Source: Paenibacillus sp. Soil766
Lineage (GTDB): Bacteria > Bacillota > Bacilli > Paenibacillales > NBRC-103111
Assembly: GCF_001428105.1 (NCBI RefSeq)
Contig: NZ_LMSJ01000017.1
Span: forward strand, 26,322 to 90,321
DNA: 64,000 bases
Direction: 5' to 3'
Shown here: one piece after another, positions 1 through 64,000 of the stretch
How the letters are laid out: each line of letters begins with the position of its first letter
How positions within the stretch are numbered: the stretch's first letter is position 1
Translations under genes and position numbers: made by a program
The notes under the pieces: model-generated
What the model was told of the DNA's origin: nothing
Seen by the model: the letters and a program-made list of their open reading frames with translations, nothing else
The model's database searches: none

Positions 1-72
1 TTTCAGCACCTGCCATCCCAAAAAGAAAAAGTGGATGCCATATCTTGTGAAGATCTAAATTGTTGTGATTAG
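1..72 (+). CDS. arsR: C-terminal end of a probable ArsR-family repressor (cut by window edge)
   Basis: An open frame runs from the window edge to TAG at 70-72, giving 23 residues that end in a Cys-rich tail (SCEDLNCCD). The stop lies 8 bases before the arsB start, and the arsB ribosome site follows at once. Position at the head of an ars operon and a terminal Cys-Cys pair, as in some Bacillus ArsR proteins, suggest the arsenite-responsive repressor. No DNA-binding region is visible, so the call rests on context. Confidence 0.45.
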
Positions 73-80
73 GAGGAACC

Positions 81-1669
81 ATGACTTACATTGCGGTACT
101 TATTTTTCTTATTACATTAACTTTTGTTATTTGGCAGCCTAAAGGCCTCAACATCGGATGGTCTGCTTCTGCTGGCGCTATCCTAGCTCTTATCTTCCAA
201 GTCGTGTCTTTCCACGATGTACTGACGGTTACATCCATCGTTTGGAACGCTACGCTCGCTTTTGTCGCAATTATTCTCATTTCCTTAATCTTAGACAATA
301 TCGGATTTTTTGAATGGGCTGCCTTGCATATGGCGAGGATTGCAAAAGGAAATGGACGGCTCATGTTTGTGTACGTCATTTTATTAGGCGCGGCAGTTGC
401 TGCATTTTTCGCAAATGATGGTTCTATAGAAGAAACAACGGACACGTTCCGTACCCAGCCTTAATCTTAGACAATATCGGATTTTTTGAATGGGCTGCCT
501 TGCATATGGCGAGGATTGCAAAAGGAAATGGACGGCTCATGTTTGTGTACGTCATTTTATTAGGCGCGGCAGTTGCTGCATTTTTCGCAAATGATGGTGC
601 AGCGTTAATTCTAACGCCAATTGTATTAGCGATGGTCCGAGCGTTGAAGTTGCCAGATAAAATGATTTTTCCTTTCATCATGGCAAGTGGTTTCATTGCA
701 GATACAACTTCTTTGCCTTTGATTGTCAGCAACTTAGTGAACATCGTATCTGCGGACTTCTTCGGTATCGACTTTGTCACTTATGCAAGCCGCATGATTG
801 TCACGAGCCTGTTTTCATTAGTAGCAAGTCTGGTAGTCTTGTACGTGTTCTTCAAAAAGGACATTCCTACGAGTTACGATATGAAACAATTAAAGCAACC
901 TTCAAATGCCATTAAAGATCTTAAGCTATTTAAAATGTCGTGGGTTATCCTTGGTATCCTTCTCGTCGCGTATGTAAGTAGCGGATTTATTAATATTCCT
1001 GTTTCCATCATCGCAGGAGTCGTTGCACTGATCTTCATTTTGATGGCTAGATCCAGTAAAGTGATCGAAACAAAACAAGTGATCAAAGATGCTCCTTGGG
1101 CTGTAGTCATATTCTCTATCGGCATGTATGTTGTCGTTTATGGCCTTAAAAATGTCGGTCTCACGGATGCCCTAGGAACGGTAGTTGAGAACTTAGCAGG
1201 ACAAGGATTATTTGTCGCAACAGTAGGAATGGGCTTCTTGTCGGCTATTTTGTCCTCCATCATGAATAACATGCCGACGGTTATGATTGATGCTCTTGCT
1301 ATCAAAGGTACAAATACAGACGGTATTATACGAGAAGCACTGATTTACGCCAATGTTGTTGGAAGCGATCTTGGACCTAAGATAACACCTATCGGTTCAC
1401 TCGCAACCCTTTTATGGCTTCATGTTCTATCTACGAAAGGTGTAAAAATCACATGGGGCAATTATTTTAAGACAGGTATCATTCTTACTGTCCCAACGCT
1501 CTTGATTACCCTCACGGGGCTTTATTTATGGCTTTACGTTATTAATACAACGAGTGTGAATATTTGGTTGTTAATTGTTGCGATTGCAGTCATTTTGGTG
1601 ATCGCCGCGCTAATCATAAAAGCTATTTTAGGCACAAAACAAATGAAGAAAGGGCATCAAGGCGCTTAA
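81..1669 (+). pseudogene. arsB: ArsB arsenite efflux pump, disrupted by a 176-bp insertion/duplication
   Basis: The start ATG at 81 follows AGGAGGAACC. Residues 1-114 are the N-terminal membrane part of an ArsB-type arsenite/antimonite carrier, but then the frame shifts and stops at 464. The rest, including the [13 protein letters not shown] helix and the remaining membrane segments, lies in another frame from about 458 to 1669. Removing 176 bp (positions 423-598) restores one frame of about 470 codons, the usual ArsB size. As written, the pump would be split: a truncated 127-residue peptide, and a 3' part whose first ATG is at 500. It sits directly upstream of arsC. The disruption could be real inactivation or an assembly artefact. 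Confidence 0.85.
283..598 (+). repeat. 140-bp direct duplication inside arsB with 36-bp filler
   Basis: Positions 283-422 and 459-598 are identical by eye over 140 bp. The 36 bases between them (423-458) match nothing nearby and contain a small inverted repeat (ACGGA-cacgt-TCCGT). The copy-to-copy offset is 176, which is not a multiple of three and causes the arsB frameshift. Confidence 0.92.
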
Positions 1670-1705
1670 ACCTGGATGTCCTCATACAAAAAGGAGAATA
1701 AAACC

Positions 1706-2134
1706 ATGGAGAACAAAAAACCGTTAGTATATTTTCTTTGCACAGGAAACTCTTGCCGCAGCCAAATCGCTGATGGATATTTGAAAGCTTTAGGCGGAGA
1801 TAAATATGAAGTGAAAAGTGCTGGTTTAGAAGCCCACGGATTAAATCCACGTGCAGTTGCAACAATGAAAGAAGATGGAATCGACATCTCAAACAATACT
1901 TCCGATGTGATTGATACAGAGATTCTAGGCCGCGCTGAGTACATTATTACATTGTGTGGTCATGCAGATGAACACTGCCCTGTTGTCCGTAATGATAAAG
2001 CTCAAAGATGGCACTGGGGATTTGACGATCCTGCGAAAGCAACTGGGACGGAAGAAGAAATTACAGATAAATTTCGTGAAGTGCGCGGATCCATTAAGAG
2101 CCGAATTGAACAATTTGTGAAAGAAGGCAAGTAA
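1706..2134 (+). CDS. arsC: Arsenate reductase, thioredoxin-coupled (LMW-PTP fold)
   Basis: The 142-residue protein reduces arsenate to arsenite for export. The P-loop CTGNSCRSQ gives nucleophile Cys12 and Arg18. Cys84 and Cys91 ([12 protein letters not shown]) match the Cys82/Cys89 redox relay of the Bacillus subtilis and Staphylococcus enzymes, so thioredoxin rather than glutaredoxin coupling is expected. Start ATG 1706 is chosen over an upstream ATG because AAGGAG lies 8 bases before it and the family begins with this motif. It is the second operon gene after arsB, and its stop is one base before arsI. Confidence 0.95.
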
Positions 2135-2135
2135 C

Positions 2136-2612
2136 ATGATCAAAAGAATGCACGTTGCTGTTAACTGTTTAAACCTTCAGAGGTCTCTTGATTTCTACCG
2201 TGCCTTCTTTGGTACGGAGCCTTCTAAAGTCAAAGAAAATTACGCTAAATTCGAGTTGGATGATCCAGCCCTTCATTTTTCCTTAAACGTTCGACCTTTT
2301 GAGAAAAAAGGCGTCCTTAATCATTTGGGATTCCAGGTAGATAACACGGAAGACGTTCTGGCTATGGGCGAACGGTTAAGACAAAGCGGACTTCTTCTCA
2401 TAGATGAAATGAACACAACATGCTGTTATGCGGTTCAAGATAAAGTCTGGGTTTATGATCCGGACGGTAATGCTTGGGAAATTTTTTACACCAAAGAGGA
2501 TTCGGAATTTGAATCTGCAGGGGATTTGCAGGATATGTCTCTATGTTGTGCTCCTCCTTCTGCACCGTCCTCGCCAGTAACAATTGAATTCACACCCTTT
2601 AAGAAAAAGTAA
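2136..2612 (+). CDS. arsI: ArsI-type C-As lyase (vicinal oxygen chelate dioxygenase)
   Basis: This 158-residue glyoxalase-fold protein belongs to the ArsI/CadI group. Expected Fe(II) ligands are visible as His6, His63 (NHLGFQ) and Glu115 (WEIFY). The diagnostic vicinal cysteines Cys96-Cys97 (TTCCYAVQDKVWV), which bind trivalent organoarsenicals, are present, with a second CC pair near the C terminus (SLCCAP). ArsI cleaves the carbon-arsenic bond of methyl- and aryl-arsenicals, giving As(III). The ATG is one base after the arsC stop, so translation is probably coupled. With arsB broken, the released As(III) would have no visible pump in this window. Confidence 0.88.
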   Translation: MIKRMHVAVNCLNLQRSLDFYRAFFGTEPSKVKENYAKFELDDPALHFSLNVRPFEKKGVLNHLGFQVDNTEDVLAMGERLRQSGLLLIDEMNTTCCYAVQDKVWVYDPDGNAWEIFYTKEDSEFESAGDLQDMSLCCAPPSAPSSPVTIEFTPFKKK

Positions 2613-2622
2613 GGAGATCATT

Positions 2623-3057
2623 ATGGAGAAAAATTATCAAGCACTTGTTGATGACAAAATTTTTTTTGGCGGAGCTGCAGACGTAGAGGCTATGATTAAA
2701 AACGAGAACGTTGAGATTGTAGTCGATTTGCGCGGTGAAGCTACGGAGTGTGCCTATCCAACAGATGGCGTAGAATGGCTTCAGGTGCCGCTTGGTGACA
2801 ATGCAGAAGGTCCACAAGACCAACTATTCCAACAAGCCATAAATCACGTTGTAGAGGCGTATAAGAGCGGTAAGAAAGTTGGATTCCATTGCGGTGGTGG
2901 AAAGGGACGTACTGGCGCTGTGGCCATTGGCACTTTGATTACTTTAGGAAAAAGCGAAACCATCGAAGATGCTGAAAATTTGGCAAAAAGCATTCGCCCA
3001 GTTGTTAGTATTAGGCAGCCTCAGCGTGAGGCACTTGAGAAGTTATATAAAAAATAA
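2623..3057 (+). CDS. Ars-operon dual-specificity (protein tyrosine) phosphatase family protein
   Basis: A 144-residue cytosolic protein with the HCX5R phosphatase loop (HCGGGKGRTG, Cys near residue 89) and an upstream aspartate loop (VDLRGEA). Start ATG 2623 follows TAAGGAGATCATT. It is the last gene of the ars operon, 10 bases after arsI and before a perfect terminator. Its substrate is not evident; such phosphatases are found with ars genes, but a role in arsenic detoxification is an inference from linkage. Confidence 0.8.
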   Translation: MEKNYQALVDDKIFFGGAADVEAMIKNENVEIVVDLRGEATECAYPTDGVEWLQVPLGDNAEGPQDQLFQQAINHVVEAYKSGKKVGFHCGGGKGRTGAVAIGTLITLGKSETIEDAENLAKSIRPVVSIRQPQREALEKLYKK

Positions 3058-3095
3058 TTAAAGTTAGTCTTAAAGATATTCATGTAAGAAATAGC

Positions 3096-3141
3096 AATAA
3101 AAAAGAGGAGATTGTATATAAACAATCTCCTCTTTTTTATT
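3096..3141. terminator. Bidirectional terminator after the ars operon
   Basis: A perfect 20-bp inverted repeat around a 6-base loop has A and T runs on its flanks. It ends the ars operon and may also serve the opposing gene starting downstream. The rest of the 3058-3363 gap shows no gene or clear motif. Confidence 0.9.
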
Positions 3142-3363
3142 GGTGTGAGATAATATTTAAACGTAAGTTTTTCCTTCCTATTTCTATATTTTCAAGCAAT
3201 AGAAAATATCAAAGGCAAGTACAACGGATATTCCCTTACACTGGTGTTATTTTATTATCTATTAAGTATATCCTACCTCTTAACACAATTGCTCGATGTT
3301 TTGCAGGTGATATTTTAGTGACTTAGAATGGACACCAAGCTATCTGGCAATCAACTTTACTAG

Positions 3364-4359
3364 TTATTCCGATAACATCTGTGATACCAATTCTGCCGAT
3401 AACGTTCGAGATCCACTTATACCTTTAATATACTTGAATGGGCCATAACTGGACCAATCTATAGCTTTAAGCTTCTTTACATAACTCGCCATACGTTTAT
3501 AATCAATTTGCTTTTTCTCCTCAGAAACACATTTAGCAAAAATCACAGCCCCTGCCATTGCAAGAGCATTTAAACAAACGATATGAGTGATTCTATATTC
3601 CTTATAATCCAACCATTCCATATTGAAATGTTCTTTAAAAGCATTAAAGTACACCAAGACTATCATGAGTTTTTCATCCTTAGTTAAATTTGCCACATGA
3701 TTTGCCTTCAACATAAACTCTAATATTTTATATAAATTCTGCAAGGTAACATGTCTACCTGTACTTCTTTTACCAGTAATCGTGCCAATGTAATGAAATG
3801 GACTATCGCTTCGAACAATAAGCTCGGTGGCTATCCAACTGAAATCATCAGAATATCTGCGTAGGTATCTACTTAGAGAAATGCCGATTCCTTTTGCCTT
3901 TGTATTTATTGTATCAAATAGCTGAATTTCTTCGTCCTCATCTAGAAAGTGAAATGCCAAGAAAGGAACGTTTATTTCTGAATTGGTATCCTGTGCATAA
4001 CGTTTAATTCCACCTAATCTATGTTGTCCATCCATCAATGAAGCTTTTTCCTTACATATTAACCTGCCATAGGATGGCCTACTTTTATCATAAGTAGAGA
4101 ACTCCCACTTAGATTCCGCATTTAACAAAATAGGAGTAAATAGGGCATTGTCCCCTTTTGAAAGATACATAGCAAAATCATTACATCTTTTGATATCAAC
4201 AGGACGTTGATATCCTTTGCCTGAAGGATGGTCAAATGGCTTCACATAAGTAAGTTGTAAGGCAGAGGTCGTAGATAAATTACCCAAATAAGCAACTTTA
4301 CCCCGCATCTTATATTGAATCACGTTTTCAATAACGTGATGGCTCATTAAATTGCTCAT
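3364..4359 (-). CDS. DndB-like DGQHR-domain protein (orphan)
   Basis: A 331-residue soluble protein with the signature DGQHR at residues 110-114, an upstream GYQRP motif (49-53) and the FDTINTKAKGI stretch typical of the DndB/DGQHR family. In phosphorothioate DNA modification DndB is a regulator, and related DGQHR proteins occur in phage-defence islands. No dndA, C, D or E genes, nor any nuclease, is visible here, so its activity is unknown. AAGGAG lies 8 bases before the ATG. It is divergent from an XRE repressor with a palindrome over the presumed start site, suggesting linked control. Base composition is as AT-rich as the recombinase genes. Confidence 0.8.
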   Translation of the reverse strand: MSNLMSHHVIENVIQYKMRGKVAYLGNLSTTSALQLTYVKPFDHPSGKGYQRPVDIKRCNDFAMYLSKGDNALFTPILLNAESKWEFSTYDKSRPSYGRLICKEKASLMDGQHRLGGIKRYAQDTNSEINVPFLAFHFLDEDEEIQLFDTINTKAKGIGISLSRYLRRYSDDFSWIATELIVRSDSPFHYIGTITGKRSTGRHVTLQNLYKILEFMLKANHVANLTKDEKLMIVLVYFNAFKEHFNMEWLDYKEYRITHIVCLNALAMAGAVIFAKCVSEEKKQIDYKRMASYVKKLKAIDWSSYGPFKYIKGISGSRTLSAELVSQMLSE

Positions 4360-4376
4360 GGTGTTATTCTCCTTGT

Positions 4377-4421
4377 AGGTTAGTGTAACCTTATTTTAGG
4401 TTATATAATACCTATTTTCAA
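4377..4421 (-). promoter_or_regulatory. Promoter and AGGTTA operator for the DGQHR gene
   Basis: Read leftward there is TTGAAA (4421-4416), a 17-base spacer and TAAAAT (4398-4393). Immediately after the -10 box lies the inverted repeat AGGTTA-gtg-TAACCT (4377-4391), with another AGGTTA at 4398-4403. Placement over the start site suits a repressor operator, and the neighbouring XRE protein is the obvious candidate. Confidence 0.55.
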
Positions 4422-4494
4422 ATGGTATTAAGTAGTATATTACACTTCATACTTTGTATGGACTTACCTACTCTTTAAGTAGAGAGGTGAGGAT

Positions 4495-4830
4495 ATGTCG
4501 AAGTTCTTTGCAAGCGTCGGAAAAAAAGTTAGATTCTACAGAAAAGCTGCTCAATTATCACAAGAGGAACTTGGAGCGCTATTAAACATAGATCAATCCT
4601 ATCTCGGTAAAATCGAACGAGGAGAAGTAAATATAACACTTGAAACAATACAAAAAATTTATGAAGTGTTGAATATTAACCCCTCGCAATTATTTGAGGA
4701 AGAAAAAGATAGAACAACTAAAGAAAAAAATGAACTCCTTAATAAAATAGACCTTCTCTTGGTTAACCTTAAATTAGATGAGTTGAAAACGATATACAGA
4801 ATTATTAAGGATATTTTGTTATTTAAATAG
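4495..4830 (+). CDS. XRE-family HTH transcriptional regulator
   Basis: A 111-residue protein with an N-terminal Cro/CI-type helix-turn-helix (about residues 8-65: LSQEELGALLNIDQSYLGKIERG) and a C-terminal Lys/Glu/Leu-rich helical tail, probably for dimerisation. GAGGTGAGGAT precedes the ATG. A small inverted repeat (CTACT/AGTAG) sits in the leader just before the ribosome site. It is divergent from the DGQHR gene and likely controls it, itself, or the element's transfer functions. Confidence 0.88.
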   Translation: MSKFFASVGKKVRFYRKAAQLSQEELGALLNIDQSYLGKIERGEVNITLETIQKIYEVLNINPSQLFEEEKDRTTKEKNELLNKIDLLLVNLKLDELKTIYRIIKDILLFK

Positions 4831-4849
4831 CTGTGAGTCTTCATCTTAT

Positions 4850-4878
4850 TTGGGTTTGGTTCTAATTAATGATACAAT
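4850..4878 (+). promoter_or_regulatory. Sigma-A-type promoter for the intact yhiN-like gene
   Basis: TTGGGT (4850-4855), a 17-base spacer and TACAAT (4873-4878) lie 27 bases before the ATG at 4906. This implies that the intact flavoprotein gene is expressed independently and does not rely on a host promoter. Confidence 0.55.
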
Positions 4879-4905
4879 TTGCAAAAATGAGTCAAGGAGT
4901 TTTGT

Positions 4906-6171
4906 ATGGCATACGATGTAATTGTGGTCGGTGGAGGATCTGCCGGTTTAATGGCAAGTATAGCTGCCAGCTTAAGTGGGGCTAAAGTTCTTCTCCTGGA
5001 TAAGGGAGATAAATTGGGGCGTAAACTTGGGATTTCTGGTGGCGGTAGATGTAACGTAACAAATAACAAAGAAACGGATGAATTAATCAAACATATCCCT
5101 GGTAATGGTCGCTTTTTACATAGTGCATTCAATAATTTTAGTAACAAGGATATCATTGAGTTTTTTGAAAACCTTGGAATTCGCCTTAAAGAAGAAGATA
5201 ACGGTCGCATGTTCCCTATAAGCGATAAAGCTAAAACGGTTGTGGACGCGCTTGTTAATCAAGTTCGGAAACAAGGTGTAGATATAAGAATTAATAGCCC
5301 TGTAGATAACATTAATTTTAATAATGGCTCAGTCTCTGGGGTACGTTTAAAATCTGGTGAAACCCTTCGGAGCAAGAATGTGATTGTTGCTTCCGGCGGC
5401 AAATCCGTCCCGCATACTGGTTCTACTGGAGACGGTTATCTATGGGCTAAAGATGCAGGTCATTCAATTACTGATCTTTTCCCTACAGAAGTCCCATTAA
5501 CTTCTAATGATTCTTTTATTAAAAGTCGTGAACTACAGGGGCTTTCGCTTAGAGATGTATCATTGACGGTATGGAATAGTAAAGGTAAGCCTATAATTTC
5601 TCATACTGGTGACATGCTGTTTACGCATTTTGGTATTTCTGGGCCAATTGCATTAAGATGTAGTCAATTTGTTGTAAAAGAATTATCAAAGAGTGGGCTA
5701 AAAGAAACTATCCTTACTGTTGATTTCCAGCCAAATAAAGCGCTTGGCGAGGTATATGATGAAACACTCGCTTTAACTAAAAACGAGCCTAAGAAGGCCA
5801 TTAAAAACGTTCTCAGGGGATATCTGAATGAACGGATCATCCCTTTGCTTCTACAAAAGGCAGAACTCGATGAACAACTTACACATGATAATATACCTAA
5901 ACAAAATTGGATGGCATTAAGCAAATTAATTAAAGCCTTTCCAATCAAAATATCAGGTACTCTCTCGATTGAAGAAGCTTTTGTAACAGGCGGTGGTGTT
6001 AATCTAAAAGAGATCGATCCCAAAACAATGCAATCCAAGCTCATGAATGGATTATACTTTTGTGGAGAAGTCCTTGATATTCATGGTTATACTGGTGGAT
6101 ATAACATTACAGCAGCTTTTTCTTCAGGTTATACTGCGGGTAAAAATGCAGCAATGTCTTTATCAGAATAA
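4906..6171 (+). CDS. FAD-dependent oxidoreductase, HI0933/YhiN (YtfP) family, full-length element copy
   Basis: The 421-residue flavoprotein has a Rossmann dinucleotide motif near the N terminus (VVGGGSAGLMAS), the family hallmark GISGGGRCNVTNN, and the C-terminal FAD segment CGEVLDIHGYTGGYN. Family members are described as aminoacetone oxidase-like or NAD(P)/FAD-dependent oxidoreductases of uncertain substrate. The gene is AT-rich (about one third G+C in places), unlike the G+C-rich remnant of the same family at 12909-13460, to which its last 160 residues are about 65% identical by eye. An intact, separately promoted copy beside the recombinases suggests it replaces the gene broken by integration. 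Confidence 0.9.
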   Translation: MAYDVIVVGGGSAGLMASIAASLSGAKVLLLDKGDKLGRKLGISGGGRCNVTNNKETDELIKHIPGNGRFLHSAFNNFSNKDIIEFFENLGIRLKEEDNGRMFPISDKAKTVVDALVNQVRKQGVDIRINSPVDNINFNNGSVSGVRLKSGETLRSKNVIVASGGKSVPHTGSTGDGYLWAKDAGHSITDLFPTEVPLTSNDSFIKSRELQGLSLRDVSLTVWNSKGKPIISHTGDMLFTHFGISGPIALRCSQFVVKELSKSGLKETILTVDFQPNKALGEVYDETLALTKNEPKKAIKNVLRGYLNERIIPLLLQKAELDEQLTHDNIPKQNWMALSKLIKAFPIKISGTLSIEEAFVTGGGVNLKEIDPKTMQSKLMNGLYFCGEVLDIHGYTGGYNITAAFSSGYTAGKNAAMSLSE

Positions 6172-6216
6172 AAAAAGTGCCCCTATCTCTTTTTAAAGAG
6201 AAGGGGCATTTTTTAA
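6171..6216. terminator. Bidirectional terminator between yhiN copy and recombinase operon
   Basis: The stem GTGCCCC/GGGGCAT encloses an inner CTCTTT/AAAGAG hairpin, flanked by A and T runs. It serves both converging transcription units. Confidence 0.88.
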
Positions 6217-6413
6217 AAATCAGGCAACACTTTGCATGGTTGTTCGTATAAAGATGAATTTCCAGTCAGTAATGCATCTCGCTCTGTTTGTAGCTTCTGA
6301 ATCTCTTCACGCAGCCTCTCAACTGTAGCTTCCATCTCTGATATTCCATCATACAATTGTTTTACGTATTCATCCTGCTCATTCAATTCATCATCCCCTA
6401 ACTCTCCAGTCAT
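6213..6413 (-). CDS. Small acidic coiled-coil protein, last gene of the recombinase operon
   Basis: A 66-residue, highly acidic protein with an acidic N-terminal third and a heptad-rich helix (EATVERLREEIQKLQTERDA) likely to form a coiled coil. Its ATG overlaps the stop of the preceding gene (ATGA), indicating translational coupling. No family was recognised. Its place at the end of a recombinase operon suggests an accessory factor or partner for the coiled-coil protein encoded just upstream. It lacks any visible enzyme motif and could be dispensable. Confidence 0.7.
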   Translation of the reverse strand: MTGELGDDELNEQDEYVKQLYDGISEMEATVERLREEIQKLQTERDALLTGNSSLYEQPCKVLPDF

Positions 6414-6850
6414 ACAAGATCTATAGTGCCATGCTTCTCAATTACTAATATTCTTAATTTTTCATTCTCTTCTCTTAATGCATGTAGGGCTTTTTTGTAC
6501 TCAGAGATTAAGTCCCTTTGTTTGCGATTCTTATCCATAAGATCAGCTAAATCTTTATGATTAACTGAGGTTTCATCCACATTACCTTGTTGATCTAAAG
6601 AAATTTTAATTTCTTCTACTTCTTTTTCTAACTTCGAATACCACTCGTCAAGGTAAGTCCAAACTTCGCCTTCCCATAGAGTACGGTCACTTTTCAAATT
6701 AATTTTAGGTCGATTTGCAATGAGTAAAAATACGTCCTTTTTAACTATTTTTGATAATCTACCCTTTTTGCACTCGTTAATAATATGCCTCTTAACTTGC
6801 CCTGCTTCATATTTTAATTCACTCATTGTAAAGCTTCTTTTCCTACCCAT
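6410..6850 (-). CDS. TnpC-like small helical accessory protein
   Basis: A 146-residue basic protein that resembles Tn554 TnpC in size, position after the large recombinases and helical nature. The basic N terminus (MGRKRSFTMSELKYEAGQVK) could contact DNA, and the C-terminal half is a predicted coiled coil (KNRKQRDLISEYKKALHALR). Its start overlaps the preceding recombinase gene by 28 bases and its stop overlaps the next start. In Tn554, TnpC influences the efficiency and orientation of insertion; assigning the same role here is inference. Confidence 0.65.
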   Translation of the reverse strand: MGRKRSFTMSELKYEAGQVKRHIINECKKGRLSKIVKKDVFLLIANRPKINLKSDRTLWEGEVWTYLDEWYSKLEKEVEEIKISLDQQGNVDETSVNHKDLADLMDKNRKQRDLISEYKKALHALREENEKLRILVIEKHGTIDLV

Positions 6851-9183
6851 TCCAATTTTCCTTCTTTCAAATATTGAAGTGCTTCTTCAAAAGTTAATAT
6901 TGGCTTGGTTTGCTTATATTTTTTCCAGTAACCCTTAGCTTTGTCCCATAAACCTTTTTTCAGTTTTGGGATCTCTCTCGGGGTAATTGAAAACTTCTTC
7001 TCCAATAACTTTGGAAAAGATTCATCAATAAGTTCTATAATGTCATTTGAGCGTATACTAACTAGTTCTTTCTGAATGGAGTCACGTTTTGACTTCGCCA
7101 TTTCTTCCCCGCGTAACGCCAACAGCATAAATCTAAAGATTTCAGCAATATGCTCGTTATATTTATCATCATCAGGCTTGTAGTAATCGCATTTAAAACA
7201 ATGAAGTTCTGTATGACCACAGTTGAGCATTTCATGCGCTACACAGTTATGTGTGAATCTCGGAAATCCAGCAGAGACATTATTTATGGGCATAAACGAG
7301 GTATCATTTGAAAAGCCAAACTCCGCTTCTTCGTTCTTGAACTTCTCAATTAGTGAGGATATAAATTGTTCTTTATCATCAGCTTCTACCACTTTTGCCG
7401 CCTGTTCAAGAAGTGGGTCAAGTTCAAGATCTGTTGGCTCCTCTAGTTTATTTACAATATTACCCCATACGCCTTCTTTATAAATTTCACTATAATATTG
7501 CTGAATTTCAGGTGAAGATGTCGCTATGTATGGAATTAATGAATTGGGACTACTATGACCTAGTTGATCTTGTATCTCATGTTTGCTTTTATTTTTCATT
7601 ACCATATAAATGGCATGCATTCTCCTTAAATCATGTGATGTGAAATATTCACTTTTAGGTTTTTCAGGCCAAATCCTTTTTTGAAGCCTAATTAAAAACT
7701 TAGATATATCATTATTTGTTAATGCATTACTCTCTATTTTGTTAGCAAATATCCTATATTCGGTTAGGCCATCCCCATTATTATTTCTTGCTGAGTAAAT
7801 CTTATATTTTGGAGCAAACTTAGCAGACTGATCAATCCAGTTTTGAATATCTTCATTAGCTTTAACAACACGAGGCTTACCATTCTTTGTTTTATGCAGA
7901 TGCAACCACTTGTTGCCATGATGATCTGTAGTTATACAGCCTTTAAGCAACAAACAAACTTCTGTTACCCTTGATCCCGTTGCTAATTGAATAAGACAAG
8001 CTCTTCTACAACGAAACTCATATATACCATTCTCATTAATATAAGGTGATTGCTCGTCTAGAAGAGAATGTATTAAAGTGTAAGCACTTCCTAAACTTAA
8101 AACCTTACCATATACGCTTGTTTTTCTTTTTAATGAGGTAGGTATAATTGTGTTAACAACCAAATTCAATTCATTTTTCCAAATGTAATAGGTTAGCCAT
8201 TTCTTTAGCAAAAATCTAAAGTGATTTATTTTTTTGCGATCCCACACACTGCTACGGCTAATATGAATTAGCACTTTATTAAGCCCACCAGATATCAATT
8301 CTAGAGGCGTATTTATTCCAAAACTATTAATATATCTTAGATGCCTCTTAAGATTACTATTTTCACTAACCCAAGTAGTTAATGTTATCTGTCTAATTGC
8401 ACTTCTTACATTATGGATTCGATTAACTGGTTGTGGTAAAGCTTTTATATCTATATCCTTTACATGAGGTAGCATGTAATCAAAACTGTAATCATAAAAA
8501 CTTTGTGCTAATTCTGTATTGACTTCACACAATAAGGTCTTCCATCTATTTTTCACAAGATCTATGTAAGATTTAGGAATCTTTTTTTTATAAATGCTAT
8601 GTTTTATATGTGTTTCTTTTTCTCTTTCAAGAATTACACTTAATACTCCTAAAGCTCTTCTTCTCACAAAGTTTTTTTTCCTTTCAGTATGGGCTTTTAG
8701 CAACATGAGAAGATCATCGTCAACGTATTTTCTGCCTTCATTTTTTAATAGTCCATACCCAGCAGCCCAAATACAAAAGACCAAATTCATAATATCAATT
8801 TTCAGTTCTTCCTTTTTATACTCATTATTGATATCCAACTTAAATAACTCAACGAAATGCGTCTCAAGTTTATCTTCTATCCAATTAAAGTTATGAATTT
8901 TTTTTAGGGGTAGAGAGAAGAACTTAACTGATAATGTATCATCCAATGACCATGTGACTCGTTGGTACAACAATAAGTAGTTAACGTAACATTTTTCGTG
9001 TTTTAAGAGTGATTTATAAAAAACAAGATCACAGAATTTCTGTATTGGAAGTTTTGTAAGATGTTCAATTTGATTCCATGATTTTGAGATGACTAATTCC
9101 CATTCTAATTTTGTAAAGTGTCTATCTACTCCTACTTCACAAATGTATTTTTTAGTATTTTTAGCAATTGCTAATGAACCCAT
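6823..9183 (-). CDS. Tyrosine recombinase, third of trio (786 aa)
   Basis: The catalytic set of the phage-integrase family is complete: Arg405 (TGSRVTEV), His517-x-x-Arg520 (HDLR), His543 (LGHSS) and nucleophile Tyr552. The roughly 390 residues before it are far longer than in ordinary integrases. After the catalytic domain comes a Cys/His-rich segment (CVAHEMLNCGHTELHCFKC), a likely zinc site. Start and stop of neighbouring recombinases overlap as TAATG, so the trio is probably made in fixed ratio. Three different recombinases together point to a Tn554-like or RIT-like site-specific transposon. Confidence 0.88.
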   Translation of the reverse strand: MGSLAIAKNTKKYICEVGVDRHFTKLEWELVISKSWNQIEHLTKLPIQKFCDLVFYKSLLKHEKCYVNYLLLYQRVTWSLDDTLSVKFFSLPLKKIHNFNWIEDKLETHFVELFKLDINNEYKKEELKIDIMNLVFCIWAAGYGLLKNEGRKYVDDDLLMLLKAHTERKKNFVRRRALGVLSVILEREKETHIKHSIYKKKIPKSYIDLVKNRWKTLLCEVNTELAQSFYDYSFDYMLPHVKDIDIKALPQPVNRIHNVRSAIRQITLTTWVSENSNLKRHLRYINSFGINTPLELISGGLNKVLIHISRSSVWDRKKINHFRFLLKKWLTYYIWKNELNLVVNTIIPTSLKRKTSVYGKVLSLGSAYTLIHSLLDEQSPYINENGIYEFRCRRACLIQLATGSRVTEVCLLLKGCITTDHHGNKWLHLHKTKNGKPRVVKANEDIQNWIDQSAKFAPKYKIYSARNNNGDGLTEYRIFANKIESNALTNNDISKFLIRLQKRIWPEKPKSEYFTSHDLRRMHAIYMVMKNKSKHEIQDQLGHSSPNSLIPYIATSSPEIQQYYSEIYKEGVWGNIVNKLEEPTDLELDPLLEQAAKVVEADDKEQFISSLIEKFKNEEAEFGFSNDTSFMPINNVSAGFPRFTHNCVAHEMLNCGHTELHCFKCDYYKPDDDKYNEHIAEIFRFMLLALRGEEMAKSKRDSIQKELVSIRSNDIIELIDESFPKLLEKKFSITPREIPKLKKGLWDKAKGYWKKYKQTKPILTFEEALQYLKEGKLEWVGKEALQ

Positions 9184-11279
9184 TATATAGCTTCCTTTTT
9201 CGTTATATTTTCTATGGCTTCAAGTACCATTTCGTCTATTTTCACTTCTGTAAGTCCAAGTTCAGTTAGCCTCTTGATGATTAATGATATAGTCCTCATT
9301 TGACCTGCTGCAATCGAATTATTAGATGTGTAATTAGTACTACATTTAATTATTGACCTCATGTTAATAATTTGTTTCACTAGAACCACTATTGCATCTT
9401 GTATTTCCTCGCGGCGCATAAGAAAATTCTGACATCCCCAGCATTTGTACCAATTGTCGCAAGATTCTTGACTTAAACAAAAACCCATTTCTACACGCTT
9501 ACCATATTTAAGTAGAAACTCGTCTAACCCCATTTCTGTTGAGAGAGCATTCATCATAGCTTCAACTGGCGGATCCTCCGATGTGAGGAACTGCAACAAT
9601 TTCACATAAAATTTACCACTCACTTCACCTTGCTCATATTTAGAAAGCACACGATGAAGTAAAGCATTTCTTGAAACCCTGCTTTTTAAATATAACCTTG
9701 TCATTTCTTCATTTTTATGACCAGCAGCAACCCGAACAGCCTCGAGACTACCTGTTTTCATTGCTATATGAGTTAATAAAAAAGTTCTGTAACCATGTGC
9801 ACTAATTCGTTCAGAAAGTTCATCTTCATTTAGCACTACTAATTTCATTTTTTCTAAAAAACGTCGAACAGCAGAATCTGAGAGAATCCATGGTGGTTGA
9901 TTAAACTGGAACAAGTGTATAAATTCTCTTTTATATTTTTTACTCCATATTGGTTTTAGTTGGAGTAGGTCCGCTCGTTTCTGTAATTCAGTAATGGCCT
10001 CATAACCTATTGGATCAAGAATGGGGAATTGCCCATACTTATTACCTGCCTTATCTTCATCATGTGAATATAATCCAAAAGCTTCAGGTTGGTTAGGTAA
10101 CGGTTTCAATGCTTGTTTGCTTTCTAAGTTCAATACAAAACTAAATCTGGGAGGAGAACTAGCAACTATAATCCAAAACCATCTGCATAATTCTTCACTT
10201 TCATTTTCAGGAACATATTTATAAATACCTTCCACCATTTTTTTTGCAATCTCCTCAGATGAAAGAGCAAACCCTTCGCTATTTATATATTCCTTTGACG
10301 CTTTCTTGAATAAACTAGCCCACTCCTCCTCTGGGAAATTTAAGTGTATTGGGAAAAATGAAGGTAAAGCTCCAACTCCCCATTCAAAAAATTTTCTTAA
10401 AGTGCTTAGTTTACTTAGATGATAAGAAGTACCAATCTCTTTTTCCCCCCCCTGCTTAAACCTAATTGTTAATTTCCTAAAATCACTTATTGTAAATGAT
10501 GTAAAATCATCTTTCTTCTCTTCATTTAGATACTCAAATAATTCGTACATAATTTTAGACATTCTAATAATGTAATTTTCAGAAGCATCAGCAACTAGTA
10601 GGTAATTATCATATTTGGATACAACATCTGCCCAAATTGGATTAGCATGACTTAATAATTTTTCCCAATTTGTTTTTTTTCTTCTCCTTATCAGAACATT
10701 TGTGTACCCCAATTTAATACGCAGGTCTTGTAATACCTTTGGATTATAACGATCTTCGTTGGAATAACTAATAGTCCTTGCATATTGACTATCTTCATCA
10801 GTAAAACTATTGAGAGACATCCTTTTAAGAATGGTATGCATCCCCAAACATTTTCTAAAGCCAGTGCGAGTAAAAGTGCTATTTTGAGAAATCAACTGAT
10901 CTTCCTGATCTGATACTAGACCAAAATATCTAGACCATTTATATTGTAATTGGGAGGAAGTAGTGTCTTTTTGGAAGTAATTTAGCATCATGTCATAATT
11001 AATTTCATCTTTATGTTGTGGATTAATATTTAAATACCATGGAATTATATAGTACATTTCAGTGAATCTTTCTTCCTTATAACGAATTTTATTATCAAGA
11101 GATGCCTCCATCCACTGTTTTCCATCTGTAAAATCTTTATGAAGATTATCTACAATTAACTTAAGCTTTTTCAAATTTTCTATTAAATAGTCTCTTTGGC
11201 TTTTTAATCTCCCTCTCATGTGAAATGCTTCCAAATACATGATCGAAAACTTATCCCATTCTAACCATTGATAACTCAT
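9183..11279 (-). CDS. Tyrosine recombinase, second of trio, TnpB-like (698 aa)
   Basis: Catalytic residues visible are Arg378 (PPRFS), His495-x-x-Arg498 (HGYR), His521 (GHKN) and Tyr530. A C-terminal Cys cluster (CLSQESCDNWYKCWGC) probably binds zinc, as in large TnpB-type recombinases. Length is close to Tn554 TnpB (about 630 residues). It starts 14 bases after the first recombinase, and its TAA overlaps the ATG of the third. All three recombinases keep active-site residues, so the element may still be able to move. Confidence 0.88.
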   Translation of the reverse strand: MSYQWLEWDKFSIMYLEAFHMRGRLKSQRDYLIENLKKLKLIVDNLHKDFTDGKQWMEASLDNKIRYKEERFTEMYYIIPWYLNINPQHKDEINYDMMLNYFQKDTTSSQLQYKWSRYFGLVSDQEDQLISQNSTFTRTGFRKCLGMHTILKRMSLNSFTDEDSQYARTISYSNEDRYNPKVLQDLRIKLGYTNVLIRRRKKTNWEKLLSHANPIWADVVSKYDNYLLVADASENYIIRMSKIMYELFEYLNEEKKDDFTSFTISDFRKLTIRFKQGGEKEIGTSYHLSKLSTLRKFFEWGVGALPSFFPIHLNFPEEEWASLFKKASKEYINSEGFALSSEEIAKKMVEGIYKYVPENESEELCRWFWIIVASSPPRFSFVLNLESKQALKPLPNQPEAFGLYSHDEDKAGNKYGQFPILDPIGYEAITELQKRADLLQLKPIWSKKYKREFIHLFQFNQPPWILSDSAVRRFLEKMKLVVLNEDELSERISAHGYRTFLLTHIAMKTGSLEAVRVAAGHKNEEMTRLYLKSRVSRNALLHRVLSKYEQGEVSGKFYVKLLQFLTSEDPPVEAMMNALSTEMGLDEFLLKYGKRVEMGFCLSQESCDNWYKCWGCQNFLMRREEIQDAIVVLVKQIINMRSIIKCSTNYTSNNSIAAGQMRTISLIIKRLTELGLTEVKIDEMVLEAIENITKKEAI

Positions 11280-11293
11280 AAATGCACTTCCCT

Positions 11294-12781
11294 TTATTGT
11301 TTTGTCGGTTTGAAGGTTTCTAATATATCTTGCACTGATCCATCATTTTCAGAATTATAAGCATTAGGAATCCAATGAGAATAAGTTGTACGTGTAGTTT
11401 CCGTACTTCTATGTCCTAACCATCTACTAACATCATCTATTTGAATATTCAGTTTTTTCAGCAGATAGGTAGCATAAAAATGCCTAAATGTATGGGGGCT
11501 AAACTGTGAAAGATCTAAATCTCTTTCTCTTATTAGTTGTCTGTTAATGTTTTCATATTTCTTGGCTACAGCTTTACCTGTTATTGGGAGTCCTTGACTT
11601 TTTCTATTTCTGGATACAAATAAATATCCGTGGTCTACTTTAATGTTTCGCATTAATATTTGACGCTCTCTTAATGCTTCATAAAGCAAATTCAGGAAAA
11701 CCTCTTGAGAAAATAGCCATGGAATTTCTCTATATTCCCCGTCCCTTTTATGTCCTGCTCTAAAATCCGGATTATCCCTATCCGTGATCTTACAAACCCA
11801 AAACCCCTTGATATCTTTTTCGTAAAAGTCTATATCGCCCTTAATACCTTGTTTAATTAGCCGTTTAGCCTTATGATAATCCAACCTTAGTAGATTGTTT
11901 GGAATGGAAGTAGGATCAATCCATATACCTGCCGCTTCGCTTGACCTCGGACCTAGGAAACGTAGAATATTAAAAAGAAGTTTATCCTGGTAATTACTTG
12001 CAATTTCTATGAATTGTTCTGTTTGTTCATATGTAAAAATCGAATCTACTTTCAAGCTTTTCAAACCATAGTATTTGCTTTTGCTCCCTACATCTCTAGT
12101 AATAGTTGAGATATCAATTGTTGGAACGCGTTTATCTCCAACTGTACTCGAAATAAAACCTCTTAATTTTTTACTCTTATGTGGTAGCTCATTAATTTGA
12201 AGTGAAGCATAATACGATGACCTTTTCTTCAAGAATAGAAGATACTGCACAGTAGTACGCACTATCTTATTTATACTCGTACTTGAGTAACTACTAATTG
12301 CAGAACGTTGTAGCATTCCAAATTCATCTCTTTGAATATTAGTAACTTTACCTTCAGATTCCCCCCAGATATTCAAAGGAATTGTTCTTAGCATAACCCA
12401 CTCTAAAGCATCCTCTACACCAACATCCGTTCTAATCAACTGTAGATAGTCTGTAAACCCTTCTAATACAACTAGCAAATCTGACTCTAATAATTCAATC
12501 TCCCAAATCAATAAGAAGTCTAAGAATTTTTTTAAATCATTAGCTTCATTCCTTACTGTATTAATTGCCTTACCACTGCTTTTCCTTGATATCAGAAATG
12601 AAGTAGCTTCATGAACCGTAGTATGATCAGGTCTTGAAATGGAGACAATATTCTTATCTGGAAGAAACCTAGCATAATGTAACCCATCCAACTTTTTCTC
12701 TGTATATATCCTAACAACACTTTCTAACCTTAATTTATTGTCCATTATGTTTACTATTTTAAGAAGTTTTTGATACCCCAA
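11294..12781 (-). CDS. Tyrosine recombinase, first of trio, TnpA-like (495 aa)
   Basis: First gene of the operon. Active-site residues are Arg279 (LGPRSSEAAG), His430-x-x-Arg433 (HTFR), His457 (LGHRS) and Tyr467, all in family spacing, with an N-terminal SAM-like core-binding domain (about residues 50-180). TTG at 12781 is chosen because AAGGTGG lies five bases before it, while the downstream ATG at 12745 has no ribosome site. The gene begins about 130 bases from the host-gene remnant, as expected for a recombinase operon at an element end. Confidence 0.88.
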   Translation of the reverse strand: MGYQKLLKIVNIMDNKLRLESVVRIYTEKKLDGLHYARFLPDKNIVSISRPDHTTVHEATSFLISRKSSGKAINTVRNEANDLKKFLDFLLIWEIELLESDLLVVLEGFTDYLQLIRTDVGVEDALEWVMLRTIPLNIWGESEGKVTNIQRDEFGMLQRSAISSYSSTSINKIVRTTVQYLLFLKKRSSYYASLQINELPHKSKKLRGFISSTVGDKRVPTIDISTITRDVGSKSKYYGLKSLKVDSIFTYEQTEQFIEIASNYQDKLLFNILRFLGPRSSEAAGIWIDPTSIPNNLLRLDYHKAKRLIKQGIKGDIDFYEKDIKGFWVCKITDRDNPDFRAGHKRDGEYREIPWLFSQEVFLNLLYEALRERQILMRNIKVDHGYLFVSRNRKSQGLPITGKAVAKKYENINRQLIRERDLDLSQFSPHTFRHFYATYLLKKLNIQIDDVSRWLGHRSTETTRTTYSHWIPNAYNSENDGSVQDILETFKPTKQ

Positions 12782-12908
12782 TCTATCCCACCTTATCCGA
12801 CAATAAAATCTATAACTTCAATTCCTTTAATAAAATTAACTGTATTAATTATTAATCTTTTACCAGTATATTCATAGAGAAAACTGATTTCAATAGTTTT
12901 GGGGGTGA
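12782..12908. other. Right end of the element, noncoding, with junction to host gene
   Basis: A very AT-rich stretch without genes contains the leader of the recombinase operon. It ends at GGGGGTGAT-TA before CTGTTCACCCACTTC, where homology to the family's GDMLFTHFG segment begins. In the intact copy the same place reads GGTGACATGCTGTTTACGC. The crossover therefore lies within or beside GGTGA..CTGTT, but the exact core cannot be fixed without the empty site. Confidence 0.55.
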
Positions 12909-13460
12909 TTACTGTTCACCCACTTCGGCCTGTCAGGGCCGATCGCGCTGCGCTGCAGCCAGTTCGTCGTGAAGGAACTGAACAAATCCGAGCGCAAAGA
13001 AGTGCTCGTCACGGTGGATTTGTTCCCCGAGCGGAGCACCGACGAGGTATACAGCGAGAGCATGGCGCTCGCGAGGAGCGACGCGAAGAAAGCGATTAAG
13101 AACGTGCTCAAGTCCCTGCTCTCCGAGCGGCTCATACCGCTGCTGCTCGCGAAGTCGGAGCTGGACGAGCAGCTGACGTATGACAACATTCCGAAGCAGA
13201 AATGGTTAGAGCTGTGCAAGCTCATGAAGGCCTTCCCTGTTATCGTTAAGGGAACGCTGTCTTTGGAAGAAGCTTTCGTGACCGGCGGGGGGATTCAGCT
13301 CAAAGAAGTCGATCCAAGCACGATGCAGTCGAAGCTGGTTCAAGGACTCTACTTCTGCGGAGAAATTCTTGATATCCATGGCTACACCGGCGGGTACAAT
13401 ATCACGGCAGCCTTCTCCACAGGGTATATGGCGGGCACGCATGCGGCGATGCAGGACTAG
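12909..13460 (+). pseudogene. 3' remnant of the host yhiN-family gene (target of insertion)
   Basis: Codons from 12909 encode LLFTHFGLSGPIALRC and continue to TAG at 13460, about 183 residues matching the C-terminal 44% of HI0933-family proteins. The in-frame TGA at 12906 marks loss of homology. G+C (about 57% near 13081-13140) is far above the intact copy at 4906-6171, so this is host sequence whose 5' part was separated by the element. A GTG at 12969 could start a 163-residue peptide, but without FAD-binding residues it would not be functional. Confidence 0.88.
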
Positions 13461-13499
13461 GTGATACCTCGTTTTAAACAGGAAACTCCACGACTAGAC

Positions 13500-13720
13500 G
13501 CTCTTGAACTTCATTAACTGGAGAAACTACAGCTATTTTGCGCAAGAATCGTCATTTAATAAGAATAACTGGATTTCCTCCAGCTAATTGTGCACATCTT
13601 CGTTGAAATGGGCGAATGACGAGAAATTAGCTGGATTTTTTCCATTTAAATGGTGATTTCGATTGAAAAACGGCTAGGTTAACTGTAGATTTTCCATCTA
13701 ATGCTGCTCGGAACCCCTCG
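13500..13720. repeat. Dispersed intergenic AGCTGGATTTT-type repeats, locus 1
   Basis: This gap carries several variants of a motif of the form (A/G)(A/G)CTGGATTT-TCCAGCTAA, for example at about 13565 and 13630, and a degenerate one near 13680. Similar clusters occur at about 31740, 54130 and 62380. No open frame or terminator is convincing here. Confidence 0.6.
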
Positions 13721-13763
13721 GGTAGCTAGCATATGGAAGTCGCTTGGAGGGAACGCGTTACTT

Positions 13764-13793
13764 GGCGGGTACGCATGCGGCGAAACAGGACTA
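13764..13793 (+). repeat. Second copy of the extreme 3' end of the yhiN remnant
   Basis: Thirty bases here differ at only three positions from 13430-13459, the last codons of the host yhiN remnant. It looks like a scar of an earlier duplication or recombination. Confidence 0.7.
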
Positions 13794-13927
13794 CTATCCG
13801 AGATTGACGGATACGAAGTCGATGTCATTTGTTCCATTTTTAGCAGTTCGGTGATTCAGCAGCTACCCGAATGGGTAGTATTTGGTATAGAGGTCATCAC
13901 CCATACCAGACAAGGGAGCTGATAACG

Positions 13928-14086
13928 ATGGAACCGATGAAAAGCGTAGATATTGAGCAGAAGCGAATTGAGCAAAAATATGACAAGGGACTTGTCGCAT
14001 CAACCTTTATCAAATATTCAGCGTACATCATCATCATTTTCGGACTGTTGTATTTCCTGGTCCGTTACGTATTCCCACGGTTGTAG
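13928..14086 (+). CDS. Small single-pass membrane protein (52 aa), unknown function
   Basis: A charged N-terminal half (about residues 1-22) precedes one strong transmembrane helix (YSAYIIIIFGLLYFLVRYVF). ATG 13928 has GGGAG nine bases upstream. It is followed by a perfect terminator, so it is likely a real monocistronic gene. No family was recognised, and the length gives no clue to function. Confidence 0.65.
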   Translation: MEPMKSVDIEQKRIEQKYDKGLVASTFIKYSAYIIIIFGLLYFLVRYVFPRL

Positions 14087-14101
14087 AACATACATCGACC
14101 C

Positions 14102-14153
14102 AAAAGCAAAAAGACGAACACACACCCAAGGTGCTGTTCGTCTTTTTGCTTTT
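14102..14153. terminator. Bidirectional terminator
   Basis: A perfect 19-bp inverted repeat (AAAAGCAAAAAGACGAACA and its complement) around a 14-base loop lies between convergent genes. Confidence 0.92.
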
Positions 14154-14160
14154 CTATTTA

Positions 14161-15516
14161 TTAAGCAGTTACTAGATCCAACTCGTCTTCCTCATCACGA
14201 TCGAATGAAGCGCGGTCGAATTCACCTTCGGATTCAGCTACTAACAGCGCCGTTACCGTAGTTCCAGTTGCATTAACAGCTGTACGACCCATATCGATCA
14301 AAGCTTCAACACCTAGAACTAGACCCATACCTTCAATCGGTAAGCCGAGTGCAGTCAATACAACCGTTGTTGAGATGGAAGCAGGACCAGGTACACCAGC
14401 CACCCCGATGGAGGAAATGACAGCTACTAAGATCAACAACGCATATTCGGAAATGCCAAGCGGCAGATTGTATACTTTTGCTACGAAAATCGCCACAATC
14501 GCCGGCCAAACACCACCACAGCCGTTAAAGTTCATCGTTGCCCCAAGCGGTGCCACGAAGCTAGCAATACGCGGTGATACGCGAAGACGTTTCGTAATCA
14601 CTTCCAAATTCACAGGAAGCGTTGCATAACTACTACGTGTTGTGAAAGCAACAGCGATCGTCGGATATGCCTTTTTGAAGAATTTAATCGGGTTCACTTT
14701 CGCTACAAGCAGCACAAGGCCACCGAATACTAAGACGAAGTGAATAATGAGTGCCACGTAGGAAGTCAAAATAATTTTAGCTAACGGCTCTAACGTTTCC
14801 CAACCGTATTTCCCTGCCATAGCCGCGATCAACGCGTACACCCCGTAAGGTGTCAAACGAATCACATACTTAACAACTTGGTGCATAACCGCAGCAGCTG
14901 AAGTAATGAACGCCTTCACAGAAGCTACAGCTTCAGGTTTCTTGGAACCTACCGACACGATCGCAACAGCTACAAAAATCGCGAAGATGAGAACCGGTAC
15001 AACCTTACCACTCGCCATGTCGCTAATTGGATTGGATGGTACTAGATCCAAAATAACTTGGGAGAAAGTTGGAATTTCTTTGGCTTTAAAATCCTTCGGA
15101 ACAGCTTGTGCGATCCCGTTACCTGGATCAATCGCCAATGCCACGAGTAGACCGATCAAAGCTGCGATCCCCGTTGTAAGTAGGAACCAACCAATTGTTT
15201 TGAAACCCAATTTACGAAGTTGAGCCATGTTGGACAACGACGAAATACTATTAATAACAAGAATAAATACCAGTGGCATAACAAGCATTTTGATCAGATT
15301 GACGTAAATCGTTCCGATTGTGCTGACACTTTTAAATTGCAGACCTACCTGATTAAAAATGACCCCTGCGATGATACCTAATCCTAAACCGATGAATACT
15401 CGGTTACCGAAGCTGACTTTCTTTTTACCCAGAAAATAAATAAATCCAATCACTACTAATGAAACGACTAAACTGACCCAGTTTGTTTGAAATGCGCTTA
15501 CTAGGTTGTTTTGCAT
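14161..15516 (-). CDS. Dicarboxylate/amino acid:cation symporter (DAACS family, TcyP-like)
   Basis: The membrane transporter of about 451 residues has the family's LVMPLVFILVINSI helix, the re-entrant and binding regions around AFTTRSSYATLP and FNGCGGVWPA, and DMGRTAVNATGT near the C terminus. The overall pattern (KKKVSFGNRVFIGLGLG, LRLTPYGVYAL-type stretch) resembles Bacillus L-cystine symporter TcyP more than glutamate carriers, but substrate is not certain. Start ATG 15516 has GGAG nine bases before it; two upstream in-frame ATGs lack ribosome sites. The acidic C-terminal tail is unusually long. Monocistronic. Confidence 0.85.
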   Translation of the reverse strand: MQNNLVSAFQTNWVSLVVSLVVIGFIYFLGKKKVSFGNRVFIGLGLGIIAGVIFNQVGLQFKSVSTIGTIYVNLIKMLVMPLVFILVINSISSLSNMAQLRKLGFKTIGWFLLTTGIAALIGLLVALAIDPGNGIAQAVPKDFKAKEIPTFSQVILDLVPSNPISDMASGKVVPVLIFAIFVAVAIVSVGSKKPEAVASVKAFITSAAAVMHQVVKYVIRLTPYGVYALIAAMAGKYGWETLEPLAKIILTSYVALIIHFVLVFGGLVLLVAKVNPIKFFKKAYPTIAVAFTTRSSYATLPVNLEVITKRLRVSPRIASFVAPLGATMNFNGCGGVWPAIVAIFVAKVYNLPLGISEYALLILVAVISSIGVAGVPGPASISTTVVLTALGLPIEGMGLVLGVEALIDMGRTAVNATGTTVTALLVAESEGEFDRASFDRDEEDELDLVTA

Positions 15517-15614
15517 GATCAACATCTCCAATCCCTATTGGTTCACTTGGTTTAATTGTGATAAATATATGACAACTCACATGGACTGTCAATGGTTACT
15601 GTTTCCAATTTACA

Positions 15615-15663
15615 TAAAAAACCGAACAATCCCTCTATTTATACGAGGGTCGATTCGGTTTTA
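15615..15663 (-). terminator. Terminator of the lipoprotein gene
   Basis: The stem AAAACCGAA...CCCTC/GAGGG...TTCGGTTTT with A/T-rich flanks lies downstream of the leftward lipoprotein gene. Confidence 0.85.
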
Positions 15664-15694
15664 GATCATTTTTATGAAATTTTGTGTAAAACAA

Positions 15695-16495
15695 CTACAT
15701 CGTATGTTGGTCATGGACAATAGCAACCACATACCACTGTGAACCTGTGTATTCAAAAACCAACCGTAAACTGGTCCAATCCATACCTTGATACTGGGTA
15801 TCAAAACCTGGGAAATGGTATTCAACTGTTATATAGGAAGACGTGGGGTACACACTGAACACATTGTTGACCATGTTTCCTTTGCCAATCATCGTGTTAT
15901 AGCTAATTTGTGGCGCAGCGGCAAAGTTAGCGTTATATACAAATTTAGCCCAATAGTTTGGCATCGTCAGATCAATGGGGTCGCCCGACCCATCGAAAGT
16001 CCCCCAATGCGTGAGACTCGTGCTAGCCCATAGCGTCGCAAGATTGCTGCCTTGCACTTGAATGTCTGTCGCTGTATCAATATAGGAATACGGTGAGAAT
16101 TGCACACCCTTCTGCGGATGCACGAGCTTGGCAAGCTTCGATATATTCTTCTCCTTCAGTACGGCCACCACTTCTTGAGCACGGGCTTCGATCACTTTCT
16201 TAGCATCTGCTGCAGTGGAGAAGCTGGGGGGCTTAGTAATTGGCGAAGGCTTCACGCTAGCTGTTGCCTGCTGCTTAGTCGTCGCAACTGGTGTCGTTGT
16301 CGCAGTTGGTTGTAGAGTATCTGGAGCCAGCGTAGGCACAGGGGAGGGCAGCGATGTGACACTCGTGGTTGGCTGCGTCGTTGGCTGAGAGCTGCTCGTG
16401 ACCCCATTTACGGTCATCTTCTCGCTGCAGCCTGCGAATACGCTGACCAAACTGACCATCACCACGGCCATAGCAATCTTCCTCCTACTTCCCAT
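15695..16495 (-). CDS. Secreted lipoprotein, unknown function
   Basis: A 266-residue protein with a signal sequence and lipobox (SVFAGC), then a Ser/Thr/Pro-rich linker (about residues 30-90) and a globular domain of about 170 residues ending in WYVVAIVHDQ. The globular part resembles NTF2-like stress or resistance domains in general look, but no family is certain. ATG 16495 has GGAG eight bases upstream and is preferred over an in-frame GTG at 16504 that overlaps the ribosome site. Likely membrane-anchored outside the cell. Confidence 0.75.
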   Translation of the reverse strand: MGSRRKIAMAVVMVSLVSVFAGCSEKMTVNGVTSSSQPTTQPTTSVTSLPSPVPTLAPDTLQPTATTTPVATTKQQATASVKPSPITKPPSFSTAADAKKVIEARAQEVVAVLKEKNISKLAKLVHPQKGVQFSPYSYIDTATDIQVQGSNLATLWASTSLTHWGTFDGSGDPIDLTMPNYWAKFVYNANFAAAPQISYNTMIGKGNMVNNVFSVYPTSSYITVEYHFPGFDTQYQGMDWTSLRLVFEYTGSQWYVVAIVHDQHTM

Positions 16496-16730
16496 GAGAA
16501 CCACTCCTTCTTCAATTATCTTCCTTATTACAACAAACGTATGCGCGGCACGAAAGGTTACATCCTATTGATCTATAACCATAATAAAGTTGAACACAGC
16601 CCCCTCCGTTCTCGTACATGCGCCATATCGGATAATCCACTGTGCTCTGACCCTTCATCTTTTGTTAATCTTGGAGCTATTGGAGATACTACACAATTGG
16701 AAGCATCGCTTACTTAAATGGAGGAGGAAT

Positions 16731-18245
16731 ATGCGTTTGCACAAGCCAGATTTAAGCACAGAACTCGTTATGAACGAGAAGATGCTTAGAGAAACTTTTC
16801 AAGGTTGCTCCGATATCGTATTTCGTCCAATCTGCAGCAACCCTAAAGTACTGCTAATTTATACCGATGGTTTAATCGATACAAAAACATTGGATGAAGT
16901 TGTGTTACAGCCGATCCTATTTGATGAAACTTCCAGCGGGTTGAACCGTGTTCCTATTTCAGGACAGATCATCCAAGAGCAACTGATTGCGATCTCGCAA
17001 ATTCAAACGGTTTCTACCCTAAAGGAAGTGACTGATGGGATTCTCAAGGCGAATATCGCCCTATTAGTCGACGGAGAAAACAAGACTATCATCGCTGATC
17101 TCAAAGGATTCGAGAAACGCGCTGTTGAAGAACCAGCCGCCGAAGTTTCTGTCCGCGGGCCCAGAGACGGCTTTACAGAAACGTTACGAATTAATACAAG
17201 TTTAATCCGCAGACGAATCCGCAGTCCCAAGCTGAAAATGGAATCGGTTACGGTCGGTCAAGTTTCTCAGACTGATCTCGCAATCGTTTATATGGATGGG
17301 ATTGTCTCCAATACGATCTTAGCGGAAGTCCGTAAGAGAATCGAACGAATCCAAATTGACGGGGTTCTGGAATCAGGTTTTATCGAAGAATTTATTGAAG
17401 ATGCTACTTGGTCTCCCTTCCCCCAAATTCAAAATACCGAGCGCCCCGATGTCGTATGCGCCAGTCTACTTGAAGGGAAAATCGCAATTATCGTTGATAA
17501 CACACCATTCGCGCTGGTTCTTCCGATGACTTTTTGGACTGGCTTGCAAGCGGTTGAGGATTATTATGAACGCTCAATTTACACGACCTTCGTTCGATTC
17601 GTTCGCTATTCCTTATTAAATATTGCACTGTTACTTCCGTCTTTCTATGTCGCGCTCTCCACCTTTCATCAACAGCTTATTCCTACGAACCTACTCATTA
17701 GTATCGCTAATTCCAGGGAAGGCGTCCCGTTTCCTACGTTTGTTGAAACGTTGTTGATGGAGTTTATGTTCGAAGGACTTCGGGAGGCGGGAATTCGCAT
17801 GCCTAAAGCCGTTGGTTCAGCCGTTAGCATTGTTGGAGCTCTTGTCATTGGGCAAGCCGCCGTGCAAGCAGGTATCGTATCCGCTCCTGTTGTGATTATT
17901 GTAGCCACAACCGGAATCGCATCCTTTGCCATTCCCCGATATAATTTCGGGAATGCCTACCGGCTTCTTCGTTTCCCGATGTTGCTATTAGCGGGAATGT
18001 TAGGTTTATATGGGATTATAAGCGGCGTATTTCTCTTAATCATACATCTCCTTAACCTACGTTCGTTTGGAGTCCCCTACATGAGTCCGGTAGTTTCACA
18101 AATGCCTCGTAACATGAAGGATGTACTCATCCGTGCGCCCAGATGGAGTATGATCTGGCGTCCCTCCAACCTCACAGGGGTAAATAAGAAGCGTATCCCC
18201 GAAGGTCAACAACCAAGTCCAAAACGAGGGAGAGAAGGCAAATGA
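16731..18245 (+). CDS. Spore germination receptor A subunit (GerA family), cluster 1
   Basis: A protein of about 504 residues with the GerA N-terminal cytosolic domain, the family motif VRGPRDGFTETLRINTSLIR (about residues 143-162) and four to five C-terminal membrane helices including the conserved AVSIVGALVIGQAAVQAGIV. It is part of an inner spore-membrane germinant receptor that responds to nutrients. GGAGGAGGAAT precedes the ATG. Its stop overlaps the next start (ATGA). The B-subunit gene of the cluster is on the opposite strand, so control differs from the normal A-B-C operon. Confidence 0.93.
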   Translation: MRLHKPDLSTELVMNEKMLRETFQGCSDIVFRPICSNPKVLLIYTDGLIDTKTLDEVVLQPILFDETSSGLNRVPISGQIIQEQLIAISQIQTVSTLKEVTDGILKANIALLVDGENKTIIADLKGFEKRAVEEPAAEVSVRGPRDGFTETLRINTSLIRRRIRSPKLKMESVTVGQVSQTDLAIVYMDGIVSNTILAEVRKRIERIQIDGVLESGFIEEFIEDATWSPFPQIQNTERPDVVCASLLEGKIAIIVDNTPFALVLPMTFWTGLQAVEDYYERSIYTTFVRFVRYSLLNIALLLPSFYVALSTFHQQLIPTNLLISIANSREGVPFPTFVETLLMEFMFEGLREAGIRMPKAVGSAVSIVGALVIGQAAVQAGIVSAPVVIIVATTGIASFAIPRYNFGNAYRLLRFPMLLLAGMLGLYGIISGVFLLIIHLLNLRSFGVPYMSPVVSQMPRNMKDVLIRAPRWSMIWRPSNLTGVNKKRIPEGQQPSPKRGREGK

Positions 18246-19465
18246 ATAGAAAATTTGGGCGATGCTTTATTCTAATCCTCTCTCTTTTATTTATAACGGG
18301 CTGTTGGGATAATTCGGAAGTGAACGAGCTTGCCATTGAACTCGCATGGGGGATCGACAAGACTCAGAACAAGAAAATCATGATCAGTACCCAAGCAATC
18401 ATCCCGTCCAAAATCAAAGGCGGGCAGTACGAGGGTACAGGTGGAGTAAGCAAAGGAAAGCCATTTTTTGTCGTCACCAGCGAGGGGATGAATACGCTCG
18501 ATGCGGTTCGGCGGATGCAGAGTCAGCTTTCCCGGAGAGTGTTCCGCGGTCATAGGCGAGTCATTGTGATTGGGGAATCCATGGCTCGACAGGGGATTAA
18601 GGAGGTAATCGATACCTACACAAGAGATCCGAACCTCAAGTTGCGAACCGATATATTTATTGTTAAGGGAGGTACTGCAAAGGATTTCTTACAAATATCG
18701 TACCCCTTAGAGACAATTCCCGGTCTCGCCGTTTTAGGTGAATTCAACCAGTTGGGAACAATCCGGGAAATGGGACTCTTAAACTTTTTACTCTCGGCAA
18801 CCAAGGAAGGAGCCTGTCCATACGTCCCCTCAATTGCAATAGGCATGACCCCTGCTACTCGAGATGAAGAAATTCAAAAAGATCAATCCAATGCGGATGT
18901 AGAAGGTTTCCGAATCGCAGGACCTGGTATCTTTAATAAAGAATTGAAATTGGTTGGATTCTTGAATGTAGATGAAGGTTGGGCAATCCGATGGGTAACC
19001 GGGAATCTGAAGAAGTTGACGATATCAGCAGCGATACCGCAAGAGGATGGCAACACGAGTATGGACCTATACAAGATTGAAAGTAAAATTGAACCGGTTA
19101 TCCAAGGGGACAAGTTAAAAATCCTTGTCACGTTAACGGGGCAAGGAGCGATTCGTGAAAACAACACTCATCTAGATCTCACCCAATCGAAAAATATTAC
19201 CCTTCTCCAAAACGCATTGAACAAACACGTTGAAGAGTCCGTCCTTCAAACGATTACCAAAGTGCAACAACAGTTTGGGACAGATGTGTTCGGATTCAGC
19301 GATACCATTCGCAGGACTAATTTACCATACTGGAAATCCGTAAAGCATGATTGGGAATCCACGTTTCGGGAAGCCGATATTTCCGTTAATGCGAAATTGA
19401 CGGTTCGACGGATAGGAATAACGGGGCCATCGCTGCATTTGAAAACAGACGAGACTAAGAAATGA
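18242..19465 (+). CDS. Spore germination receptor C subunit, Ger(x)C lipoprotein, cluster 1
   Basis: A 407-residue lipoprotein with signal peptide and lipobox (LFITGCWDNSEVNELAI) and the GerAC fold (LSRRVFRGHRRVIVIGESMA; C-terminal KVQQQFGTDVFGF). It sits on the outer face of the spore inner membrane with the A and B subunits. Overlap with gerA by four bases implies coupling. The stop codon lies in a small palindrome (AAGAAATGAA/TTCATTTCTT) that also spans the stop of the convergent B-subunit gene. Confidence 0.93.
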   Translation: MNRKFGRCFILILSLLFITGCWDNSEVNELAIELAWGIDKTQNKKIMISTQAIIPSKIKGGQYEGTGGVSKGKPFFVVTSEGMNTLDAVRRMQSQLSRRVFRGHRRVIVIGESMARQGIKEVIDTYTRDPNLKLRTDIFIVKGGTAKDFLQISYPLETIPGLAVLGEFNQLGTIREMGLLNFLLSATKEGACPYVPSIAIGMTPATRDEEIQKDQSNADVEGFRIAGPGIFNKELKLVGFLNVDEGWAIRWVTGNLKKLTISAAIPQEDGNTSMDLYKIESKIEPVIQGDKLKILVTLTGQGAIRENNTHLDLTQSKNITLLQNALNKHVEESVLQTITKVQQQFGTDVFGFSDTIRRTNLPYWKSVKHDWESTFREADISVNAKLTVRRIGITGPSLHLKTDETKK

Positions 19466-19469
19466 AGAT

Positions 19470-20558
19470 TCATTTCTTCTTCAATTGCCGCAACCAAGTA
19501 ACGATGAGAAGGATTACTGGTAAGACTAAGAGCAAGGGCATCCACACGTAAGGTACAAGTATTTCAAAGTGGTGATGATAAATGTGCTCGGCAATGTTTT
19601 GGGACATGGTCATGCCAAGAAATAATGCGATGGCGCATGCTGGCACGACAAGTACGCGATAGCTCTTCATATTCGTTAATTGCTGAATCCCGCTTACCGC
19701 TGCGAGCATATGAACGACGCTTTTTAAAAGTGCCGTCATCAAAAGGTAGAGGACGCCGAACATTTGTAAGTTTTCAATGAAATTCCCGATACTTATCAAA
19801 CTCAGTAAGGTGTATAAAGGGTATAAAAAACCCGAAAACATGTCTCCAAAAACTAAAATAGCCAACATGTCAAAGATAGTTATCAGGATGCCGGACAGCA
19901 AAGTTGCGAGGATCGTAATCTTCATCACTTTGTTAGGGCTTTTAGTCTCCGGCCAGAACATGGCAAGGACGAGCGTTTCCCCAAAGGATTGCGTGATGCC
20001 GGGTGGGTAAACAACTTTCCAGACAGGCTCCCACCCTTTTTCAAAAATAGGCAAGACATTATTGATATGCAAGACGCTGGAGCTAAAAAGAAGAATGACC
20101 TCAATAAAAACCAAGAATAATACGATGGGAAGGAACATTTCTCCTAGTCGAGAAAGGATCTCAACTCCACCATATACGCAATAGGCAATGATGATGGCAA
20201 ATACCCCTGCGATAATAATAAGCGGTGTATTAGCTAATACGGTTGTTGAGACCATATCTCTGATATCCGCAATAATCCGCCCAACAATATACAGAGACAT
20301 AAGTGGATACAGAAATGCAAGAGGCGTCCCGATCTTGCGCCCAAATTGCGCTGGAAACCATTGAACAAGGGTTAACCCCGGATTCATCCGCATTAAGGCA
20401 ATATAGATCAGAATTACGAATACACCCAGACAACAGGAGACCAGTTCGCCAATCCACGCATCCCTGCCTGCCGCGCCCCCGAAGCCAAAGACAATGGTCG
20501 TACCTAATTGAAAAATAAAAGTAATCGCGAATAACTGGTAGACGGAAATTTTATGCAT
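19470..20558 (-). CDS. Spore germination receptor B subunit (GerB permease), cluster 1, convergent
   Basis: A 362-residue polytopic protein of the endospore-germination permease (APC-like) family, with the N-terminal hallmark FQLGTTIVFGFGGAAGRDAW and ten predicted helices. The B subunit binds germinant. ATG 20558 follows GAGAGGATACT; an upstream in-frame extension is unlikely. It converges on gerC with four bases between the stops, so expression needs its own promoter to the right. Confidence 0.92.
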   Translation of the reverse strand: MHKISVYQLFAITFIFQLGTTIVFGFGGAAGRDAWIGELVSCCLGVFVILIYIALMRMNPGLTLVQWFPAQFGRKIGTPLAFLYPLMSLYIVGRIIADIRDMVSTTVLANTPLIIIAGVFAIIIAYCVYGGVEILSRLGEMFLPIVLFLVFIEVILLFSSSVLHINNVLPIFEKGWEPVWKVVYPPGITQSFGETLVLAMFWPETKSPNKVMKITILATLLSGILITIFDMLAILVFGDMFSGFLYPLYTLLSLISIGNFIENLQMFGVLYLLMTALLKSVVHMLAAVSGIQQLTNMKSYRVLVVPACAIALFLGMTMSQNIAEHIYHHHFEILVPYVWMPLLLVLPVILLIVTWLRQLKKK

Positions 20559-20680
20559 AGTATCCTCTCGAAACAATCTGATTCGCTCTCGCTGCCAAAG
20601 ACACAACGTCTCGGAATATTAGGCTGGATCAGCCCCTTCCCGCATCAGCTATTATTACCAATGGAAAGATACGGTAATCG

Positions 20681-20710
20681 TTTAAAGCCCGAGAATTGCT
20701 CCTCGGGCCC
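20681..20710 (-). terminator. Hairpin after the 138-aa gene
   Basis: GCCCGAG-n8-CTCGGGC with a short T tract on the minus strand lies downstream of the leftward gene ending at 20750. The T tail is weak. Confidence 0.6.
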
Positions 20711-20749
20711 TTCTACATTATGCTCTTGTCTTGAACACACCGACACCGA

Positions 20750-21166
20750 TTAAATTCGAATACCGGCGCTAAAGTGATTATAATCATCCGCCGAAGGATC
20801 GAAAGCCGCCTCGTCATCACTCGGTACCGCATCGTGATCCGATACCACCGCGGATGCCGCATAGCTGTCGGACCAATCCTCATTCACAGTATGTGCCGGA
20901 ATGCGGATGGAGCCTTCCAGGTCATACGCCATGGCGAAGGTGGCCTGCTCGGATTGCACCTGCGGACGATCCACTAGCCGCCCACCGTGGGATTGAGCGA
21001 TTTCGATAGCCGAGGTGATCTCCTGCTCATCGAGGTGAATGTGCAGCGTTGCGCGCTCCACTTCCAGCAGCTCCGGCTTATAGCCGAGCTCTTCTAATGT
21101 ATCTAACGCTAGCAAAGCATCTCGCCTTTGAGCGAATTCAAAAAAGATAGGAACAAAGTCCTTCAT
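20750..21166 (-). CDS. Conserved-type hypothetical protein, 138 aa
   Basis: The N-terminal 75 residues look like a small alpha/beta domain (FAQRRDALLALDTLEELGYK; then HIHLDEQEITSAIEIAQSHGG) reminiscent of ACT-like or ferredoxin-like folds. The C-terminal half is acidic and low complexity. There is no signal peptide or membrane segment. A ribosome site (GAAAGGGTGCAG) lies before the ATG. No function can be assigned. Confidence 0.65.
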   Translation of the reverse strand: MKDFVPIFFEFAQRRDALLALDTLEELGYKPELLEVERATLHIHLDEQEITSAIEIAQSHGGRLVDRPQVQSEQATFAMAYDLEGSIRIPAHTVNEDWSDSYAASAVVSDHDAVPSDDEAAFDPSADDYNHFSAGIRI

Positions 21167-21245
21167 CTAACTGCACCCTTTCTCTTCCTTCAAATGGAAA
21201 GTCTGCCCTTAGGTTTGACCAATTGTTCCTATCCTATTCGAAAAC

Positions 21246-22097
21246 CTAGTTCGCCGTCCTCATCATTGCTTCTTGAACGAGCTGGAGCAGCTCTGCGTGA
21301 TAGGCTGGCACTGCGGCGACCAAGTAGATAGCTCCGTCAGCTTCCGCTTCTTCCTCAACGACTGCCGTGCCACCGAGCAAAGCAACCGGATTCCCCGCGA
21401 AATCCGTCACTTTCACACCAGCCTCCTGCGCTAGCAACAAGCCAGCATAGAGATCCTCCCCTTCGGAGTTGTACAGAACAACCCCGTGCAGATCGCCTCT
21501 GGCCAGCATCGTCCATACGATAGAAGGCGCCCATAGGCGCATCACTCTTTTGACCGAATACTCCAGATGATGTCGGAGCGCTAAGGCCCGCTGATCGTCC
21601 TTCGTTACGGCATGCCCTTGAATCCATGAAACAGTAGACTTCGTCAGCACACCACTAGGCTTCGCCAGCAGCCGCCGATCACCTTGCCAAGCGCCTTCGT
21701 CTTGAACAGCCACATAAGTGAGTTCCATAGCTGAATCATGCACGACCCCCAGTACAATCCGACCTTGATAGCTCAAAGAGATTGAAACACCGTACAAAGG
21801 GAGGCCTAGTGCGAAATTGTTCGTTCCATCTAAGGGATCCACGTGCCACACCCAGTCACTCGCTGCGCCACCCTCACCCGCTTCTTCACTATAGATGCGA
21901 TGAGTCGGAAACACACTTAGGATGTCATCCACGATGAGACGATCTGCCTGCACGTCCACCTCTGTCACGAGATCACCGCGCTCATCTTTGTGCTGAAGGA
22001 TGAATTGACCACCGAAACGTTTCTTGGCCAATTCCCCTGCTTTCACAGCCGCTCCTACAGCAACCTCTCTTGCTAATGTCCATTCGTTCCGATTCAT
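21246..22097 (-). CDS. Inositol monophosphatase-family phosphatase
   Basis: A 283-residue protein with the metal-binding motifs of the family: IYSEEAGEGG and WHVDPLDGTNNFALG. The usual third motif (WDxAAG) reads EDLYAGLLLAQEAG, an altered but aligned version. It likely hydrolyses inositol monophosphate or a related sugar or nucleotide phosphate in the cytosol. ATG 22097 is chosen because GAGGGGG is nine bases upstream, whereas the ATG at 22106 abuts that site. Confidence 0.87.
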   Translation of the reverse strand: MNRNEWTLAREVAVGAAVKAGELAKKRFGGQFILQHKDERGDLVTEVDVQADRLIVDDILSVFPTHRIYSEEAGEGGAASDWVWHVDPLDGTNNFALGLPLYGVSISLSYQGRIVLGVVHDSAMELTYVAVQDEGAWQGDRRLLAKPSGVLTKSTVSWIQGHAVTKDDQRALALRHHLEYSVKRVMRLWAPSIVWTMLARGDLHGVVLYNSEGEDLYAGLLLAQEAGVKVTDFAGNPVALLGGTAVVEEEAEADGAIYLVAAVPAYHAELLQLVQEAMMRTAN

Positions 22098-22265
22098 TCC
22101 GTGCATCCCCCTCGCGTAATCACTTCTGTCCTTACCATATTACCATATCCTACCTAGAAAAGTTGGGTGAAAGCCTGCGCTTGCATTGACAAGCCACCTG
22201 TTCATAAGTGATAATATAGCAAAATCAGAAGGCGACAAGAGCTGTCGAAAGGGGTATTTGCGAGT

Positions 22266-23231
22266 ATGGTAAAGCATCATCAACACAAGATTTTGGATTG
22301 TACGATTCGAGACGGCGGTTTGGTTAACGATTGGGATTTCAGCGTGGAGTTTGTCCAAGATATGTATCGTGGCTTGAGCGCTGCTGGCGTAGAATATATG
22401 GAAATTGGTTACAAAAACTCAGAAAAGCTACTAAAAGGCGGATCATCCGGCCCTTGGAGATTCCTTAACGAATCCTTCTTACGTGATGTTATCACCAAAA
22501 AAACAGATACAAAACTATCCGCTCTTGTTGATATCGGACGTGTGGATGAGAAAGACATTTTGCCTCGTGAAGACAGCTTACTTGACCTGATCCGCGTGGC
22601 TTGTTACATCAAGGATGTTGATAAAGGTCTTGAGCTTGTACAGAAATTCCATGACATGGGTTACGAAACGTCCTTGAACATCATGGCGCTTTCCCACGTA
22701 ATGGAGAACGAATTAACGGAAGCCTTTGAAGAAATCAACAAAAGTGCAGTTGACGTTGTTTATGTTGTAGATTCCTACGGCAGCATGGGAAGCAAAGATA
22801 TTGACTACCTTGTCTCCAAATTCCAACGCTTACTTCCAGAGAAGGAGCTTGGCTTGCATATGCACAACAACATGCAGCTCGCTTTCGCTAACACGATCAC
22901 AGGAGCTTCCAAAGGTGTAACTTTCTTGGATTCCTCCGTGTACGGTATGGGTCGCGCTGCTGGTAACTGTACGACAGAATTGCTGCTCAGCCACCTCAAG
23001 GGAGCACGCTACGATGTACGTCCTGTTCTTGAAATCATTGAGAAGCATATGATCACAATGCGTGAGAAATGGGATTGGGGCTACCTCATTCCATACATGA
23101 TCGTTGGTGCACTAGATGAGCACCCGCGCACAGCAATGGCATTGCTTGACTCAGCTGAGCGTAATAATTTCACTGACTTCTACGATCGTTTAACTTCCGT
23201 AGAAACATTCCCCTCTGCAAGCAAGAAATAA
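22266..23231 (+). CDS. DRE-TIM metallolyase / HMGL-like aldolase-domain protein
   Basis: A 321-residue TIM-barrel protein with DCTIRDGG at residues 11-18, VVDSYGSM, and the HMHNNMQLAFANT metal-site motif. These place it with 4-hydroxy-2-oxovalerate aldolase and related Claisen-type enzymes. It lacks the C-terminal communication domain of true HOA aldolases, and no partner dehydrogenase is nearby, so the substrate is unknown. AAAGGGG lies about ten bases before the ATG. Monocistronic with its own terminator. Confidence 0.85.
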   Translation: MVKHHQHKILDCTIRDGGLVNDWDFSVEFVQDMYRGLSAAGVEYMEIGYKNSEKLLKGGSSGPWRFLNESFLRDVITKKTDTKLSALVDIGRVDEKDILPREDSLLDLIRVACYIKDVDKGLELVQKFHDMGYETSLNIMALSHVMENELTEAFEEINKSAVDVVYVVDSYGSMGSKDIDYLVSKFQRLLPEKELGLHMHNNMQLAFANTITGASKGVTFLDSSVYGMGRAAGNCTTELLLSHLKGARYDVRPVLEIIEKHMITMREKWDWGYLIPYMIVGALDEHPRTAMALLDSAERNNFTDFYDRLTSVETFPSASKK

Positions 23232-23247
23232 TCTATACAACCTCAAC

Positions 23248-23304
23248 AACCCCTATTCGGCAGTTCAGGAAGACCTTTCTCCTGACTGCACGACTAGGGG
23301 TTTA
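23248..23304 (+). terminator. Terminator after the aldolase-like gene
   Basis: AACCCCT...AGGGGTTT encloses an inner GCAGT-TCAGGA/TCCTGACTGC stem, followed by a short T run. Confidence 0.8.
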
Positions 23305-23322
23305 TTGCGCCACATGCAACCG

Positions 23323-23646
23323 CTATTTGATAATTTTTGCTGACACCACATAGTTTTCTGCGTAAGCTCGATCGATCAAAAAAATGAAGTCCTCTCCATC
23401 TCTTCGATTGAAATTCTTTTTTGGAAAAACCTCAATATATTCACTATCAATCAGCATCGTGCATTTCTCATCCGTATAGATGAATCCAGATTCCAAACGC
23501 TTTATGGCTTCCACCATGACTTCCCTTGATTTCAAATCTCCATGAATCTCCACATAGACTTTGGCGGTAGCATTATGATCTTGGAGTAAAATCGCTACCT
23601 TGTGTTTCACTTTGATGCGCACCTTCTTTTTGGGAGATATGCTCAT
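23323..23646 (-). CDS. Hypothetical basic protein, 107 aa
   Basis: It begins with a basic stretch (SPKKKVRIKVKHKVAILLQD) and has alternating beta-type hydrophobics. There is no signal peptide, membrane helix or recognised motif. GGAGTAGAACAACCT precedes the ATG. It is convergent with the aldolase-like gene and divergent from germination cluster 2. Confidence 0.6.
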   Translation of the reverse strand: MSISPKKKVRIKVKHKVAILLQDHNATAKVYVEIHGDLKSREVMVEAIKRLESGFIYTDEKCTMLIDSEYIEVFPKKNFNRRDGEDFIFLIDRAYAENYVVSAKIIK

Positions 23647-23830
23647 AGGTTGTTCTACTCCTTCATTCGTCTATAGATTCATTTTATGTCGGAATCGGGG
23701 CATGTGGACTAGGCTAATGGACAATTTCACACTTCTATTCCGTGAGACTTGGGTGTTTAAAGGCAAGGAAGGATAATTTTTCCCTAATTTGAAAATAGTA
23801 AGAGCATTAGCGCGTCAGGGGGTGTTCTGC

Positions 23831-24925
23831 GTGATTCAAGTGCTCTCGACATGGCAAACATTCTGCCTTTTGTTTTTATTCCAGCTAGGTACAACCATTG
23901 TATTTGGCTTCGCTAGCAGTGCTAAGCAGGACGCTTGGCTAGCTGCCCTACTCAGTGCCACCATTGGAATAAGCATCGTTTGGATGTTTAGTCGTATTTA
24001 TGAACGAAATCCAGGTGAAACCTTAGTTTCCCTGCTCCAAATAACCTTCGGCAAGTACGTAGGCCACCTATTGACCTCACTTTATATCTTTGCTTTTACT
24101 TACGAATCGGGTCGCATTTTAAGGGATTTAGGGGAGTTAATGGGTACGTTTCTACTTCCAAGTACACCAGCTCCATTCTTAATGCTGCTTCTTGTCATAT
24201 TGGTTGCTTATGCTTGTTATGCCGGGATTGAACGAATTGCCCGGTTAGCTGAACTCAGTATTATTATCGTTTTCTTGTTTACCTGCATCCAACTCATTCT
24301 GCTTATCTTCTCGGATGTCGTTGACTTCTCGTCGCTGCTGCCTGTTGCATCGGATTGGCGAAGCATTGGTGTAACGGTATTCCCCCTAGGCTTAACAACG
24401 ACATTCGGTGAAGTTATCATCTTCGCCGTATTCTGGAAATTGACTGTCAGCCCCAGCAAGTTTCGCAAGGCTGCCCTTTACTCCTCCCTACTCGTCGGAG
24501 CTGTTTTTGTCGTTCTTGATCTTATTGCCGTTAGTACGCTAGGACCAGACCTTTTCTACCGCTCCTTTTATCCGCTTCTCACCAGCTTTCAGTTGATCCG
24601 AATCGCCGATTTTATCGACAATTTGGATCCTTTTGTTGTGACAACTTTCATTACAGGCGGTTTGTTCAAAATCATTCTATACGCCTACGCGGCATGCACA
24701 ACGATCACCACACAGTGGAAAACGGAAAATCATCGCGTGGTGATTATACCGGTCGCTTTGCTAATTTGGTTTATTTCCATCTACACGGCCAAAAATATTG
24801 CCAGTCATATTTTTGTAGGCCTGAAGGTTGTGCCTTGGATTGTCGAACTCCCTTTATTCGTCGTAATCCCATTACTAATTTTCATCTTGAACGGGGTATT
24901 TAGAAAACGCAGCGTAGAGAGCTAA
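23831..24925 (+). CDS. Spore germination receptor B subunit (GerB permease), cluster 2
   Basis: A polytopic protein of about 364 residues with the family signature FLFQLGTTIVFGFASSAKQD and ten predicted helices. Start GTG 23831 is supported by GGGGGTG six bases upstream and the usual family length; a TTG at 23789 would add 14 unlikely residues. It is the first gene of a B-A-C-D operon; the next gene starts 14 bases after its stop behind AAGGAGGGAG. Confidence 0.92.
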   Translation: MIQVLSTWQTFCLLFLFQLGTTIVFGFASSAKQDAWLAALLSATIGISIVWMFSRIYERNPGETLVSLLQITFGKYVGHLLTSLYIFAFTYESGRILRDLGELMGTFLLPSTPAPFLMLLLVILVAYACYAGIERIARLAELSIIIVFLFTCIQLILLIFSDVVDFSSLLPVASDWRSIGVTVFPLGLTTTFGEVIIFAVFWKLTVSPSKFRKAALYSSLLVGAVFVVLDLIAVSTLGPDLFYRSFYPLLTSFQLIRIADFIDNLDPFVVTTFITGGLFKIILYAYAACTTITTQWKTENHRVVIIPVALLIWFISIYTAKNIASHIFVGLKVVPWIVELPLFVVIPLLIFILNGVFRKRSVES

Positions 24926-24939
24926 GGAGGGAGAATCGG

Positions 24940-26376
24940 ATGCAACAAACACCAGTTGATGAGGCCATCGATATTACTCAACTGCAAGCTGATATCAATC
25001 AGCATCTTGATCACGATCCGGATCTAGTCTTCATGCACATCCGTTCTACCCTTATTGCCTACATCTCAGGTTTGGTTGACGCGGAGCGGATTGAACGCGA
25101 GATAACCAAACCCTTATCTGAAGCGCAGCCAACAACAGAAACGCTTTCCTCTCATCTTCTAACACCCGAATTCAAACAAACCCATCTGTTTGAAACGTTG
25201 ATCGATAGTTTGCTCATTGGCTTTGTTATGATTGCCGAGCAAGGAGAGATGCAGGTGATATTGGCCAATCTGGCCTGCCTGCCACATCGTAATATTGAGC
25301 AACCTGAAACAGAATCAGGTGTCCGAGGTCCCAGAGAGGGCTTTACAGAGCATTTGGAAACCAATGTTTCTTTACTTCGACGTCGTTTGAAAACAGACAA
25401 ATTAAGGATCAGAACCTGGCAAATCGGCGCTCTTAGCCAAACGGAAGTACGGCTCATTTATTTGGATGGTATCGCGGACCAAGAAATTGTCGATGAAATC
25501 ATGAAGCGACTATCCGCTATTCATATTGATGCCGTACTGGAAAGCAGCTATATCGAGGAATTGATTCGGGATCATCCTTTCAGTATTTTCCCTACTTTGG
25601 AATACACAGAACGGCCCGATGTGGTAGCAGGTGCACTTTTGGAAGGGAAGGTATCTATTTTCACCAATAATACGCCCTTCGTATTAATTGCTCCGTTTCA
25701 ATTCTGGTCGGCCTTTCAGTCCAGTGAAGACTACTACTTGATGTTCAGCAGTGCAACCTTCATTCGGTTTATTCGCTCTCTATCAATTGTTCTGGCTCTT
25801 CTATTGCCTTCTCTCTATGTGGCCATTACAACCTTCCACCCTGAGATGCTGCCGACAAATTTACTGCTATCTGTCGCAGGAGCCCGGGAAGCCTCTCCTT
25901 TCCCTGCTATGGTCGAGGCACTCATCATGGAAATTACATTCGAAGCGCTCCGGGAAGCGATACTCCGGTTACCGCGCGTCATGGGACAAACCGTTAGTAT
26001 CGTTGGCGCTCTCGTCATCGGACAAGCGGTTGTGCAAGCTGGGATCGTATCGACCCCCATGGTCATCGTCGTTTCTGTGACGGGGATCGCTTCCTTCATG
26101 ATCCCGCGCTATAACATGACTTTCTCCATTCGGATTATGCGCTTACTGCTGCTCTTGCTCGCCGGAACGCTCGGCTTCGTCGGAATCCTGCTTGGGCTTT
26201 TTACACTTGCCCTCTATTTGACGGGAGTCCGCTCCGTTGGTGTTCCTTACTTATCTCCGATTGCACCTTTGCGGTTAAAAGGACTGCGAGACTTTCTAAT
26301 CCGTTCTCCGCATTGGCTTCTTAACCGGGATCTCGTCTCCACACCGCCAGAGGCTAGTAAGAAGAGGCACGAATGA
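24940..26376 (+). CDS. Spore germination receptor A subunit (GerA family), cluster 2
   Basis: A 478-residue protein with the conserved VRGPREGFTEHLETNVSLLR motif and the C-terminal helix region QTVSIVGALVIGQAVVQAGI. It is closely similar in layout to the cluster-1 A subunit and so is probably a paralogue with different germinant specificity. Its stop overlaps the start of the C subunit. It acts in the inner spore membrane. Confidence 0.93.
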   Translation: MQQTPVDEAIDITQLQADINQHLDHDPDLVFMHIRSTLIAYISGLVDAERIEREITKPLSEAQPTTETLSSHLLTPEFKQTHLFETLIDSLLIGFVMIAEQGEMQVILANLACLPHRNIEQPETESGVRGPREGFTEHLETNVSLLRRRLKTDKLRIRTWQIGALSQTEVRLIYLDGIADQEIVDEIMKRLSAIHIDAVLESSYIEELIRDHPFSIFPTLEYTERPDVVAGALLEGKVSIFTNNTPFVLIAPFQFWSAFQSSEDYYLMFSSATFIRFIRSLSIVLALLLPSLYVAITTFHPEMLPTNLLLSVAGAREASPFPAMVEALIMEITFEALREAILRLPRVMGQTVSIVGALVIGQAVVQAGIVSTPMVIVVSVTGIASFMIPRYNMTFSIRIMRLLLLLLAGTLGFVGILLGLFTLALYLTGVRSVGVPYLSPIAPLRLKGLRDFLIRSPHWLLNRDLVSTPPEASKKRHE

Positions 26377-27542
26377 TGAGTAAAATGAATCAACTGATGG
26401 CGTACACGATGATTCTACTCCTATTGACAGGGTGCTGGGATCGCAAAGAAATTAATGATATTGCCATTATTCAGCTTTCCGCATTTGACCTGATGTCAGA
26501 TACAGGCAAGTACCGTGGCTATGTGCAAGTTGCGATCCCCAAATCGATTGGTGCTGGCCAATTGACCACAAGCGGCGGCACGCAGCAGAAGACGTACATG
26601 TCGCTCGTCGATTATGGCGACAATATTGAGGCTATGACCGTGAAGCTAGAGCGTAAGCTTTCAAGAGATGTGTTGCCGTCACACCGCCGGATTTTCATGG
26701 TCGGAGAATCACTAGCCCGGCAAAACATGGCGCCCTTGCTAGATTTGATTTCAAGAAGTCCCAAAAATCGATTGCGCACCTATCTTGTCGTTGCTCGGGA
26801 TACCGATGCCAAAAGTCTCGTCGAGTCGGAGTATCCCTTGGAAGCCACGAAGGAAGAAGCCTTGCGTGAAATCCTTGTTCGTAAAATGCAGATCCCTTCG
26901 ATGCTCCGCAATTTCTATGCCTCCTCCGCTGCTCCTGGCATTGAGCCCGTAACAGCTGCGTTCTCCAAAGATAAGGATGGTAAAATTCTGCTCAGCAGCG
27001 TTGCCTTGTTTAATAAAACAACCTTGGTAGGCTATGTCGATGATATACAAGCTGTCGCACTTACGAGTCTGTTAGGCAAAAAGCCCTTCGGCGACGTGGA
27101 TGTAGCTCTCCCCGATCAGGAAAGTAAATTGTCAGTTCGAGTCACAAAGTTAACTGCTAAAAAACGAGTGACAGTTTCTTCCGATGAGCAACCTCATTTT
27201 ATTGTGGATATTACCGCTGAGGGCCGTATCATGGATAATCGATCGAATCTGGATCCAAGTGACCCAGCTATTATGGAGAAGCTCAATGTGTCCTTTCAAG
27301 AGGAATTAACGAAGAGTTATCAGAAGCTCTTTCACACCATGCAAACTACCTACAAGACAGATAATGCCGGTCTCGGACAGTCTGTCTATCGGAAGTATCC
27401 AAAGCTGTGGAAGAAAATCGAGAAGGATTGGGAGACTATTTATCCTGAAGTGGACGTTCAGTTCAAGGTTGCCGCTAATATTTATCAACTCGGCGTTCAA
27501 GGCGCTCCTTATTACCTGAGAGAGGATGAGATTAGTCAATAA
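26373..27542 (+). CDS. Spore germination receptor C subunit, Ger(x)C lipoprotein, cluster 2
   Basis: A 389-residue lipoprotein with signal and lipobox (ILLLLTGCWDRKEINDIAI) and GerAC-type domains. Two adjacent ATGs (26373, 26376) overlap the A-subunit stop. Its TAA overlaps the ATG of the next small gene (TAATG), so the operon continues with a fourth subunit. Confidence 0.92.
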   Translation: MMSKMNQLMAYTMILLLLTGCWDRKEINDIAIIQLSAFDLMSDTGKYRGYVQVAIPKSIGAGQLTTSGGTQQKTYMSLVDYGDNIEAMTVKLERKLSRDVLPSHRRIFMVGESLARQNMAPLLDLISRSPKNRLRTYLVVARDTDAKSLVESEYPLEATKEEALREILVRKMQIPSMLRNFYASSAAPGIEPVTAAFSKDKDGKILLSSVALFNKTTLVGYVDDIQAVALTSLLGKKPFGDVDVALPDQESKLSVRVTKLTAKKRVTVSSDEQPHFIVDITAEGRIMDNRSNLDPSDPAIMEKLNVSFQEELTKSYQKLFHTMQTTYKTDNAGLGQSVYRKYPKLWKKIEKDWETIYPEVDVQFKVAANIYQLGVQGAPYYLREDEISQ

Positions 27543-27751
27543 TGTGGCTCAAAATGACCGCTCTTACGATTCCATCTATCCTCATCGCCATCCAACAAAT
27601 GTCCTATTGGACGAAACAGGGAAAGGGAAGCCGCAAACAAGCGATTATCTTTCTCATCTGGATGATCATAGCTTGGGGGATTGGATGCGCCTTTATCTGC
27701 GGATTCAGACTTCCTGAGCCTACCAAGCCGTTATTCCCTGGTTGGAAGTAG
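27542..27751 (+). CDS. Small two-helix membrane protein, germinant-receptor D-type subunit
   Basis: A 69-residue protein with two predicted transmembrane helices (about residues 5-21 and 34-55). Short D genes encoding two-helix membrane proteins beside germinant-receptor operons are known in Bacillus and modulate receptor function. Coupled overlap with the C-subunit stop supports a role in the same complex. Cluster 1 has no such gene. Confidence 0.75.
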   Translation: MWLKMTALTIPSILIAIQQMSYWTKQGKGSRKQAIIFLIWMIIAWGIGCAFICGFRLPEPTKPLFPGWK

Positions 27752-27826
27752 ATCGGGTTAACACGCATCCGCATCTGCCCACATATATTAATCTCATTGA
27801 TTAATGTGTCGTGGGAGGAATTGTGC

Positions 27827-28696
27827 GTGAACGTATACCCGGTTGATTTGCTTATATTTGCTCCGCATCCCGATGATGAAATACTCGGGACCGCTGGTAC
27901 GATCATGGACGCCATTGCCTGTGGCAAGAGAGTTCATGTTGTATTCTTCACGAATGGCGATGGTTACCCGGAAGCGGCTACCCTCTTATTCGGCAAACCC
28001 CCAGAGGAGCTAGGGCCAGCGCATTACTTGGAGCTGGCGCGCATACGCCAGCATGAAGCGATGACAGCCGCGGCGCTAATCGGGCTCCGCCCGGAGGATT
28101 TGACTTTCCTCAGCTATCCAGATGCTGGGCTGGGTCGTGTATATGCCACTACGGGCGCCATGCCGCCGTTTCAGCAGCGTTTCACGCAGCGGCAGGCGAC
28201 CTACGGCGGGCTGGTACCTGATTTCCATTCGATGCATGATGGCTGTCCTGCACCGTATCGCAAGGCTTGTGCCCTCAGTGATACGAAGGCATTAATCGCG
28301 ATGTTGCAGCCACACGAGATTTATGTCACGGATGCTGCCGATACCCATCCCGACCATGCGGCGGCCCATGCATTCGTCATGGAAGCCATCCTGCAAACGG
28401 GATATTCAGGCGCAGTCTATACGTATTTGATCCATAGCGGTGCGGAATCCCAATGGCCATGGCCACGCGGCATCACGCCGGAGCTTCCTTTCGAGTCGCA
28501 TCTTGTAGAGGGACATCGCGTTCCCCTGAACGTACCTTGGCCACCACCGGTCCGACGGCCACTGACACTCGCTCAGGCCTATTGCAAGTGGCAGGCGCTG
28601 CTTGCTTACCGCACGCAGATTCCAGTTGAACCGGAATTTCTGCAATCTTTTATCAAATGCGAAGAAATTTTCTGGATACCGAATCTGTACAAATAA
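27827..28696 (+). CDS. PIG-L family deacetylase (LmbE-like)
   Basis: A 289-residue zinc hydrolase with the metal motif APHPDDEIL near the N terminus and THPDHAAAH around residue 180. Family members remove N-acetyl groups from sugar conjugates such as GlcNAc-malate in bacillithiol synthesis. The sequence is longer than BshB enzymes and sits alone, so the substrate is open. Start GTG 27827 is selected by GGGAGG eight bases before it. Confidence 0.88.
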   Translation: MNVYPVDLLIFAPHPDDEILGTAGTIMDAIACGKRVHVVFFTNGDGYPEAATLLFGKPPEELGPAHYLELARIRQHEAMTAAALIGLRPEDLTFLSYPDAGLGRVYATTGAMPPFQQRFTQRQATYGGLVPDFHSMHDGCPAPYRKACALSDTKALIAMLQPHEIYVTDAADTHPDHAAAHAFVMEAILQTGYSGAVYTYLIHSGAESQWPWPRGITPELPFESHLVEGHRVPLNVPWPPPVRRPLTLAQAYCKWQALLAYRTQIPVEPEFLQSFIKCEEIFWIPNLYK

Positions 28697-28743
28697 CTGC
28701 CGCTGCTTGTTCGCAGTGACTATGGGAGTGACTATGAGACGCT

Positions 28744-29484
28744 ATGAGCCGCATTTTATTGATTGAAGATGAAGAACGTATTGCCCGTGTGCTGCAGTTA
28801 GAGCTTGAGCATGAATGCTATGAGGTTCTTATTTGTGGGGATGGGCGATCTGGACTTCAAGCTGCCTTAAGCGAAGAAGGATGGGATCTCATCCTTCTTG
28901 ACGTTATGCTCCCCGAACTCAACGGACTCGAGGTTCTAAGGCGTCTTAGACAGGTAAATGCCTCCCTGCCCGTCATTCTCCTGACTGCACGCGACGCCAT
29001 CCCTGATCGTGTCAGCGGACTGGATCAAGGCGCCAACGACTATGTCACGAAGCCTTTTGCTACCGTGGAGCTGTTAGCCCGTATTCGCAGTCTGCTCCGG
29101 CAGAAGAGCTTGCAAGAGCAAGCGCCCGAACAGGATCATTTGCTGAAAATCGATGATCTCACGATGGATTTGAAGAGCCGCGCGGTTTCGCGTGAGGGTA
29201 CGGCCATTGAGCTGACGCCAACGGAGTTCGATTTGCTGCGCTTCTTGATTCAGCATCAGAATGAGGTGATGTCACGCGAGCAAATTATCACCGAGGTGTG
29301 GGGCTATGATTTTATCGGGGATACGAATGTTGTCGATGTGTATATTCGCTATTTACGTCAGAAAGTGGACAAGCCCTTCACGACCAAGCTGATTCAGACG
29401 ATTCGCGGCATCGGCTATTTAATTAAGTGTGAAAAGACAGAGTCAGAAGACACCTCCTCCTCTGACGGGCAAGAGTCCGTATGA
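28744..29484 (+). CDS. OmpR-family response regulator
   Basis: A 246-residue protein with a receiver domain (acidic pocket LLIEDEE, phospho-acceptor Asp in LILLDVMLP, switch Thr in LLTAR, Lys in VTKPF) and a C-terminal winged helix (ELTPTEFDLLRFLIQHQNEV; YIRYLRQKVD). The stop overlaps the kinase start (ATGA at 29481-29484), making a classic two-component pair, similar in order to ArlRS or YkoGH systems. The signal is unknown. Confidence 0.93.
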   Translation: MSRILLIEDEERIARVLQLELEHECYEVLICGDGRSGLQAALSEEGWDLILLDVMLPELNGLEVLRRLRQVNASLPVILLTARDAIPDRVSGLDQGANDYVTKPFATVELLARIRSLLRQKSLQEQAPEQDHLLKIDDLTMDLKSRAVSREGTAIELTPTEFDLLRFLIQHQNEVMSREQIITEVWGYDFIGDTNVVDVYIRYLRQKVDKPFTTKLIQTIRGIGYLIKCEKTESEDTSSSDGQESV

Positions 29485-30845
29485 GCCTAAGACTGAAAAT
29501 CACGTTATGGGTATCGATCGGATTGATGGTGATCTTATTCTTCAGCTTTACCTTCGTTTATTACATGTTTATCCGTGTGACAACGAAGGGCGAAATCGAC
29601 CTTTTGAAAGATAAAGCCAGTGCTTTATTACTGAAGGATCTACCTAACCATCCCGAATACTGGAAAGATAATATGCAGATGGATGAACTGCTCATTCCAC
29701 AAGAAATGCTGCGATATATTACGCCGGACTCGAAAGTCGCACATGAAATTTATTCGGATACGAATCTTGCTAGTTACCCTGCAAGCTATTCGACTAAGGC
29801 GTCTGAGGCCTTAGTTACCGATGCGGATGGCATTCTATTATTCGTTCGAACACCCGTATTCAAAGACGGGAAACAAGTGGCCCTCTTAGAAATAGGACGC
29901 AGCCTGCGAAGACTTGGCGTGTACTCGGAAATGTTGATCTCAATTCTTGTCCTGACTTCCATTGGTGCGCTCATCTTAGCTCTGATTGGGGGTTATTTTT
30001 ATACGAATGTACTGTTTCGACCGCTTAAACAATTCATCGCTACCATGCAAAATATTGAAGAAAGCGGTTCATTCCGTCATATTGAACTACCTGCCAACCA
30101 AGCTAATGATGAATTGAAGAGGCTTGGCAATACCTTCAATCGCATGATCGACAGGCTGCAAGATATGTTTCGGAAACAAGAGCAATTCCTCGCCGATGCG
30201 TCCCATGAGCTGAGAACCCCGCTCACCATTATTGAAAGCTACGCCAGTCTCCTGCGGAGATGGGCTTCTAGCAATGATCAATTGCGGGAAGAGGCACTAG
30301 AGGCCATCGTCTCCGAGTCCGCTCAGTTGAAGCTGCTCACGCAAAATCTGCTCTCACTCACGAATACCAACCGTGAAAACTGTGAACAACATGCAGACTT
30401 TGACCTTATTCCACTGGTAGAGCAAACCGCCGCGTCTCTGCGAGTTACCTCTTCCCGAGAGATTCGCGTACAGTGCGAGAACAACATGAAGGAACTCCCG
30501 ATGACTGGGGATTCCTATCAGATCAGGCAGTTGCTTATTATTTTAATAGACAACGCTTTAAAATATAGTCAGAAGATCGTAGATATTCGCATCTTTTTGC
30601 AGGATAAGCAGGTGGTTCTCAAGGTCATGGATCAAGGCATTGGCATCGCTGAAGAGGATCTCCCCCATATCTTTGACCGCTTCTATCGGTCTGATAAAGC
30701 TAGGAACCGCAAACAAGGAGGAGCAGGTCTGGGGCTCGCTATTGCCCAACATATTGTGCAAAAACATCACGGAACTATAGAGCTCCAAAGTACTCTAGGA
30801 CTAGGCTCCACAGCCGTTGTAACGCTTCCACAATCCTGTCAATAA
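29481..30845 (+). CDS. Membrane sensor histidine kinase, partner of the preceding regulator
   Basis: A 454-residue protein with two transmembrane helices (about 9-30 and 152-176) flanking an extracytoplasmic sensor of about 120 residues, then a HAMP domain, a HisKA domain with SHELRTPLTIIESY, and a HATPase domain with N, G1 and G2 boxes (IDNALKYS, DQGIGIAEEDLPHIFDRFYR, GAGLGLAIA). It senses an envelope or external signal. Neighbouring NlpC/P60 hydrolase suggests a cell-wall link, but no shared operator was seen. Confidence 0.93.
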   Translation: MSLRLKITLWVSIGLMVILFFSFTFVYYMFIRVTTKGEIDLLKDKASALLLKDLPNHPEYWKDNMQMDELLIPQEMLRYITPDSKVAHEIYSDTNLASYPASYSTKASEALVTDADGILLFVRTPVFKDGKQVALLEIGRSLRRLGVYSEMLISILVLTSIGALILALIGGYFYTNVLFRPLKQFIATMQNIEESGSFRHIELPANQANDELKRLGNTFNRMIDRLQDMFRKQEQFLADASHELRTPLTIIESYASLLRRWASSNDQLREEALEAIVSESAQLKLLTQNLLSLTNTNRENCEQHADFDLIPLVEQTAASLRVTSSREIRVQCENNMKELPMTGDSYQIRQLLIILIDNALKYSQKIVDIRIFLQDKQVVLKVMDQGIGIAEEDLPHIFDRFYRSDKARNRKQGGAGLGLAIAQHIVQKHHGTIELQSTLGLGSTAVVTLPQSCQ

Positions 30846-31082
30846 GAACATTATAAGGGGATTCTCATCATTCTCTCAGAATTGGGCTTCCCCCCTGATA
30901 TAGCACGAATTATAAGATTGCGTGGTAATTAATAGGGCAAATTTCATCTGGTATACTGAGTCTCAGGTCGACAACACATCGCCAAACTCATTGATCCGTA
31001 TGAACTAAGTTTACTTGAGATAAATTCAGCGGGAGCTTACCTATATAAGGTTTTCGCGATAAACTCTAAGGAGGCAACCCCT

Positions 31083-31631
31083 ATGAAAAACACACAACAA
31101 ACTTGGTACAAAAAATTAATCGTTACGGCATTGTCCGTGTCTATAGGATTATCAATAGCTGCAGCAGCTACACCAGGTAAGGCAGAGGCAGCTACAGCCG
31201 CGTCAACAGGAGTCACCAATGCTACAGCGCTTACAGCGTCAGCAACATCGACTTCCAGAGGCAGTCAAGTTATTTCTATCGGTAAACGATATTTAGGAAC
31301 ACCTTACAAGTTCGGAGCTACAGCAGGTCAAACTCGTAACTTTGACTGTTCTTCCTTCACGCAATATGTATTTAAAAAGGTAGGCGTTAACCTGCCGCGT
31401 ACATCGCAGCAACAAGCTCGTGTGGGTAAGTATGTATCCCGCAGCAACCTGCGTGTCGGAGATTTGGTGTTCTTCTCCATCCCGGGTAAGCCGGGTGTCA
31501 TTCACCACGTAGGGATTTATGCAGGCAATAATAAAATCCTTCAAACCTACGGCGCAGGCGGCGTTCGCGTTACCGATCTGCACAGCGGTACTTGGTCATC
31601 CCGTTATATGACAGCACGTCGCGTGCTGTAA
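31083..31631 (+). CDS. Secreted NlpC/P60 peptidoglycan hydrolase
   Basis: A 182-residue protein with a cleavable signal peptide (to about AEAAT) and a low-complexity Ala/Thr/Ser linker, then one NlpC/P60 domain. Catalytic Cys is in FDCSSFTQYV and His in IHHVGIYAG; the third polar residue is likely in the ILQTY region. It cleaves D-gamma-Glu-DAP-type bonds in wall peptides. No separate wall-binding repeat is present. AAGGAGG precedes the ATG. The 236-bp leader after the kinase gene was checked for a ydaO-type riboswitch, and none was recognised. Confidence 0.9.
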   Translation: MKNTQQTWYKKLIVTALSVSIGLSIAAAATPGKAEAATAASTGVTNATALTASATSTSRGSQVISIGKRYLGTPYKFGATAGQTRNFDCSSFTQYVFKKVGVNLPRTSQQQARVGKYVSRSNLRVGDLVFFSIPGKPGVIHHVGIYAGNNKILQTYGAGGVRVTDLHSGTWSSRYMTARRVL

Positions 31632-31634
31632 ACG

Positions 31635-31690
31635 AGAGATTGAGGGATTAAGGGATTGAGGGATTGAAGGATTAAGAGATTGAAGGATTG
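31635..31690. repeat. Seven tandem 8-bp repeats (AGRGATTR-type)
   Basis: Seven consecutive octamers of the pattern A-(G/A)-(G/A)-GATT-(G/A) start three bases after the NlpC/P60 stop. Units vary only at purine positions. Confidence 0.88.
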
Positions 31691-31734
31691 AGAGTCGAAT
31701 TAGATGGAAAACCTCCATCTATTTCGGCTCTTTT

Positions 31735-31890
31735 TGTGTATAAAATCCAAATAGCTGGATTTTCTCCCGTTAATATTGGCTATTTTCGCGAATAGGTGGA
31801 AAAACGCTGAAATTAGCTACATAAAATCCAGTTATTTTCATTTTCCGCTTGTTTTCTGCGGGAATAACTACAGGAAATACATCTAATTTG
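31735..31890. repeat. Dispersed AGCTGGATTTT-type repeats, locus 2
   Basis: Variants such as TAGCTGGATTTTCTCCCG (about 31751) and the reverse form ATAAAATCCAGTTA (about 31820) are interspersed with short AT-rich spacers. The pattern matches clusters near 13565, 54137 and 62416. Confidence 0.6.
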
Positions 31891-31894
31891 TGGC

Positions 31895-32100
31895 GGAGGA
31901 GCTCGTGGAGAGTTGGGCCTGATGCGTGTGGCGGGGGGTGAATATGGAGCAGGAGTAGCTGGATTTGTGGTGGAGCTCATGGGGAGTTGGACATGCTGTG
32001 TGCTGCGTGTGGCGGGAGTTGATGGGTGTTGGCCATGCTGCCTCTGGTGAGGAGAGTGTTGAACATGCTATGTGTGGCTGGGAGTGGAAATGGCGGCGGC
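31895..32100. repeat. Degenerate G-rich repeats
   Basis: Four imperfect copies of a unit like GAGTTGG-ACATGCTG-TGTGTGGCGGGAGTG begin near 31911, 31983, 32026 and 32057. The strand is strongly G over C. No credible gene is present in 31632-32120. Confidence 0.55.
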
Positions 32101-32120
32101 AGCAGTAGTTAGATTAGAAT

Positions 32121-32163
32121 CGAAAGACCCCCCTCAGCCATTTGGCGCGAGGGGGTCTTTCGG
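32121..32163 (-). terminator. Terminator of the Hsp20-like gene
   Basis: CGAAAGACCCCCCTC...GAGGGGGTCTTTCG forms a perfect strong stem. It ends the leftward gene whose stop is at 32178. Confidence 0.88.
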
Positions 32164-32177
32164 TTACAACGCGGTGA

Positions 32178-32642
32178 CTAGTACCGGATATACGCCTCAT
32201 GGTAGTTCTCCTTCAACCCGCGCTTGCGAATCTTGATCTCCAATACTCGCTGCTTATAAGTGACATTTGCTGTTCTAGGCAGTACCAGCGTTGGCACTTT
32301 TACAATTCGATTCTTACCATTCGTAAATCCAGTCAGTTTAATTTGATTCGATTTGACGAACACTTGGAGCGCTCTTGGATCTTCTTCCTTCGCAATTTTC
32401 ACCTTTACAATGACGTGCTCATGCGTTTCAAAGATTTCTGTACCAATGGCACCAGAGGATGAAATACTGGCATCCATGCCTGGCATCGCTTTTTTCAGCA
32501 TGTCCTGTACATATCCTTCAGCCCACGTCATATTATCTAGAAAGGTCTGCCCTTTTTCGGCGAACGGCAGCTTTTGTCCAAGAAACTTCTCAACCTGTTC
32601 CCACTTCAGCCAAGGATGGCGATTAAATCCGCTCAAGCCCAT
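32178..32642 (-). CDS. Hsp20/alpha-crystallin-like protein
   Basis: About 154 residues. An N-terminal arm with WLKWEQVEKFLGQKLPF is followed by an alpha-crystallin domain from about residue 70 (TEIFETHEHVIVKVKIAKEE ... VPTLVLPRTANVTYKQRVLEIKIRK). The divergent position next to gerP suggests a spore-coat role like CotM/CotP-type Hsp20 proteins. The start is uncertain: ATG 32642 is only two bases after GAGG, and a TTG at 32636 is better spaced. Confidence 0.75.
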   Translation of the reverse strand: MGLSGFNRHPWLKWEQVEKFLGQKLPFAEKGQTFLDNMTWAEGYVQDMLKKAMPGMDASISSSGAIGTEIFETHEHVIVKVKIAKEEDPRALQVFVKSNQIKLTGFTNGKNRIVKVPTLVLPRTANVTYKQRVLEIKIRKRGLKENYHEAYIRY

Positions 32643-32708
32643 CACCTCATTTTGCTAACAGTATATGTGCCTACGCCCGGATATGACACCCTCCCGAAAA
32701 TTCAGAGC

Positions 32709-32735
32709 ACCTCTAGGCGGATACCTCATATACTG
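32709..32735 (+). promoter_or_regulatory. Candidate sigma-K promoter of the gerP operon
   Basis: AC at 32709-32710, a 16-base spacer and CATATACTG at 32727-32735 approach the sigma-K consensus (AC, then CATANNNTA). The mother-cell sigma-K regulon includes gerP in Bacillus, so the location 31 bases before gerPA fits. The last position deviates. Confidence 0.5.
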
Positions 32736-32765
32736 TAGGTGTGATAACGCAAGGGGGATCGGATT

Positions 32766-32990
32766 ATGCCTGCTATCGTCGGGAATGTAAAAATCATTAG
32801 TGTCGGCTCCAGTTCTGTCGTTCATTTCGGCGATTCCTTTATTATTTCACCCACTAGCTCCTCCAAGACTTTTGCCGGGGCAGGTTCATTTAACACAGGG
32901 GATTTCCCGCGTGTCTATAATACGTACAGCACGACAGTCACCAATGATTCGGACTTTATTGATGCGAACGCGAGCGGCAATATCCTCTGA
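32766..32990 (+). CDS. gerPA: Spore germination protein GerPA (GerPA/PF family)
   Basis: A 74-residue protein beginning MPAIVGNVKII with FGDSFIISPTSSSKTFAGAG and NTGDF, the characteristic GerPA/PF pattern. GerP proteins are coat components that let nutrient germinants pass to their receptors. It is the first gene of the gerP operon, with CAAGGGGGATCGGATT before the ATG. GerPA and GerPF are paralogues and cannot be told apart firmly here; no second member closes the operon. Confidence 0.88.
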   Translation: MPAIVGNVKIISVGSSSVVHFGDSFIISPTSSSKTFAGAGSFNTGDFPRVYNTYSTTVTNDSDFIDANASGNIL

Positions 32991-33025
32991 CAATCGTCAG
33001 CCTAGAGCGAGGTGTTCCACGAATT

Positions 33026-33235
33026 ATGAACTGGACCATCCATCAAACCATCATGATTCAGCAGCTAAAAGTAAACTCTGTCGCCAACTCATCCGTTCTC
33101 CAAATTGGCACAGCGGGATCGATTCGTTCCTTGTCTAACCTATACAATACGGGCGGCTTCGTAGAGCCTGCTCCTGAGCTCGGAACGAGCGAGGTTAACC
33201 CTGTATCGCTTGTTCCTTTACCACCTGCGACATGA
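33026..33235 (+). CDS. gerPB: Spore germination protein GerPB
   Basis: A 69-residue protein with the family core SVANSSVLQIGTAGSIRSLS and YNTGGFVEPAPE. ATG 33026 is chosen because the family begins M-N-x-x-I-x-Q-T-I, although the ribosome site (GAGGTG) is some way upstream. It is located 35 bases after gerPA. Confidence 0.9.
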   Translation: MNWTIHQTIMIQQLKVNSVANSSVLQIGTAGSIRSLSNLYNTGGFVEPAPELGTSEVNPVSLVPLPPAT

Positions 33236-33337
33236 TACTAACGAGGCTTATTATGACGCGCCTCAAGATTAGCCAGACTAAGAAGCTGTCCTGTTCCCTT
33301 AGCCGATCTGAGCAATCCGAAAGGAGGGCTATGCCAA

Positions 33338-34048
33338 ATGACTAACACGATCACGTGGCAGCAATGGGCCCAACAACTGTGCACCTATGTCGAAATGCAA
33401 AAACAGCGCATCGACAAGTTAGAACAAACTGTCAATAAGCTGCAGGCGGATCTGAAAACAATGAAGGATGAGAAGCGCATCCATATTGATAAAATAGAAT
33501 ATAATTTTGACCAGCTCAAGGTCGAAAAGTTAGACGGGACGCTCACCATCGGAATCAGTCCTAGCGCAATAGATCAAATTGAGGATCTCAGCGTGAACGG
33601 TAATTCCTTGAACAAAGAGAATACAGGCGGCGGCATGGGAGCTATGGATATGAATCCTTTTTACCAAGGCGGGCAATATCAGGGGACAGGGCCAAACGGC
33701 GGGATCGGAGCGGATCAAGAGGCAGTGCGTGGAGAAGCTGCAAAGCAAGGCAGGGACATTCAAGCAGATGTTGCTAGCGGCATTGAACAGTATTTACGGT
33801 TTGGCGTACAGGGCGATATTAACAACCTTGAACATAAATATCAGCATCCGCTCGATGAAGATTACAAAGATTTGATTATCGAAGATATTCGCAAGCAACT
33901 GGATACTCGGATTCAGCATTATGTAAATCAATACCGCGGCGTTGGGTTCAAAGAACCCTTGGAAGCTGTAACCAATAATATTATGGACAAAACAAAGCAA
34001 GACATCCTTACCGCGATTGAGACTTACATATCCAGTCTGCCGAAATAA
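33338..34048 (+). CDS. gerPC: Spore germination protein GerPC
   Basis: A 236-residue soluble protein with an N-terminal coiled coil (YVEMQKQRIDKLEQTVNKLQ) followed by IHIDKIEYNFDQLKVEKLDG, typical of GerPC. A Gly/Asn-rich middle and helical C terminus follow. AAGGAGG lies upstream, and an ATG at 33330 in another frame overlaps without coding sense. Part of the coat permeability complex. Confidence 0.88.
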   Translation: MTNTITWQQWAQQLCTYVEMQKQRIDKLEQTVNKLQADLKTMKDEKRIHIDKIEYNFDQLKVEKLDGTLTIGISPSAIDQIEDLSVNGNSLNKENTGGGMGAMDMNPFYQGGQYQGTGPNGGIGADQEAVRGEAAKQGRDIQADVASGIEQYLRFGVQGDINNLEHKYQHPLDEDYKDLIIEDIRKQLDTRIQHYVNQYRGVGFKEPLEAVTNNIMDKTKQDILTAIETYISSLPK

Positions 34049-34094
34049 ATACTTGCACCTAGATCACCTATCTTAACGGAGAGAAGGGTTAAAG

Positions 34095-34277
34095 ATGTTT
34101 AATTTACATGTACAAAACAAACAAATCTGCGTTGGCGATATCCGTATCGTTGGGGTATCCAGTGCGTCTGTTTTCCTGATTGGGGATACAGAGGTTATCT
34201 CCTTATCTTCGATGTTCGACACACCTCCGGAATCGGTCATCATAGCCCCTTTCGTTCCACTTCCTTCGGAGGAATAA
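34095..34277 (+). CDS. gerPD: Spore germination protein GerPD
   Basis: A 60-residue protein with ICVGDIRIVGVSSASVFLIG, matching GerPD. GGAGAAGGG lies before the ATG. It ends two bases before gerPE, so the two are coupled. Confidence 0.88.
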   Translation: MFNLHVQNKQICVGDIRIVGVSSASVFLIGDTEVISLSSMFDTPPESVIIAPFVPLPSEE

Positions 34278-34279
34278 CG

Positions 34280-34792
34280 ATGGTACGACTATCGATTGTT
34301 GGCAACATCTATATCAATAGCATAGCCTCATCAAGCACGATGCATGCGGGGGATAATGTGTATACAGCGCTGCAGAACCGAGTTTTTGCTGTCCAGCGTG
34401 AAGTGCCTATCTATTATGGGAATGAGGGCAGCTTTGCGGCTTACCCTTTCTACCAACGGCCTTTTCCGATCCCGCAGCCTCCCGAACCCTTCACAATGTG
34501 TGTGGATAACTTAGGGAGTTATATAACGGTTCGTAACATCCGCCTTCTCGGAGTCGCGGCATCTTCTCTTTTTCAAATTGGCAGCAATCGTGTTACGACC
34601 GCCGAAACCCGCATCAAAAACATTCGTCAATTCGTGACGAATAAACCCGGTCCTAAGGGACAAACGACGTACGTGCATACAGGGACAGATGATACGCTTG
34701 GCGATATCCCACCGATGCCGACAGAAAATGCTGAGAACAAACCGCCAAGTATGGTGTTCGTCACCCAACAGCAGCAATCTAAACCAACGTAA
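34280..34792 (+). CDS. gerPE: Spore germination protein GerPE
   Basis: A 170-residue protein with two GerP-like halves: VGNIYINSIASSSTMHAGD at the N terminus and ITVRNIRLLGVAASSLFQIG at residues 80-99. The C-terminal 60 residues are low complexity and Pro/Thr/Gln-rich. It is the last gene of this gerP operon, which lacks a terminal gerPF. Confidence 0.85.
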   Translation: MVRLSIVGNIYINSIASSSTMHAGDNVYTALQNRVFAVQREVPIYYGNEGSFAAYPFYQRPFPIPQPPEPFTMCVDNLGSYITVRNIRLLGVAASSLFQIGSNRVTTAETRIKNIRQFVTNKPGPKGQTTYVHTGTDDTLGDIPPMPTENAENKPPSMVFVTQQQQSKPT

Positions 34793-34815
34793 CTCGGGAG
34801 CACTTTTGCATACTC

Positions 34816-34840
34816 ACGACACGACACGACACGACACGAC
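34816..34840. repeat. Five tandem ACGAC pentanucleotides
   Basis: A perfect 5 x 5-bp repeat lies just after gerPE and before the shared terminator. Confidence 0.9.
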
Positions 34841-34877
34841 ATGATGCGATCAAGCTGATTCGTCGTCCACTATTGCA

Positions 34878-34920
34878 CAAAGAGGGTCCCTCGCCACACA
34901 CATGGCTTGGGACCCTCTTC
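34878..34920. terminator. Bidirectional terminator between gerP and the SLH-GH18 gene
   Basis: AGAGGGTCCC and GGGACCCTCT form a perfect 10-bp stem with an 18-base loop between converging genes. Confidence 0.9.
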
Positions 34921-34922
34921 TA

Positions 34923-36551
34923 CTACTGCGTGAGCAGCGGCTGCGCGCGGCTCAGCAGCGCAGCCATCTGCGCTCGCGTCAAGGACGCGAGCGGGCGGAA
35001 CGTGCCGCCCTCGAAGCCATCGACAAGGCCCCTGCTGCTCATCGCAGCAATGGCCTCTGCCGACCAGCTGTCCGCTGGCACGTCCGTGAACTTCTTCACC
35101 ACGCCGCTAGCGGTCGTGGTCAGCTTGAGAGCGCGGGAGAGCAGCACACTCATCTGCTCCCGCGTCATGCTCTGATCGGGCGCGAAGCGATTGTCGCTGA
35201 TGCCTTGCATCAGCCCGTTCTGCTGCGCGATCCCGATCTCCTGCGACGCCCAGTGGGTCGCAGGTACATCCTTGAACGCGGCGCCAGCGGCCGCCGCGCG
35301 CTCTAATCCAAGCGCGCGCACGATAATCGTCGCGGCTTCTGCTCTTGTGAGCGCCGCGTCAGGCGCGAACTGGTCTGCGGCTACGCCGAGCATCCAGCCG
35401 CGATTCGCGGCGTTCAGAACATCGGCCTGCGCCCAGTGCTTTTGCACATCCGTGAAGTAAAAGCCATCCGCCCATAATTGATAATAGCTCCACGTATTAT
35501 CAGCTTCTTGATTTAAGCTCCAGCTGCCAGTCCCTTTCAGCTGATATTTCCCTACTAGCTTCAGCTTAGCTTTCATAGATTGCTCGTTATCGAACCAAAC
35601 CGTGTAAGTACCGGCTGCTAGTTCTTTACCGTTCACCGTTGCTTTCACATCCGTTGATTGAATCGTGAAGGTTGCTACAGGCGACTGGCTTGCTGCATCA
35701 TAACGAATTGTCCCTTTATATTGATCTACCAACTTCTGAACGCTTCTGGCAGCGATTCCTGCCCCATTGGATGCAGGGTCTTGGTTCCAATAGCGGCCAT
35801 ATAACGGGAGGCCCAGTACGATTTTATTCGCAGGCGCTTGAGACAGCGCATATTGAATCGATTTTTCGACAAAGGGCAAACTAGCAACAGGACCCGGCGT
35901 AGGATCGCCAGGATAGCTCTCATCATAGGTCATAACCATCAGATAATCACTGACCGCTGCCAATGCTTTATAGTCATACAGACCAATCCAGTTCGTCGTA
36001 GAACCTGTTGGATTCGCGGCGACTGCAACAGAAACTTCCATTGTACCTGGCAGCTCCGCGCGAAGCCTTTTAACAAAATCGGTATACTTATCGCGGTATG
36101 CTGCACCGACATTCTCAATATCCAACTGGATGCCATCCAGCTGATTGGCCTTGATACTTGCAACAAGCTCTCTAACCAGCGTTTCTCGTTCATCAATCGC
36201 TTTTTCACCAATCGTCTTGTCGAAATCGTTACTTAGAAATGGGACAACTCTCTTCCCTTGCCTGTGCATCTCTGTTATGAAGGAAGCCTGCAGATCTGTG
36301 ACTTCTAAACGACCATCTTCTTTTATATGATAATAACTCGGCGACACTACGTCTAAGGTATCTCCGCTCTTATTCACTTGTGACGTATAGGTGCTAGGAG
36401 CTCCACTGAATAAGTAGGACATATTGAACTTCCCCTGCGCCGCTGCAGACCCTGCATAAACCTCATTCTTGTACACGAAACTTACTTGACACATCGCACC
36501 GACGACGACTAGGGCCACAACAAGCCTTCGCCATCCACGTTTGGATTTCAT
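34923..36551 (-). CDS. Secreted GH18 glycoside hydrolase with three SLH domains
   Basis: A 542-residue protein with a signal peptide (residues 1-33), a GH18 TIM barrel (about 41-360) containing DGIQLDIEN with Asp144 and the proton donor Glu146, and GLPLYGRYW. Three SLH repeats (about 365-540) anchor it to pyruvylated wall polymer. Relatives include the spore-cortex and coat enzyme SleL/YaaH and chitinase-like proteins. The usual DGxDxDWE motif is altered, so N-acetylglucosaminidase action on peptidoglycan is more likely than chitin, by inference. The SLH part is unusually G+C-rich relative to the catalytic part. Confidence 0.88.
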   Translation of the reverse strand: MKSKRGWRRLVVALVVVGAMCQVSFVYKNEVYAGSAAAQGKFNMSYLFSGAPSTYTSQVNKSGDTLDVVSPSYYHIKEDGRLEVTDLQASFITEMHRQGKRVVPFLSNDFDKTIGEKAIDERETLVRELVASIKANQLDGIQLDIENVGAAYRDKYTDFVKRLRAELPGTMEVSVAVAANPTGSTTNWIGLYDYKALAAVSDYLMVMTYDESYPGDPTPGPVASLPFVEKSIQYALSQAPANKIVLGLPLYGRYWNQDPASNGAGIAARSVQKLVDQYKGTIRYDAASQSPVATFTIQSTDVKATVNGKELAAGTYTVWFDNEQSMKAKLKLVGKYQLKGTGSWSLNQEADNTWSYYQLWADGFYFTDVQKHWAQADVLNAANRGWMLGVAADQFAPDAALTRAEAATIIVRALGLERAAAAGAAFKDVPATHWASQEIGIAQQNGLMQGISDNRFAPDQSMTREQMSVLLSRALKLTTTASGVVKKFTDVPADSWSAEAIAAMSSRGLVDGFEGGTFRPLASLTRAQMAALLSRAQPLLTQ

Positions 36552-36640
36552 CTTGTCTCATCCCCTATTCGATTCGTTTGGATCCATCTATCATCCTAGA
36601 AAACTACCAAAATCGCTACGAGTAAATACTGGGGATACGC

Positions 36641-36683
36641 CAAAAAACCTTTACAGCCGCGTGATTCCACGCTGCCGTAAAGG
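36641..36683 (-). terminator. Terminator of the giant SLH gene
   Basis: On the minus strand CCTTTACGGCAGCGTG and CACGCGGCTGTAAAGG pair imperfectly and are followed by TTTTTT. Confidence 0.85.
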
Positions 36684-36731
36684 TCGATAAAACTGGTCTT
36701 CTAACGGTTACTCACCGCCAGTTCTTCCTAT

Positions 36732-39700
36732 TTACTCTTTGTCTAAAGCTTGAATTAAACGATGAATCATAGCTGCTGCCTCTGCGCGGGTTGCATTAGC
36801 TTGCGGCAGGAACTTGCCTGCTTCATCCCCTTGGATAATACCCAACTTAACAGCAGCGTTCACTCCTGCGGTTGCCCAATCGGCAATCTGAGCTTGATCC
36901 GCGAATGATTTATTTACCGCCTGATCGGCCTGTTTCACCAAACGTGAAATCACAACAGCCAGCTCTTGTCGGCTGATTGCCGCATCAGGACGGAATTGTC
37001 CATCTGCGCCTTGGAAGATACCTGCTTTCTCTACAGCAGCTACGGCATCCGCGTACCAAGCATCTGCTGACACATCTGCGAAGGAAGACGCTGTATCTGA
37101 ATTCTTTAATTGCAGCATTTGTGCAAACAATTTGGCAATTTGCCCACGTGTCGTTGTACCTGCAGGATCAAATTCCGTATCCGTGATACCATCTACGATG
37201 TGATGAGACACTAAATATCGAATATCTTGAATTGCCCAGTGACTAGCCACATCTGTAAATTTGCGTTCGAATGCAGCCAATCCAAATGTTCCAGATGCAG
37301 AGATGGATACATTGATTTCTCTACCAAGGTAATTTGGCGTACCATTAACAAATTCGTATGCGCCTAGTAACTCAGGTTCATTCGTAGGCGTTGCTGAAGG
37401 CCTCAAGATCAATGGCTCAGCAGCTGTAAGCTCTTCTTTTTTACCGTTCTTCTTCTTACCCACGCTAACTTGAAGCGTTTGGCTTGAAGCTGTATACCCG
37501 ACAGGATACGTCACTTTGCTCGGTTGCAATACAAGTTCCAAAGTCTCGTCGTCTTTTAAAGCAAACGCATTGGCTGGAATCTTAACCTCAGCATCTTTAT
37601 GCTGCAGCTTCACAATGTAGCCTTTGGATTGAATCGCTTTCCATACATTCCCTTTAACGAGAAGCGTGTCTTGTTTGTCAGTTAGAGTTACCTTCACTTC
37701 ATTATTCGCCATGGATTTGGATAACGTAACGAAATCCAAGTCCAGTTCATTCGAAGCAGCAGAGCTGCCACCGCCGCCGCCACCACCGCTAGTTATAATC
37801 GGTGTTTTGGAAGTTTCTGTCTTAAAAATATAGCTTGTGTCAGCCACAAGTACGTTGCTGCCGCTATAGTCAAGCAAATTGCCTTTTATTATAACTTTAT
37901 ACGTCGAACCTGCTGCAAGAGCAGTCCGCGGTTTCAGCGTCAGCTTCTTGCTTAATTTCTTGGAGTCATCTTCGATAAACCAACCACTCTGGTTGTTGCC
38001 ATCCAGCAGCTGGGCATCTCGCAATGATAGGTCTTCTTTGTACCCCTTCATGTGCTGGTACTCAAATGTAACATCAACCGCTGTCTCTTGCTCTCCCTCA
38101 ACCTTCACAAGCTGAATAACATCCCCGTTCATGCTTGTTTCATCCATTGGGCGGTCAAAGACGATATCCACATTCGAGCTTACATTGACATCTTGCGCAT
38201 TGTTCGCAGGTGTGATGGATGCAATCTCTGGCGTTGTTGTACGAACGAGCGGTACATTCAACTGTGTTTCCGCTGGAGGCACAACTACTGTACGGGAAGT
38301 ATAGTCTTCGTAGCCTTCTTTGCTAAATAACACACGCCAATTGCCTTGCATGACATCCCAACCGTAGCGACCTTCCACATCCGTGGTTTGCGGGTTGATT
38401 TGACCATAATTGTCAGCATCCCAGCTGCTCCATTGCGTGTTATTTTGCTGTTGTACGACAGCTGTCACACCAGACACGCGGTTATCCATACTGCCTTCAA
38501 ATACATAACCAGATGGATCGATGAGAACGATAACTTCCATCAGTGGTACAGTAACACTTATCCCATCCTTTTCATAAGTGAGCGTAAGCATTTGCTCACC
38601 ATATGAGCTCCATCCATAAGGTACTTCGCCTGTAAAGGTTTTCCCGTCACTGGCTTTAGTCAACGGATACGTGCTTCCAATAAAGGAAATGGACGCCTCT
38701 TTGACAGCTTCTTTAAATACAACTTTTGTTGAAATCGGCGTTTTCTCCGTAATTGCAAATGTAGCTACCGAAACTTTCGGATTCAACTTCACATCTACGT
38801 TCCAACCAGCTGTAATTCTAGCTTCATCAATCCCCGGTACGCCAGACTTATACTTCACGTTCACAGCTTCCGAAGATTGGCTTTGATTATTTTCTACAAC
38901 TTGCGCAGTCAGTCGAAGCTCAGCTTCATCCGCACCAGCGGCTACTGGCAATACTACATCCGCATACCACCAGCGACCTTCTGCAGTCACACGTCCCAAA
39001 CTTATGGAACCTGCAAAAATTTCCACTGTGGAACCTGGCTTCGTCGACCCATAGACTTTGATCTTCTTATCCCCGGTTACTGCCGGTGCATTCAAAGTCA
39101 CATACAAGACATTCGAAGTAGCGATCTGTGTTGGCGCTTCTTTGTTCCCGTTAACGACTGGGTAAGCAGTTGTCCGAATCGCAGCTTCATCCGCTTGCTC
39201 GACGAGAGCCTTAAATTTAATTTCACCGCTTCCTCCTGCAACAACATCTCCCACTGGAACTTGAAGGAGGTCGTTTACAGCCGTTGCATTTACTGTTTTG
39301 CCATTCAATTCAACAGAACCATTGACCAACTTCACTTTGGATGGCAGTTCAATATGCCATACTGTGCTGTTGGATGGAGTCGTACTATTATTTTTATATT
39401 TCAAACTGTAGCTAAAATCTTTCCCTAAAACAACGGTAGCCACAGAGGGAGCGAAGCTATTCCCTTCTCCGAAGAAGTGTCCACCTTGAGACTGTAGAAC
39501 GATGGTTCGTTGATCTGCGCTAGTTGTGAGACTATTCTCATAGCTTGGATAACCATACAAAGACGCATTAAAGTTATAGGTTCCTGCAGACAATCCACGG
39601 ATTTTGAAATAACCATCGGCATCTGTTCTTGCCCATCCGCTGTTCTTGCTGTTGCTTGCATATACACTCACATATTTCAACGGATGATTGTCTTTATCAA

Positions 39701-42700
39701 CAACTTTGCCGTGTATGAATTGATCATTTTCCAGCGTAATCACCGGAATTTGATGATCAGTAACCTGTTGCATTGCCATATTATCCGTAAAACCAACAGC
39801 ATGCACCGTGATCTGAATTTGATTCGTTTCACCCAATCGATCTAATCTGTAGGCGCCATCTGCATCCGTACGCGCATACGCGTAGGAAGATCCTGCATAC
39901 GCAGAGACATCTGCCCCTCCTACTGGACGGCCAGCTTCATCTACGATCCGGCCGGTATACACAACCGAAGGCTGAAGCGCGACTTCTAACGTCGAATTCC
40001 CTGTAGTAACAGTTACTTGCGACTTGTTCACAGGTTGCAGACCAGGTACGGATACGTTAAGTGTGTAGTCATTTGCAGCCGCAATCCCTGGAAGCGTTAG
40101 CGTGCCATAATATCCGTATACTTTTTGAGTAACCGTTGGATCTGCACCACCCAGCACAAGCACCGGATTCGGTATATAGACACGTTCGGATACAGTCATC
40201 GATTGATTGTAGCCGTAGAGATAGCCTGACTCCCAACCGAATGACTGCGCTGCTGTGTAACTGGACAGATAATAAGATTCCAACTGACTCGTTTCAGCTC
40301 CCTCTGGCATGAAGAGCTTTAACGTCACATTGGCTATTTCTTTAATTTTTTTGGCAACTGAGATCGTTACCGGATTCGTCATGTAATTGGAAACATCATC
40401 TACGTTAAATGTTGTTTCCTTTTTTTCATATAAACTATCGCCTGTAATGGAAATGTTGTAGCTACCTGGCTTTAATCGCTTAAGCTCCGACTCACCAGAG
40501 TAGGTCACGAAATAACCATCTTGTCCGATATACCCTTCTTTGTTAACAGAACCTGTGATCGAAACGTGCAGCGCTCTCGCTACAGGCACCTGCGTTCCTT
40601 GTTCTACCAAACGAAGCTTCACGTTCTGCAGCACTGGTAATTTAACAATAAGACCTGTCTGTTTAACACCAAGCTCTGTTGTAATTCCCTGAACCACATC
40701 TAAGTAGCGATCTTGATCTATGCCAATCACATTGATTTTAACAGAACCACCCGGCACACCCTCTGCCGTAAAGTTCCCGCTATCATCCGCTTTTACTCTC
40801 AAGTACTGGCCACCAATGATAAATTCTATGGCTGGTTTGTTTGTGACGGCTACATCGCGCTGCTTAATGGTACCTGCCAGCGTTGCGCCAACTTTCTTGT
40901 TTAACTCTACTTTCTTCTCATCCGAGTTCGTTCCGTCTCTCGTCAAATAAGCTTTAACCGAAACAACCTCGGTTACACCCTCTTTAATCTCAAATGTTCC
41001 TATATACTTGCCTTGCCCAGGAGTCAGAACGACCTCCTCCGTGTAAGTTTCCGTACCGGTTTTCTTGAACGAAACCACCGCTTTCGCGCTAATTCCTTCT
41101 CCGATAGATCCGGTCAGTTCGATAGGCAATTGGCTGCCAATTTTGAGAAGTCCTGCTGAACTTTGAACTGTGGATGCTTTCACATCCAGCTGTGACACAG
41201 CAAATGCTGGAACAGTGAAATGAATAATGCTGGATTCCGTGCTGATGCCCTTACCATTTACTGCAACAACCTTAAGATCATAGATCTTGCCAGGTTGAGC
41301 CTCTGCATACGTGAAGGTTGTGCCCGTAACATTGCCTTTTATTTTGATCAAAGCTTGCCCTTGCTCTGCCGCATAAATATCGTAATACGATGCTCCAGAA
41401 ACAGCTTCCCAAGTCAACTTAAGTCCTTGACCCGCGAAAGTTGCTTTCGGTTCCGGCTTGCCTGGAGGAGCATTCGGATCTCCTGTCGTGTAAGACTGAG
41501 AAAATGAAATTTCTTGCCCAGGTCCAATTGGTAATTGGTAGGTTAATAGATAATTGCCGTTTTTGTCAGGAACTTCTGCATAAACCGAATCTGAATTAGA
41601 AGAATCCGATTTCATCACAACATTGCCGCTCTCATCTTTGACGGTAAGCGTCCCAGGGACGGAATTATAGTAAGCGTACCCTCCATCATCATAAGGACCT
41701 TTCCCCACAATTGCGTTGCTAAACGTTTGATCTTTCTTGCCTTGCTTCACGAATACTTGATTAAGACTCAAGTCGCCACCTTTGATGATGGCCGATGTGT
41801 AAAGCAACGTCCGATCAGGATTCGTATAGTCATACGCCTGGATTGGACCGAAAACGCCTTGAATATCATCATTAAAGCTCAAGCTAGTAGCTTGTGAATA
41901 AACTTTCCGTTCCGCACTCCATATATAGCGCCACGGCGTTTCATAGTCCGCTTTTTTAATCTGGGAAAACTGAAAGCGAAATTCCCCTGGTGTCGTATAC
42001 AATTTCGTTAACTTGTTCTCTTCCGTTATACTGCTGGATGGCACGCTAGATGTATAAGAATAATTGGATTTCAACACACTGACCATTTCGAAAGGGACAG
42101 TTGTTTGACCATTCTTCAATTCCACTGGAATGAGGCTGTTTGCCAACTCTGCAAAACTTACGACATTCTCCACTTGTGCCGGAATGGTAACCGACTTATT
42201 GTAGTGATACGCATTTGTTGAACCATCTGTACCAACAAGCGATACATCCAACGTAATTGGCGGACTTAACAATGTACCTGGAACTGAGAAGGATACTTCG
42301 TCATTCGAGGTTGGTATAGGTAGAGATACTACCACATTTGCATTTGCCATTTTAGTAATCGATGTTCCGTCCAGAGGGAATACCGTCCGAACAAGTCCGC
42401 TTTGCAGCGGCAGCGTTTGTAGACTCTGCATTTGTTCGCCTGAGAAAGTTTGGTCTACCAGATAACTGGCAGTTGGACTCCCTGTCGTACTCGAAATTAG
42501 AAATGCAGCCATTATTCGGTATTGACGTGTAGGAGTAAATTCTTTGTAAAATTCAAGACTGCCGCCAGACATTGTGTTAGTAGCTGTCACACGAGTACCG
42601 TCGAGTTCAAAAATTGCCGCTCTACTTAAAATACTGCTTGAATAACCAGAAGGTAATTGAACACCAATCGACTTTGCGCTGACGTTTTGTCCAATCTGAA

Positions 42701-44015
42701 TGGTCTGATCCAAGGATAAAGACACGACATTGACAGGAAACACCTGCCTATTCAACTTAAGACGATATGCGCCTTGTGAAACATTATTGATTTGAATCTG
42801 ATTAAAGTTTTGACTTATCGCTGAGATGGTTTTCACAATTGTGTTATTCTGAAATAGCTGATACTCCAATACGGGGTCATTCCAAGCAAGCGCTTGTACG
42901 CCGCCATTTGGATCGATACCAGTCCCTGCGCTGTTGAGCGAAGACCTGACTGGTGTTCCGTTCGCACCTAACGTCTCATTCCATAGTCCGTTATCTTGCA
43001 GAGATATGCTGGAAGCACCTGTTGATACGGTATCTACGAATTGCAATTGGTTATTGTATTTGTCCAAGTAATAAGCATATGTATAGTAATTGTTATTTCC
43101 ATTGCTGTTTACATAGGATACCGTCCCTTTAAATGTTCTATCTAGTTGTAGCGTCATGTCTTCAGTAAAAGACATCTCGCCTCTTGAAAAAATATATCTC
43201 GTATTATCTTTTACTACACTGAAATTTACGCTGCCTAACATGCCTTTGCTAACATAGCCTACTTGAGCCTGAAAGTTTGATCCAATGTTTTGCAATCCAA
43301 GTGATACCCCTGAGTTATCATAACCTGTCGGTGGTGTAACCTTGGCCGTCTCACCGCCGAAAGAGAAGGATTGCCCGCTTTGCACATCGGCAGGAATGCT
43401 TGTCTCTAACAAATACGTTTCTGCATAACCTTGTGTCACAAGAGAAGCATATGCCTTAAATGCTACGTTGGAAGCTACCCATGCTGTCGCTTTACCTTCC
43501 CCATTGAATGAACTGTTGTACATCGGGTAGGATACTTTATCTGACTTGCCATAAATATCTGTAGGCATCAGTATCAAATTACCTGTTGCTACCTTACTAT
43601 GTGTAAATGTTAGTTTCTTTAATTGGTCTTTGCCGAAAGTGAGGTTGCTTATATCTCCACCTATAAAGCTATAGTGGTAAACAATACTTTCACCAGTGGA
43701 AGATGTTCCTCTTACTTGAAGATCATATTGCTTCCCTTGTAAAATGAACGTATTGGGAATGAAGAACTCCCCGTTACGAACCTTGGTTGTAAACGCCTCT
43801 TTCGTTTAATACTGCTGTTCCCCATTTGAAGAATAGTGCACGTATGCATAGAGATTCACCTCTCCAGCTTGCATAGGTGCTCCCGTGTCAGTCTCGACCT
43901 GGGCAATCACACCATTGACTTCCTGAACCTCTGCGAACGCTGGTATACTTGCGCCAAACAACAATATAATGGCAAGTGCAAGCTGTAACCAACGCAATGA
44001 CGCCTTTTTACTCAT
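36732..44015 (-). pseudogene. Giant SLH-anchored surface protein (2427 codons) with one internal TAA
   Basis: The ATG at 44015 gives a signal peptide (LALAIILLFGASIPAFAEV) and 69 residues, then TAA at 43808-43806. The same frame continues without interruption through TKEAFTTKVRNG to the stop at 36732, so one nonsense codon is the only defect. The body holds an FN3 domain (about 41.2-41.5 kb), two carboxypeptidase-regulatory-like domains (about 39.6-40.0 kb), a Big_5 Ig-like domain (about 38.2 kb), a Gly-rich linker and three SLH repeats (36.73-37.3 kb). It would be a cell-surface scaffold or adhesin. The part from an internal ATG at 43577 is 2281 residues but lacks a signal peptide. Confidence 0.88.
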
Positions 44016-44139
44016 TTCCCGCCAACCCTTCCCTATACATAATTTAACAAAATTTCTAGTATTTCGACTTCCATCTTACTAAACAAGGAATTACAATAAC
44101 ATTACACGTTAGCACTTTAGACACATTAAGGAGTTTGTC

Positions 44140-45585
44140 ATGCGTCTTATTCATGATTTTTTCGATCCCGATTCCACTTCTAATAGACTAGAAAGACCTA
44201 AACAAACTATCATACTTATTCATGGATTAGGGCTGAATAGCGCACTATGGGCGACATTAACGCCTTATTTGTATGATTCATATTACGTCATTACCTACGA
44301 CTTGCCGGGCCACAGGGATGAGCATGAACTTCCACTCCCATTCACTTGGCCTGTTGTATGCGACCACTTTGTCGCTTTTATGGATAAAAACCACTTAGAC
44401 AACGTTCATCTCATCGGTCATGGTCTTGGGGCTAATCTCGCTGTTAAAGTAGCATTACACATCCCATTACGCATACAATCGCTCAGTTTACTCTCCTTGC
44501 CGGGATTTATCCCCTCCGAGTATTTGAGACAAGGGCTTGAAGACAGAATTAAGCTTATGCTAAGCAGTGACCGTACGGGTTTTATTACGCATATCTTGCC
44601 TTCATTGACGGTTCAGCACGAATCCGATGAGATCAGTTCGCGCATTTCTCATGCCTATCAAGGTATCACTACAGCTAACTACCTCAAACTTTTGCAGTTG
44701 TTCGGTGATAACGATACGATTGCTGATTTAAAGAGGTTGAGTACACCCACTATCCTTTTGGGAGGAGAACAGGACCCCGTTTATACGCCTGTGCTTTCTG
44801 CTATAAGTGCCAGTTATATTCCACAAGGACGTTTCCAGGTCATTCCTGGCGCTGCGAACCTCATTTTCTTAGATCAACCCAAGTGGACAGCTTATTGGGT
44901 TTCTAAACATATCGACACATCGTCATCCATCGTGATTAATACTGCAAACACAATACCAGATACCACTATTTCCTTGCATAAAGTCATTCAATCAGGACAA
45001 CACCTCTTACAGAACAGACAAGAATTGGACATCCAATTTCTGCATTCGTTCCGGATTTGTGTGAATGGCATTGAGCTTCCTACAGGCTGGAACAAACGGT
45101 TTGCCAAACAACTGCTGCTCTATTTGCTGCTCTTCCCCAATGCAACTCGGCAGCAAATGTACGACGATTTATGGCCCAATTACGAACTGAAGAAAGCACA
45201 AAATTATTTGCGTGTCTGCTTGAGTCATTTGAAATCCTTGCTTGAGCAGCATTCCGAAGGGAGTGAGTTTCTGCGTATTGACCGGGAACATGTCACTCTT
45301 CAAGGAAATATACGCTGCGATTTGCTCGATTTGATTCATAACTTGAAAGAAGCCATGGGTGAACAGCATGAGGAAGTGAAGGCTGCTCGTATCCTTCAGG
45401 TGTGGGAGAACCTCCCACGTAATCTTCTATCAGGCTACGTTGACGACTGGATCTTGGGGACAAGAGACAAAATAGAATGGCAACTCACCACTTTGGCACA
45501 CTGGATGAATGAATATGGAGATGACTCTAGCATCCCTATTCATTTCAATCATGCACTACGAAATTTCTTGCTTGAGAATGATTAA
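44140..45585 (+). CDS. Catalytically degenerate alpha/beta-hydrolase fused to a winged-helix (SARP/OmpR-like) domain
   Basis: A 481-residue protein. Residues 20-270 are an alpha/beta-hydrolase fold with the oxyanion HGLGLN loop, but the nucleophile elbow reads GHGLG, putting Gly95 where Ser belongs. The catalytic His position reads PGAANLIFLDQP instead of GH; only the acid (GEQDP) remains. Residues 296-380 form a winged helix like the DNA-binding part of SARP/BTAD regulators (WNKRFAKQLLLYLLLFPNA; LRVCLSHLKSLLE). This looks like a small-molecule sensor and transcription factor rather than an enzyme. AAGGAGTTTGTC precedes the ATG. It is divergent from the giant SLH gene, a possible target. Confidence 0.8.
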   Translation: MRLIHDFFDPDSTSNRLERPKQTIILIHGLGLNSALWATLTPYLYDSYYVITYDLPGHRDEHELPLPFTWPVVCDHFVAFMDKNHLDNVHLIGHGLGANLAVKVALHIPLRIQSLSLLSLPGFIPSEYLRQGLEDRIKLMLSSDRTGFITHILPSLTVQHESDEISSRISHAYQGITTANYLKLLQLFGDNDTIADLKRLSTPTILLGGEQDPVYTPVLSAISASYIPQGRFQVIPGAANLIFLDQPKWTAYWVSKHIDTSSSIVINTANTIPDTTISLHKVIQSGQHLLQNRQELDIQFLHSFRICVNGIELPTGWNKRFAKQLLLYLLLFPNATRQQMYDDLWPNYELKKAQNYLRVCLSHLKSLLEQHSEGSEFLRIDREHVTLQGNIRCDLLDLIHNLKEAMGEQHEEVKAARILQVWENLPRNLLSGYVDDWILGTRDKIEWQLTTLAHWMNEYGDDSSIPIHFNHALRNFLLEND

Positions 45586-45820
45586 GATCAAAGTCGAAAA
45601 ATAGCGATTGTTGTCGACTTTCTCCCCATTTTCGAAGACCCGAAGCCTACTTTGTACCTAAAAGTTATCTTTTTGTATGCGAGAACCCTCTCATTGGCAA
45701 TAAAAGGATAGAATTTATTAGGAGAATCGTTCTATAATGTAGGTAATATATGTAACATTCGAGAGAGGGAAACACCCTTCTTACATTAGGAGTTGTTTCA
45801 TCACTGAGGGGGATTCAAGC

Positions 45821-46522
45821 ATGGCAGGAGAAACCATTTTAATCGTTGATGACGAGCAAGAAATTGTCCAGTTAATTCAACTTTACTTGGTGCGTGAAGG
45901 CTACAAAGTCATCAGTGCCAATAACGGACATGATGTGTTTGACATTGTTAAGGAACATAGGCCTGATCTCATTATTCTGGATATTTTGCTGCCGGGACTT
46001 GATGGTATAGAGGTGTGTCGTCAGCTCCGCAAAACAATTCATACGCCAATCCTATTTATTTCATGCAAAAGTGAGGATATCGACATCATTCTCGGTCTAA
46101 GCATGGGTGGTGACGATTATATGACGAAGCCGTTCAGCCCAAGTCAACTTGTGGCCCGGGTCAAAGCACATCTTCGCCGGAACTCGATTCGCGAGCAGCA
46201 TCAGGATGATCCCCAATTGGTTAAATTCCCTGGATTAGAAATCGATCTCGTGAGTCACCTCGTGCGTGCCAATGGGCGGACGATCTCACTTTCAGCCAAA
46301 GAATTTGACCTGCTCTCCCTCATGGCCAAGACACCTAACCGTGTGTATAAAATCGAACACCTCTTCGAACTCATCTGGAGCTTGGACAGCATGGGCGATC
46401 CACGCACACTCATTGTACATATTAGCAATTTACGCAAAAAAATTGAACTTAATCCAGCTGAGCCCCGCTACATCATTACGGTGCGTGGCGTAGGCTACAA
46501 ATTTAACGGCTCCGCCTTATAA
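45821..46522 (+). CDS. Orphan OmpR-family response regulator
   Basis: A 233-residue receiver (IVDDEQE, phospho-Asp in LIILDILLPG, MTKPF Lys) plus winged-helix output (SAKEFDLLSLMAKTPNRVYK; RGVGYKFNG). The switch segment reads FISCKSED, with Ser replacing the commoner Thr. No histidine kinase lies beside it; the next gene is on the opposite strand. GAGGGGGATTCAAGC precedes the ATG. The partner kinase must be elsewhere. Confidence 0.9.
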   Translation: MAGETILIVDDEQEIVQLIQLYLVREGYKVISANNGHDVFDIVKEHRPDLIILDILLPGLDGIEVCRQLRKTIHTPILFISCKSEDIDIILGLSMGGDDYMTKPFSPSQLVARVKAHLRRNSIREQHQDDPQLVKFPGLEIDLVSHLVRANGRTISLSAKEFDLLSLMAKTPNRVYKIEHLFELIWSLDSMGDPRTLIVHISNLRKKIELNPAEPRYIITVRGVGYKFNGSAL

Positions 46523-46524
46523 TT

Positions 46525-47271
46525 CTAGTGATGCAACCACTCCGTTATGAACTGCTGAAGAGGCACCGCTATCGCGGCAATGACAAGTGCAGGTAACATG
46601 TTGGCCACGTTGATTTTCCTTATTTGCAAAATATTCATTCCCACACCAATCACCAACACACCACCCACCGCGGTAATCTGAACAATCATGGCATCCAGCG
46701 ACGCTTGGCTGAACGCCATGGCGATCACGGTTGCCAACAGCGCAATGGTTCCTTGCATCACAAACACGGAAGCAGCAGAGAAAATAACGCCAATCCCCAA
46801 AGTTGACGCGAAAATGATGGATAAGAACCCGTCCAGCAGCGACTTGGTGTATAGGATATCGTGATTATGCCGCAGCCCGCCATCCAAAGGGCCTAATATT
46901 GCCATAGCGCCGATACAATAGACGAGTGTACAGGTGACGAAGCCTTCCGATATGCTGGTTGGCGCTGCTGGATGAGAGGTCGGTTGCTTGCTCATCTTGG
47001 TCTGCAGCCAATCGCCAAGCTTAGTGAGATTCGCTTCTATCCCCATGAGCTCTCCGAGAATACCACCAATGACAATGCTCATGATGACAATCACAATTTG
47101 ATCTGATTTAAGTGCCATTGTAATACCTAACACAGTAATTGCGAGTCCTAGGCCCTGTAGAACTGTGCTTTTTATACTTTCTGAGATGCGGGGCAGCAGC
47201 ATGCCTAATAATCCGCCGATAATAATGGCAACTGCATTCACGATCGTCCCCCATAAAACCATGCCTTTCAT
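46525..47271 (-). CDS. DUF554-family membrane protein
   Basis: A 248-residue protein with seven or so helices and the family features GTIVNAVAIIIGGLLG at the N terminus, GALA-like MAILGPLDGGLRHNHDILY and TAVGGVLVIGVGMNIL. Function of DUF554 proteins (YdfK/YqgA) is not established; a transport role is often assumed. Two in-frame ATGs (47271 and 47262) compete; the second has a better-spaced GAGG. The stop is three bases from the convergent regulator's stop, with no clear terminator. Confidence 0.85.
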   Translation of the reverse strand: MKGMVLWGTIVNAVAIIIGGLLGMLLPRISESIKSTVLQGLGLAITVLGITMALKSDQIVIVIMSIVIGGILGELMGIEANLTKLGDWLQTKMSKQPTSHPAAPTSISEGFVTCTLVYCIGAMAILGPLDGGLRHNHDILYTKSLLDGFLSIIFASTLGIGVIFSAASVFVMQGTIALLATVIAMAFSQASLDAMIVQITAVGGVLVIGVGMNILQIRKINVANMLPALVIAAIAVPLQQFITEWLHH

Positions 47272-47382
47272 TCCTCTCTACGTGCAAACTATGATGACCT
47301 TCTCATTCTACATGATTCTCCTCATAATTTCCTGCTACCTTGGAAATGGTAAGGATAAGCAACAGGAAAGGAGGCATGTTGA

Positions 47383-47619
47383 ATGTCGAAGAAGAACAAA
47401 TCCATGGATCCCATGACTGGTGATACGGTCGAAACCGACGGTATTTATGCCAATGAGGCTGGGCAAGAGGTCACACTTAAACGAGGTGATGAGTTCCCCG
47501 CCGATCTTGTACTTGGCCGCAGTACGTATGAGCTGCAGGGCTTTGCCGATGAGGCTGAGATTGATCATGATCAGTCGGAGCTTAACCCCATGCGTAAGCG
47601 TGTAGATGCAAGAACCTAA
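47383..47619 (+). CDS. YjzC-like small protein, 78 aa
   Basis: A soluble acidic protein with a core TVETDGIYANEAGQEVTLKR-GDEFPADL resembling the small YjzC-type domain (G-x-Y...G...L-x-x-G-x-x-F-P). The YjzC cysteines are absent. GGAAAGGAGG lies just before the ATG at 47383. Function unknown. Confidence 0.65.
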   Translation: MSKKNKSMDPMTGDTVETDGIYANEAGQEVTLKRGDEFPADLVLGRSTYELQGFADEAEIDHDQSELNPMRKRVDART

Positions 47620-47644
47620 GCTTCACTAAGCGTTGCGTCCTGCA

Positions 47645-47755
47645 TGAGAAAAACTTCTATCGAAGTCCTTCGAGGATGCGCGACCGCGTTTTACATGTAG
47701 TTTTTATCGCCAATTAGAATTTGTTCTTCCGTGAATCGGAAACTTATAAATTCTT
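47645..47755. repeat. 111-bp structured repeat, copy 1
   Basis: It is 97% identical (three differences in 111) to 49595-49705. It contains hairpin ACTTC-tatc-GAAGT (47653-47666), CCT-tcg-AGG, and a nested pair GAATTT/AAATTC enclosing TTCCG-tgaat-CGGAA (47717-47753). All substitutions between copies lie outside these stems. Candidate small structured RNA or miniature mobile repeat. Confidence 0.88.
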
Positions 47756-47765
47756 ATGTGGTAAA

Positions 47766-47800
47766 GAAACCGAGCGGCCTCTAGGGCTTCTCGGTTTTTT
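47766..47800 (+). terminator. Terminator after the YjzC-like gene and repeat
   Basis: AACCGAG...CTCGGTTTTTTA with a 16-base loop and a T6 tail. Confidence 0.85.
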
Positions 47801-47860
47801 ACTCTTCTGTGCTATACTAAAGGGAAAACATTGGTTTATTTTTCCCTGGGGGATTCCTAT

Positions 47861-48496
47861 ATGACACGCATAATGATAATTACTGGCGGCACACTTGGCG
47901 ATTGGGTGCTAGAAGAGATTCGCGCGGATGATATCCTGGTTGGTTCCGATCGTGGGGCCCTCTTTCTCATTCAAAATGGCCACCTCCCTCATATTTCGAT
48001 GGGAGATTTCGACTCTGTCACAACCGAGGAGCTTGACCTTATTCGAGCTTCTAGCCAAGAATTCATAGACTGTGATCCGATTTATAAGGATCTAACAGAT
48101 ACCGAGATGGCCTTTAATTGGGCGCTAGATCAAAATCCGAGCCAAATTCTGCTCGTCGGTGCATTAGGCACACGGTTCGATCATTCCCTGGCCAATGTGC
48201 ACTTGCTTCGCAAAGGCATCGCGAATGGCATTCCTTGCGCAATTATGGATGCCAATAATCTCATTATGGTGATCGATCAACCTACTCGCGTGAGGAAGGG
48301 TCCGTACACGCACATTTCCCTGCTTCCACTAAGTCTAGAAGTTAAGGGAATCACGCTGCATGGCTTCCAATATCCCCTTCATCAAGCAACACTTGAAATT
48401 GGGATGTCCCTTGGCATCAGTAATATTCTCCTTGAGCCAGAAGGTCTCATCGAACTTTCGTCAGGCTTATTGCTTGTGATTCAGAGCAAGGATTAG
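47861..48496 (+). CDS. thiN: Thiamine pyrophosphokinase
   Basis: A 211-residue enzyme that transfers pyrophosphate from ATP to thiamine, giving thiamine diphosphate. Signature segments are VGSDRGALFLIQNG, the catalytic MGDFDSVT, KDLTDTEMAFNWAL, and GALGTRFDHSLANVHLL. ATG 47861 follows CTGGGGGATTCCTAT; an upstream GTG/TTG extension is not needed. No TPP riboswitch was recognised upstream. Apparently monocistronic. Confidence 0.88.
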   Translation: MTRIMIITGGTLGDWVLEEIRADDILVGSDRGALFLIQNGHLPHISMGDFDSVTTEELDLIRASSQEFIDCDPIYKDLTDTEMAFNWALDQNPSQILLVGALGTRFDHSLANVHLLRKGIANGIPCAIMDANNLIMVIDQPTRVRKGPYTHISLLPLSLEVKGITLHGFQYPLHQATLEIGMSLGISNILLEPEGLIELSSGLLLVIQSKD

Positions 48497-48635
48497 GGAG
48501 CGCACCGCTTTGCAATCCGGCATAGTGACACAAAAATTTGGAAATTCGACACGCCCTTTCATGCTATTGCCTAGCTGACTCTGTTACAATAAAAGATACG
48601 CTAGACATTTATTGAGATATTGAGGTCGTTTAAGC

Positions 48636-48917
48636 ATGCCCCCTGTTCAAGAGAATCTTGTGAGAAATCTACTTCCTACCAAACTTCCAACTGTTATTAC
48701 ACATTTTGCATCTCGACATGTCCTTACAACCCGTGAAGCCGAAATTATTAGCCTTATCGCTTTGCGAGGGTATAGCAACAAAGAAATCGCAGATTATTGC
48801 TTTATTAGTGAGAAAACAGTCAAAGTACACATCGAGAAAATCATGGATAAAGTCGGAACGCGATCAATGCGCAAGCTTCTATCGGCTATTATCAGCACCG
48901 ACGCCTACCCTTCATAA
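48636..48917 (+). CDS. Short LuxR/GerE-type HTH regulator
   Basis: A 93-residue protein that is mainly a LuxR-type HTH (LTTREAEIISLIALRGYSNK ... FISEKTVKVHIEKIMDKVGT). There is no receiver or sensor domain, as in GerE. GerE is 74 residues, and this protein has an extra N terminus and different context, so it is a GerE-like orphan regulator, not clearly GerE. A strong terminator follows. Confidence 0.85.
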   Translation: MPPVQENLVRNLLPTKLPTVITHFASRHVLTTREAEIISLIALRGYSNKEIADYCFISEKTVKVHIEKIMDKVGTRSMRKLLSAIISTDAYPS

Positions 48918-48925
48918 TGATCGAA

Positions 48926-48964
48926 AAGAACCGCCAGTTGCTTGAGCAGCTGGCGGTTCTTTCT
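48926..48964. terminator. Bidirectional terminator
   Basis: AAGAACCGCCAGTTGCT and AGCAGCTGGCGGTTCTT form a long stem followed by T runs, between the LuxR-type gene and the convergent Met-sulfoxide reductase gene. Confidence 0.9.
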
Positions 48965-49001
48965 TCGTCGTTCATGCTCTATGCCGACATTGAACTATTT
49001 G

Positions 49002-49493
49002 CTACATCGCAGCGGCGAGTTTGAGCACAAACTGCTCCAGATAGCGCTGGTCGATGTCATCGAACCGATTGAGGCTCGGGCTGTCGATATCCAGCACCCC
49101 GACCAGTTCAGCACCCACCATGATCGGAATCACGATCTCCGATTGCGAAGCCGCATCACAAGCGATATGCCCTGGGAAAGCGTGGACATCAGGAACAAGC
49201 ACAGTTTCCATGCGCTCAGCAGACGTGCCGCACACCCCTTTACCGAAAGGAATCCGCACGCAAGCCGGCAATCCCTGGAAAGGTCCGAGCACAAGCTCCT
49301 TCTTCTCAAGCTGTTCATCTACCAAGTAGAATCCTACCCAGTTAATATCCTCAAGGAACTGCCCCAGTAACGCAGATGCATTGGCCAGATTAGCAATGCG
49401 GTTCGGTTCATCCTGTATCAATGCATGGACTTGCCCAATCAGCAAGGTATATTGTTCTTCTCTTGTTCCACTGTAAGTTGATTTCGCAAACAT
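49002..49493 (-). CDS. Free methionine-(R)-sulfoxide reductase (GAF domain, YtsP-like)
   Basis: A 163-residue GAF-fold protein with the catalytic cysteines Cys78, Cys88 and Cys112 in GPFQGLPACVRIPFGKGVCG and GHIACDAAS, characteristic of fRMsr. It reduces free methionine-R-sulfoxide, using thioredoxin, and protects against oxidation. The VLDIDSPSLNRF ending is also typical. GAGGATGATAACAG precedes the ATG. Confidence 0.9.
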   Translation of the reverse strand: MFAKSTYSGTREEQYTLLIGQVHALIQDEPNRIANLANASALLGQFLEDINWVGFYLVDEQLEKKELVLGPFQGLPACVRIPFGKGVCGTSAERMETVLVPDVHAFPGHIACDAASQSEIVIPIMVGAELVGVLDIDSPSLNRFDDIDQRYLEQFVLKLAAAM

Positions 49494-49594
49494 CTGTTAT
49501 CATCCTCTTCTACCTAGTCTACTTGTCATCATACCAAATGAACGGCCTCTCGCCAAAAGGTGTGAGAGCGCAACTTCGACTTGCAAGACTGTAG

Positions 49595-49705
49595 TGAGAA
49601 AAACTTCTATCGAAGTCCTTCGAGGATGCGCGACTGCGTTTTAAATGTAGTTTTTATCGCCAATAAGAATTTGTTCTTCCGTGAATCGGAAACTTATAAA
49701 TTCTT
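49595..49705. repeat. 111-bp structured repeat, copy 2
   Basis: Second copy of the repeat at 47645-47755, in the same orientation 1950 bp away. It lies between the fRMsr promoter side and the terminator of the next leftward gene, overlapping no gene. Flanks differ completely from copy 1, so the 111 bp are the repeating unit. Confidence 0.88.
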
Positions 49706-49706
49706 G

Positions 49707-49740
49707 GTAAAAAAGAACAATCAGCTGATTCAGCCGATTG
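49707..49740 (-). terminator. Terminator of the SLH protein gene
   Basis: On the minus strand CAATCGGCTGA and TCAGCTGATTG pair and are followed by TTCTTTTTT. Confidence 0.82.
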
Positions 49741-49779
49741 CCCTAAGGTTACTATGCAGATTTACAACAACGAAGTCTT

Positions 49780-51009
49780 TTATGAATGGATAATAGAGAA
49801 AACAATCGTCTTCCCATCTGACTCCAGTCGTGTTTCCACCGAATAGTTACCGATTTGCGTTGTCGTTGTTTCAAGTACACCTTTCGCTGCAGCACGTGTG
49901 CATGCATCCGTAAATTGGCGGTTGAAAATATCTGCATCATATCCGAATAGGAAATCCGTAAACGTGCGGATGCTTTCCGTATTACGAGCCAGCACTCCAT
50001 CCTCCAATCGTACCGTGACCCCGTAGGTCGCAAACTGTGGATCCAGCCAGAGAGAAGCCTCATTGCTGCCCCGTACTTCTGCCGTAGCTCCGCTCAGGGA
50101 TTGCGCTTTGGCCTCTGCATTCCGAAATAGACGCAGTGTCGTCTCTTGCAAATCGTAATTCGTCCCACGCAGCTTACCTGCCCCTTCCATCACTTCGTAT
50201 GCTTGCAGCATGCGCTCATCTGGAAAAACGAGCTTCTTGTAGCTGCCATCCTTGGTTGGCACGACTTTGATGAAAGCTTCGTTATCGGTTTTCACGCTGA
50301 CGCGCTTCGATTTCGTCTGCAACCGCGTAATAATTTGCAACGCTTCGGCACGTGTCACATATTGCCCTACCCCGAAGTAGCCATTCGGATAGCCTTCCAT
50401 GATCCCTTTCGTCATCGACTCTCCAATAAACTTCTGCTGCCTGCTCGTTGCGCTCTGTAAATCTCCGAAATGAGCTGCCGCGCTAAGACTATACGTTTCG
50501 TCCTCCAAATACTCCGTTTCCTTCAGCAAATAGTACAAAATCTCCGCGACATCTTCCCGCTTGAGCGAAGCCTTATAATCACTGAATTGCCCTTTACTAA
50601 TAAAATGAAGGTCACTTGCCAGATCCAAGTATGGTTTCGCCCAGTATCCGACCGTGTTCGGCTTAAACGTGAAATCTCGGTAGTCCTGCCCTAATATATT
50701 TTGATTACTCGCACTCAGCGTTTGCAAAAAGCTTGTCTTCCACTTCCGCTCCCCATTCGGGAACTTATCTGTAAAAGCTAGCAGTACAATTTTCACAAAT
50801 TGATCTGCAGTAACGGTCTCATTCGGTCGGAAAGTCCCGTCTGGAAAGCCGTCCAATAAGCCCTGCTGTACCATTTGATCGATCGTCTGCTCTGCCCAAT
50901 GTCCCCCAATATCCTTAAACCCCGCTGCCTCGCTTCTACCTTGCAGACCACCTATTGTTAATAGGCAACCGATCGTCGCGATTGTCAGCCATTTATTCCA
51001 TCGTATCAT
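49780..51009 (-). CDS. SLH-domain secreted protein
   Basis: A 409-residue protein with signal peptide (to about GRSEAAG) and then three N-terminal SLH repeats (FKDIGGHWAEQTIDQMVQQG; DGFPDGTFRPNETV; later MEGYPNGYFGVGQYVTRAEA). The C-terminal 180 residues form an unrecognised domain (ETTLRLFRNAEAKAQSLSGA; ending FSIIHS). SLH repeats at the N rather than the C terminus differ from the other two SLH proteins here. ATG 51009 has GGAG nine bases upstream; the longer start at 51048 lacks one. Confidence 0.82.
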   Translation of the reverse strand: MIRWNKWLTIATIGCLLTIGGLQGRSEAAGFKDIGGHWAEQTIDQMVQQGLLDGFPDGTFRPNETVTADQFVKIVLLAFTDKFPNGERKWKTSFLQTLSASNQNILGQDYRDFTFKPNTVGYWAKPYLDLASDLHFISKGQFSDYKASLKREDVAEILYYLLKETEYLEDETYSLSAAAHFGDLQSATSRQQKFIGESMTKGIMEGYPNGYFGVGQYVTRAEALQIITRLQTKSKRVSVKTDNEAFIKVVPTKDGSYKKLVFPDERMLQAYEVMEGAGKLRGTNYDLQETTLRLFRNAEAKAQSLSGATAEVRGSNEASLWLDPQFATYGVTVRLEDGVLARNTESIRTFTDFLFGYDADIFNRQFTDACTRAAAKGVLETTTTQIGNYSVETRLESDGKTIVFSIIHS

Positions 51010-51225
51010 CGCCAATTTCTCCGCTTCTCTCCTAATTTTCGGCACCAACTTCTGCCATTCTCTAGAATAAGCCTTCTACTAGCCTTTGAGAACATGCTAA
51101 AAAGCCCATTCATTAAGACAGGGTAAGCCCCACCCTAACTGGGTCTATAGCCATATAAAAGGCCAAAAAGACCCTGCCGTCTACTAGGTAGAAAGCAAGA
51201 TCCGCTATCATGAACATCATTATAC

Positions 51226-51672
51226 TTACTTTTTCGCCCCTGCTACTACCGCTTTGGCAGAATTGTAATAGCGCATCCAGTCGACAATGTACATCATTTT
51301 TGCGAGGTAATCAGGTGCACTCCCCTGTAAATGGCTGTACTGCTCTTCTTGCAGCAATTGGTGCAGCTCGTGCCCCTTCGTGTAGAGAGTCTTAGTGAAC
51401 GCTTCTTCCGTCTGCGGCTTGTAGAGATCCGTTCCTCGGGAAAGCTCAATTTCCTCGATAATTGTACCCCGATAGTACGGGTAAACATTCACCTGCAGGC
51501 CCATATCGATGTAAGCCAAACCTGTATATTCATAAGGAAGCCAAATTAAATTCGTCTTCTTATCTTCAAGCTTCACGGTGTATACTAAACCTAAGTTCAG
51601 GGCAATCGGCTGCGGATAATTGCTTATTAGTCCGGATCGCAAATGATCTGCTATATGCTCAACGAAATTCAT
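51226..51672 (-). CDS. Hypothetical protein, 148 aa
   Basis: A soluble alpha/beta-looking protein (LNLGLVYTVKLEDKKTNLIW; NVYPYYRGTIIEEIELSRG) with a helical C terminus. No motif is recognised. ATG 51672 follows GGAGAGGAAGAGCAAC, better than the upstream ATG at 51711. It precedes the ECF operon divergently. Confidence 0.65.
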   Translation of the reverse strand: MNFVEHIADHLRSGLISNYPQPIALNLGLVYTVKLEDKKTNLIWLPYEYTGLAYIDMGLQVNVYPYYRGTIIEEIELSRGTDLYKPQTEEAFTKTLYTKGHELHQLLQEEQYSHLQGSAPDYLAKMMYIVDWMRYYNSAKAVVAGAKK

Positions 51673-51917
51673 GTTGCTCTTCCTCTCCGAAGGATCTAGT
51701 CCTTCCTTCATATTGCGTGCTAAAGCGCTCCGCTGTCAAGCAAGTCCGCATACATTCCAGTTTCTACCCATATATTGTTCTCTTTTCTAGGCACACTTTC
51801 CTGCCGATCACGATCTAGCAATTTGACATGAACAGATTCACACAAGAATACGCTCTGATGAGGCACAAAGGGGCAGCAGCTTACGAATGATGTAACTAAA
51901 GTTTTTGTTTCGAATGA

Positions 51918-51944
51918 TGAACTTTTTAGGATTATATGCGTCTA
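51918..51944 (+). promoter_or_regulatory. ECF-sigma-type promoter of the ECF operon
   Basis: TGAACT (51918-51923), then CGTCTA (51939-51944), with 16 bases between AAC and CGTC, is the classic ECF promoter layout. It lies about 20 bases before the sigma gene start, so the sigma factor probably drives its own operon. Confidence 0.65.
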
Positions 51945-51963
51945 TATAGGAGAGGTGAGAGAA

Positions 51964-52530
51964 TTGGAAACGACCGGTGTCCATGTATTTGATTATTTGA
52001 AGTACATTGCAGAAACAACAGATCAGAAGGTGATCCTTCGTAATTTGATGGAAACCTACGGGAATGATGTGTGGAATTATGCCTTCAGTATTTGTCGTAA
52101 TAAAGATGCAGCCGACGATATTGCACAGGATGCTTTCTTAAAAGTATATCGCAATCTGACGACTTTCCGTGGCGAAGCTGCGGTTAAAACCTGGTTGCTT
52201 ACGATAACCCGCAATACCGCTTATGATTATATGCGCAAGGCATTCTGGCGCAAGGTGACTCTGGTTGGCTTCGTGCAATCGGGAGGTACGGCAAACTCGG
52301 CAGAAACAGAAGCGGTTGAGAATTTATATGCAAGTGAAATATGGCAGAAGGTCATGTCTTTATCCGCAAAATATAGAGAAATTTTAATTCTTCACGCGCA
52401 TTATCAGATGACCACCAAGGAAATGGCAGCTATTCTGGATATTTCGGAAGGAACGGTTAAATCCAGGCTTCACCACGCCAGACTTAAGGTTCTTAGTCTG
52501 AAGGAGCGTGAAGCGCTTGAACACTCCTGA
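51964..52530 (+). CDS. ECF-family RNA polymerase sigma factor
   Basis: About 188 residues with sigma region 2 (NYAFSICRNKDAADDIAQDA FLKVYRN-type; TWLLTITRNTAYDYMRK) and region 4 (LSAKYREILILHAHYQMTTK; ISEGTVKSRLHHARLKV). TTG 51964 is preferred because GAGAGG lies eight bases upstream, while GTG 51955 is too close to it. Its 3' end overlaps the next gene, which encodes a membrane protein that may act as its anti-sigma factor. Confidence 0.9.
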   Translation: METTGVHVFDYLKYIAETTDQKVILRNLMETYGNDVWNYAFSICRNKDAADDIAQDAFLKVYRNLTTFRGEAAVKTWLLTITRNTAYDYMRKAFWRKVTLVGFVQSGGTANSAETEAVENLYASEIWQKVMSLSAKYREILILHAHYQMTTKEMAAILDISEGTVKSRLHHARLKVLSLKEREALEHS

Positions 52531-53833
52531 GCCGGATGACTTCCAGAAGCAATTGGAAGAAGGCCCCCTCGCGCAGAAGGGGTTTACCTCCAAGCTTCAA
52601 CATGACATCGAGCAAACGATTCGACAGAAGGAGCGCAGCAAGTCCAAGGTAAAGCTTCTTCTCTGCGTCGCTGGTTTAGGTACTGTCTTGGGTGTTGTAT
52701 TTCTTTTCCCATGGCATACGATGCACACGCAGAGTGAGGCTGCTGCTCTCGAAGGGAAAATGATGCCGGCGGCAGTCACTGTCTCCACACCCCCTCCTGC
52801 TCCCATCAATACAGCTTTGCTTATTGGATTACGGACAGAGCATGAGTCTGCCTCAAGCGGCGGTCAAGGGCGTACATTGTCTCCACTTCGTTACAGCACC
52901 TATCGGACGATGCTCATTGCGCCCGTTCGCGGGCAATTAGAGAAAACCTCCGAAGGCACTGGCATTTTGATGCCGTATAAGCAAAATTTCTGGAAAATTG
53001 ACTCCTTTACACATATCACGAACAAAGGTGAGTCTCACTATTTATCTGCTCATTTGGCTGATCAGCCCGTCAAGATAGAACGCTTCACAGAGCCAGAGGA
53101 TCAAGAATTCAATCGCGTAGAAACACTGTTGTTTGCAGGCAACCAGTACGTCTCCATTGCCGAGTCGGAGGCAGCCTGGAATGGCAATGCACCTTATAAT
53201 GCGGAACGTATCTGGGTACGCACACTCCCGCAATTGAAGGAAGCGCACACCATGCAGTTCTACAAAAAGCCAGTGGACAAGAATCATGTGTCCTTAATGG
53301 ATCTCTTTGGCACAAGTATAAGTACGGATCTTGCGAGGATATCGAGCATGGGAGACAATGCGATGAGCGAGGTCTCGGGGCAGAGCTGGACCGTGCAGCG
53401 TGAGCCAGGACAGTGGGTTGGCAAAGTCGCTGAAACGCTGAAAGCTAGTTCATCGAGACCTGATTCTTACGTACTGCGTGATTTCCCACGTCAACTGCCC
53501 GATAAAGTCGTCAATCACGACGATATCTGTTGCTCGTGGAGTAATATCAAGTCCTCGTGGCCGAAAGCTACGGATGCGCTAACCTCCCCCTTAGACGATA
53601 TGCTCGTCATCTTCGAGGGAGATACGCTCAAATTCTACTCCTATGGGCAAGCACCCGGCAGCATTCCCCAGCTTACATTGGACTTAGAGCCTGGTGAACA
53701 GCTCGTCATGGCGCAATGGGCTACAGATCACTACGTCCAAGAGTGGATCGACAAAGTCGGGCGCTACCTGTCCGATGAGACGGAGTCTCGTTCCGTTGGT
53801 TTGCAAATGGAAGCACATCCGAAACCTCACTAG
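52517..53833 (+). CDS. ECF-associated membrane protein, candidate anti-sigma factor
   Basis: About 438 residues: an N-terminal cytosolic segment of about 45 residues, one transmembrane helix (VKLLLCVAGLGTVLGVVFLF) and a large extracytoplasmic domain of about 370 residues. Overlap with the sigma gene and the topology fit an anti-sigma factor with an outside sensor, but no ZAS zinc motif (HxxxCxxC) is visible and the outer domain is not recognised. Start TTG 52517 is chosen over GTG 52508, which sits directly on the ribosome site. Confidence 0.75.
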   Translation: MNTPEPDDFQKQLEEGPLAQKGFTSKLQHDIEQTIRQKERSKSKVKLLLCVAGLGTVLGVVFLFPWHTMHTQSEAAALEGKMMPAAVTVSTPPPAPINTALLIGLRTEHESASSGGQGRTLSPLRYSTYRTMLIAPVRGQLEKTSEGTGILMPYKQNFWKIDSFTHITNKGESHYLSAHLADQPVKIERFTEPEDQEFNRVETLLFAGNQYVSIAESEAAWNGNAPYNAERIWVRTLPQLKEAHTMQFYKKPVDKNHVSLMDLFGTSISTDLARISSMGDNAMSEVSGQSWTVQREPGQWVGKVAETLKASSSRPDSYVLRDFPRQLPDKVVNHDDICCSWSNIKSSWPKATDALTSPLDDMLVIFEGDTLKFYSYGQAPGSIPQLTLDLEPGEQLVMAQWATDHYVQEWIDKVGRYLSDETESRSVGLQMEAHPKPH

Positions 53834-53837
53834 ATCA

Positions 53838-53875
53838 CAAAACCCGCTGGTCCTCTTGGACGGAGCGGGTTTATT
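53838..53875 (+). terminator. Terminator of the ECF operon
   Basis: AAACCCGCT and AGCGGGTTT form a stem around a 15-base loop, followed by a short T-rich stretch. Confidence 0.85.
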
Positions 53876-53913
53876 ATAGTTTCTGCTGCGCTGGTGCGCA
53901 CCAAGTGATCGTT

Positions 53914-54092
53914 ACTTCTACCTCTACCTCTACTTCTACTTCTACTTCTACTTCTACTTCTACTTCTACTTCTACTTCTACTTCTACTTCTACTTCTACT
54001 TCTACTTCTACTTCTACTTCTACTACTTCTACTTCTACTTCTACTTCTACTTCTACCTCTACCTCTACCTCTACCTCTACCTCTACCTCTAC
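53914..54092. repeat. Hexanucleotide microsatellite (TTCTAC/CTCTAC), about 30 units
   Basis: About 179 bp of uninterrupted TTCTAC units are bounded on both sides by the CTCTAC variant (two on the left, about seven on the right). An extra TAC near 54022 is the only break in register. The top strand would read as alternating Thr-Ser. No ribosome site or homologous protein part flanks it, so it is treated as noncoding. Confidence 0.95.
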
Positions 54093-54129
54093 GCCACAAA
54101 CGTCTACCCCGTCGCTCCCGTCGCTGCCA

Positions 54130-54325
54130 TTTAATTTAACTGGATTTTATGTAGCTATATTTGCTGATATTCACTCAAACGTGAGAATAGCTGGATTTTC
54201 TACAGTTAATTTCCGCGTAAATCGCAGTTATCACCTGTTATCGTTATATTAGCTGTACTTTTTCCATCTATTCGTCTGATTCCAATACATACAGCTGAAT
54301 TAACTGTATGTTTTCCATTTAGTGA
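54130..54325. repeat. Dispersed AGCTGGATTTT-type repeats, locus 3
   Basis: Four motif variants begin near 54137, 54188, 54249 and 54301, a spacing of 50-60 bases: (A/G)(A/G)CTG-(G/T)A-(T/C)TTT-(C)C. Together with the microsatellite they fill the 53876-54385 gap. Confidence 0.65.
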
Positions 54326-54385
54326 AGACGCAGGCCACTTAGTTACGTTCTACCCTGTGGACCTCTTAACAACCACTCTCAGCAA

Positions 54386-55876
54386 TTAGGCTTTATACGT
54401 GTCCATAAACCCCTGAACAAAACGGGGATCCCACTGGCTCCCCTTCCCGTCCGCGAGAATGTCCATCGCCTTCTGGGCAGGCATTCCCTTCCGATACGGA
54501 CGATCGGACGTCATCGCATCGAACGCATCAGCCACCGCAATGATGCGGCCAAACACCGGGATATCCTGGCCCTTCAGGCCATCCGGATATCCCGCCCCAT
54601 CGTAGCGCTCGTGATGCGAGCGCACACCTGGAAGCAAGGGAGCCATCGCCTCAGCGGGCTCAATCTGCTTCAAGATCGATTCACCTAGATCCGGGTGACG
54701 CTTGATTTGCTCGAACTCCTCATCGGTTAATCGGCCATCCTTTAACAGCACAGCATCGCGCACACCGATTTTGCCGATATCGTGCAGCAACGCTGTTTTG
54801 TACAACCAGTCGAGCTCCTGGTCACTCAGGTTCACCGCTTGTCCGATCAATAAGGAGTACTTGGCGACGCGCGTTGAATGCCCTGCCGTGTACGCATCTC
54901 GCGCATCGAGAGCTGCCGCAAGCGTAGCGTAATAGCTCTGCAGGAGCTGATTATTCATTTTTTCACGGGCATCGAGGCCCTTCACCATATGGTTAAAACC
55001 CGCAATCAACCGCGAGAACTCATCCGAGTATAAGTCAGAGGCTCTTACTTTGAGATCACCGGACTGCACCTGCTTCATCACCCGATGCAAATCCTCAATC
55101 GGCTGTTGAATATCATTGGCCAACAGACGTGCTCCCAAAGACGAGAAGCCGACGCCCAGCAAAAGAATAATCGCCGCCCATTTCCAATAATCCGCGATCA
55201 GCTGGGAGGAATCCACGCTTGTGCTCAACCGGATTTGCGTAGCTAAGCTAAAAAGAAATAGCGGCATCGTACCGATGAGAAACGCACTCAACTGGAACTT
55301 CCGCTGAATCGATACGATGACGCGACCATCCAATGAAACGTCTTCACCATGTATTCGCTGCCCTAACTCACGTATATGTATCAGCATGGGCCGAATGGCT
55401 TGCGCCGTCATGAAAAACTCAAGCAACGCATGCATACTGGCAATTAGTATGGCGCCGATTCCGGCAAGGCCGATGTAAAAAGCAGGCATCGTCAACCACC
55501 CCCACATGATCCCTAAGCTTGCCATTGTCATTGCTGGAATCGATAGCCCCAAAAAGTGCGGCCCCATGATCCGCATCACCGATAAAGCAGGAAAGCGATG
55601 TGTCTGTAGGTAGGCTGCACGAATAGTGTCCAGCGAAGGTTCTTCTTGGCCCATCATTTCGCGAATAGGACTAATGTGCCTCCGAAATACTAGAAACTCT
55701 GCAAACATCATGACACATAACGATGAAATCATAATAATAAACACACGGAGCATTTCGACCCCCGAAATCGTAAGTGTTGTCGAAATAATAACCCCGCCAA
55801 CAACAAGAACAGCAATACCCGAACCCATCATATAATTTCGTAATAAATCACGTAGGAATTTCCTATATATCCCCAT
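54386..55876 (-). CDS. Membrane HD-GYP domain protein (c-di-GMP phosphodiesterase family)
   Basis: About 496 residues. The N-terminal half has about six membrane helices with a HAMP-like linker (QQPIEDLHRVMKQVQSGDLK). The C-terminal HD-GYP domain has GHSTRVAKYS, LLHDIGKIGV, RSHHERYDGAGYPDGL and the DAMTSDRPYRK tail. It probably hydrolyses cyclic di-GMP in response to a membrane signal. ATG 55876 follows GGGGAGACGT; the frame extends further upstream but without a membrane-start pattern. Confidence 0.87.
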   Translation of the reverse strand: MGIYRKFLRDLLRNYMMGSGIAVLVVGGVIISTTLTISGVEMLRVFIIMISSLCVMMFAEFLVFRRHISPIREMMGQEEPSLDTIRAAYLQTHRFPALSVMRIMGPHFLGLSIPAMTMASLGIMWGWLTMPAFYIGLAGIGAILIASMHALLEFFMTAQAIRPMLIHIRELGQRIHGEDVSLDGRVIVSIQRKFQLSAFLIGTMPLFLFSLATQIRLSTSVDSSQLIADYWKWAAIILLLGVGFSSLGARLLANDIQQPIEDLHRVMKQVQSGDLKVRASDLYSDEFSRLIAGFNHMVKGLDAREKMNNQLLQSYYATLAAALDARDAYTAGHSTRVAKYSLLIGQAVNLSDQELDWLYKTALLHDIGKIGVRDAVLLKDGRLTDEEFEQIKRHPDLGESILKQIEPAEAMAPLLPGVRSHHERYDGAGYPDGLKGQDIPVFGRIIAVADAFDAMTSDRPYRKGMPAQKAMDILADGKGSQWDPRFVQGFMDTYKA

Positions 55877-56064
55877 ACGTCTCCCCGCCTCTATCCAAAC
55901 TATGCAAACTGCGAAGTAGACTCGCATCCCCTCTATTGTAGCGTAATCTAGCGAAATCCGCTCATTATCTCTAATAGAACCAACTAGTTGGCTAGCCGTT
56001 CTGGCAAAAGGAAAAAGCCACACTCTATTGCTAAGAGTCTGGCTTTGTTGTTTGGTCCGGGTGC

Positions 56065-56330
56065 GCGGCTTTAGCGCCCTTTTCGGGCCTTATTCAGGCG
56101 AAAAGCACGCCGGGGCCTCGTCCGCCAAGACTTTAAGGCCCTTTCCGGGCCTTATTGGCAGTCGCGGGGCAGCACCACGCGGCTTTAGCGCCCTTTTCGG
56201 GCCTTATTCAGGCGAAAAGCACGCCTGGGGCCTCGTCCGCCAAGGTTTTAAGGCCCTTTCCGGGCCTTATTGGCAGTCGCGGGCAACTCCACGCGGCTTT
56301 AGCGCCCTTTTTGGGCCTTATCGGGCCTTA
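56065..56330. repeat. 114-bp tandem repeat, 2.3 copies
   Basis: Units begin at 56065, 56179 and 56293 (partial). Each holds two hairpin-like segments (GCGCCCTTTTCGGGCC and AAGGCCCTTTCCGGGCC). The unit length is exactly 38 codons, so the top strand stays open, but there is no ribosome site. It lies between the flotillin stop and the HD-GYP gene start and may act as the flotillin terminator. Confidence 0.9.
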
Positions 56331-56351
56331 CCGCACCCGCGCGCACCCTCC

Positions 56352-57797
56352 CTAGCCCTCCTGCTTCAACGTCGGGTCAGCATCCGTGCCTAAGAACGCG
56401 CGTGCCAAGTCGGTCACGCTTTTGCCTGTGAGCGTCTGGGTGATCTCCGGCACCTGGGCGATCATTTTGGCAATATCACCGGTGATCCGGTTCACCCCAG
56501 ACGCCGAGCCGTCCTGCGAGATCACGGTGATCTTATCCACGTTGCTCAGCGGTGCCGCAATTTTCTCCGCCAGCTCCGGCAGGATGCGGAGAATTTCCAC
56601 CGTCACAGCCGCCTGCGTGTACTGCTTGTAGGCCTCGGCCTTCTTCTCCAGCGCCTCCGCTTCCGCAAGCCCCGCTAGGCGCACGACCTCCGCGTTCGCC
56701 TTCCCTTTGGCGAGCTCGGCTTCGGCCGTGGCTTCGCCGCGCTTTCTCGTCGACTCTGCATCTGCCTCGGCTTCAAGGATTTGCCGCTGCTTGCTCACCT
56801 CGGCGCGCATGATAGCCGCCAGCTTCTCCGCTTCAGCTGGCTTAATAACAGAAGCCTCGAGCTCCTTCTGCTTCAGCTCGACCTCAATCTGGCGAACTGT
56901 TTTGTTCGCCTCTGCCTCCATCTGACGAATCCGTACCTGTTCCGTCACGAGTTGCTGTTGAATTTGCTTTTGCTTCAATTCATAAGCCAAATCCGCTTCA
57001 GCCTGACGACTCGTCGTCTCCTGCTTGAACTCCGCTTCCTTCATGCTGAGCTCCTTGCGGTACTGGGCTTCCTTCGCCGATGCGGCACTCTCCGCTTCAA
57101 TCATTAATTGATGAGCTTCCGCTTTGCGAATGGCCGACTCCTTCTCCGTATCTGCTTGCCGGATTTGAATATCTCGCTCGACTTCCGCTTTGGCAATGCT
57201 CGCGCTTTTACGAATCCGCTCCACCTCAGGTACACCCAGGTTCTCGATGTAACCTTGATCGTCCGCTACTCGTTTCAGCACGAAGGAAATGAGGTTGAGC
57301 CCCATTTTATCCAAATCCTCGGAACACGTTTCCCTCATCTTGCTATTGAGCTCATCTGGGTTCTTGAGAATCGATTCTACCGTCAATTGCCCGACTAACC
57401 CCCGCAGATGCCCTTCTACAGAGTGCAAAATCATCGCTTCCCGCTCCGCCATCGAATGATCGAGGAACTGCTCGGAAGCCGTTGCGATCGCGATGGGATC
57501 ACTTTGGATTTTGATTTGAGCGACAGCTTCGATTTTGAGACGAATACCTTGTAGAGAAAACATCGGTTGGTCCGGTTTCACATCAAAGCTGGTGAGCATC
57601 ATCGAGATCGTTTTATAGCTCTGAAAGCCGGGAATGACGAAGGTCCCGCCGCCTTGCACCACCCTTTTGCCACCTAAACCAAATACGATCATCGCTTCAT
57701 TCGGCGGTACTTTCTTATACGCTTTCACAATCGAGGCCAGTAAAATAAAAACAACAACCACAATGGCAACTACCATAATAAGCACTGAATACATCAT
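56352..57797 (-). CDS. floT: Flotillin-like membrane scaffold protein (FloT/YuaG type)
   Basis: A 481-residue protein with an N-terminal membrane anchor (VLIMVVAIVVVVFILLASIV), SPFH/PHB domain (about residues 30-190) and a long Ala/Glu-rich coiled coil (190-400; QADTEKESAIRKAEAHQLMI). It organises functional membrane microdomains. The linked nfeD-like gene upstream matches the yuaF-yuaG operon of Bacillus subtilis. ATG 57797 follows GGGAGGTAGGGCAGAT. Confidence 0.9.
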   Translation of the reverse strand: MMYSVLIMVVAIVVVVFILLASIVKAYKKVPPNEAMIVFGLGGKRVVQGGGTFVIPGFQSYKTISMMLTSFDVKPDQPMFSLQGIRLKIEAVAQIKIQSDPIAIATASEQFLDHSMAEREAMILHSVEGHLRGLVGQLTVESILKNPDELNSKMRETCSEDLDKMGLNLISFVLKRVADDQGYIENLGVPEVERIRKSASIAKAEVERDIQIRQADTEKESAIRKAEAHQLMIEAESAASAKEAQYRKELSMKEAEFKQETTSRQAEADLAYELKQKQIQQQLVTEQVRIRQMEAEANKTVRQIEVELKQKELEASVIKPAEAEKLAAIMRAEVSKQRQILEAEADAESTRKRGEATAEAELAKGKANAEVVRLAGLAEAEALEKKAEAYKQYTQAAVTVEILRILPELAEKIAAPLSNVDKITVISQDGSASGVNRITGDIAKMIAQVPEITQTLTGKSVTDLARAFLGTDADPTLKQEG

Positions 57798-57848
57798 ATC
57801 TGCCCTACCTCCCTGTCGTACCTCACTATTGGTTGAAGCAAGCACTGA

Positions 57849-58403
57849 TTATTCAAAGTCACTGAATTCCGTCACCGTAGCAACACCTTTGCCCATGTTC
57901 AAAATAACAACTTTCGTCCCTTTCGCCAGGGACTCACCGTTCTCGGAACGCACACTAATAGTACGTGTGGTTCCATGGAGCACATACACCATTTCACCCA
58001 TGCCCTTCCCATTAATCGGGACCGTAAGCTTTCCTAACTGACCACTTAGCTCAAAATCGCTCTCTTTCATACTGTCATCATGCTTATAAATAACCTTAGC
58101 GTACAAAAGGAAGAAGAGCCACGCCATCACAAGGCCAGCAGCAACGGCAAAGAGAAGAATGAATAAGCCGTTTGTCATGCCAACTTTGTTAAGGATGTAC
58201 CCCACGCCGCCGAATACCGTCAACCCCGCGAGTAATGAGGACATATTGAACCAAGAGGGCCCGCTATGCCCGTGTCCATGACCATGTGCACCATGTGCAC
58301 CGCCTGCATCGCCATGCAATTCAAAACTGTCCACACCGAAAATTGTGATGAGCAGCGTAAGTGCGAGACCTACAAAAAAACAAACAATAAACAACGTCAT
58401 CAT
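57849..58403 (-). CDS. NfeD-like membrane protein (YuaF type)
   Basis: A 184-residue protein with three to four membrane helices, a His/Gly-rich loop between the first two (GAHGAHGHGHGHSG) and a C-terminal OB fold (LSGQLGKLTVPINGKGMGEM). NfeD proteins without the protease domain accompany flotillins. The His-rich loop might bind metal, which is an inference. Start ATG 58403 follows GGGAGGTAAAGCTG; the open frame upstream is not used. It is divergent from the stalk-domain lipoprotein gene. Confidence 0.88.
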   Translation of the reverse strand: MMTLFIVCFFVGLALTLLITIFGVDSFELHGDAGGAHGAHGHGHGHSGPSWFNMSSLLAGLTVFGGVGYILNKVGMTNGLFILLFAVAAGLVMAWLFFLLYAKVIYKHDDSMKESDFELSGQLGKLTVPINGKGMGEMVYVLHGTTRTISVRSENGESLAKGTKVVILNMGKGVATVTEFSDFE

Positions 58404-58595
58404 CAGCTTTACCTCCCACATAAAATTAGACGAAACTGGGAATAAAAGGTTTCGCCGCAACCCAATTTTGTTGCTTCGTTCATTTAATTGCTGAGCAATT
58501 ACTTGCACATACAGCGCATCCTTCTCGTAGTACTTGCGTATAATCATTCGATGACTTATCGTTAATTCTATTAAAACAAAGGAGTAGATTATCCC

Positions 58596-60110
58596 ATGCA
58601 AACAAAAAAATGGACTTGGTTAATTTCGGCAGCACTGGTAATCATGATGTTGACACTAACGGGTTGTCAATCAATACAAGGACTGGAACTGGCGAAAGCC
58701 GTTCAGAATGATGCGAATGTGAAGTCTTCTGAGTCCAAAGGTACTTTGCAGCTCGAGCTCATCCCTGGCGATACGTCGAAGCTAACCGCAGAGGAGAAAG
58801 CCGCACTTACAGCTTTGCAGGATGTGAAGGTTGAGCTTGCCGTCAAAACGCAGGATAGCCAACATCTGTCTGCTGAAGGCAAGATTATTTACAGTAAAGG
58901 TACTATTCCTTTCAACGTTGCCCTGGAGGGAACGAAGATCAACCTTAACATTGAAGGTTCCAAACAACCGATTGTACTTGATCTGTTAGGCGGCGCTAAC
59001 ATTTCATTCTTAAGTTTCTTGCCTAAAGCCATTCAAGAGCAATTCGGTAATAAAATACTTGAAATTAAACCAGCACTTATCGGACTTATTTTAGGAAATA
59101 GCCCTGATCCTAGTAATCTAGCGATTACTTCAGTAACGGATAAAGTTAATGGTGAATCTCTTTCACTACGTAAAGCCCATGTAGAACTTAGTGGCGCTGA
59201 ACTAGCTTCCCTTCTGCAAGAGATGCTTGCTAACGTTCTTGCCGACGAGGATGGCCTCAAAGAAGTTCTTAGCCAGTTGTATGATGCACTTGCTCCTGTG
59301 ATTCAAGAACAAATTGATGCTGGAGATAAAAGCATTACACTGAGTCTTCTAACGAATAAAGATCTGACACTTGGCTTTGTGTACTCACCGATCCACGATT
59401 ACCTTGCGGGATTGGCAGATTCCATTGATCCAACGAAAGATATGTTTAGCAGCAAGGCATCACTTCAAGCAGATGTTTACATCGATAGTGACAAACAAAT
59501 TCGTAAGCAGAACATCGCAATTCATATGCCACTTACAGAATCCAACAATGGCGCTTCCGCGATTAAGATTTCCTATGTGAGCGAATCTTGGAATTTGAAT
59601 AAACCAGTTACGGCTAGCACGATTAATACATCTGGTGCTCTTCAACTTAATCCAGATGCTACGGCAATCTTCAAGGTGCTTGCTGCCTTAGATAAGCAAT
59701 CCACACTTTATAAGATGCTTAAAAACGATCTGCAAGTAACGAAAAAAGATATCAATATGGTTACTGACGGGTCTGGAGCTAAGGACGACGCACCTCAACC
59801 ATTTATTAATGCAAATGGCACGACGATGGTACCGGTTCGCTTTGTTTCCGAGCAGCTAGGTGCTGAGGTTGGCTGGAATGGTGAGCTCAAACAAGTTACC
59901 ATTACCGATTTCATTCATGGTAAGAAGCTCCTCTTGACGTTGAATAGCACAAACGCGACTGTCAACGGCGCAGCTGCTCCTGAGCTGGAAAGTGCTGCTA
60001 CATTGTCCGACAACTCAACTTTTGTTCCTATTCGCTTCATTGCTGAGCAGCTTGGCTGCGTAGTTTCGTTTAACAATGAGACGCGTGTCGTCACGATCCA
60101 CCGCGACTAA
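58596..60110 (+). CDS. Lipoprotein with C-terminal copper-amine-oxidase-like stalk domain
   Basis: A 504-residue protein. Signal and lipobox (LTLTGCQSIQGLEL) are followed by an unrecognised 370-residue extracellular part, then a stalk domain with the paired motifs GTTMVPVRFVSEQLGAEVGW and STFVPIRFIAEQLGCVVSFN. Such stalk domains are abundant in Paenibacillus and related secreted proteins and do not bind copper by themselves. AAAGGAGTAGATTATCCC precedes the ATG. Confidence 0.82.
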   Translation: MQTKKWTWLISAALVIMMLTLTGCQSIQGLELAKAVQNDANVKSSESKGTLQLELIPGDTSKLTAEEKAALTALQDVKVELAVKTQDSQHLSAEGKIIYSKGTIPFNVALEGTKINLNIEGSKQPIVLDLLGGANISFLSFLPKAIQEQFGNKILEIKPALIGLILGNSPDPSNLAITSVTDKVNGESLSLRKAHVELSGAELASLLQEMLANVLADEDGLKEVLSQLYDALAPVIQEQIDAGDKSITLSLLTNKDLTLGFVYSPIHDYLAGLADSIDPTKDMFSSKASLQADVYIDSDKQIRKQNIAIHMPLTESNNGASAIKISYVSESWNLNKPVTASTINTSGALQLNPDATAIFKVLAALDKQSTLYKMLKNDLQVTKKDINMVTDGSGAKDDAPQPFINANGTTMVPVRFVSEQLGAEVGWNGELKQVTITDFIHGKKLLLTLNSTNATVNGAAAPELESAATLSDNSTFVPIRFIAEQLGCVVSFNNETRVVTIHRD

Positions 60111-60223
60111 GTAAAAATTCTAGATAGGCGATCACCCTTTTCGCACGGCTGAATAGTCTAGTAATGAACCTAGGCAGAAAGCCTACTGCGAAAGCGCAGT
60201 TGTACGAGAAGGAGTGAACGTTT

Positions 60224-60580
60224 ATGTATACGAACCCGATGCATCCGCAAGGGCCGCAAGGTCATCATGGGCACCAAGGACCTCATGTGGTGTACCAATC
60301 TGAGCCCAACTGGCAGCACATGATGAAGCACAAAAGAGATGCCGTGATGCATGCACTGCATCCGCACATGGGCCGTAAGATTCGTGTAACGACAATTGAT
60401 GGGCACACCCATGAAGGTGTTCTTATTAATGCGGATGGTCATCATGTGTATCTAAATATGGACCCCCATCATGGACATCATCAAGGTCAGCATCACAGAC
60501 CCATCTATACACCAGCACAATATAATCAAATTATCACGCTTGTGCTTTTTGAACTTTTGGTTATTCTCCTGCTCGCCTAA
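60224..60580 (+). CDS. His-rich small protein with C-terminal membrane helix, 118 aa
   Basis: About 21 of 118 residues are His, in two tracts (GHHGHQGPH near the N terminus; DPHHGHHQGQHH around residue 80). Between them is a small beta-type core (GRKIRVTTIDGHTHEGVLIN) resembling Sm-like barrels. The C terminus is a hydrophobic helix (IITLVLFELLVILLLA). Possibly a metal-binding spore or envelope protein, which is an inference. AGAAGGAGTGAACGTTT precedes the ATG; a terminator follows. Confidence 0.75.
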   Translation: MYTNPMHPQGPQGHHGHQGPHVVYQSEPNWQHMMKHKRDAVMHALHPHMGRKIRVTTIDGHTHEGVLINADGHHVYLNMDPHHGHHQGQHHRPIYTPAQYNQIITLVLFELLVILLLA

Positions 60581-60585
60581 AACAG

Positions 60586-60629
60586 AAAGCTCGCTCCTTA
60601 AGTCCGTAGGCTAAGGGAGCGAGCTTTTT
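60586..60629 (+). terminator. Terminator after the His-rich gene
   Basis: AAAGCTCGCTCCTTA and TAAGGGAGCGAGCTTT form a 15-bp stem with a T tail. The following 60630-60828 holds only the presumed cold-shock leader. Confidence 0.9.
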
Positions 60630-60828
60630 GCTGTTCAATCGAACGCAATCTTCAAGAAATGATGCTGTCTGAAAATAACTTTGATGTTTTTTCAGAAAAG
60701 TGGAATAAGCTTCCTGATTAATGGATATATTATCAAAGCTGCGTTAATAACTTACAAGCTCTTCGGAACGAGTTGATTCCGCCGATGAGAATCGCAGGCA
60801 CAAATTATTGTTGGAGGTTTATGAACAC

Positions 60829-61029
60829 ATGGAAACTGGTACAGTAAAATGGTTTAACGCAGAAAAAGGATTTGGTTTTATCGAAATGGAAGGCGGCAAT
60901 GACGTATTCGTTCATTTCAGCGCCATTACAGGTGAAGGTTTTAAAAGCTTGGATGAAGGCCAACGAGTTCAATTCGAAGTTGTTCAAGGTAACCGCGGAC
61001 CGCAAGCTGAAAATGTAGTCAAGCTGTAG
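60829..61029 (+). CDS. Cold-shock protein (CspA/CspB family)
   Basis: A 66-residue OB-fold RNA chaperone with RNP1 (KGFGFIEME) and RNP2 (DVFVHFSAI). Start ATG 60829 matches the family ([10 protein letters not shown]). The GGAGG is 11 bases away, longer than usual, and an out-of-frame ATG at 60821 starts an 8-codon open frame that overlaps the true start. The AT-rich leader of about 190 bases fits the long, structured leaders of csp mRNAs. Confidence 0.92.
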
Positions 61030-61094
61030 TCCTTCATCACATATTGCTTTAACTGCTTGCGCGTCAGAGTCAATTATGACAAGGAGGAGTTCGA

Positions 61095-61295
61095 TTGTAC
61101 TTTTCAAAAAAATCATTGGAACCAGTACCGGAGGAACAAACCAGCATCTGGACCTGCAGCACTGATCAGTGCTCTTGCTGGATGAGAGATAACTTTTCAT
61201 TCGCGGATAGTCCCGCATGTCCGATTTGCAATTCATCCATGGTCAAGGATTTAAAGATGCTCCCAACCTTATCGAACACAAGCAGCAGGCGATGA
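61095..61295 (+). CDS. YdjO-like cold-inducible small Cys-rich protein
   Basis: A 66-residue protein with paired cysteine motifs (WTCSTDQCSCWMRDNFS; SPACPICNSSMV) that would form a zinc ribbon, matching the YdjO group. Start TTG 61095 has AAGGAGGAGTTCGA before it. It sits 65 bases after the cold-shock gene, probably co-transcribed, which supports a cold-response role. Confidence 0.85.
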   Translation: MYFSKKSLEPVPEEQTSIWTCSTDQCSCWMRDNFSFADSPACPICNSSMVKDLKMLPTLSNTSSRR

Positions 61296-61303
61296 ATCCG
61301 GCA

Positions 61304-61342
61304 TAAAAGCCCCTGTCTCCCATGGAGACAAGGGCTTTTTCT
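61304..61342. terminator. Bidirectional terminator
   Basis: AAAAGCCCCTGTCTCC and GGAGACAAGGGCTTTTT form a strong stem between the YdjO-like and stress-protein genes. Confidence 0.92.
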
Positions 61343-61365
61343 TATTACGATCAGCGTGATCCTTC

Positions 61366-61761
61366 TTATAAGAACGGTGGCTGATATCCATTGCTTTGGT
61401 ACATCAATAGTGTTTCGTCCTCTTCCAAGGCAGGTGTGGCTAACACGAGGATTTTCCCCCACTCCAGTTCCGTTATGAGCCTGTCCGCCTCCGCTTCTGG
61501 CACGCCGAGTGCCATAATCTTCGCTTTCAGCTCTTCACCACGTGATCGGAAAAGATTGGCGATCGCCGTGAACAATCCTTCTTCGGCCATCGAAATCTGC
61601 TCTGCACCCGTAAACTCCGCGACGTAATCTGTACCTTCAGCACTGTGTGTCAGAACATAAATATGATCTTTTTTGAAGCCTTCGTTATGCAGTTGATGCA
61701 CTTTGTTCTGCGTATCTTCAAGACTTGATGTCACACTTACTCTGGTATACGAAGTACTCAT
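61366..61761 (-). CDS. General stress protein 17M-like (YflT) domain protein
   Basis: A 131-residue soluble protein with the GSP17M/YflT N-terminal pattern (LEDTQNKVHQLHNEGFKKDH-IYVLTHS) and an acidic C-terminal half (EAEADRLITELEWGKILVLA). In Bacillus these belong to the sigma-B general stress regulon. GAGGAGGAATTACC precedes the ATG. Confidence 0.85.
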   Translation of the reverse strand: MSTSYTRVSVTSSLEDTQNKVHQLHNEGFKKDHIYVLTHSAEGTDYVAEFTGAEQISMAEEGLFTAIANLFRSRGEELKAKIMALGVPEAEADRLITELEWGKILVLATPALEEDETLLMYQSNGYQPPFL

Positions 61762-61839
61762 GGTAATTCCTCCTCGTCAATGGGTTTTATAGGGTTTATT
61801 CGTGTTACCTCGAGTTAGCTGCTTCCAGTTACATGCTTC

Positions 61840-62004
61840 CTAGAGGCGTTGACGTCTGCCGAAAATCAGCGATACGACGAACATAATAAGGAAGACGAAG
61901 AACAAGATTTTGGCGATACCTACTGCTGTTGAGACAATCCCAAAGAATCCAAAAACACCTGCAACTAGCGCAATTATGAGAAACATTATAGCCCATCCTA
62001 GCAT
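61840..62004 (-). CDS. DUF1328-family small membrane protein
   Basis: A 54-residue protein with two hydrophobic helices ([38 protein letters not shown]) typical of the DUF1328/YtjA family. GAGAGGTGTTGGAT precedes ATG 62004. A sigma-B-like promoter lies upstream, so it is likely stress-induced along with the adjacent GSP17M-like gene. Function unknown. Confidence 0.85.
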
Positions 62005-62057
62005 ATCCAACACCTCTCTTTTCCTTTGCAATAGTGTTCATCTTGCTATGCTTTCTA

Positions 62058-62083
62058 TTACCCATACCACCTAGGGTTGAAAC
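62058..62083 (-). promoter_or_regulatory. Candidate sigma-B promoter for the DUF1328 gene
   Basis: Read leftward: GTTTCA (62083-62078), a 14-base spacer, then GGGTAA (62063-62058). This is close to the GTTTAA-N12-15-GGGTAT consensus and about 55 bases before the start codon. Confidence 0.55.
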
Positions 62084-62269
62084 AGGTTTTAAACGAATCT
62101 GGGCAAAACCCGATAATCCCGTCCTCTAAGGGAGCTTACGTTTATCTGACATATTAGCATTTATCTATTTCCGGTCTTGGGAAAAGCGAAGCTTACACCT
62201 TATTCAATAAGGCCTGATTTGTGACGTGCTGGTTAAAGAAGGATTGGGGTGCGGAGGCGGGGGCGGAAG

Positions 62270-62450
62270 TAGCTGTAGAGTAGTTACAGTTATATGGGGT
62301 GCTGAGTCAAAAAGGTGAATATGTCGGATGGAAGCTTCGTATAATCTCCTGTGTGACAAGTGAATAGATGGATATTGTACAGCTAAATCGAATTTCCGAG
62401 GAAATATCGCGTAAATAGCTGTACTTTTTCCAGTTAATACAAGTTATGTA
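62270..62450. repeat. Dispersed AGCTGTACTTTTTCC-type repeats, locus 4
   Basis: TAGCTGTACTTTTTCCAGTTAAT near 62416 and related pieces (TACAGCTAAAT near 62377, TTACAGTTA near 62285) match clusters at 13.5, 31.8 and 54.2 kb. The remainder of 62084-62518 shows no gene. Confidence 0.6.
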
Positions 62451-62518
62451 GTGTATTTCACCTCGATTGGATGCACCTGCAAAAACCAGTTATTATCGAC
62501 CGCTCATCCTCGAAGAAC

Positions 62519-62554
62519 AAAAAAGGCGCCCCCGCCACATACATCGGGGACACC
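62519..62554 (-). terminator. Terminator after cheR
   Basis: On the minus strand GGTGTCCCCG and CGGGGGCGCC pair around a 10-base loop and are followed by TTTTTT. Confidence 0.88.
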
Positions 62555-62567
62555 CTCTCCAATAACA

Positions 62568-63458
62568 CTATTTCTTACGGTATATACGCTCATGAGGCAC
62601 AAAATCATCATAGTGCACACCATCGGGTACGTGGAGAATGTACTCTTTCTTCCCAAGACCCAAGTAACCTTGCGGGGTTAAGCTGCTGTAGAACAAACTG
62701 TGCACCTGCTGCTGCAGCTTCGCATCGAAGTAGATCATTACATTCCTGCAAAGGATAACGTGGAACTCGTTAAAAGAGCCGTCTGTCACCAGATTATGTT
62801 GGGCAAACATCATGTTCTCCTTCAGCTGCGGTTTAAAATAGGCATACTGATGATCTGTCATGTAATATTCTGAGAACGCTTTGGTGCCGCCAGACTCCAA
62901 ATAATTGGTGGTGTACAGCTGCATCTGCTTCAGTGGGAAAGCCCCTCTTTGCGCCGACTCAATGGCGTGTTCATTCATGTCAGTGGCATAGATGCGTGTC
63001 TTCTCCGCCAGGCCCTCTTCCTGCATGAGAATCGCCATGGCATAGGCTTCTTCGCCTGTAGCGCAACCTGCGTGCCAGATACGAATCTCCGGATGGTCCC
63101 GAAGCTCTGGCACGACTTGGGTGCGGAAGGCGCTGAAGAAGCTTGGATCACGGAACATTTCCGTTACGCGAATCGACATGTCGGCTAGCAGTTTATCTAC
63201 GAATAACGGCTCATGTAGTACTTTTTCCAGAAGTGCTGAAATCGTTCGCAGCTTTTCCATTTTCATTCGGTTCAGAATACGCCTGCGTAAAGAGGATCGC
63301 ACGTAATGGCGGAAATCAAATCCATACATCTGGTATAAGCCCTCTAGGAGCAGATTGATCTCAATATTTTCCCTCTCGCTGTCAGGCGGCTCCTCGGGCT
63401 CATTCCATCCATCCTGAGGTTCACGTGTCAATGCTTCTTCACCTGCTTCGTAAGCCAC
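62568..63458 (-). CDS. CheR-type protein-glutamate O-methyltransferase
   Basis: A 296-residue SAM-dependent enzyme with the all-alpha N-terminal domain (FDFRHYVRSSLRRRILNRM), SAM motif IWHAGCATGEEAYAMAI, FRDPSFF and NVMIYFD. It methylates receptor glutamates or, in hybrid-kinase operons, related sensors. Start GTG 63458 overlaps the hybrid-kinase gene by 31 bases, so the two are co-translated. It resembles CheR proteins linked to complex hybrid kinases rather than the core chemotaxis operon. Confidence 0.9.
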   Translation of the reverse strand: MAYEAGEEALTREPQDGWNEPEEPPDSERENIEINLLLEGLYQMYGFDFRHYVRSSLRRRILNRMKMEKLRTISALLEKVLHEPLFVDKLLADMSIRVTEMFRDPSFFSAFRTQVVPELRDHPEIRIWHAGCATGEEAYAMAILMQEEGLAEKTRIYATDMNEHAIESAQRGAFPLKQMQLYTTNYLESGGTKAFSEYYMTDHQYAYFKPQLKENMMFAQHNLVTDGSFNEFHVILCRNVMIYFDAKLQQQVHSLFYSSLTPQGYLGLGKKEYILHVPDGVHYDDFVPHERIYRKK

Positions 63459-64000
63459 ACACGCATCAGCGAGAAGAGTTGCTCCATCTGCAGCGGCTTC
63501 GTAATATAGTCCGATGCTCCCGCTTCAAGACATTTCTCTTTCTCACTCTTCATCGCCTTCGCTGTCAATGCAATGATCGGTAAATGGCGCAATTCCAGCC
63601 CTTCCCGTATCTCCTTCATGGCGTCGTAACCACCCATAACTGGCATCATGATATCCATTAATACCAAATCGTAATCTGGCTTCACAGTTAAAAGATCAAT
63701 TGCTTCCTTGCCATTCTCAGCGACAACGACCGTTACACCTTTTAATTCCAAGGCGCTAACGAGCGCGAATACGTTACGGGCGTCATCATCGACAAGCAGC
63801 ACCATCTTTCCTTCGAACAGTTGCGCATCCGTGTGGATAGGCTCATTCAGAGATAGCTCAGCTTCCCTAAAGAAGCTCTTCGGATAAGCAGCTCCCCCCC
63901 TATGCGAAATCTCTTGCTCACTTGAAGCCGCAATCTGCTCTTGTCCGTAGGTAATGTCAGGACGTGCAAGCCCTTCTTGTCCGTTAGGAATATACAGGGT
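63428..64000 (-). CDS. C-terminal part of a hybrid sensor kinase with terminal receiver domain (cut by window edge)
   Basis: The frame is open from 64000 to TGA at 63430-63428. It starts in what looks like the end of a HATPase domain (TLYIPNG), then a linker of about 60 residues, and a receiver domain (VLLVDDDARN, phospho-Asp in LVLMDIMMP, Thr in IALTAK, Lys in YITKPL). An ATG at 63805 within the frame is not considered a start because there is no ribosome site and homology continues upstream. Operon with cheR. Confidence 0.82.
   Translation of the reverse strand, partial: TLYIPNGQEGLARPDITYGQEQIAASSEQEISHRGGAAYPKSFFREAELSLNEPIHTDAQLFEGKMVLLVDDDARNVFALVSALELKGVTVVVAENGKEAIDLLTVKPDYDLVLMDIMMPVMGGYDAMKEIREGLELRHLPIIALTAKAMKSEKEKCLEAGASDYITKPLQMEQLFSLMRVWLTKQVKKH

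Follow-up and report, generated by a model that had tools for sequence, protein, structure and literature searches.

How might a conserved gene be split in its interior by a mobile island without loss to the host, and why would that island carry a second, full-length version of the gene that it breaks? Many islands dodge such damage by settling in tRNA genes or at the very end of a gene. In the window (the whole stretch of 64,000 nucleotides analysed), which comes from a Paenibacillus-type soil bacterium, the flavoprotein gene yhiN is interrupted in mid-gene, and a diverged intact yhiN lies within the interrupting DNA. The favored reading, with a probability of roughly 0.8, is that a GInt-type island inserts into yhiN and breaks it, that the spare copy replaces the lost function, and that the host would thereby become dependent on the island.

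The interrupted gene and the island within it

The island spans about 32.6 kb (C17:6615-39232), with a half of the host yhiN at either end. The window holds its right-hand part, and the remaining 19.7 kb lies outside on the left. An initial annotation had given the element about 10 kb; because the left end falls at C17:6615, beyond the window, the element is larger and includes the arsenic genes. More genes of arsenic type lie to the left of the cargo in Table 1. The host 5′ half predicted upstream of position 1 does exist, roughly 20 kb beyond the left edge of the window (C17:5904-6620), and terminates as foreseen in GGTGATATG. The remnant at the other side is, as described, a G+C-rich 3′ piece of an HI0933-family gene, with GC reaching 0.55.

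The ends of the island form imperfect direct repeats, GGTGATATG-ATCCTT-GAATCACCCAC on the left and GGTGATTA-CTGTTC-ACCCAC on the right, with unlike 6-nt cores. Left cores differ from the yhiN core, so earlier insertion sites may have been elsewhere. All three tyrosine recombinases contain the whole R-HxxR-H-Y set, with catalytic residues assigned from alignments. The start codon of the first lies about 131 bp from the remnant, close to the 130 bp first given, and the two small genes said to be coupled to the recombinases (6850-6410 and 6413-6213) follow the third.

The spare is the full-length HI0933-family gene reported in the AT-rich block. It shares 69-71% amino-acid identity with the remnant, and roughly one in four to one in three of its residues differ from native yhiN. 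AAGGAG precedes its ATG; the promoter once attributed to it found no support, as a consensus scan of the upstream region on the + strand gave no site. An uninterrupted host yhiN elsewhere, which would make the remnant irrelevant, was not seen either: a profile search of the genome found no intact yhiN besides the island copy and the two host halves. A 341-aa frame on contig C27 is the only other to reach the family cut-off, and it does so only when summed with its neighbours.

Table 1. Features of the island and its target gene within the window
Feature	Position	Strand	Remarks
Island, right-hand part	1..12911		host yhiN halves flank whole island
Arsenic cargo	81..3057	+	ArsB-type pump ORFs, LMW-phosphatase-type (ArsC-like), glyoxalase-type, DSP-type phosphatase
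DGQHR/DndB-like protein	3364..4359	-	98-99% identity in three other yhiN islands
HTH regulator	4495..4830	+	75 bp 5′ of spare yhiN
Spare full-length yhiN, HI0933 family, 421 aa	4906..6171	+	GC 0.386
Small ORF, 66 aa	6213..6413	-	overlaps ginD end; also in related islands
ginD-like, 146 aa	6410..6850	-	position matches ginD of GInts
ginC-like tyrosine recombinase, 786 aa	6823..9183	-	Pfam integrase domain; R405/H517/R520/H543/Y552
ginB-like tyrosine recombinase, 698 aa	9183..11279	-	Pfam integrase domain below cut-off; R378/H495/R498/H521/Y530
ginA-like tyrosine recombinase, 495 aa	11294..12781	-	Pfam integrase domain; R279/H430/R433/H457/Y467
Right inner end GGGGGTGATTA	12901..12911		inverted match to left inner end GAATCACCCAC (C17:6621-6631)
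6-nt core CTGTTC, right end	12912..12917		same in G011 empty site
Host yhiN 3′ remnant	12912..13460	+	5′ half at C17:5904-6620

Recurrence of the spare copy

The same yhiN codon is occupied in 4 of 30 genomes of the genus. The three further genomes carry the element and the spare alike, their spares being 95-98% identical to that of the window, and the identical codon in all four agrees with the earlier claim that the element targets this gene near the GDMLFTHFG codons. Phylogeny, a comparison that had been suggested for the two copies, places the spares in one clade (support 100/99) and the host halves among native genes; the tree has 31 rows, five of them host halves, and 17 of 42 intact-gene rows were left out, the start-motif pattern having missed them. 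Six pairwise comparisons among the four islands give a dN/dS of 0.042-0.064 at dS 0.30-0.49, and the spare is thus under purifying selection. The proposal that the spare is supplied so that insertion costs nothing stands as regards the recurrent, selected copy; the lack of cost is a conjecture.

Across the order, yhiN was matched in 388 of 392 genomes, more than once in ten. Five of these ten contain a split native gene plus a further full-length copy, and the 378 single-match genomes yielded no extra full copy with at most four candidates scored per genome. The resulting p of 3.5e-9 (5/10 vs 0/378) is descriptive only, because the genomes are not independent of one another, a single element lineage accounts for four of the five cases, and scoring was limited to those four candidates. 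The remaining five each gave a pair of partial yhiN matches, no full copy being among the matches listed, and may be splits lacking a spare. In G053, a genome of another genus, a serine-recombinase element splits yhiN and brings a spare.

A plasmid or phage origin was considered and rejected. The three recombinases, searched against plasmids, returned nothing; 172 plasmid records have a yhiN match, and the 3 opened resemble chromosomal neighbourhoods. Phage records gave 40 matches, none of at least 60%, and viral contigs gave four weak recombinase matches and no yhiN relative.

Related elements at another gene mostly carry a copy of it. Distant GInts split topB, the gene for topoisomerase III, and a full-length TopB is present in five of the six found. 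The sixth, in Sulfobacillus harzensis, has no spare adjoining the C-terminal piece of topB. That related elements at a different gene carry that gene's copy strengthens the idea of a spare. TopB is common on mobile DNA, which makes this case somewhat weaker. Two topB islands have a spare from a TopB subfamily other than that of the broken gene, about a third identical to it. In a single case (G283), a near-identical island lies away from topB; there the host retains an intact topB, and the island's spare contains a stop. Outside the order, GInts were found in 2 of 398 genomes of the class and 1 of 398 of the phylum, the own genome counted in each and at most three candidates scored per genome. 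The target of an Alkalihalobacillus element was not found, the three closest TopB genes being full length. Another element (G007:C4) ends at a stretch coding for 11 residues, probably from the 3′ end of an HU gene; no second HU match occurs in the 60 kb read, and the other end of the element was not located. It may offer a gene-end contrast, though one too slight to build on.

Proposed mechanism and rival explanations

The three recombinases and GinD would insert the island, probably from a circular form, at the fixed codon. Host yhiN would be interrupted, and the diverged island gene would assume its function. With the spare in place, the host would survive and later rely on the island. The sequences show a split gene, a site common to the islands, a spare that is under purifying selection and absent from the searched genomes with a single native gene, and a like arrangement at topB and in the serine-recombinase element. 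From these we infer that the island excises and integrates, that the spare is expressed and complements the broken gene, and that the host depends on the island.

An intact copy acquired independently, as a cargo gene matching the target by chance, would suit the varied cargo of the islands and a spare for which the order-wide survey found no donor, the best non-element yhiN reaching 78% (at most four candidates scored per genome). However, all four yhiN islands share the spare, the topB islands repeat the match of target and copy, the unrelated serine recombinases show it too, and single-match genomes have no extra full copy, which makes chance very unlikely. The spare might instead be a homologous anchor that recombines with the resident gene, swapping into or replacing it. 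Paenibacillus qinlingensis points that way: its native locus holds a yhiN of the spare type, the 3′ flank is native, and no gin genes turned up at that place. The divergence between spare and native genes, however, makes a poor substrate for homologous recombination, the protein is under purifying selection, and in two topB islands the identity of spare and broken gene is only about one third; such an anchor is unlikely.

There is a very slight chance that the spare is a captured att-bearing gene left from an earlier insertion cycle. The site region does lie within the spare, the right half of the spare site in G000 equals that of the occupied host site in G004, and the authors on Tn552-II, in the available text, regard the att copies inside that element, within or close to tgl, as possible ancestral remnants (PMC12486829). 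A mere leftover sits poorly with a full-length gene under strong purifying selection and with topB spares from another TopB subfamily. The equal right halves in G000 and G004 also left without support the idea that the spare protects itself by a recoded site; of 24 native genes, the site pattern recognized 20 and missed those of G002, G005, G018, and G023.

If replacement by the spare is correct, an island that supplies its own substitute can land safely in the middle of a conserved gene. Islands would gain a wider target range, hosts would have a reason to keep them (an addiction without a toxin), and conserved genes would have a route for swapping between lineages, of which P. qinlingensis is suggestive. 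A testable rule would follow, in which mid-gene insertion predicts a copy and gene-end insertion predicts none. The odds are even that target replacement is a recurrent and convergent strategy, used by unrelated recombinase classes in conserved-gene interiors, with replacement from foreign lineages, host dependence, and possible installation at the native locus.

Comparison with known systems

The element had been likened to Tn554-type and RIT elements. Such elements are site-specific and use two or three tyrosine recombinases; the element here is better described as GInt-like. Tn554 has two recombinases, TnpA and TnpB, with TnpC, and was set aside given the three here. RIT elements, considered by description only, have three adjacent recombinases as this island does, but here a ginD-like gene is coupled to them. 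A Gamma-mobile-trio was also rejected, GmtY scoring 33.1 bits against a curated cut-off of 340 bits.

By gene order and ends the element resembles a GInt. In the available text on GInts (PMC5385486), ginABCD comprises three tyrosine recombinases and a small protein, excision and integration require all four genes, a circular form occurs, islands span 2.5 to more than 70 kb with cargo starting at ginD, and identities between families are under about 35%. Shared with them are the operon at one end, cargo that begins just behind ginD, insertion at a specific site, imperfect repeats, and the behaviour of the 6-nt core. Published GInts, in contrast, occupy the ends of genes or intergenic positions and are said to leave the target probably not fully inactivated, and that text describes no target copy. 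Their GinC is without the first arginine, whereas here R405 is invariant in eight GinC rows; the absence is a trait of the paper's set and not of the GInt definition.

A close parallel in design is RME of Vibrio cholerae S24, for which the available account (PMC4405046) reports an island in mid-recA with a 23% divergent functional copy, function and movement both having been tested, and 9-bp inverted repeats at its ends. It differs in its target and in naming one integrase and a XerS-type recombinase, not ginABCD. A V. parahaemolyticus case of the recA mobile element is described in PMC4334540. Tn552-II is also a tyrosine-recombinase transposon with a target-like gene, tgl, and a core from the previous site, but it has tnpABC, measures 9 kb, and targets a yolD-like or plasmid gene; its authors suggest a rescue role for tgl (PMC12486829). 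Strand-biased circularizing elements share the 6-bp footprint, and the cargo of Tn6283 was proposed, with RME cited, to compensate for disrupted bcp; their core is instead two recombinases, Tfp, and Srap, and the 2023 paper clusters SE and GInt proteins apart (PMC5991714, PMC10214605, as far as their available text goes). The literature covered holds precedents in the recA element of Vibrio and in the suggestions for Tn552-II and Tn6283, to which the present comparisons add yhiN and topB as target genes, the GInt-type islands found in Bacilli, and one serine-recombinase element.

The yhiN island and its insertion site

The window corresponds to C17:26322-90321. The genome that contains it (8.26 Mb, 60 contigs) carries yhiN, an HI0933-family flavoprotein gene, as two halves separated by an island of the GInt type (ginABCD, three tyrosine recombinases and a small protein). 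The initial annotation had placed three recombinase genes, two small genes, an AT-rich full-length HI0933/YhiN gene (here called the spare), and a G+C-rich 3′ remnant in the window, and all hold at their positions; alignments confirm a complete catalytic set in all three recombinases. A family search of the genome located the 5′ half of yhiN left of the window, ending in GGTGATATG as had been foreseen. The left junction reads GGTGATATG then ATCCTTGAATCACCCAC, and the right junction, inside the window, reads GGGGGTGATTA CTGTTC ACCCACTTCGG.

The cargo includes genes for a UmuC-type polymerase, an ATP-dependent ligase, a protein kinase, and a sigma-type factor, along with a GerA-type germination gene and an arsenic operon. 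The ArsB-type arsenite pump lies in two ORFs with a common repeated segment, as if broken by internal duplication. The polymerase and ligase also occur in a topB island of P. qinlingensis, which suggests repair cargo common to the two islands; umuDC is likewise carried by the recA island of Vibrio (PMC4405046).

Coordinates of islands and features (C, contig; L, locus; positions without a prefix refer to the window)
Feature	Location	Strand	Size
Host yhiN 5′ half	C17:5904-6620		
yhiN island, Soil766	C17:6615-39232		about 32.6 kb
ArsB-type pump, two ORFs (81-1669)	81-464, 500-1669		
DGQHR/DndB-like and HTH genes	3364-4830		
Spare yhiN	4906-6171	+	
gin genes	6410-12781	-	
GinC	6823-9183, L021		
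Host yhiN 3′ remnant	12912-13460	+	
UmuC-type polymerase and ATP-dependent ligase, Soil766 island and P. qinlingensis topB island	L010:118-1389, L010:3735-4580, L028		
AT-rich copper-resistance-like genes, P. qinlingensis	L071:8450-15643		
topB GInt, P. pectinilyticus	G012:C19		about 95 kb
topB GInt, P. qinlingensis	G016:C22		about 41.5 kb
topB GInt, P. macquariensis	G325:C46		about 96 kb
TopB fragment, P. macquariensis	L139:13120-13302		61 residues

A comparison of occupied and empty sites, proposed in the initial annotation, finds yhiN uninterrupted in genome G011, with GGTGATATGCTGTTCACCCACTTCGG at the corresponding place. Same-genus genomes with GInt-type islands are those of P. pectinilyticus, P. 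alginolyticus, P. chondroitinus, and P. qinlingensis. Among 30 same-genus genomes, four (Soil766, P. alginolyticus, P. chondroitinus, and P. pectinilyticus) have yhiN split at the identical codon together with a spare, and 24 have a single intact native yhiN, 72–78% identical to the spare; P. qinlingensis has one yhiN, of the spare type, and the search found none in genome G029. On the left host side of the four elements, ATG is followed by a 6-nt core that differs per element (ATCCTT, CCTTTT, GCGGAT, CCCTTT) and then by a conserved GAATCAC(C/T)CACATGCATA. The right side resembles the host's own core, and the inner ends form an inverted-repeat pair. This pattern fits the core exchange reported for GInts and Tn554-like elements (PMC5385486, PMC12486829).

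Across the order, yhiN is present in 388 of 392 genomes, with more than one match in ten. Five of these ten combine a split yhiN with a full copy: the four above and G053, from a different genus of the same family (Fisher p=3.5e-9, a descriptive value for related genomes, with four of the five positives from one element lineage and no more than four candidates scored per genome). Genomes G035, G046, G206, G309, and G378 have two matches each, with best E-values near the half-gene level and no full copy among the matches listed, and are perhaps further splits. In G053, the element that splits yhiN near codon 190 is AT-rich and about 21.4 kb long, with a large serine recombinase (PF00239, PF07508, PF13408) at one end, a full-length yhiN at the other, and 21-bp inverted repeats as its ends. 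The GC content of the spare is 0.39 versus 0.63–0.65 for the remnants. A search of the genome for GinA gave no match, nor did any gin query match the 120 kb read; the element looks like convergent evolution of the break-and-replace design.

Evolution of the spare yhiN and its neighbors

The spares of the other three elements are 95–98% identical to that of Soil766 and lie in a common block, DGQHR–HTH–yhiN–small ORF–ginD–ginC–ginB–ginA (spread over two contigs in P. alginolyticus). Across the six pairs, dS of the spare is 0.30–0.49 with dN/dS of 0.042–0.064, so it has been preserved as a protein for considerable time. The host 5′ halves have dS of 0.47–1.08 in the six pairs, and the lower values of the spare suggest that the elements probably passed between species later than the separation of their hosts. 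For ginA, ginB, and ginC, dS exceeds that of the spare in all six pairs, which indicates that parts of the element may have separate histories.

In the six pairs, ginC has dN/dS of 0.15–0.25, roughly 3 to 5.5 times the yhiN value, and GinC identity is ~70% between islands in which that of yhiN is 95–98%, a pattern that diversifying recombinases would give. In P. chondroitinus, GinC is a 969-aa frame whose N-terminal part is matched twice. Of the proteins in the yhiN islands, DGQHR is the most conserved (dN/dS 0.009–0.021); this DGQHR/DndB-like gene and the HTH gene also lie beside gin genes in topB islands, with 65% identity in P. pectinilyticus and P. qinlingensis.

In a yhiN tree built from 31 rows, with 17 intact genes omitted, one clade (support 100/99) holds the spares and the P. 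qinlingensis gene; the four host halves are scattered among native genes. An order-wide search (392 genomes, no more than four candidates scored per genome) found no donor of the spare, the best other yhiN reaching 78%. The sole yhiN found in P. qinlingensis is of the spare type over a stretch that begins about 73 nt before the gene start and reaches the final codons. Its flanks are syntenic with G011, with 3′-side proteins 86–100% identical, and AT-rich genes resembling copper resistance genes (judged by eye) lie between it and the host flank. Within that interval, about 310 bp match the P. alginolyticus yhiN island at 88%, and no ginA or ginC match was found at the locus. The simplest reading, whose steps we infer, is that an island formerly stood here and recombination retained the spare as the resident gene.

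topB as a second target

GInts with recombinases 26–37% identical to those of Soil766 occupy the interior of topB (topoisomerase III). In P. pectinilyticus, P. qinlingensis, and P. macquariensis, a single contig holds both TopB pieces, the N-terminal one beside ginA and the C-terminal one at the opposite end of the island, with a full-length TopB frame close to the latter. The spares of P. pectinilyticus and P. qinlingensis have 6 differences over the 1878 nt compared, and the host remnants of the same pair have dS of 2.3; dN/dS of the spare between P. pectinilyticus and P. macquariensis is 0.074. With hits of 41% or less set aside, the genus search finds a single native topB, 81–87% identical to the spare, in each of the 28 other genomes. 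A TopB fragment near the far end of the P. macquariensis island shares 61% identity with the spare of Paenibacillus sp. BJ-4, which is of another subfamily, and may be the relic of a previous spare.

Paenibacillus sp. BJ-4 and an uncultured Brevibacillus have topB pieces on separate contigs, with a full TopB adjoining the C-terminal piece. Their spares come from a different TopB subfamily than the broken gene: that of BJ-4 is 34% identical to its remnant, and that of Brevibacillus is 75% identical to the P. pectinilyticus spare, itself 33% identical to the Brevibacillus remnant. Sulfobacillus harzensis has topB split at the corresponding motif and an intact TopB on another contig, with no spare adjoining the C-terminal piece. 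A full-length copy accompanies five of the six topB-split GInts found. In genome G283, an element 99.5–99.8% identical to that of BJ-4 over the stretches compared lies at a non-topB site and the host topB is intact. Its spare has a stop codon and its ginA is broken; the BJ-4 spare is intact. G283 appears to be an informative exception, as a single case for which general decay would look alike.

Proposed mechanism and relation to known elements

The three recombinases probably act on a circular form of the island, which inserts at one fixed codon of yhiN, as seen at the insertion site. The spare would then be expressed, perhaps jointly with the HTH gene that lies 75 bp upstream; a separate promoter had been ascribed to it, and no promoter consensus is found upstream of the gene. 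Once insertion has occurred, the host would depend on the island's copy. Single-codon insertion, the spare, and selection on the spare are seen in the sequences, and strong comparative evidence argues that GInt-type islands break a conserved gene and supply its replacement, with a serine-recombinase counterpart.

GInts as described in 2017 insert at gene ends or between genes, with the target probably not completely inactivated (PMC5385486), whereas Soil766 and related islands insert mid-gene. In open-licence literature, searched without yhiN or topB as search words, no report of GInts carrying a copy of their own target was found. The Vibrio cholerae recA island carries a divergent, functional recA (PMC4405046), with a similar case in V. 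parahaemolyticus (PMC4334540). Tn552-II carries a gene resembling its target, with a suggested rescue role (PMC12486829), and compensation for bcp is proposed by the authors of Tn6283 (PMC5991714).
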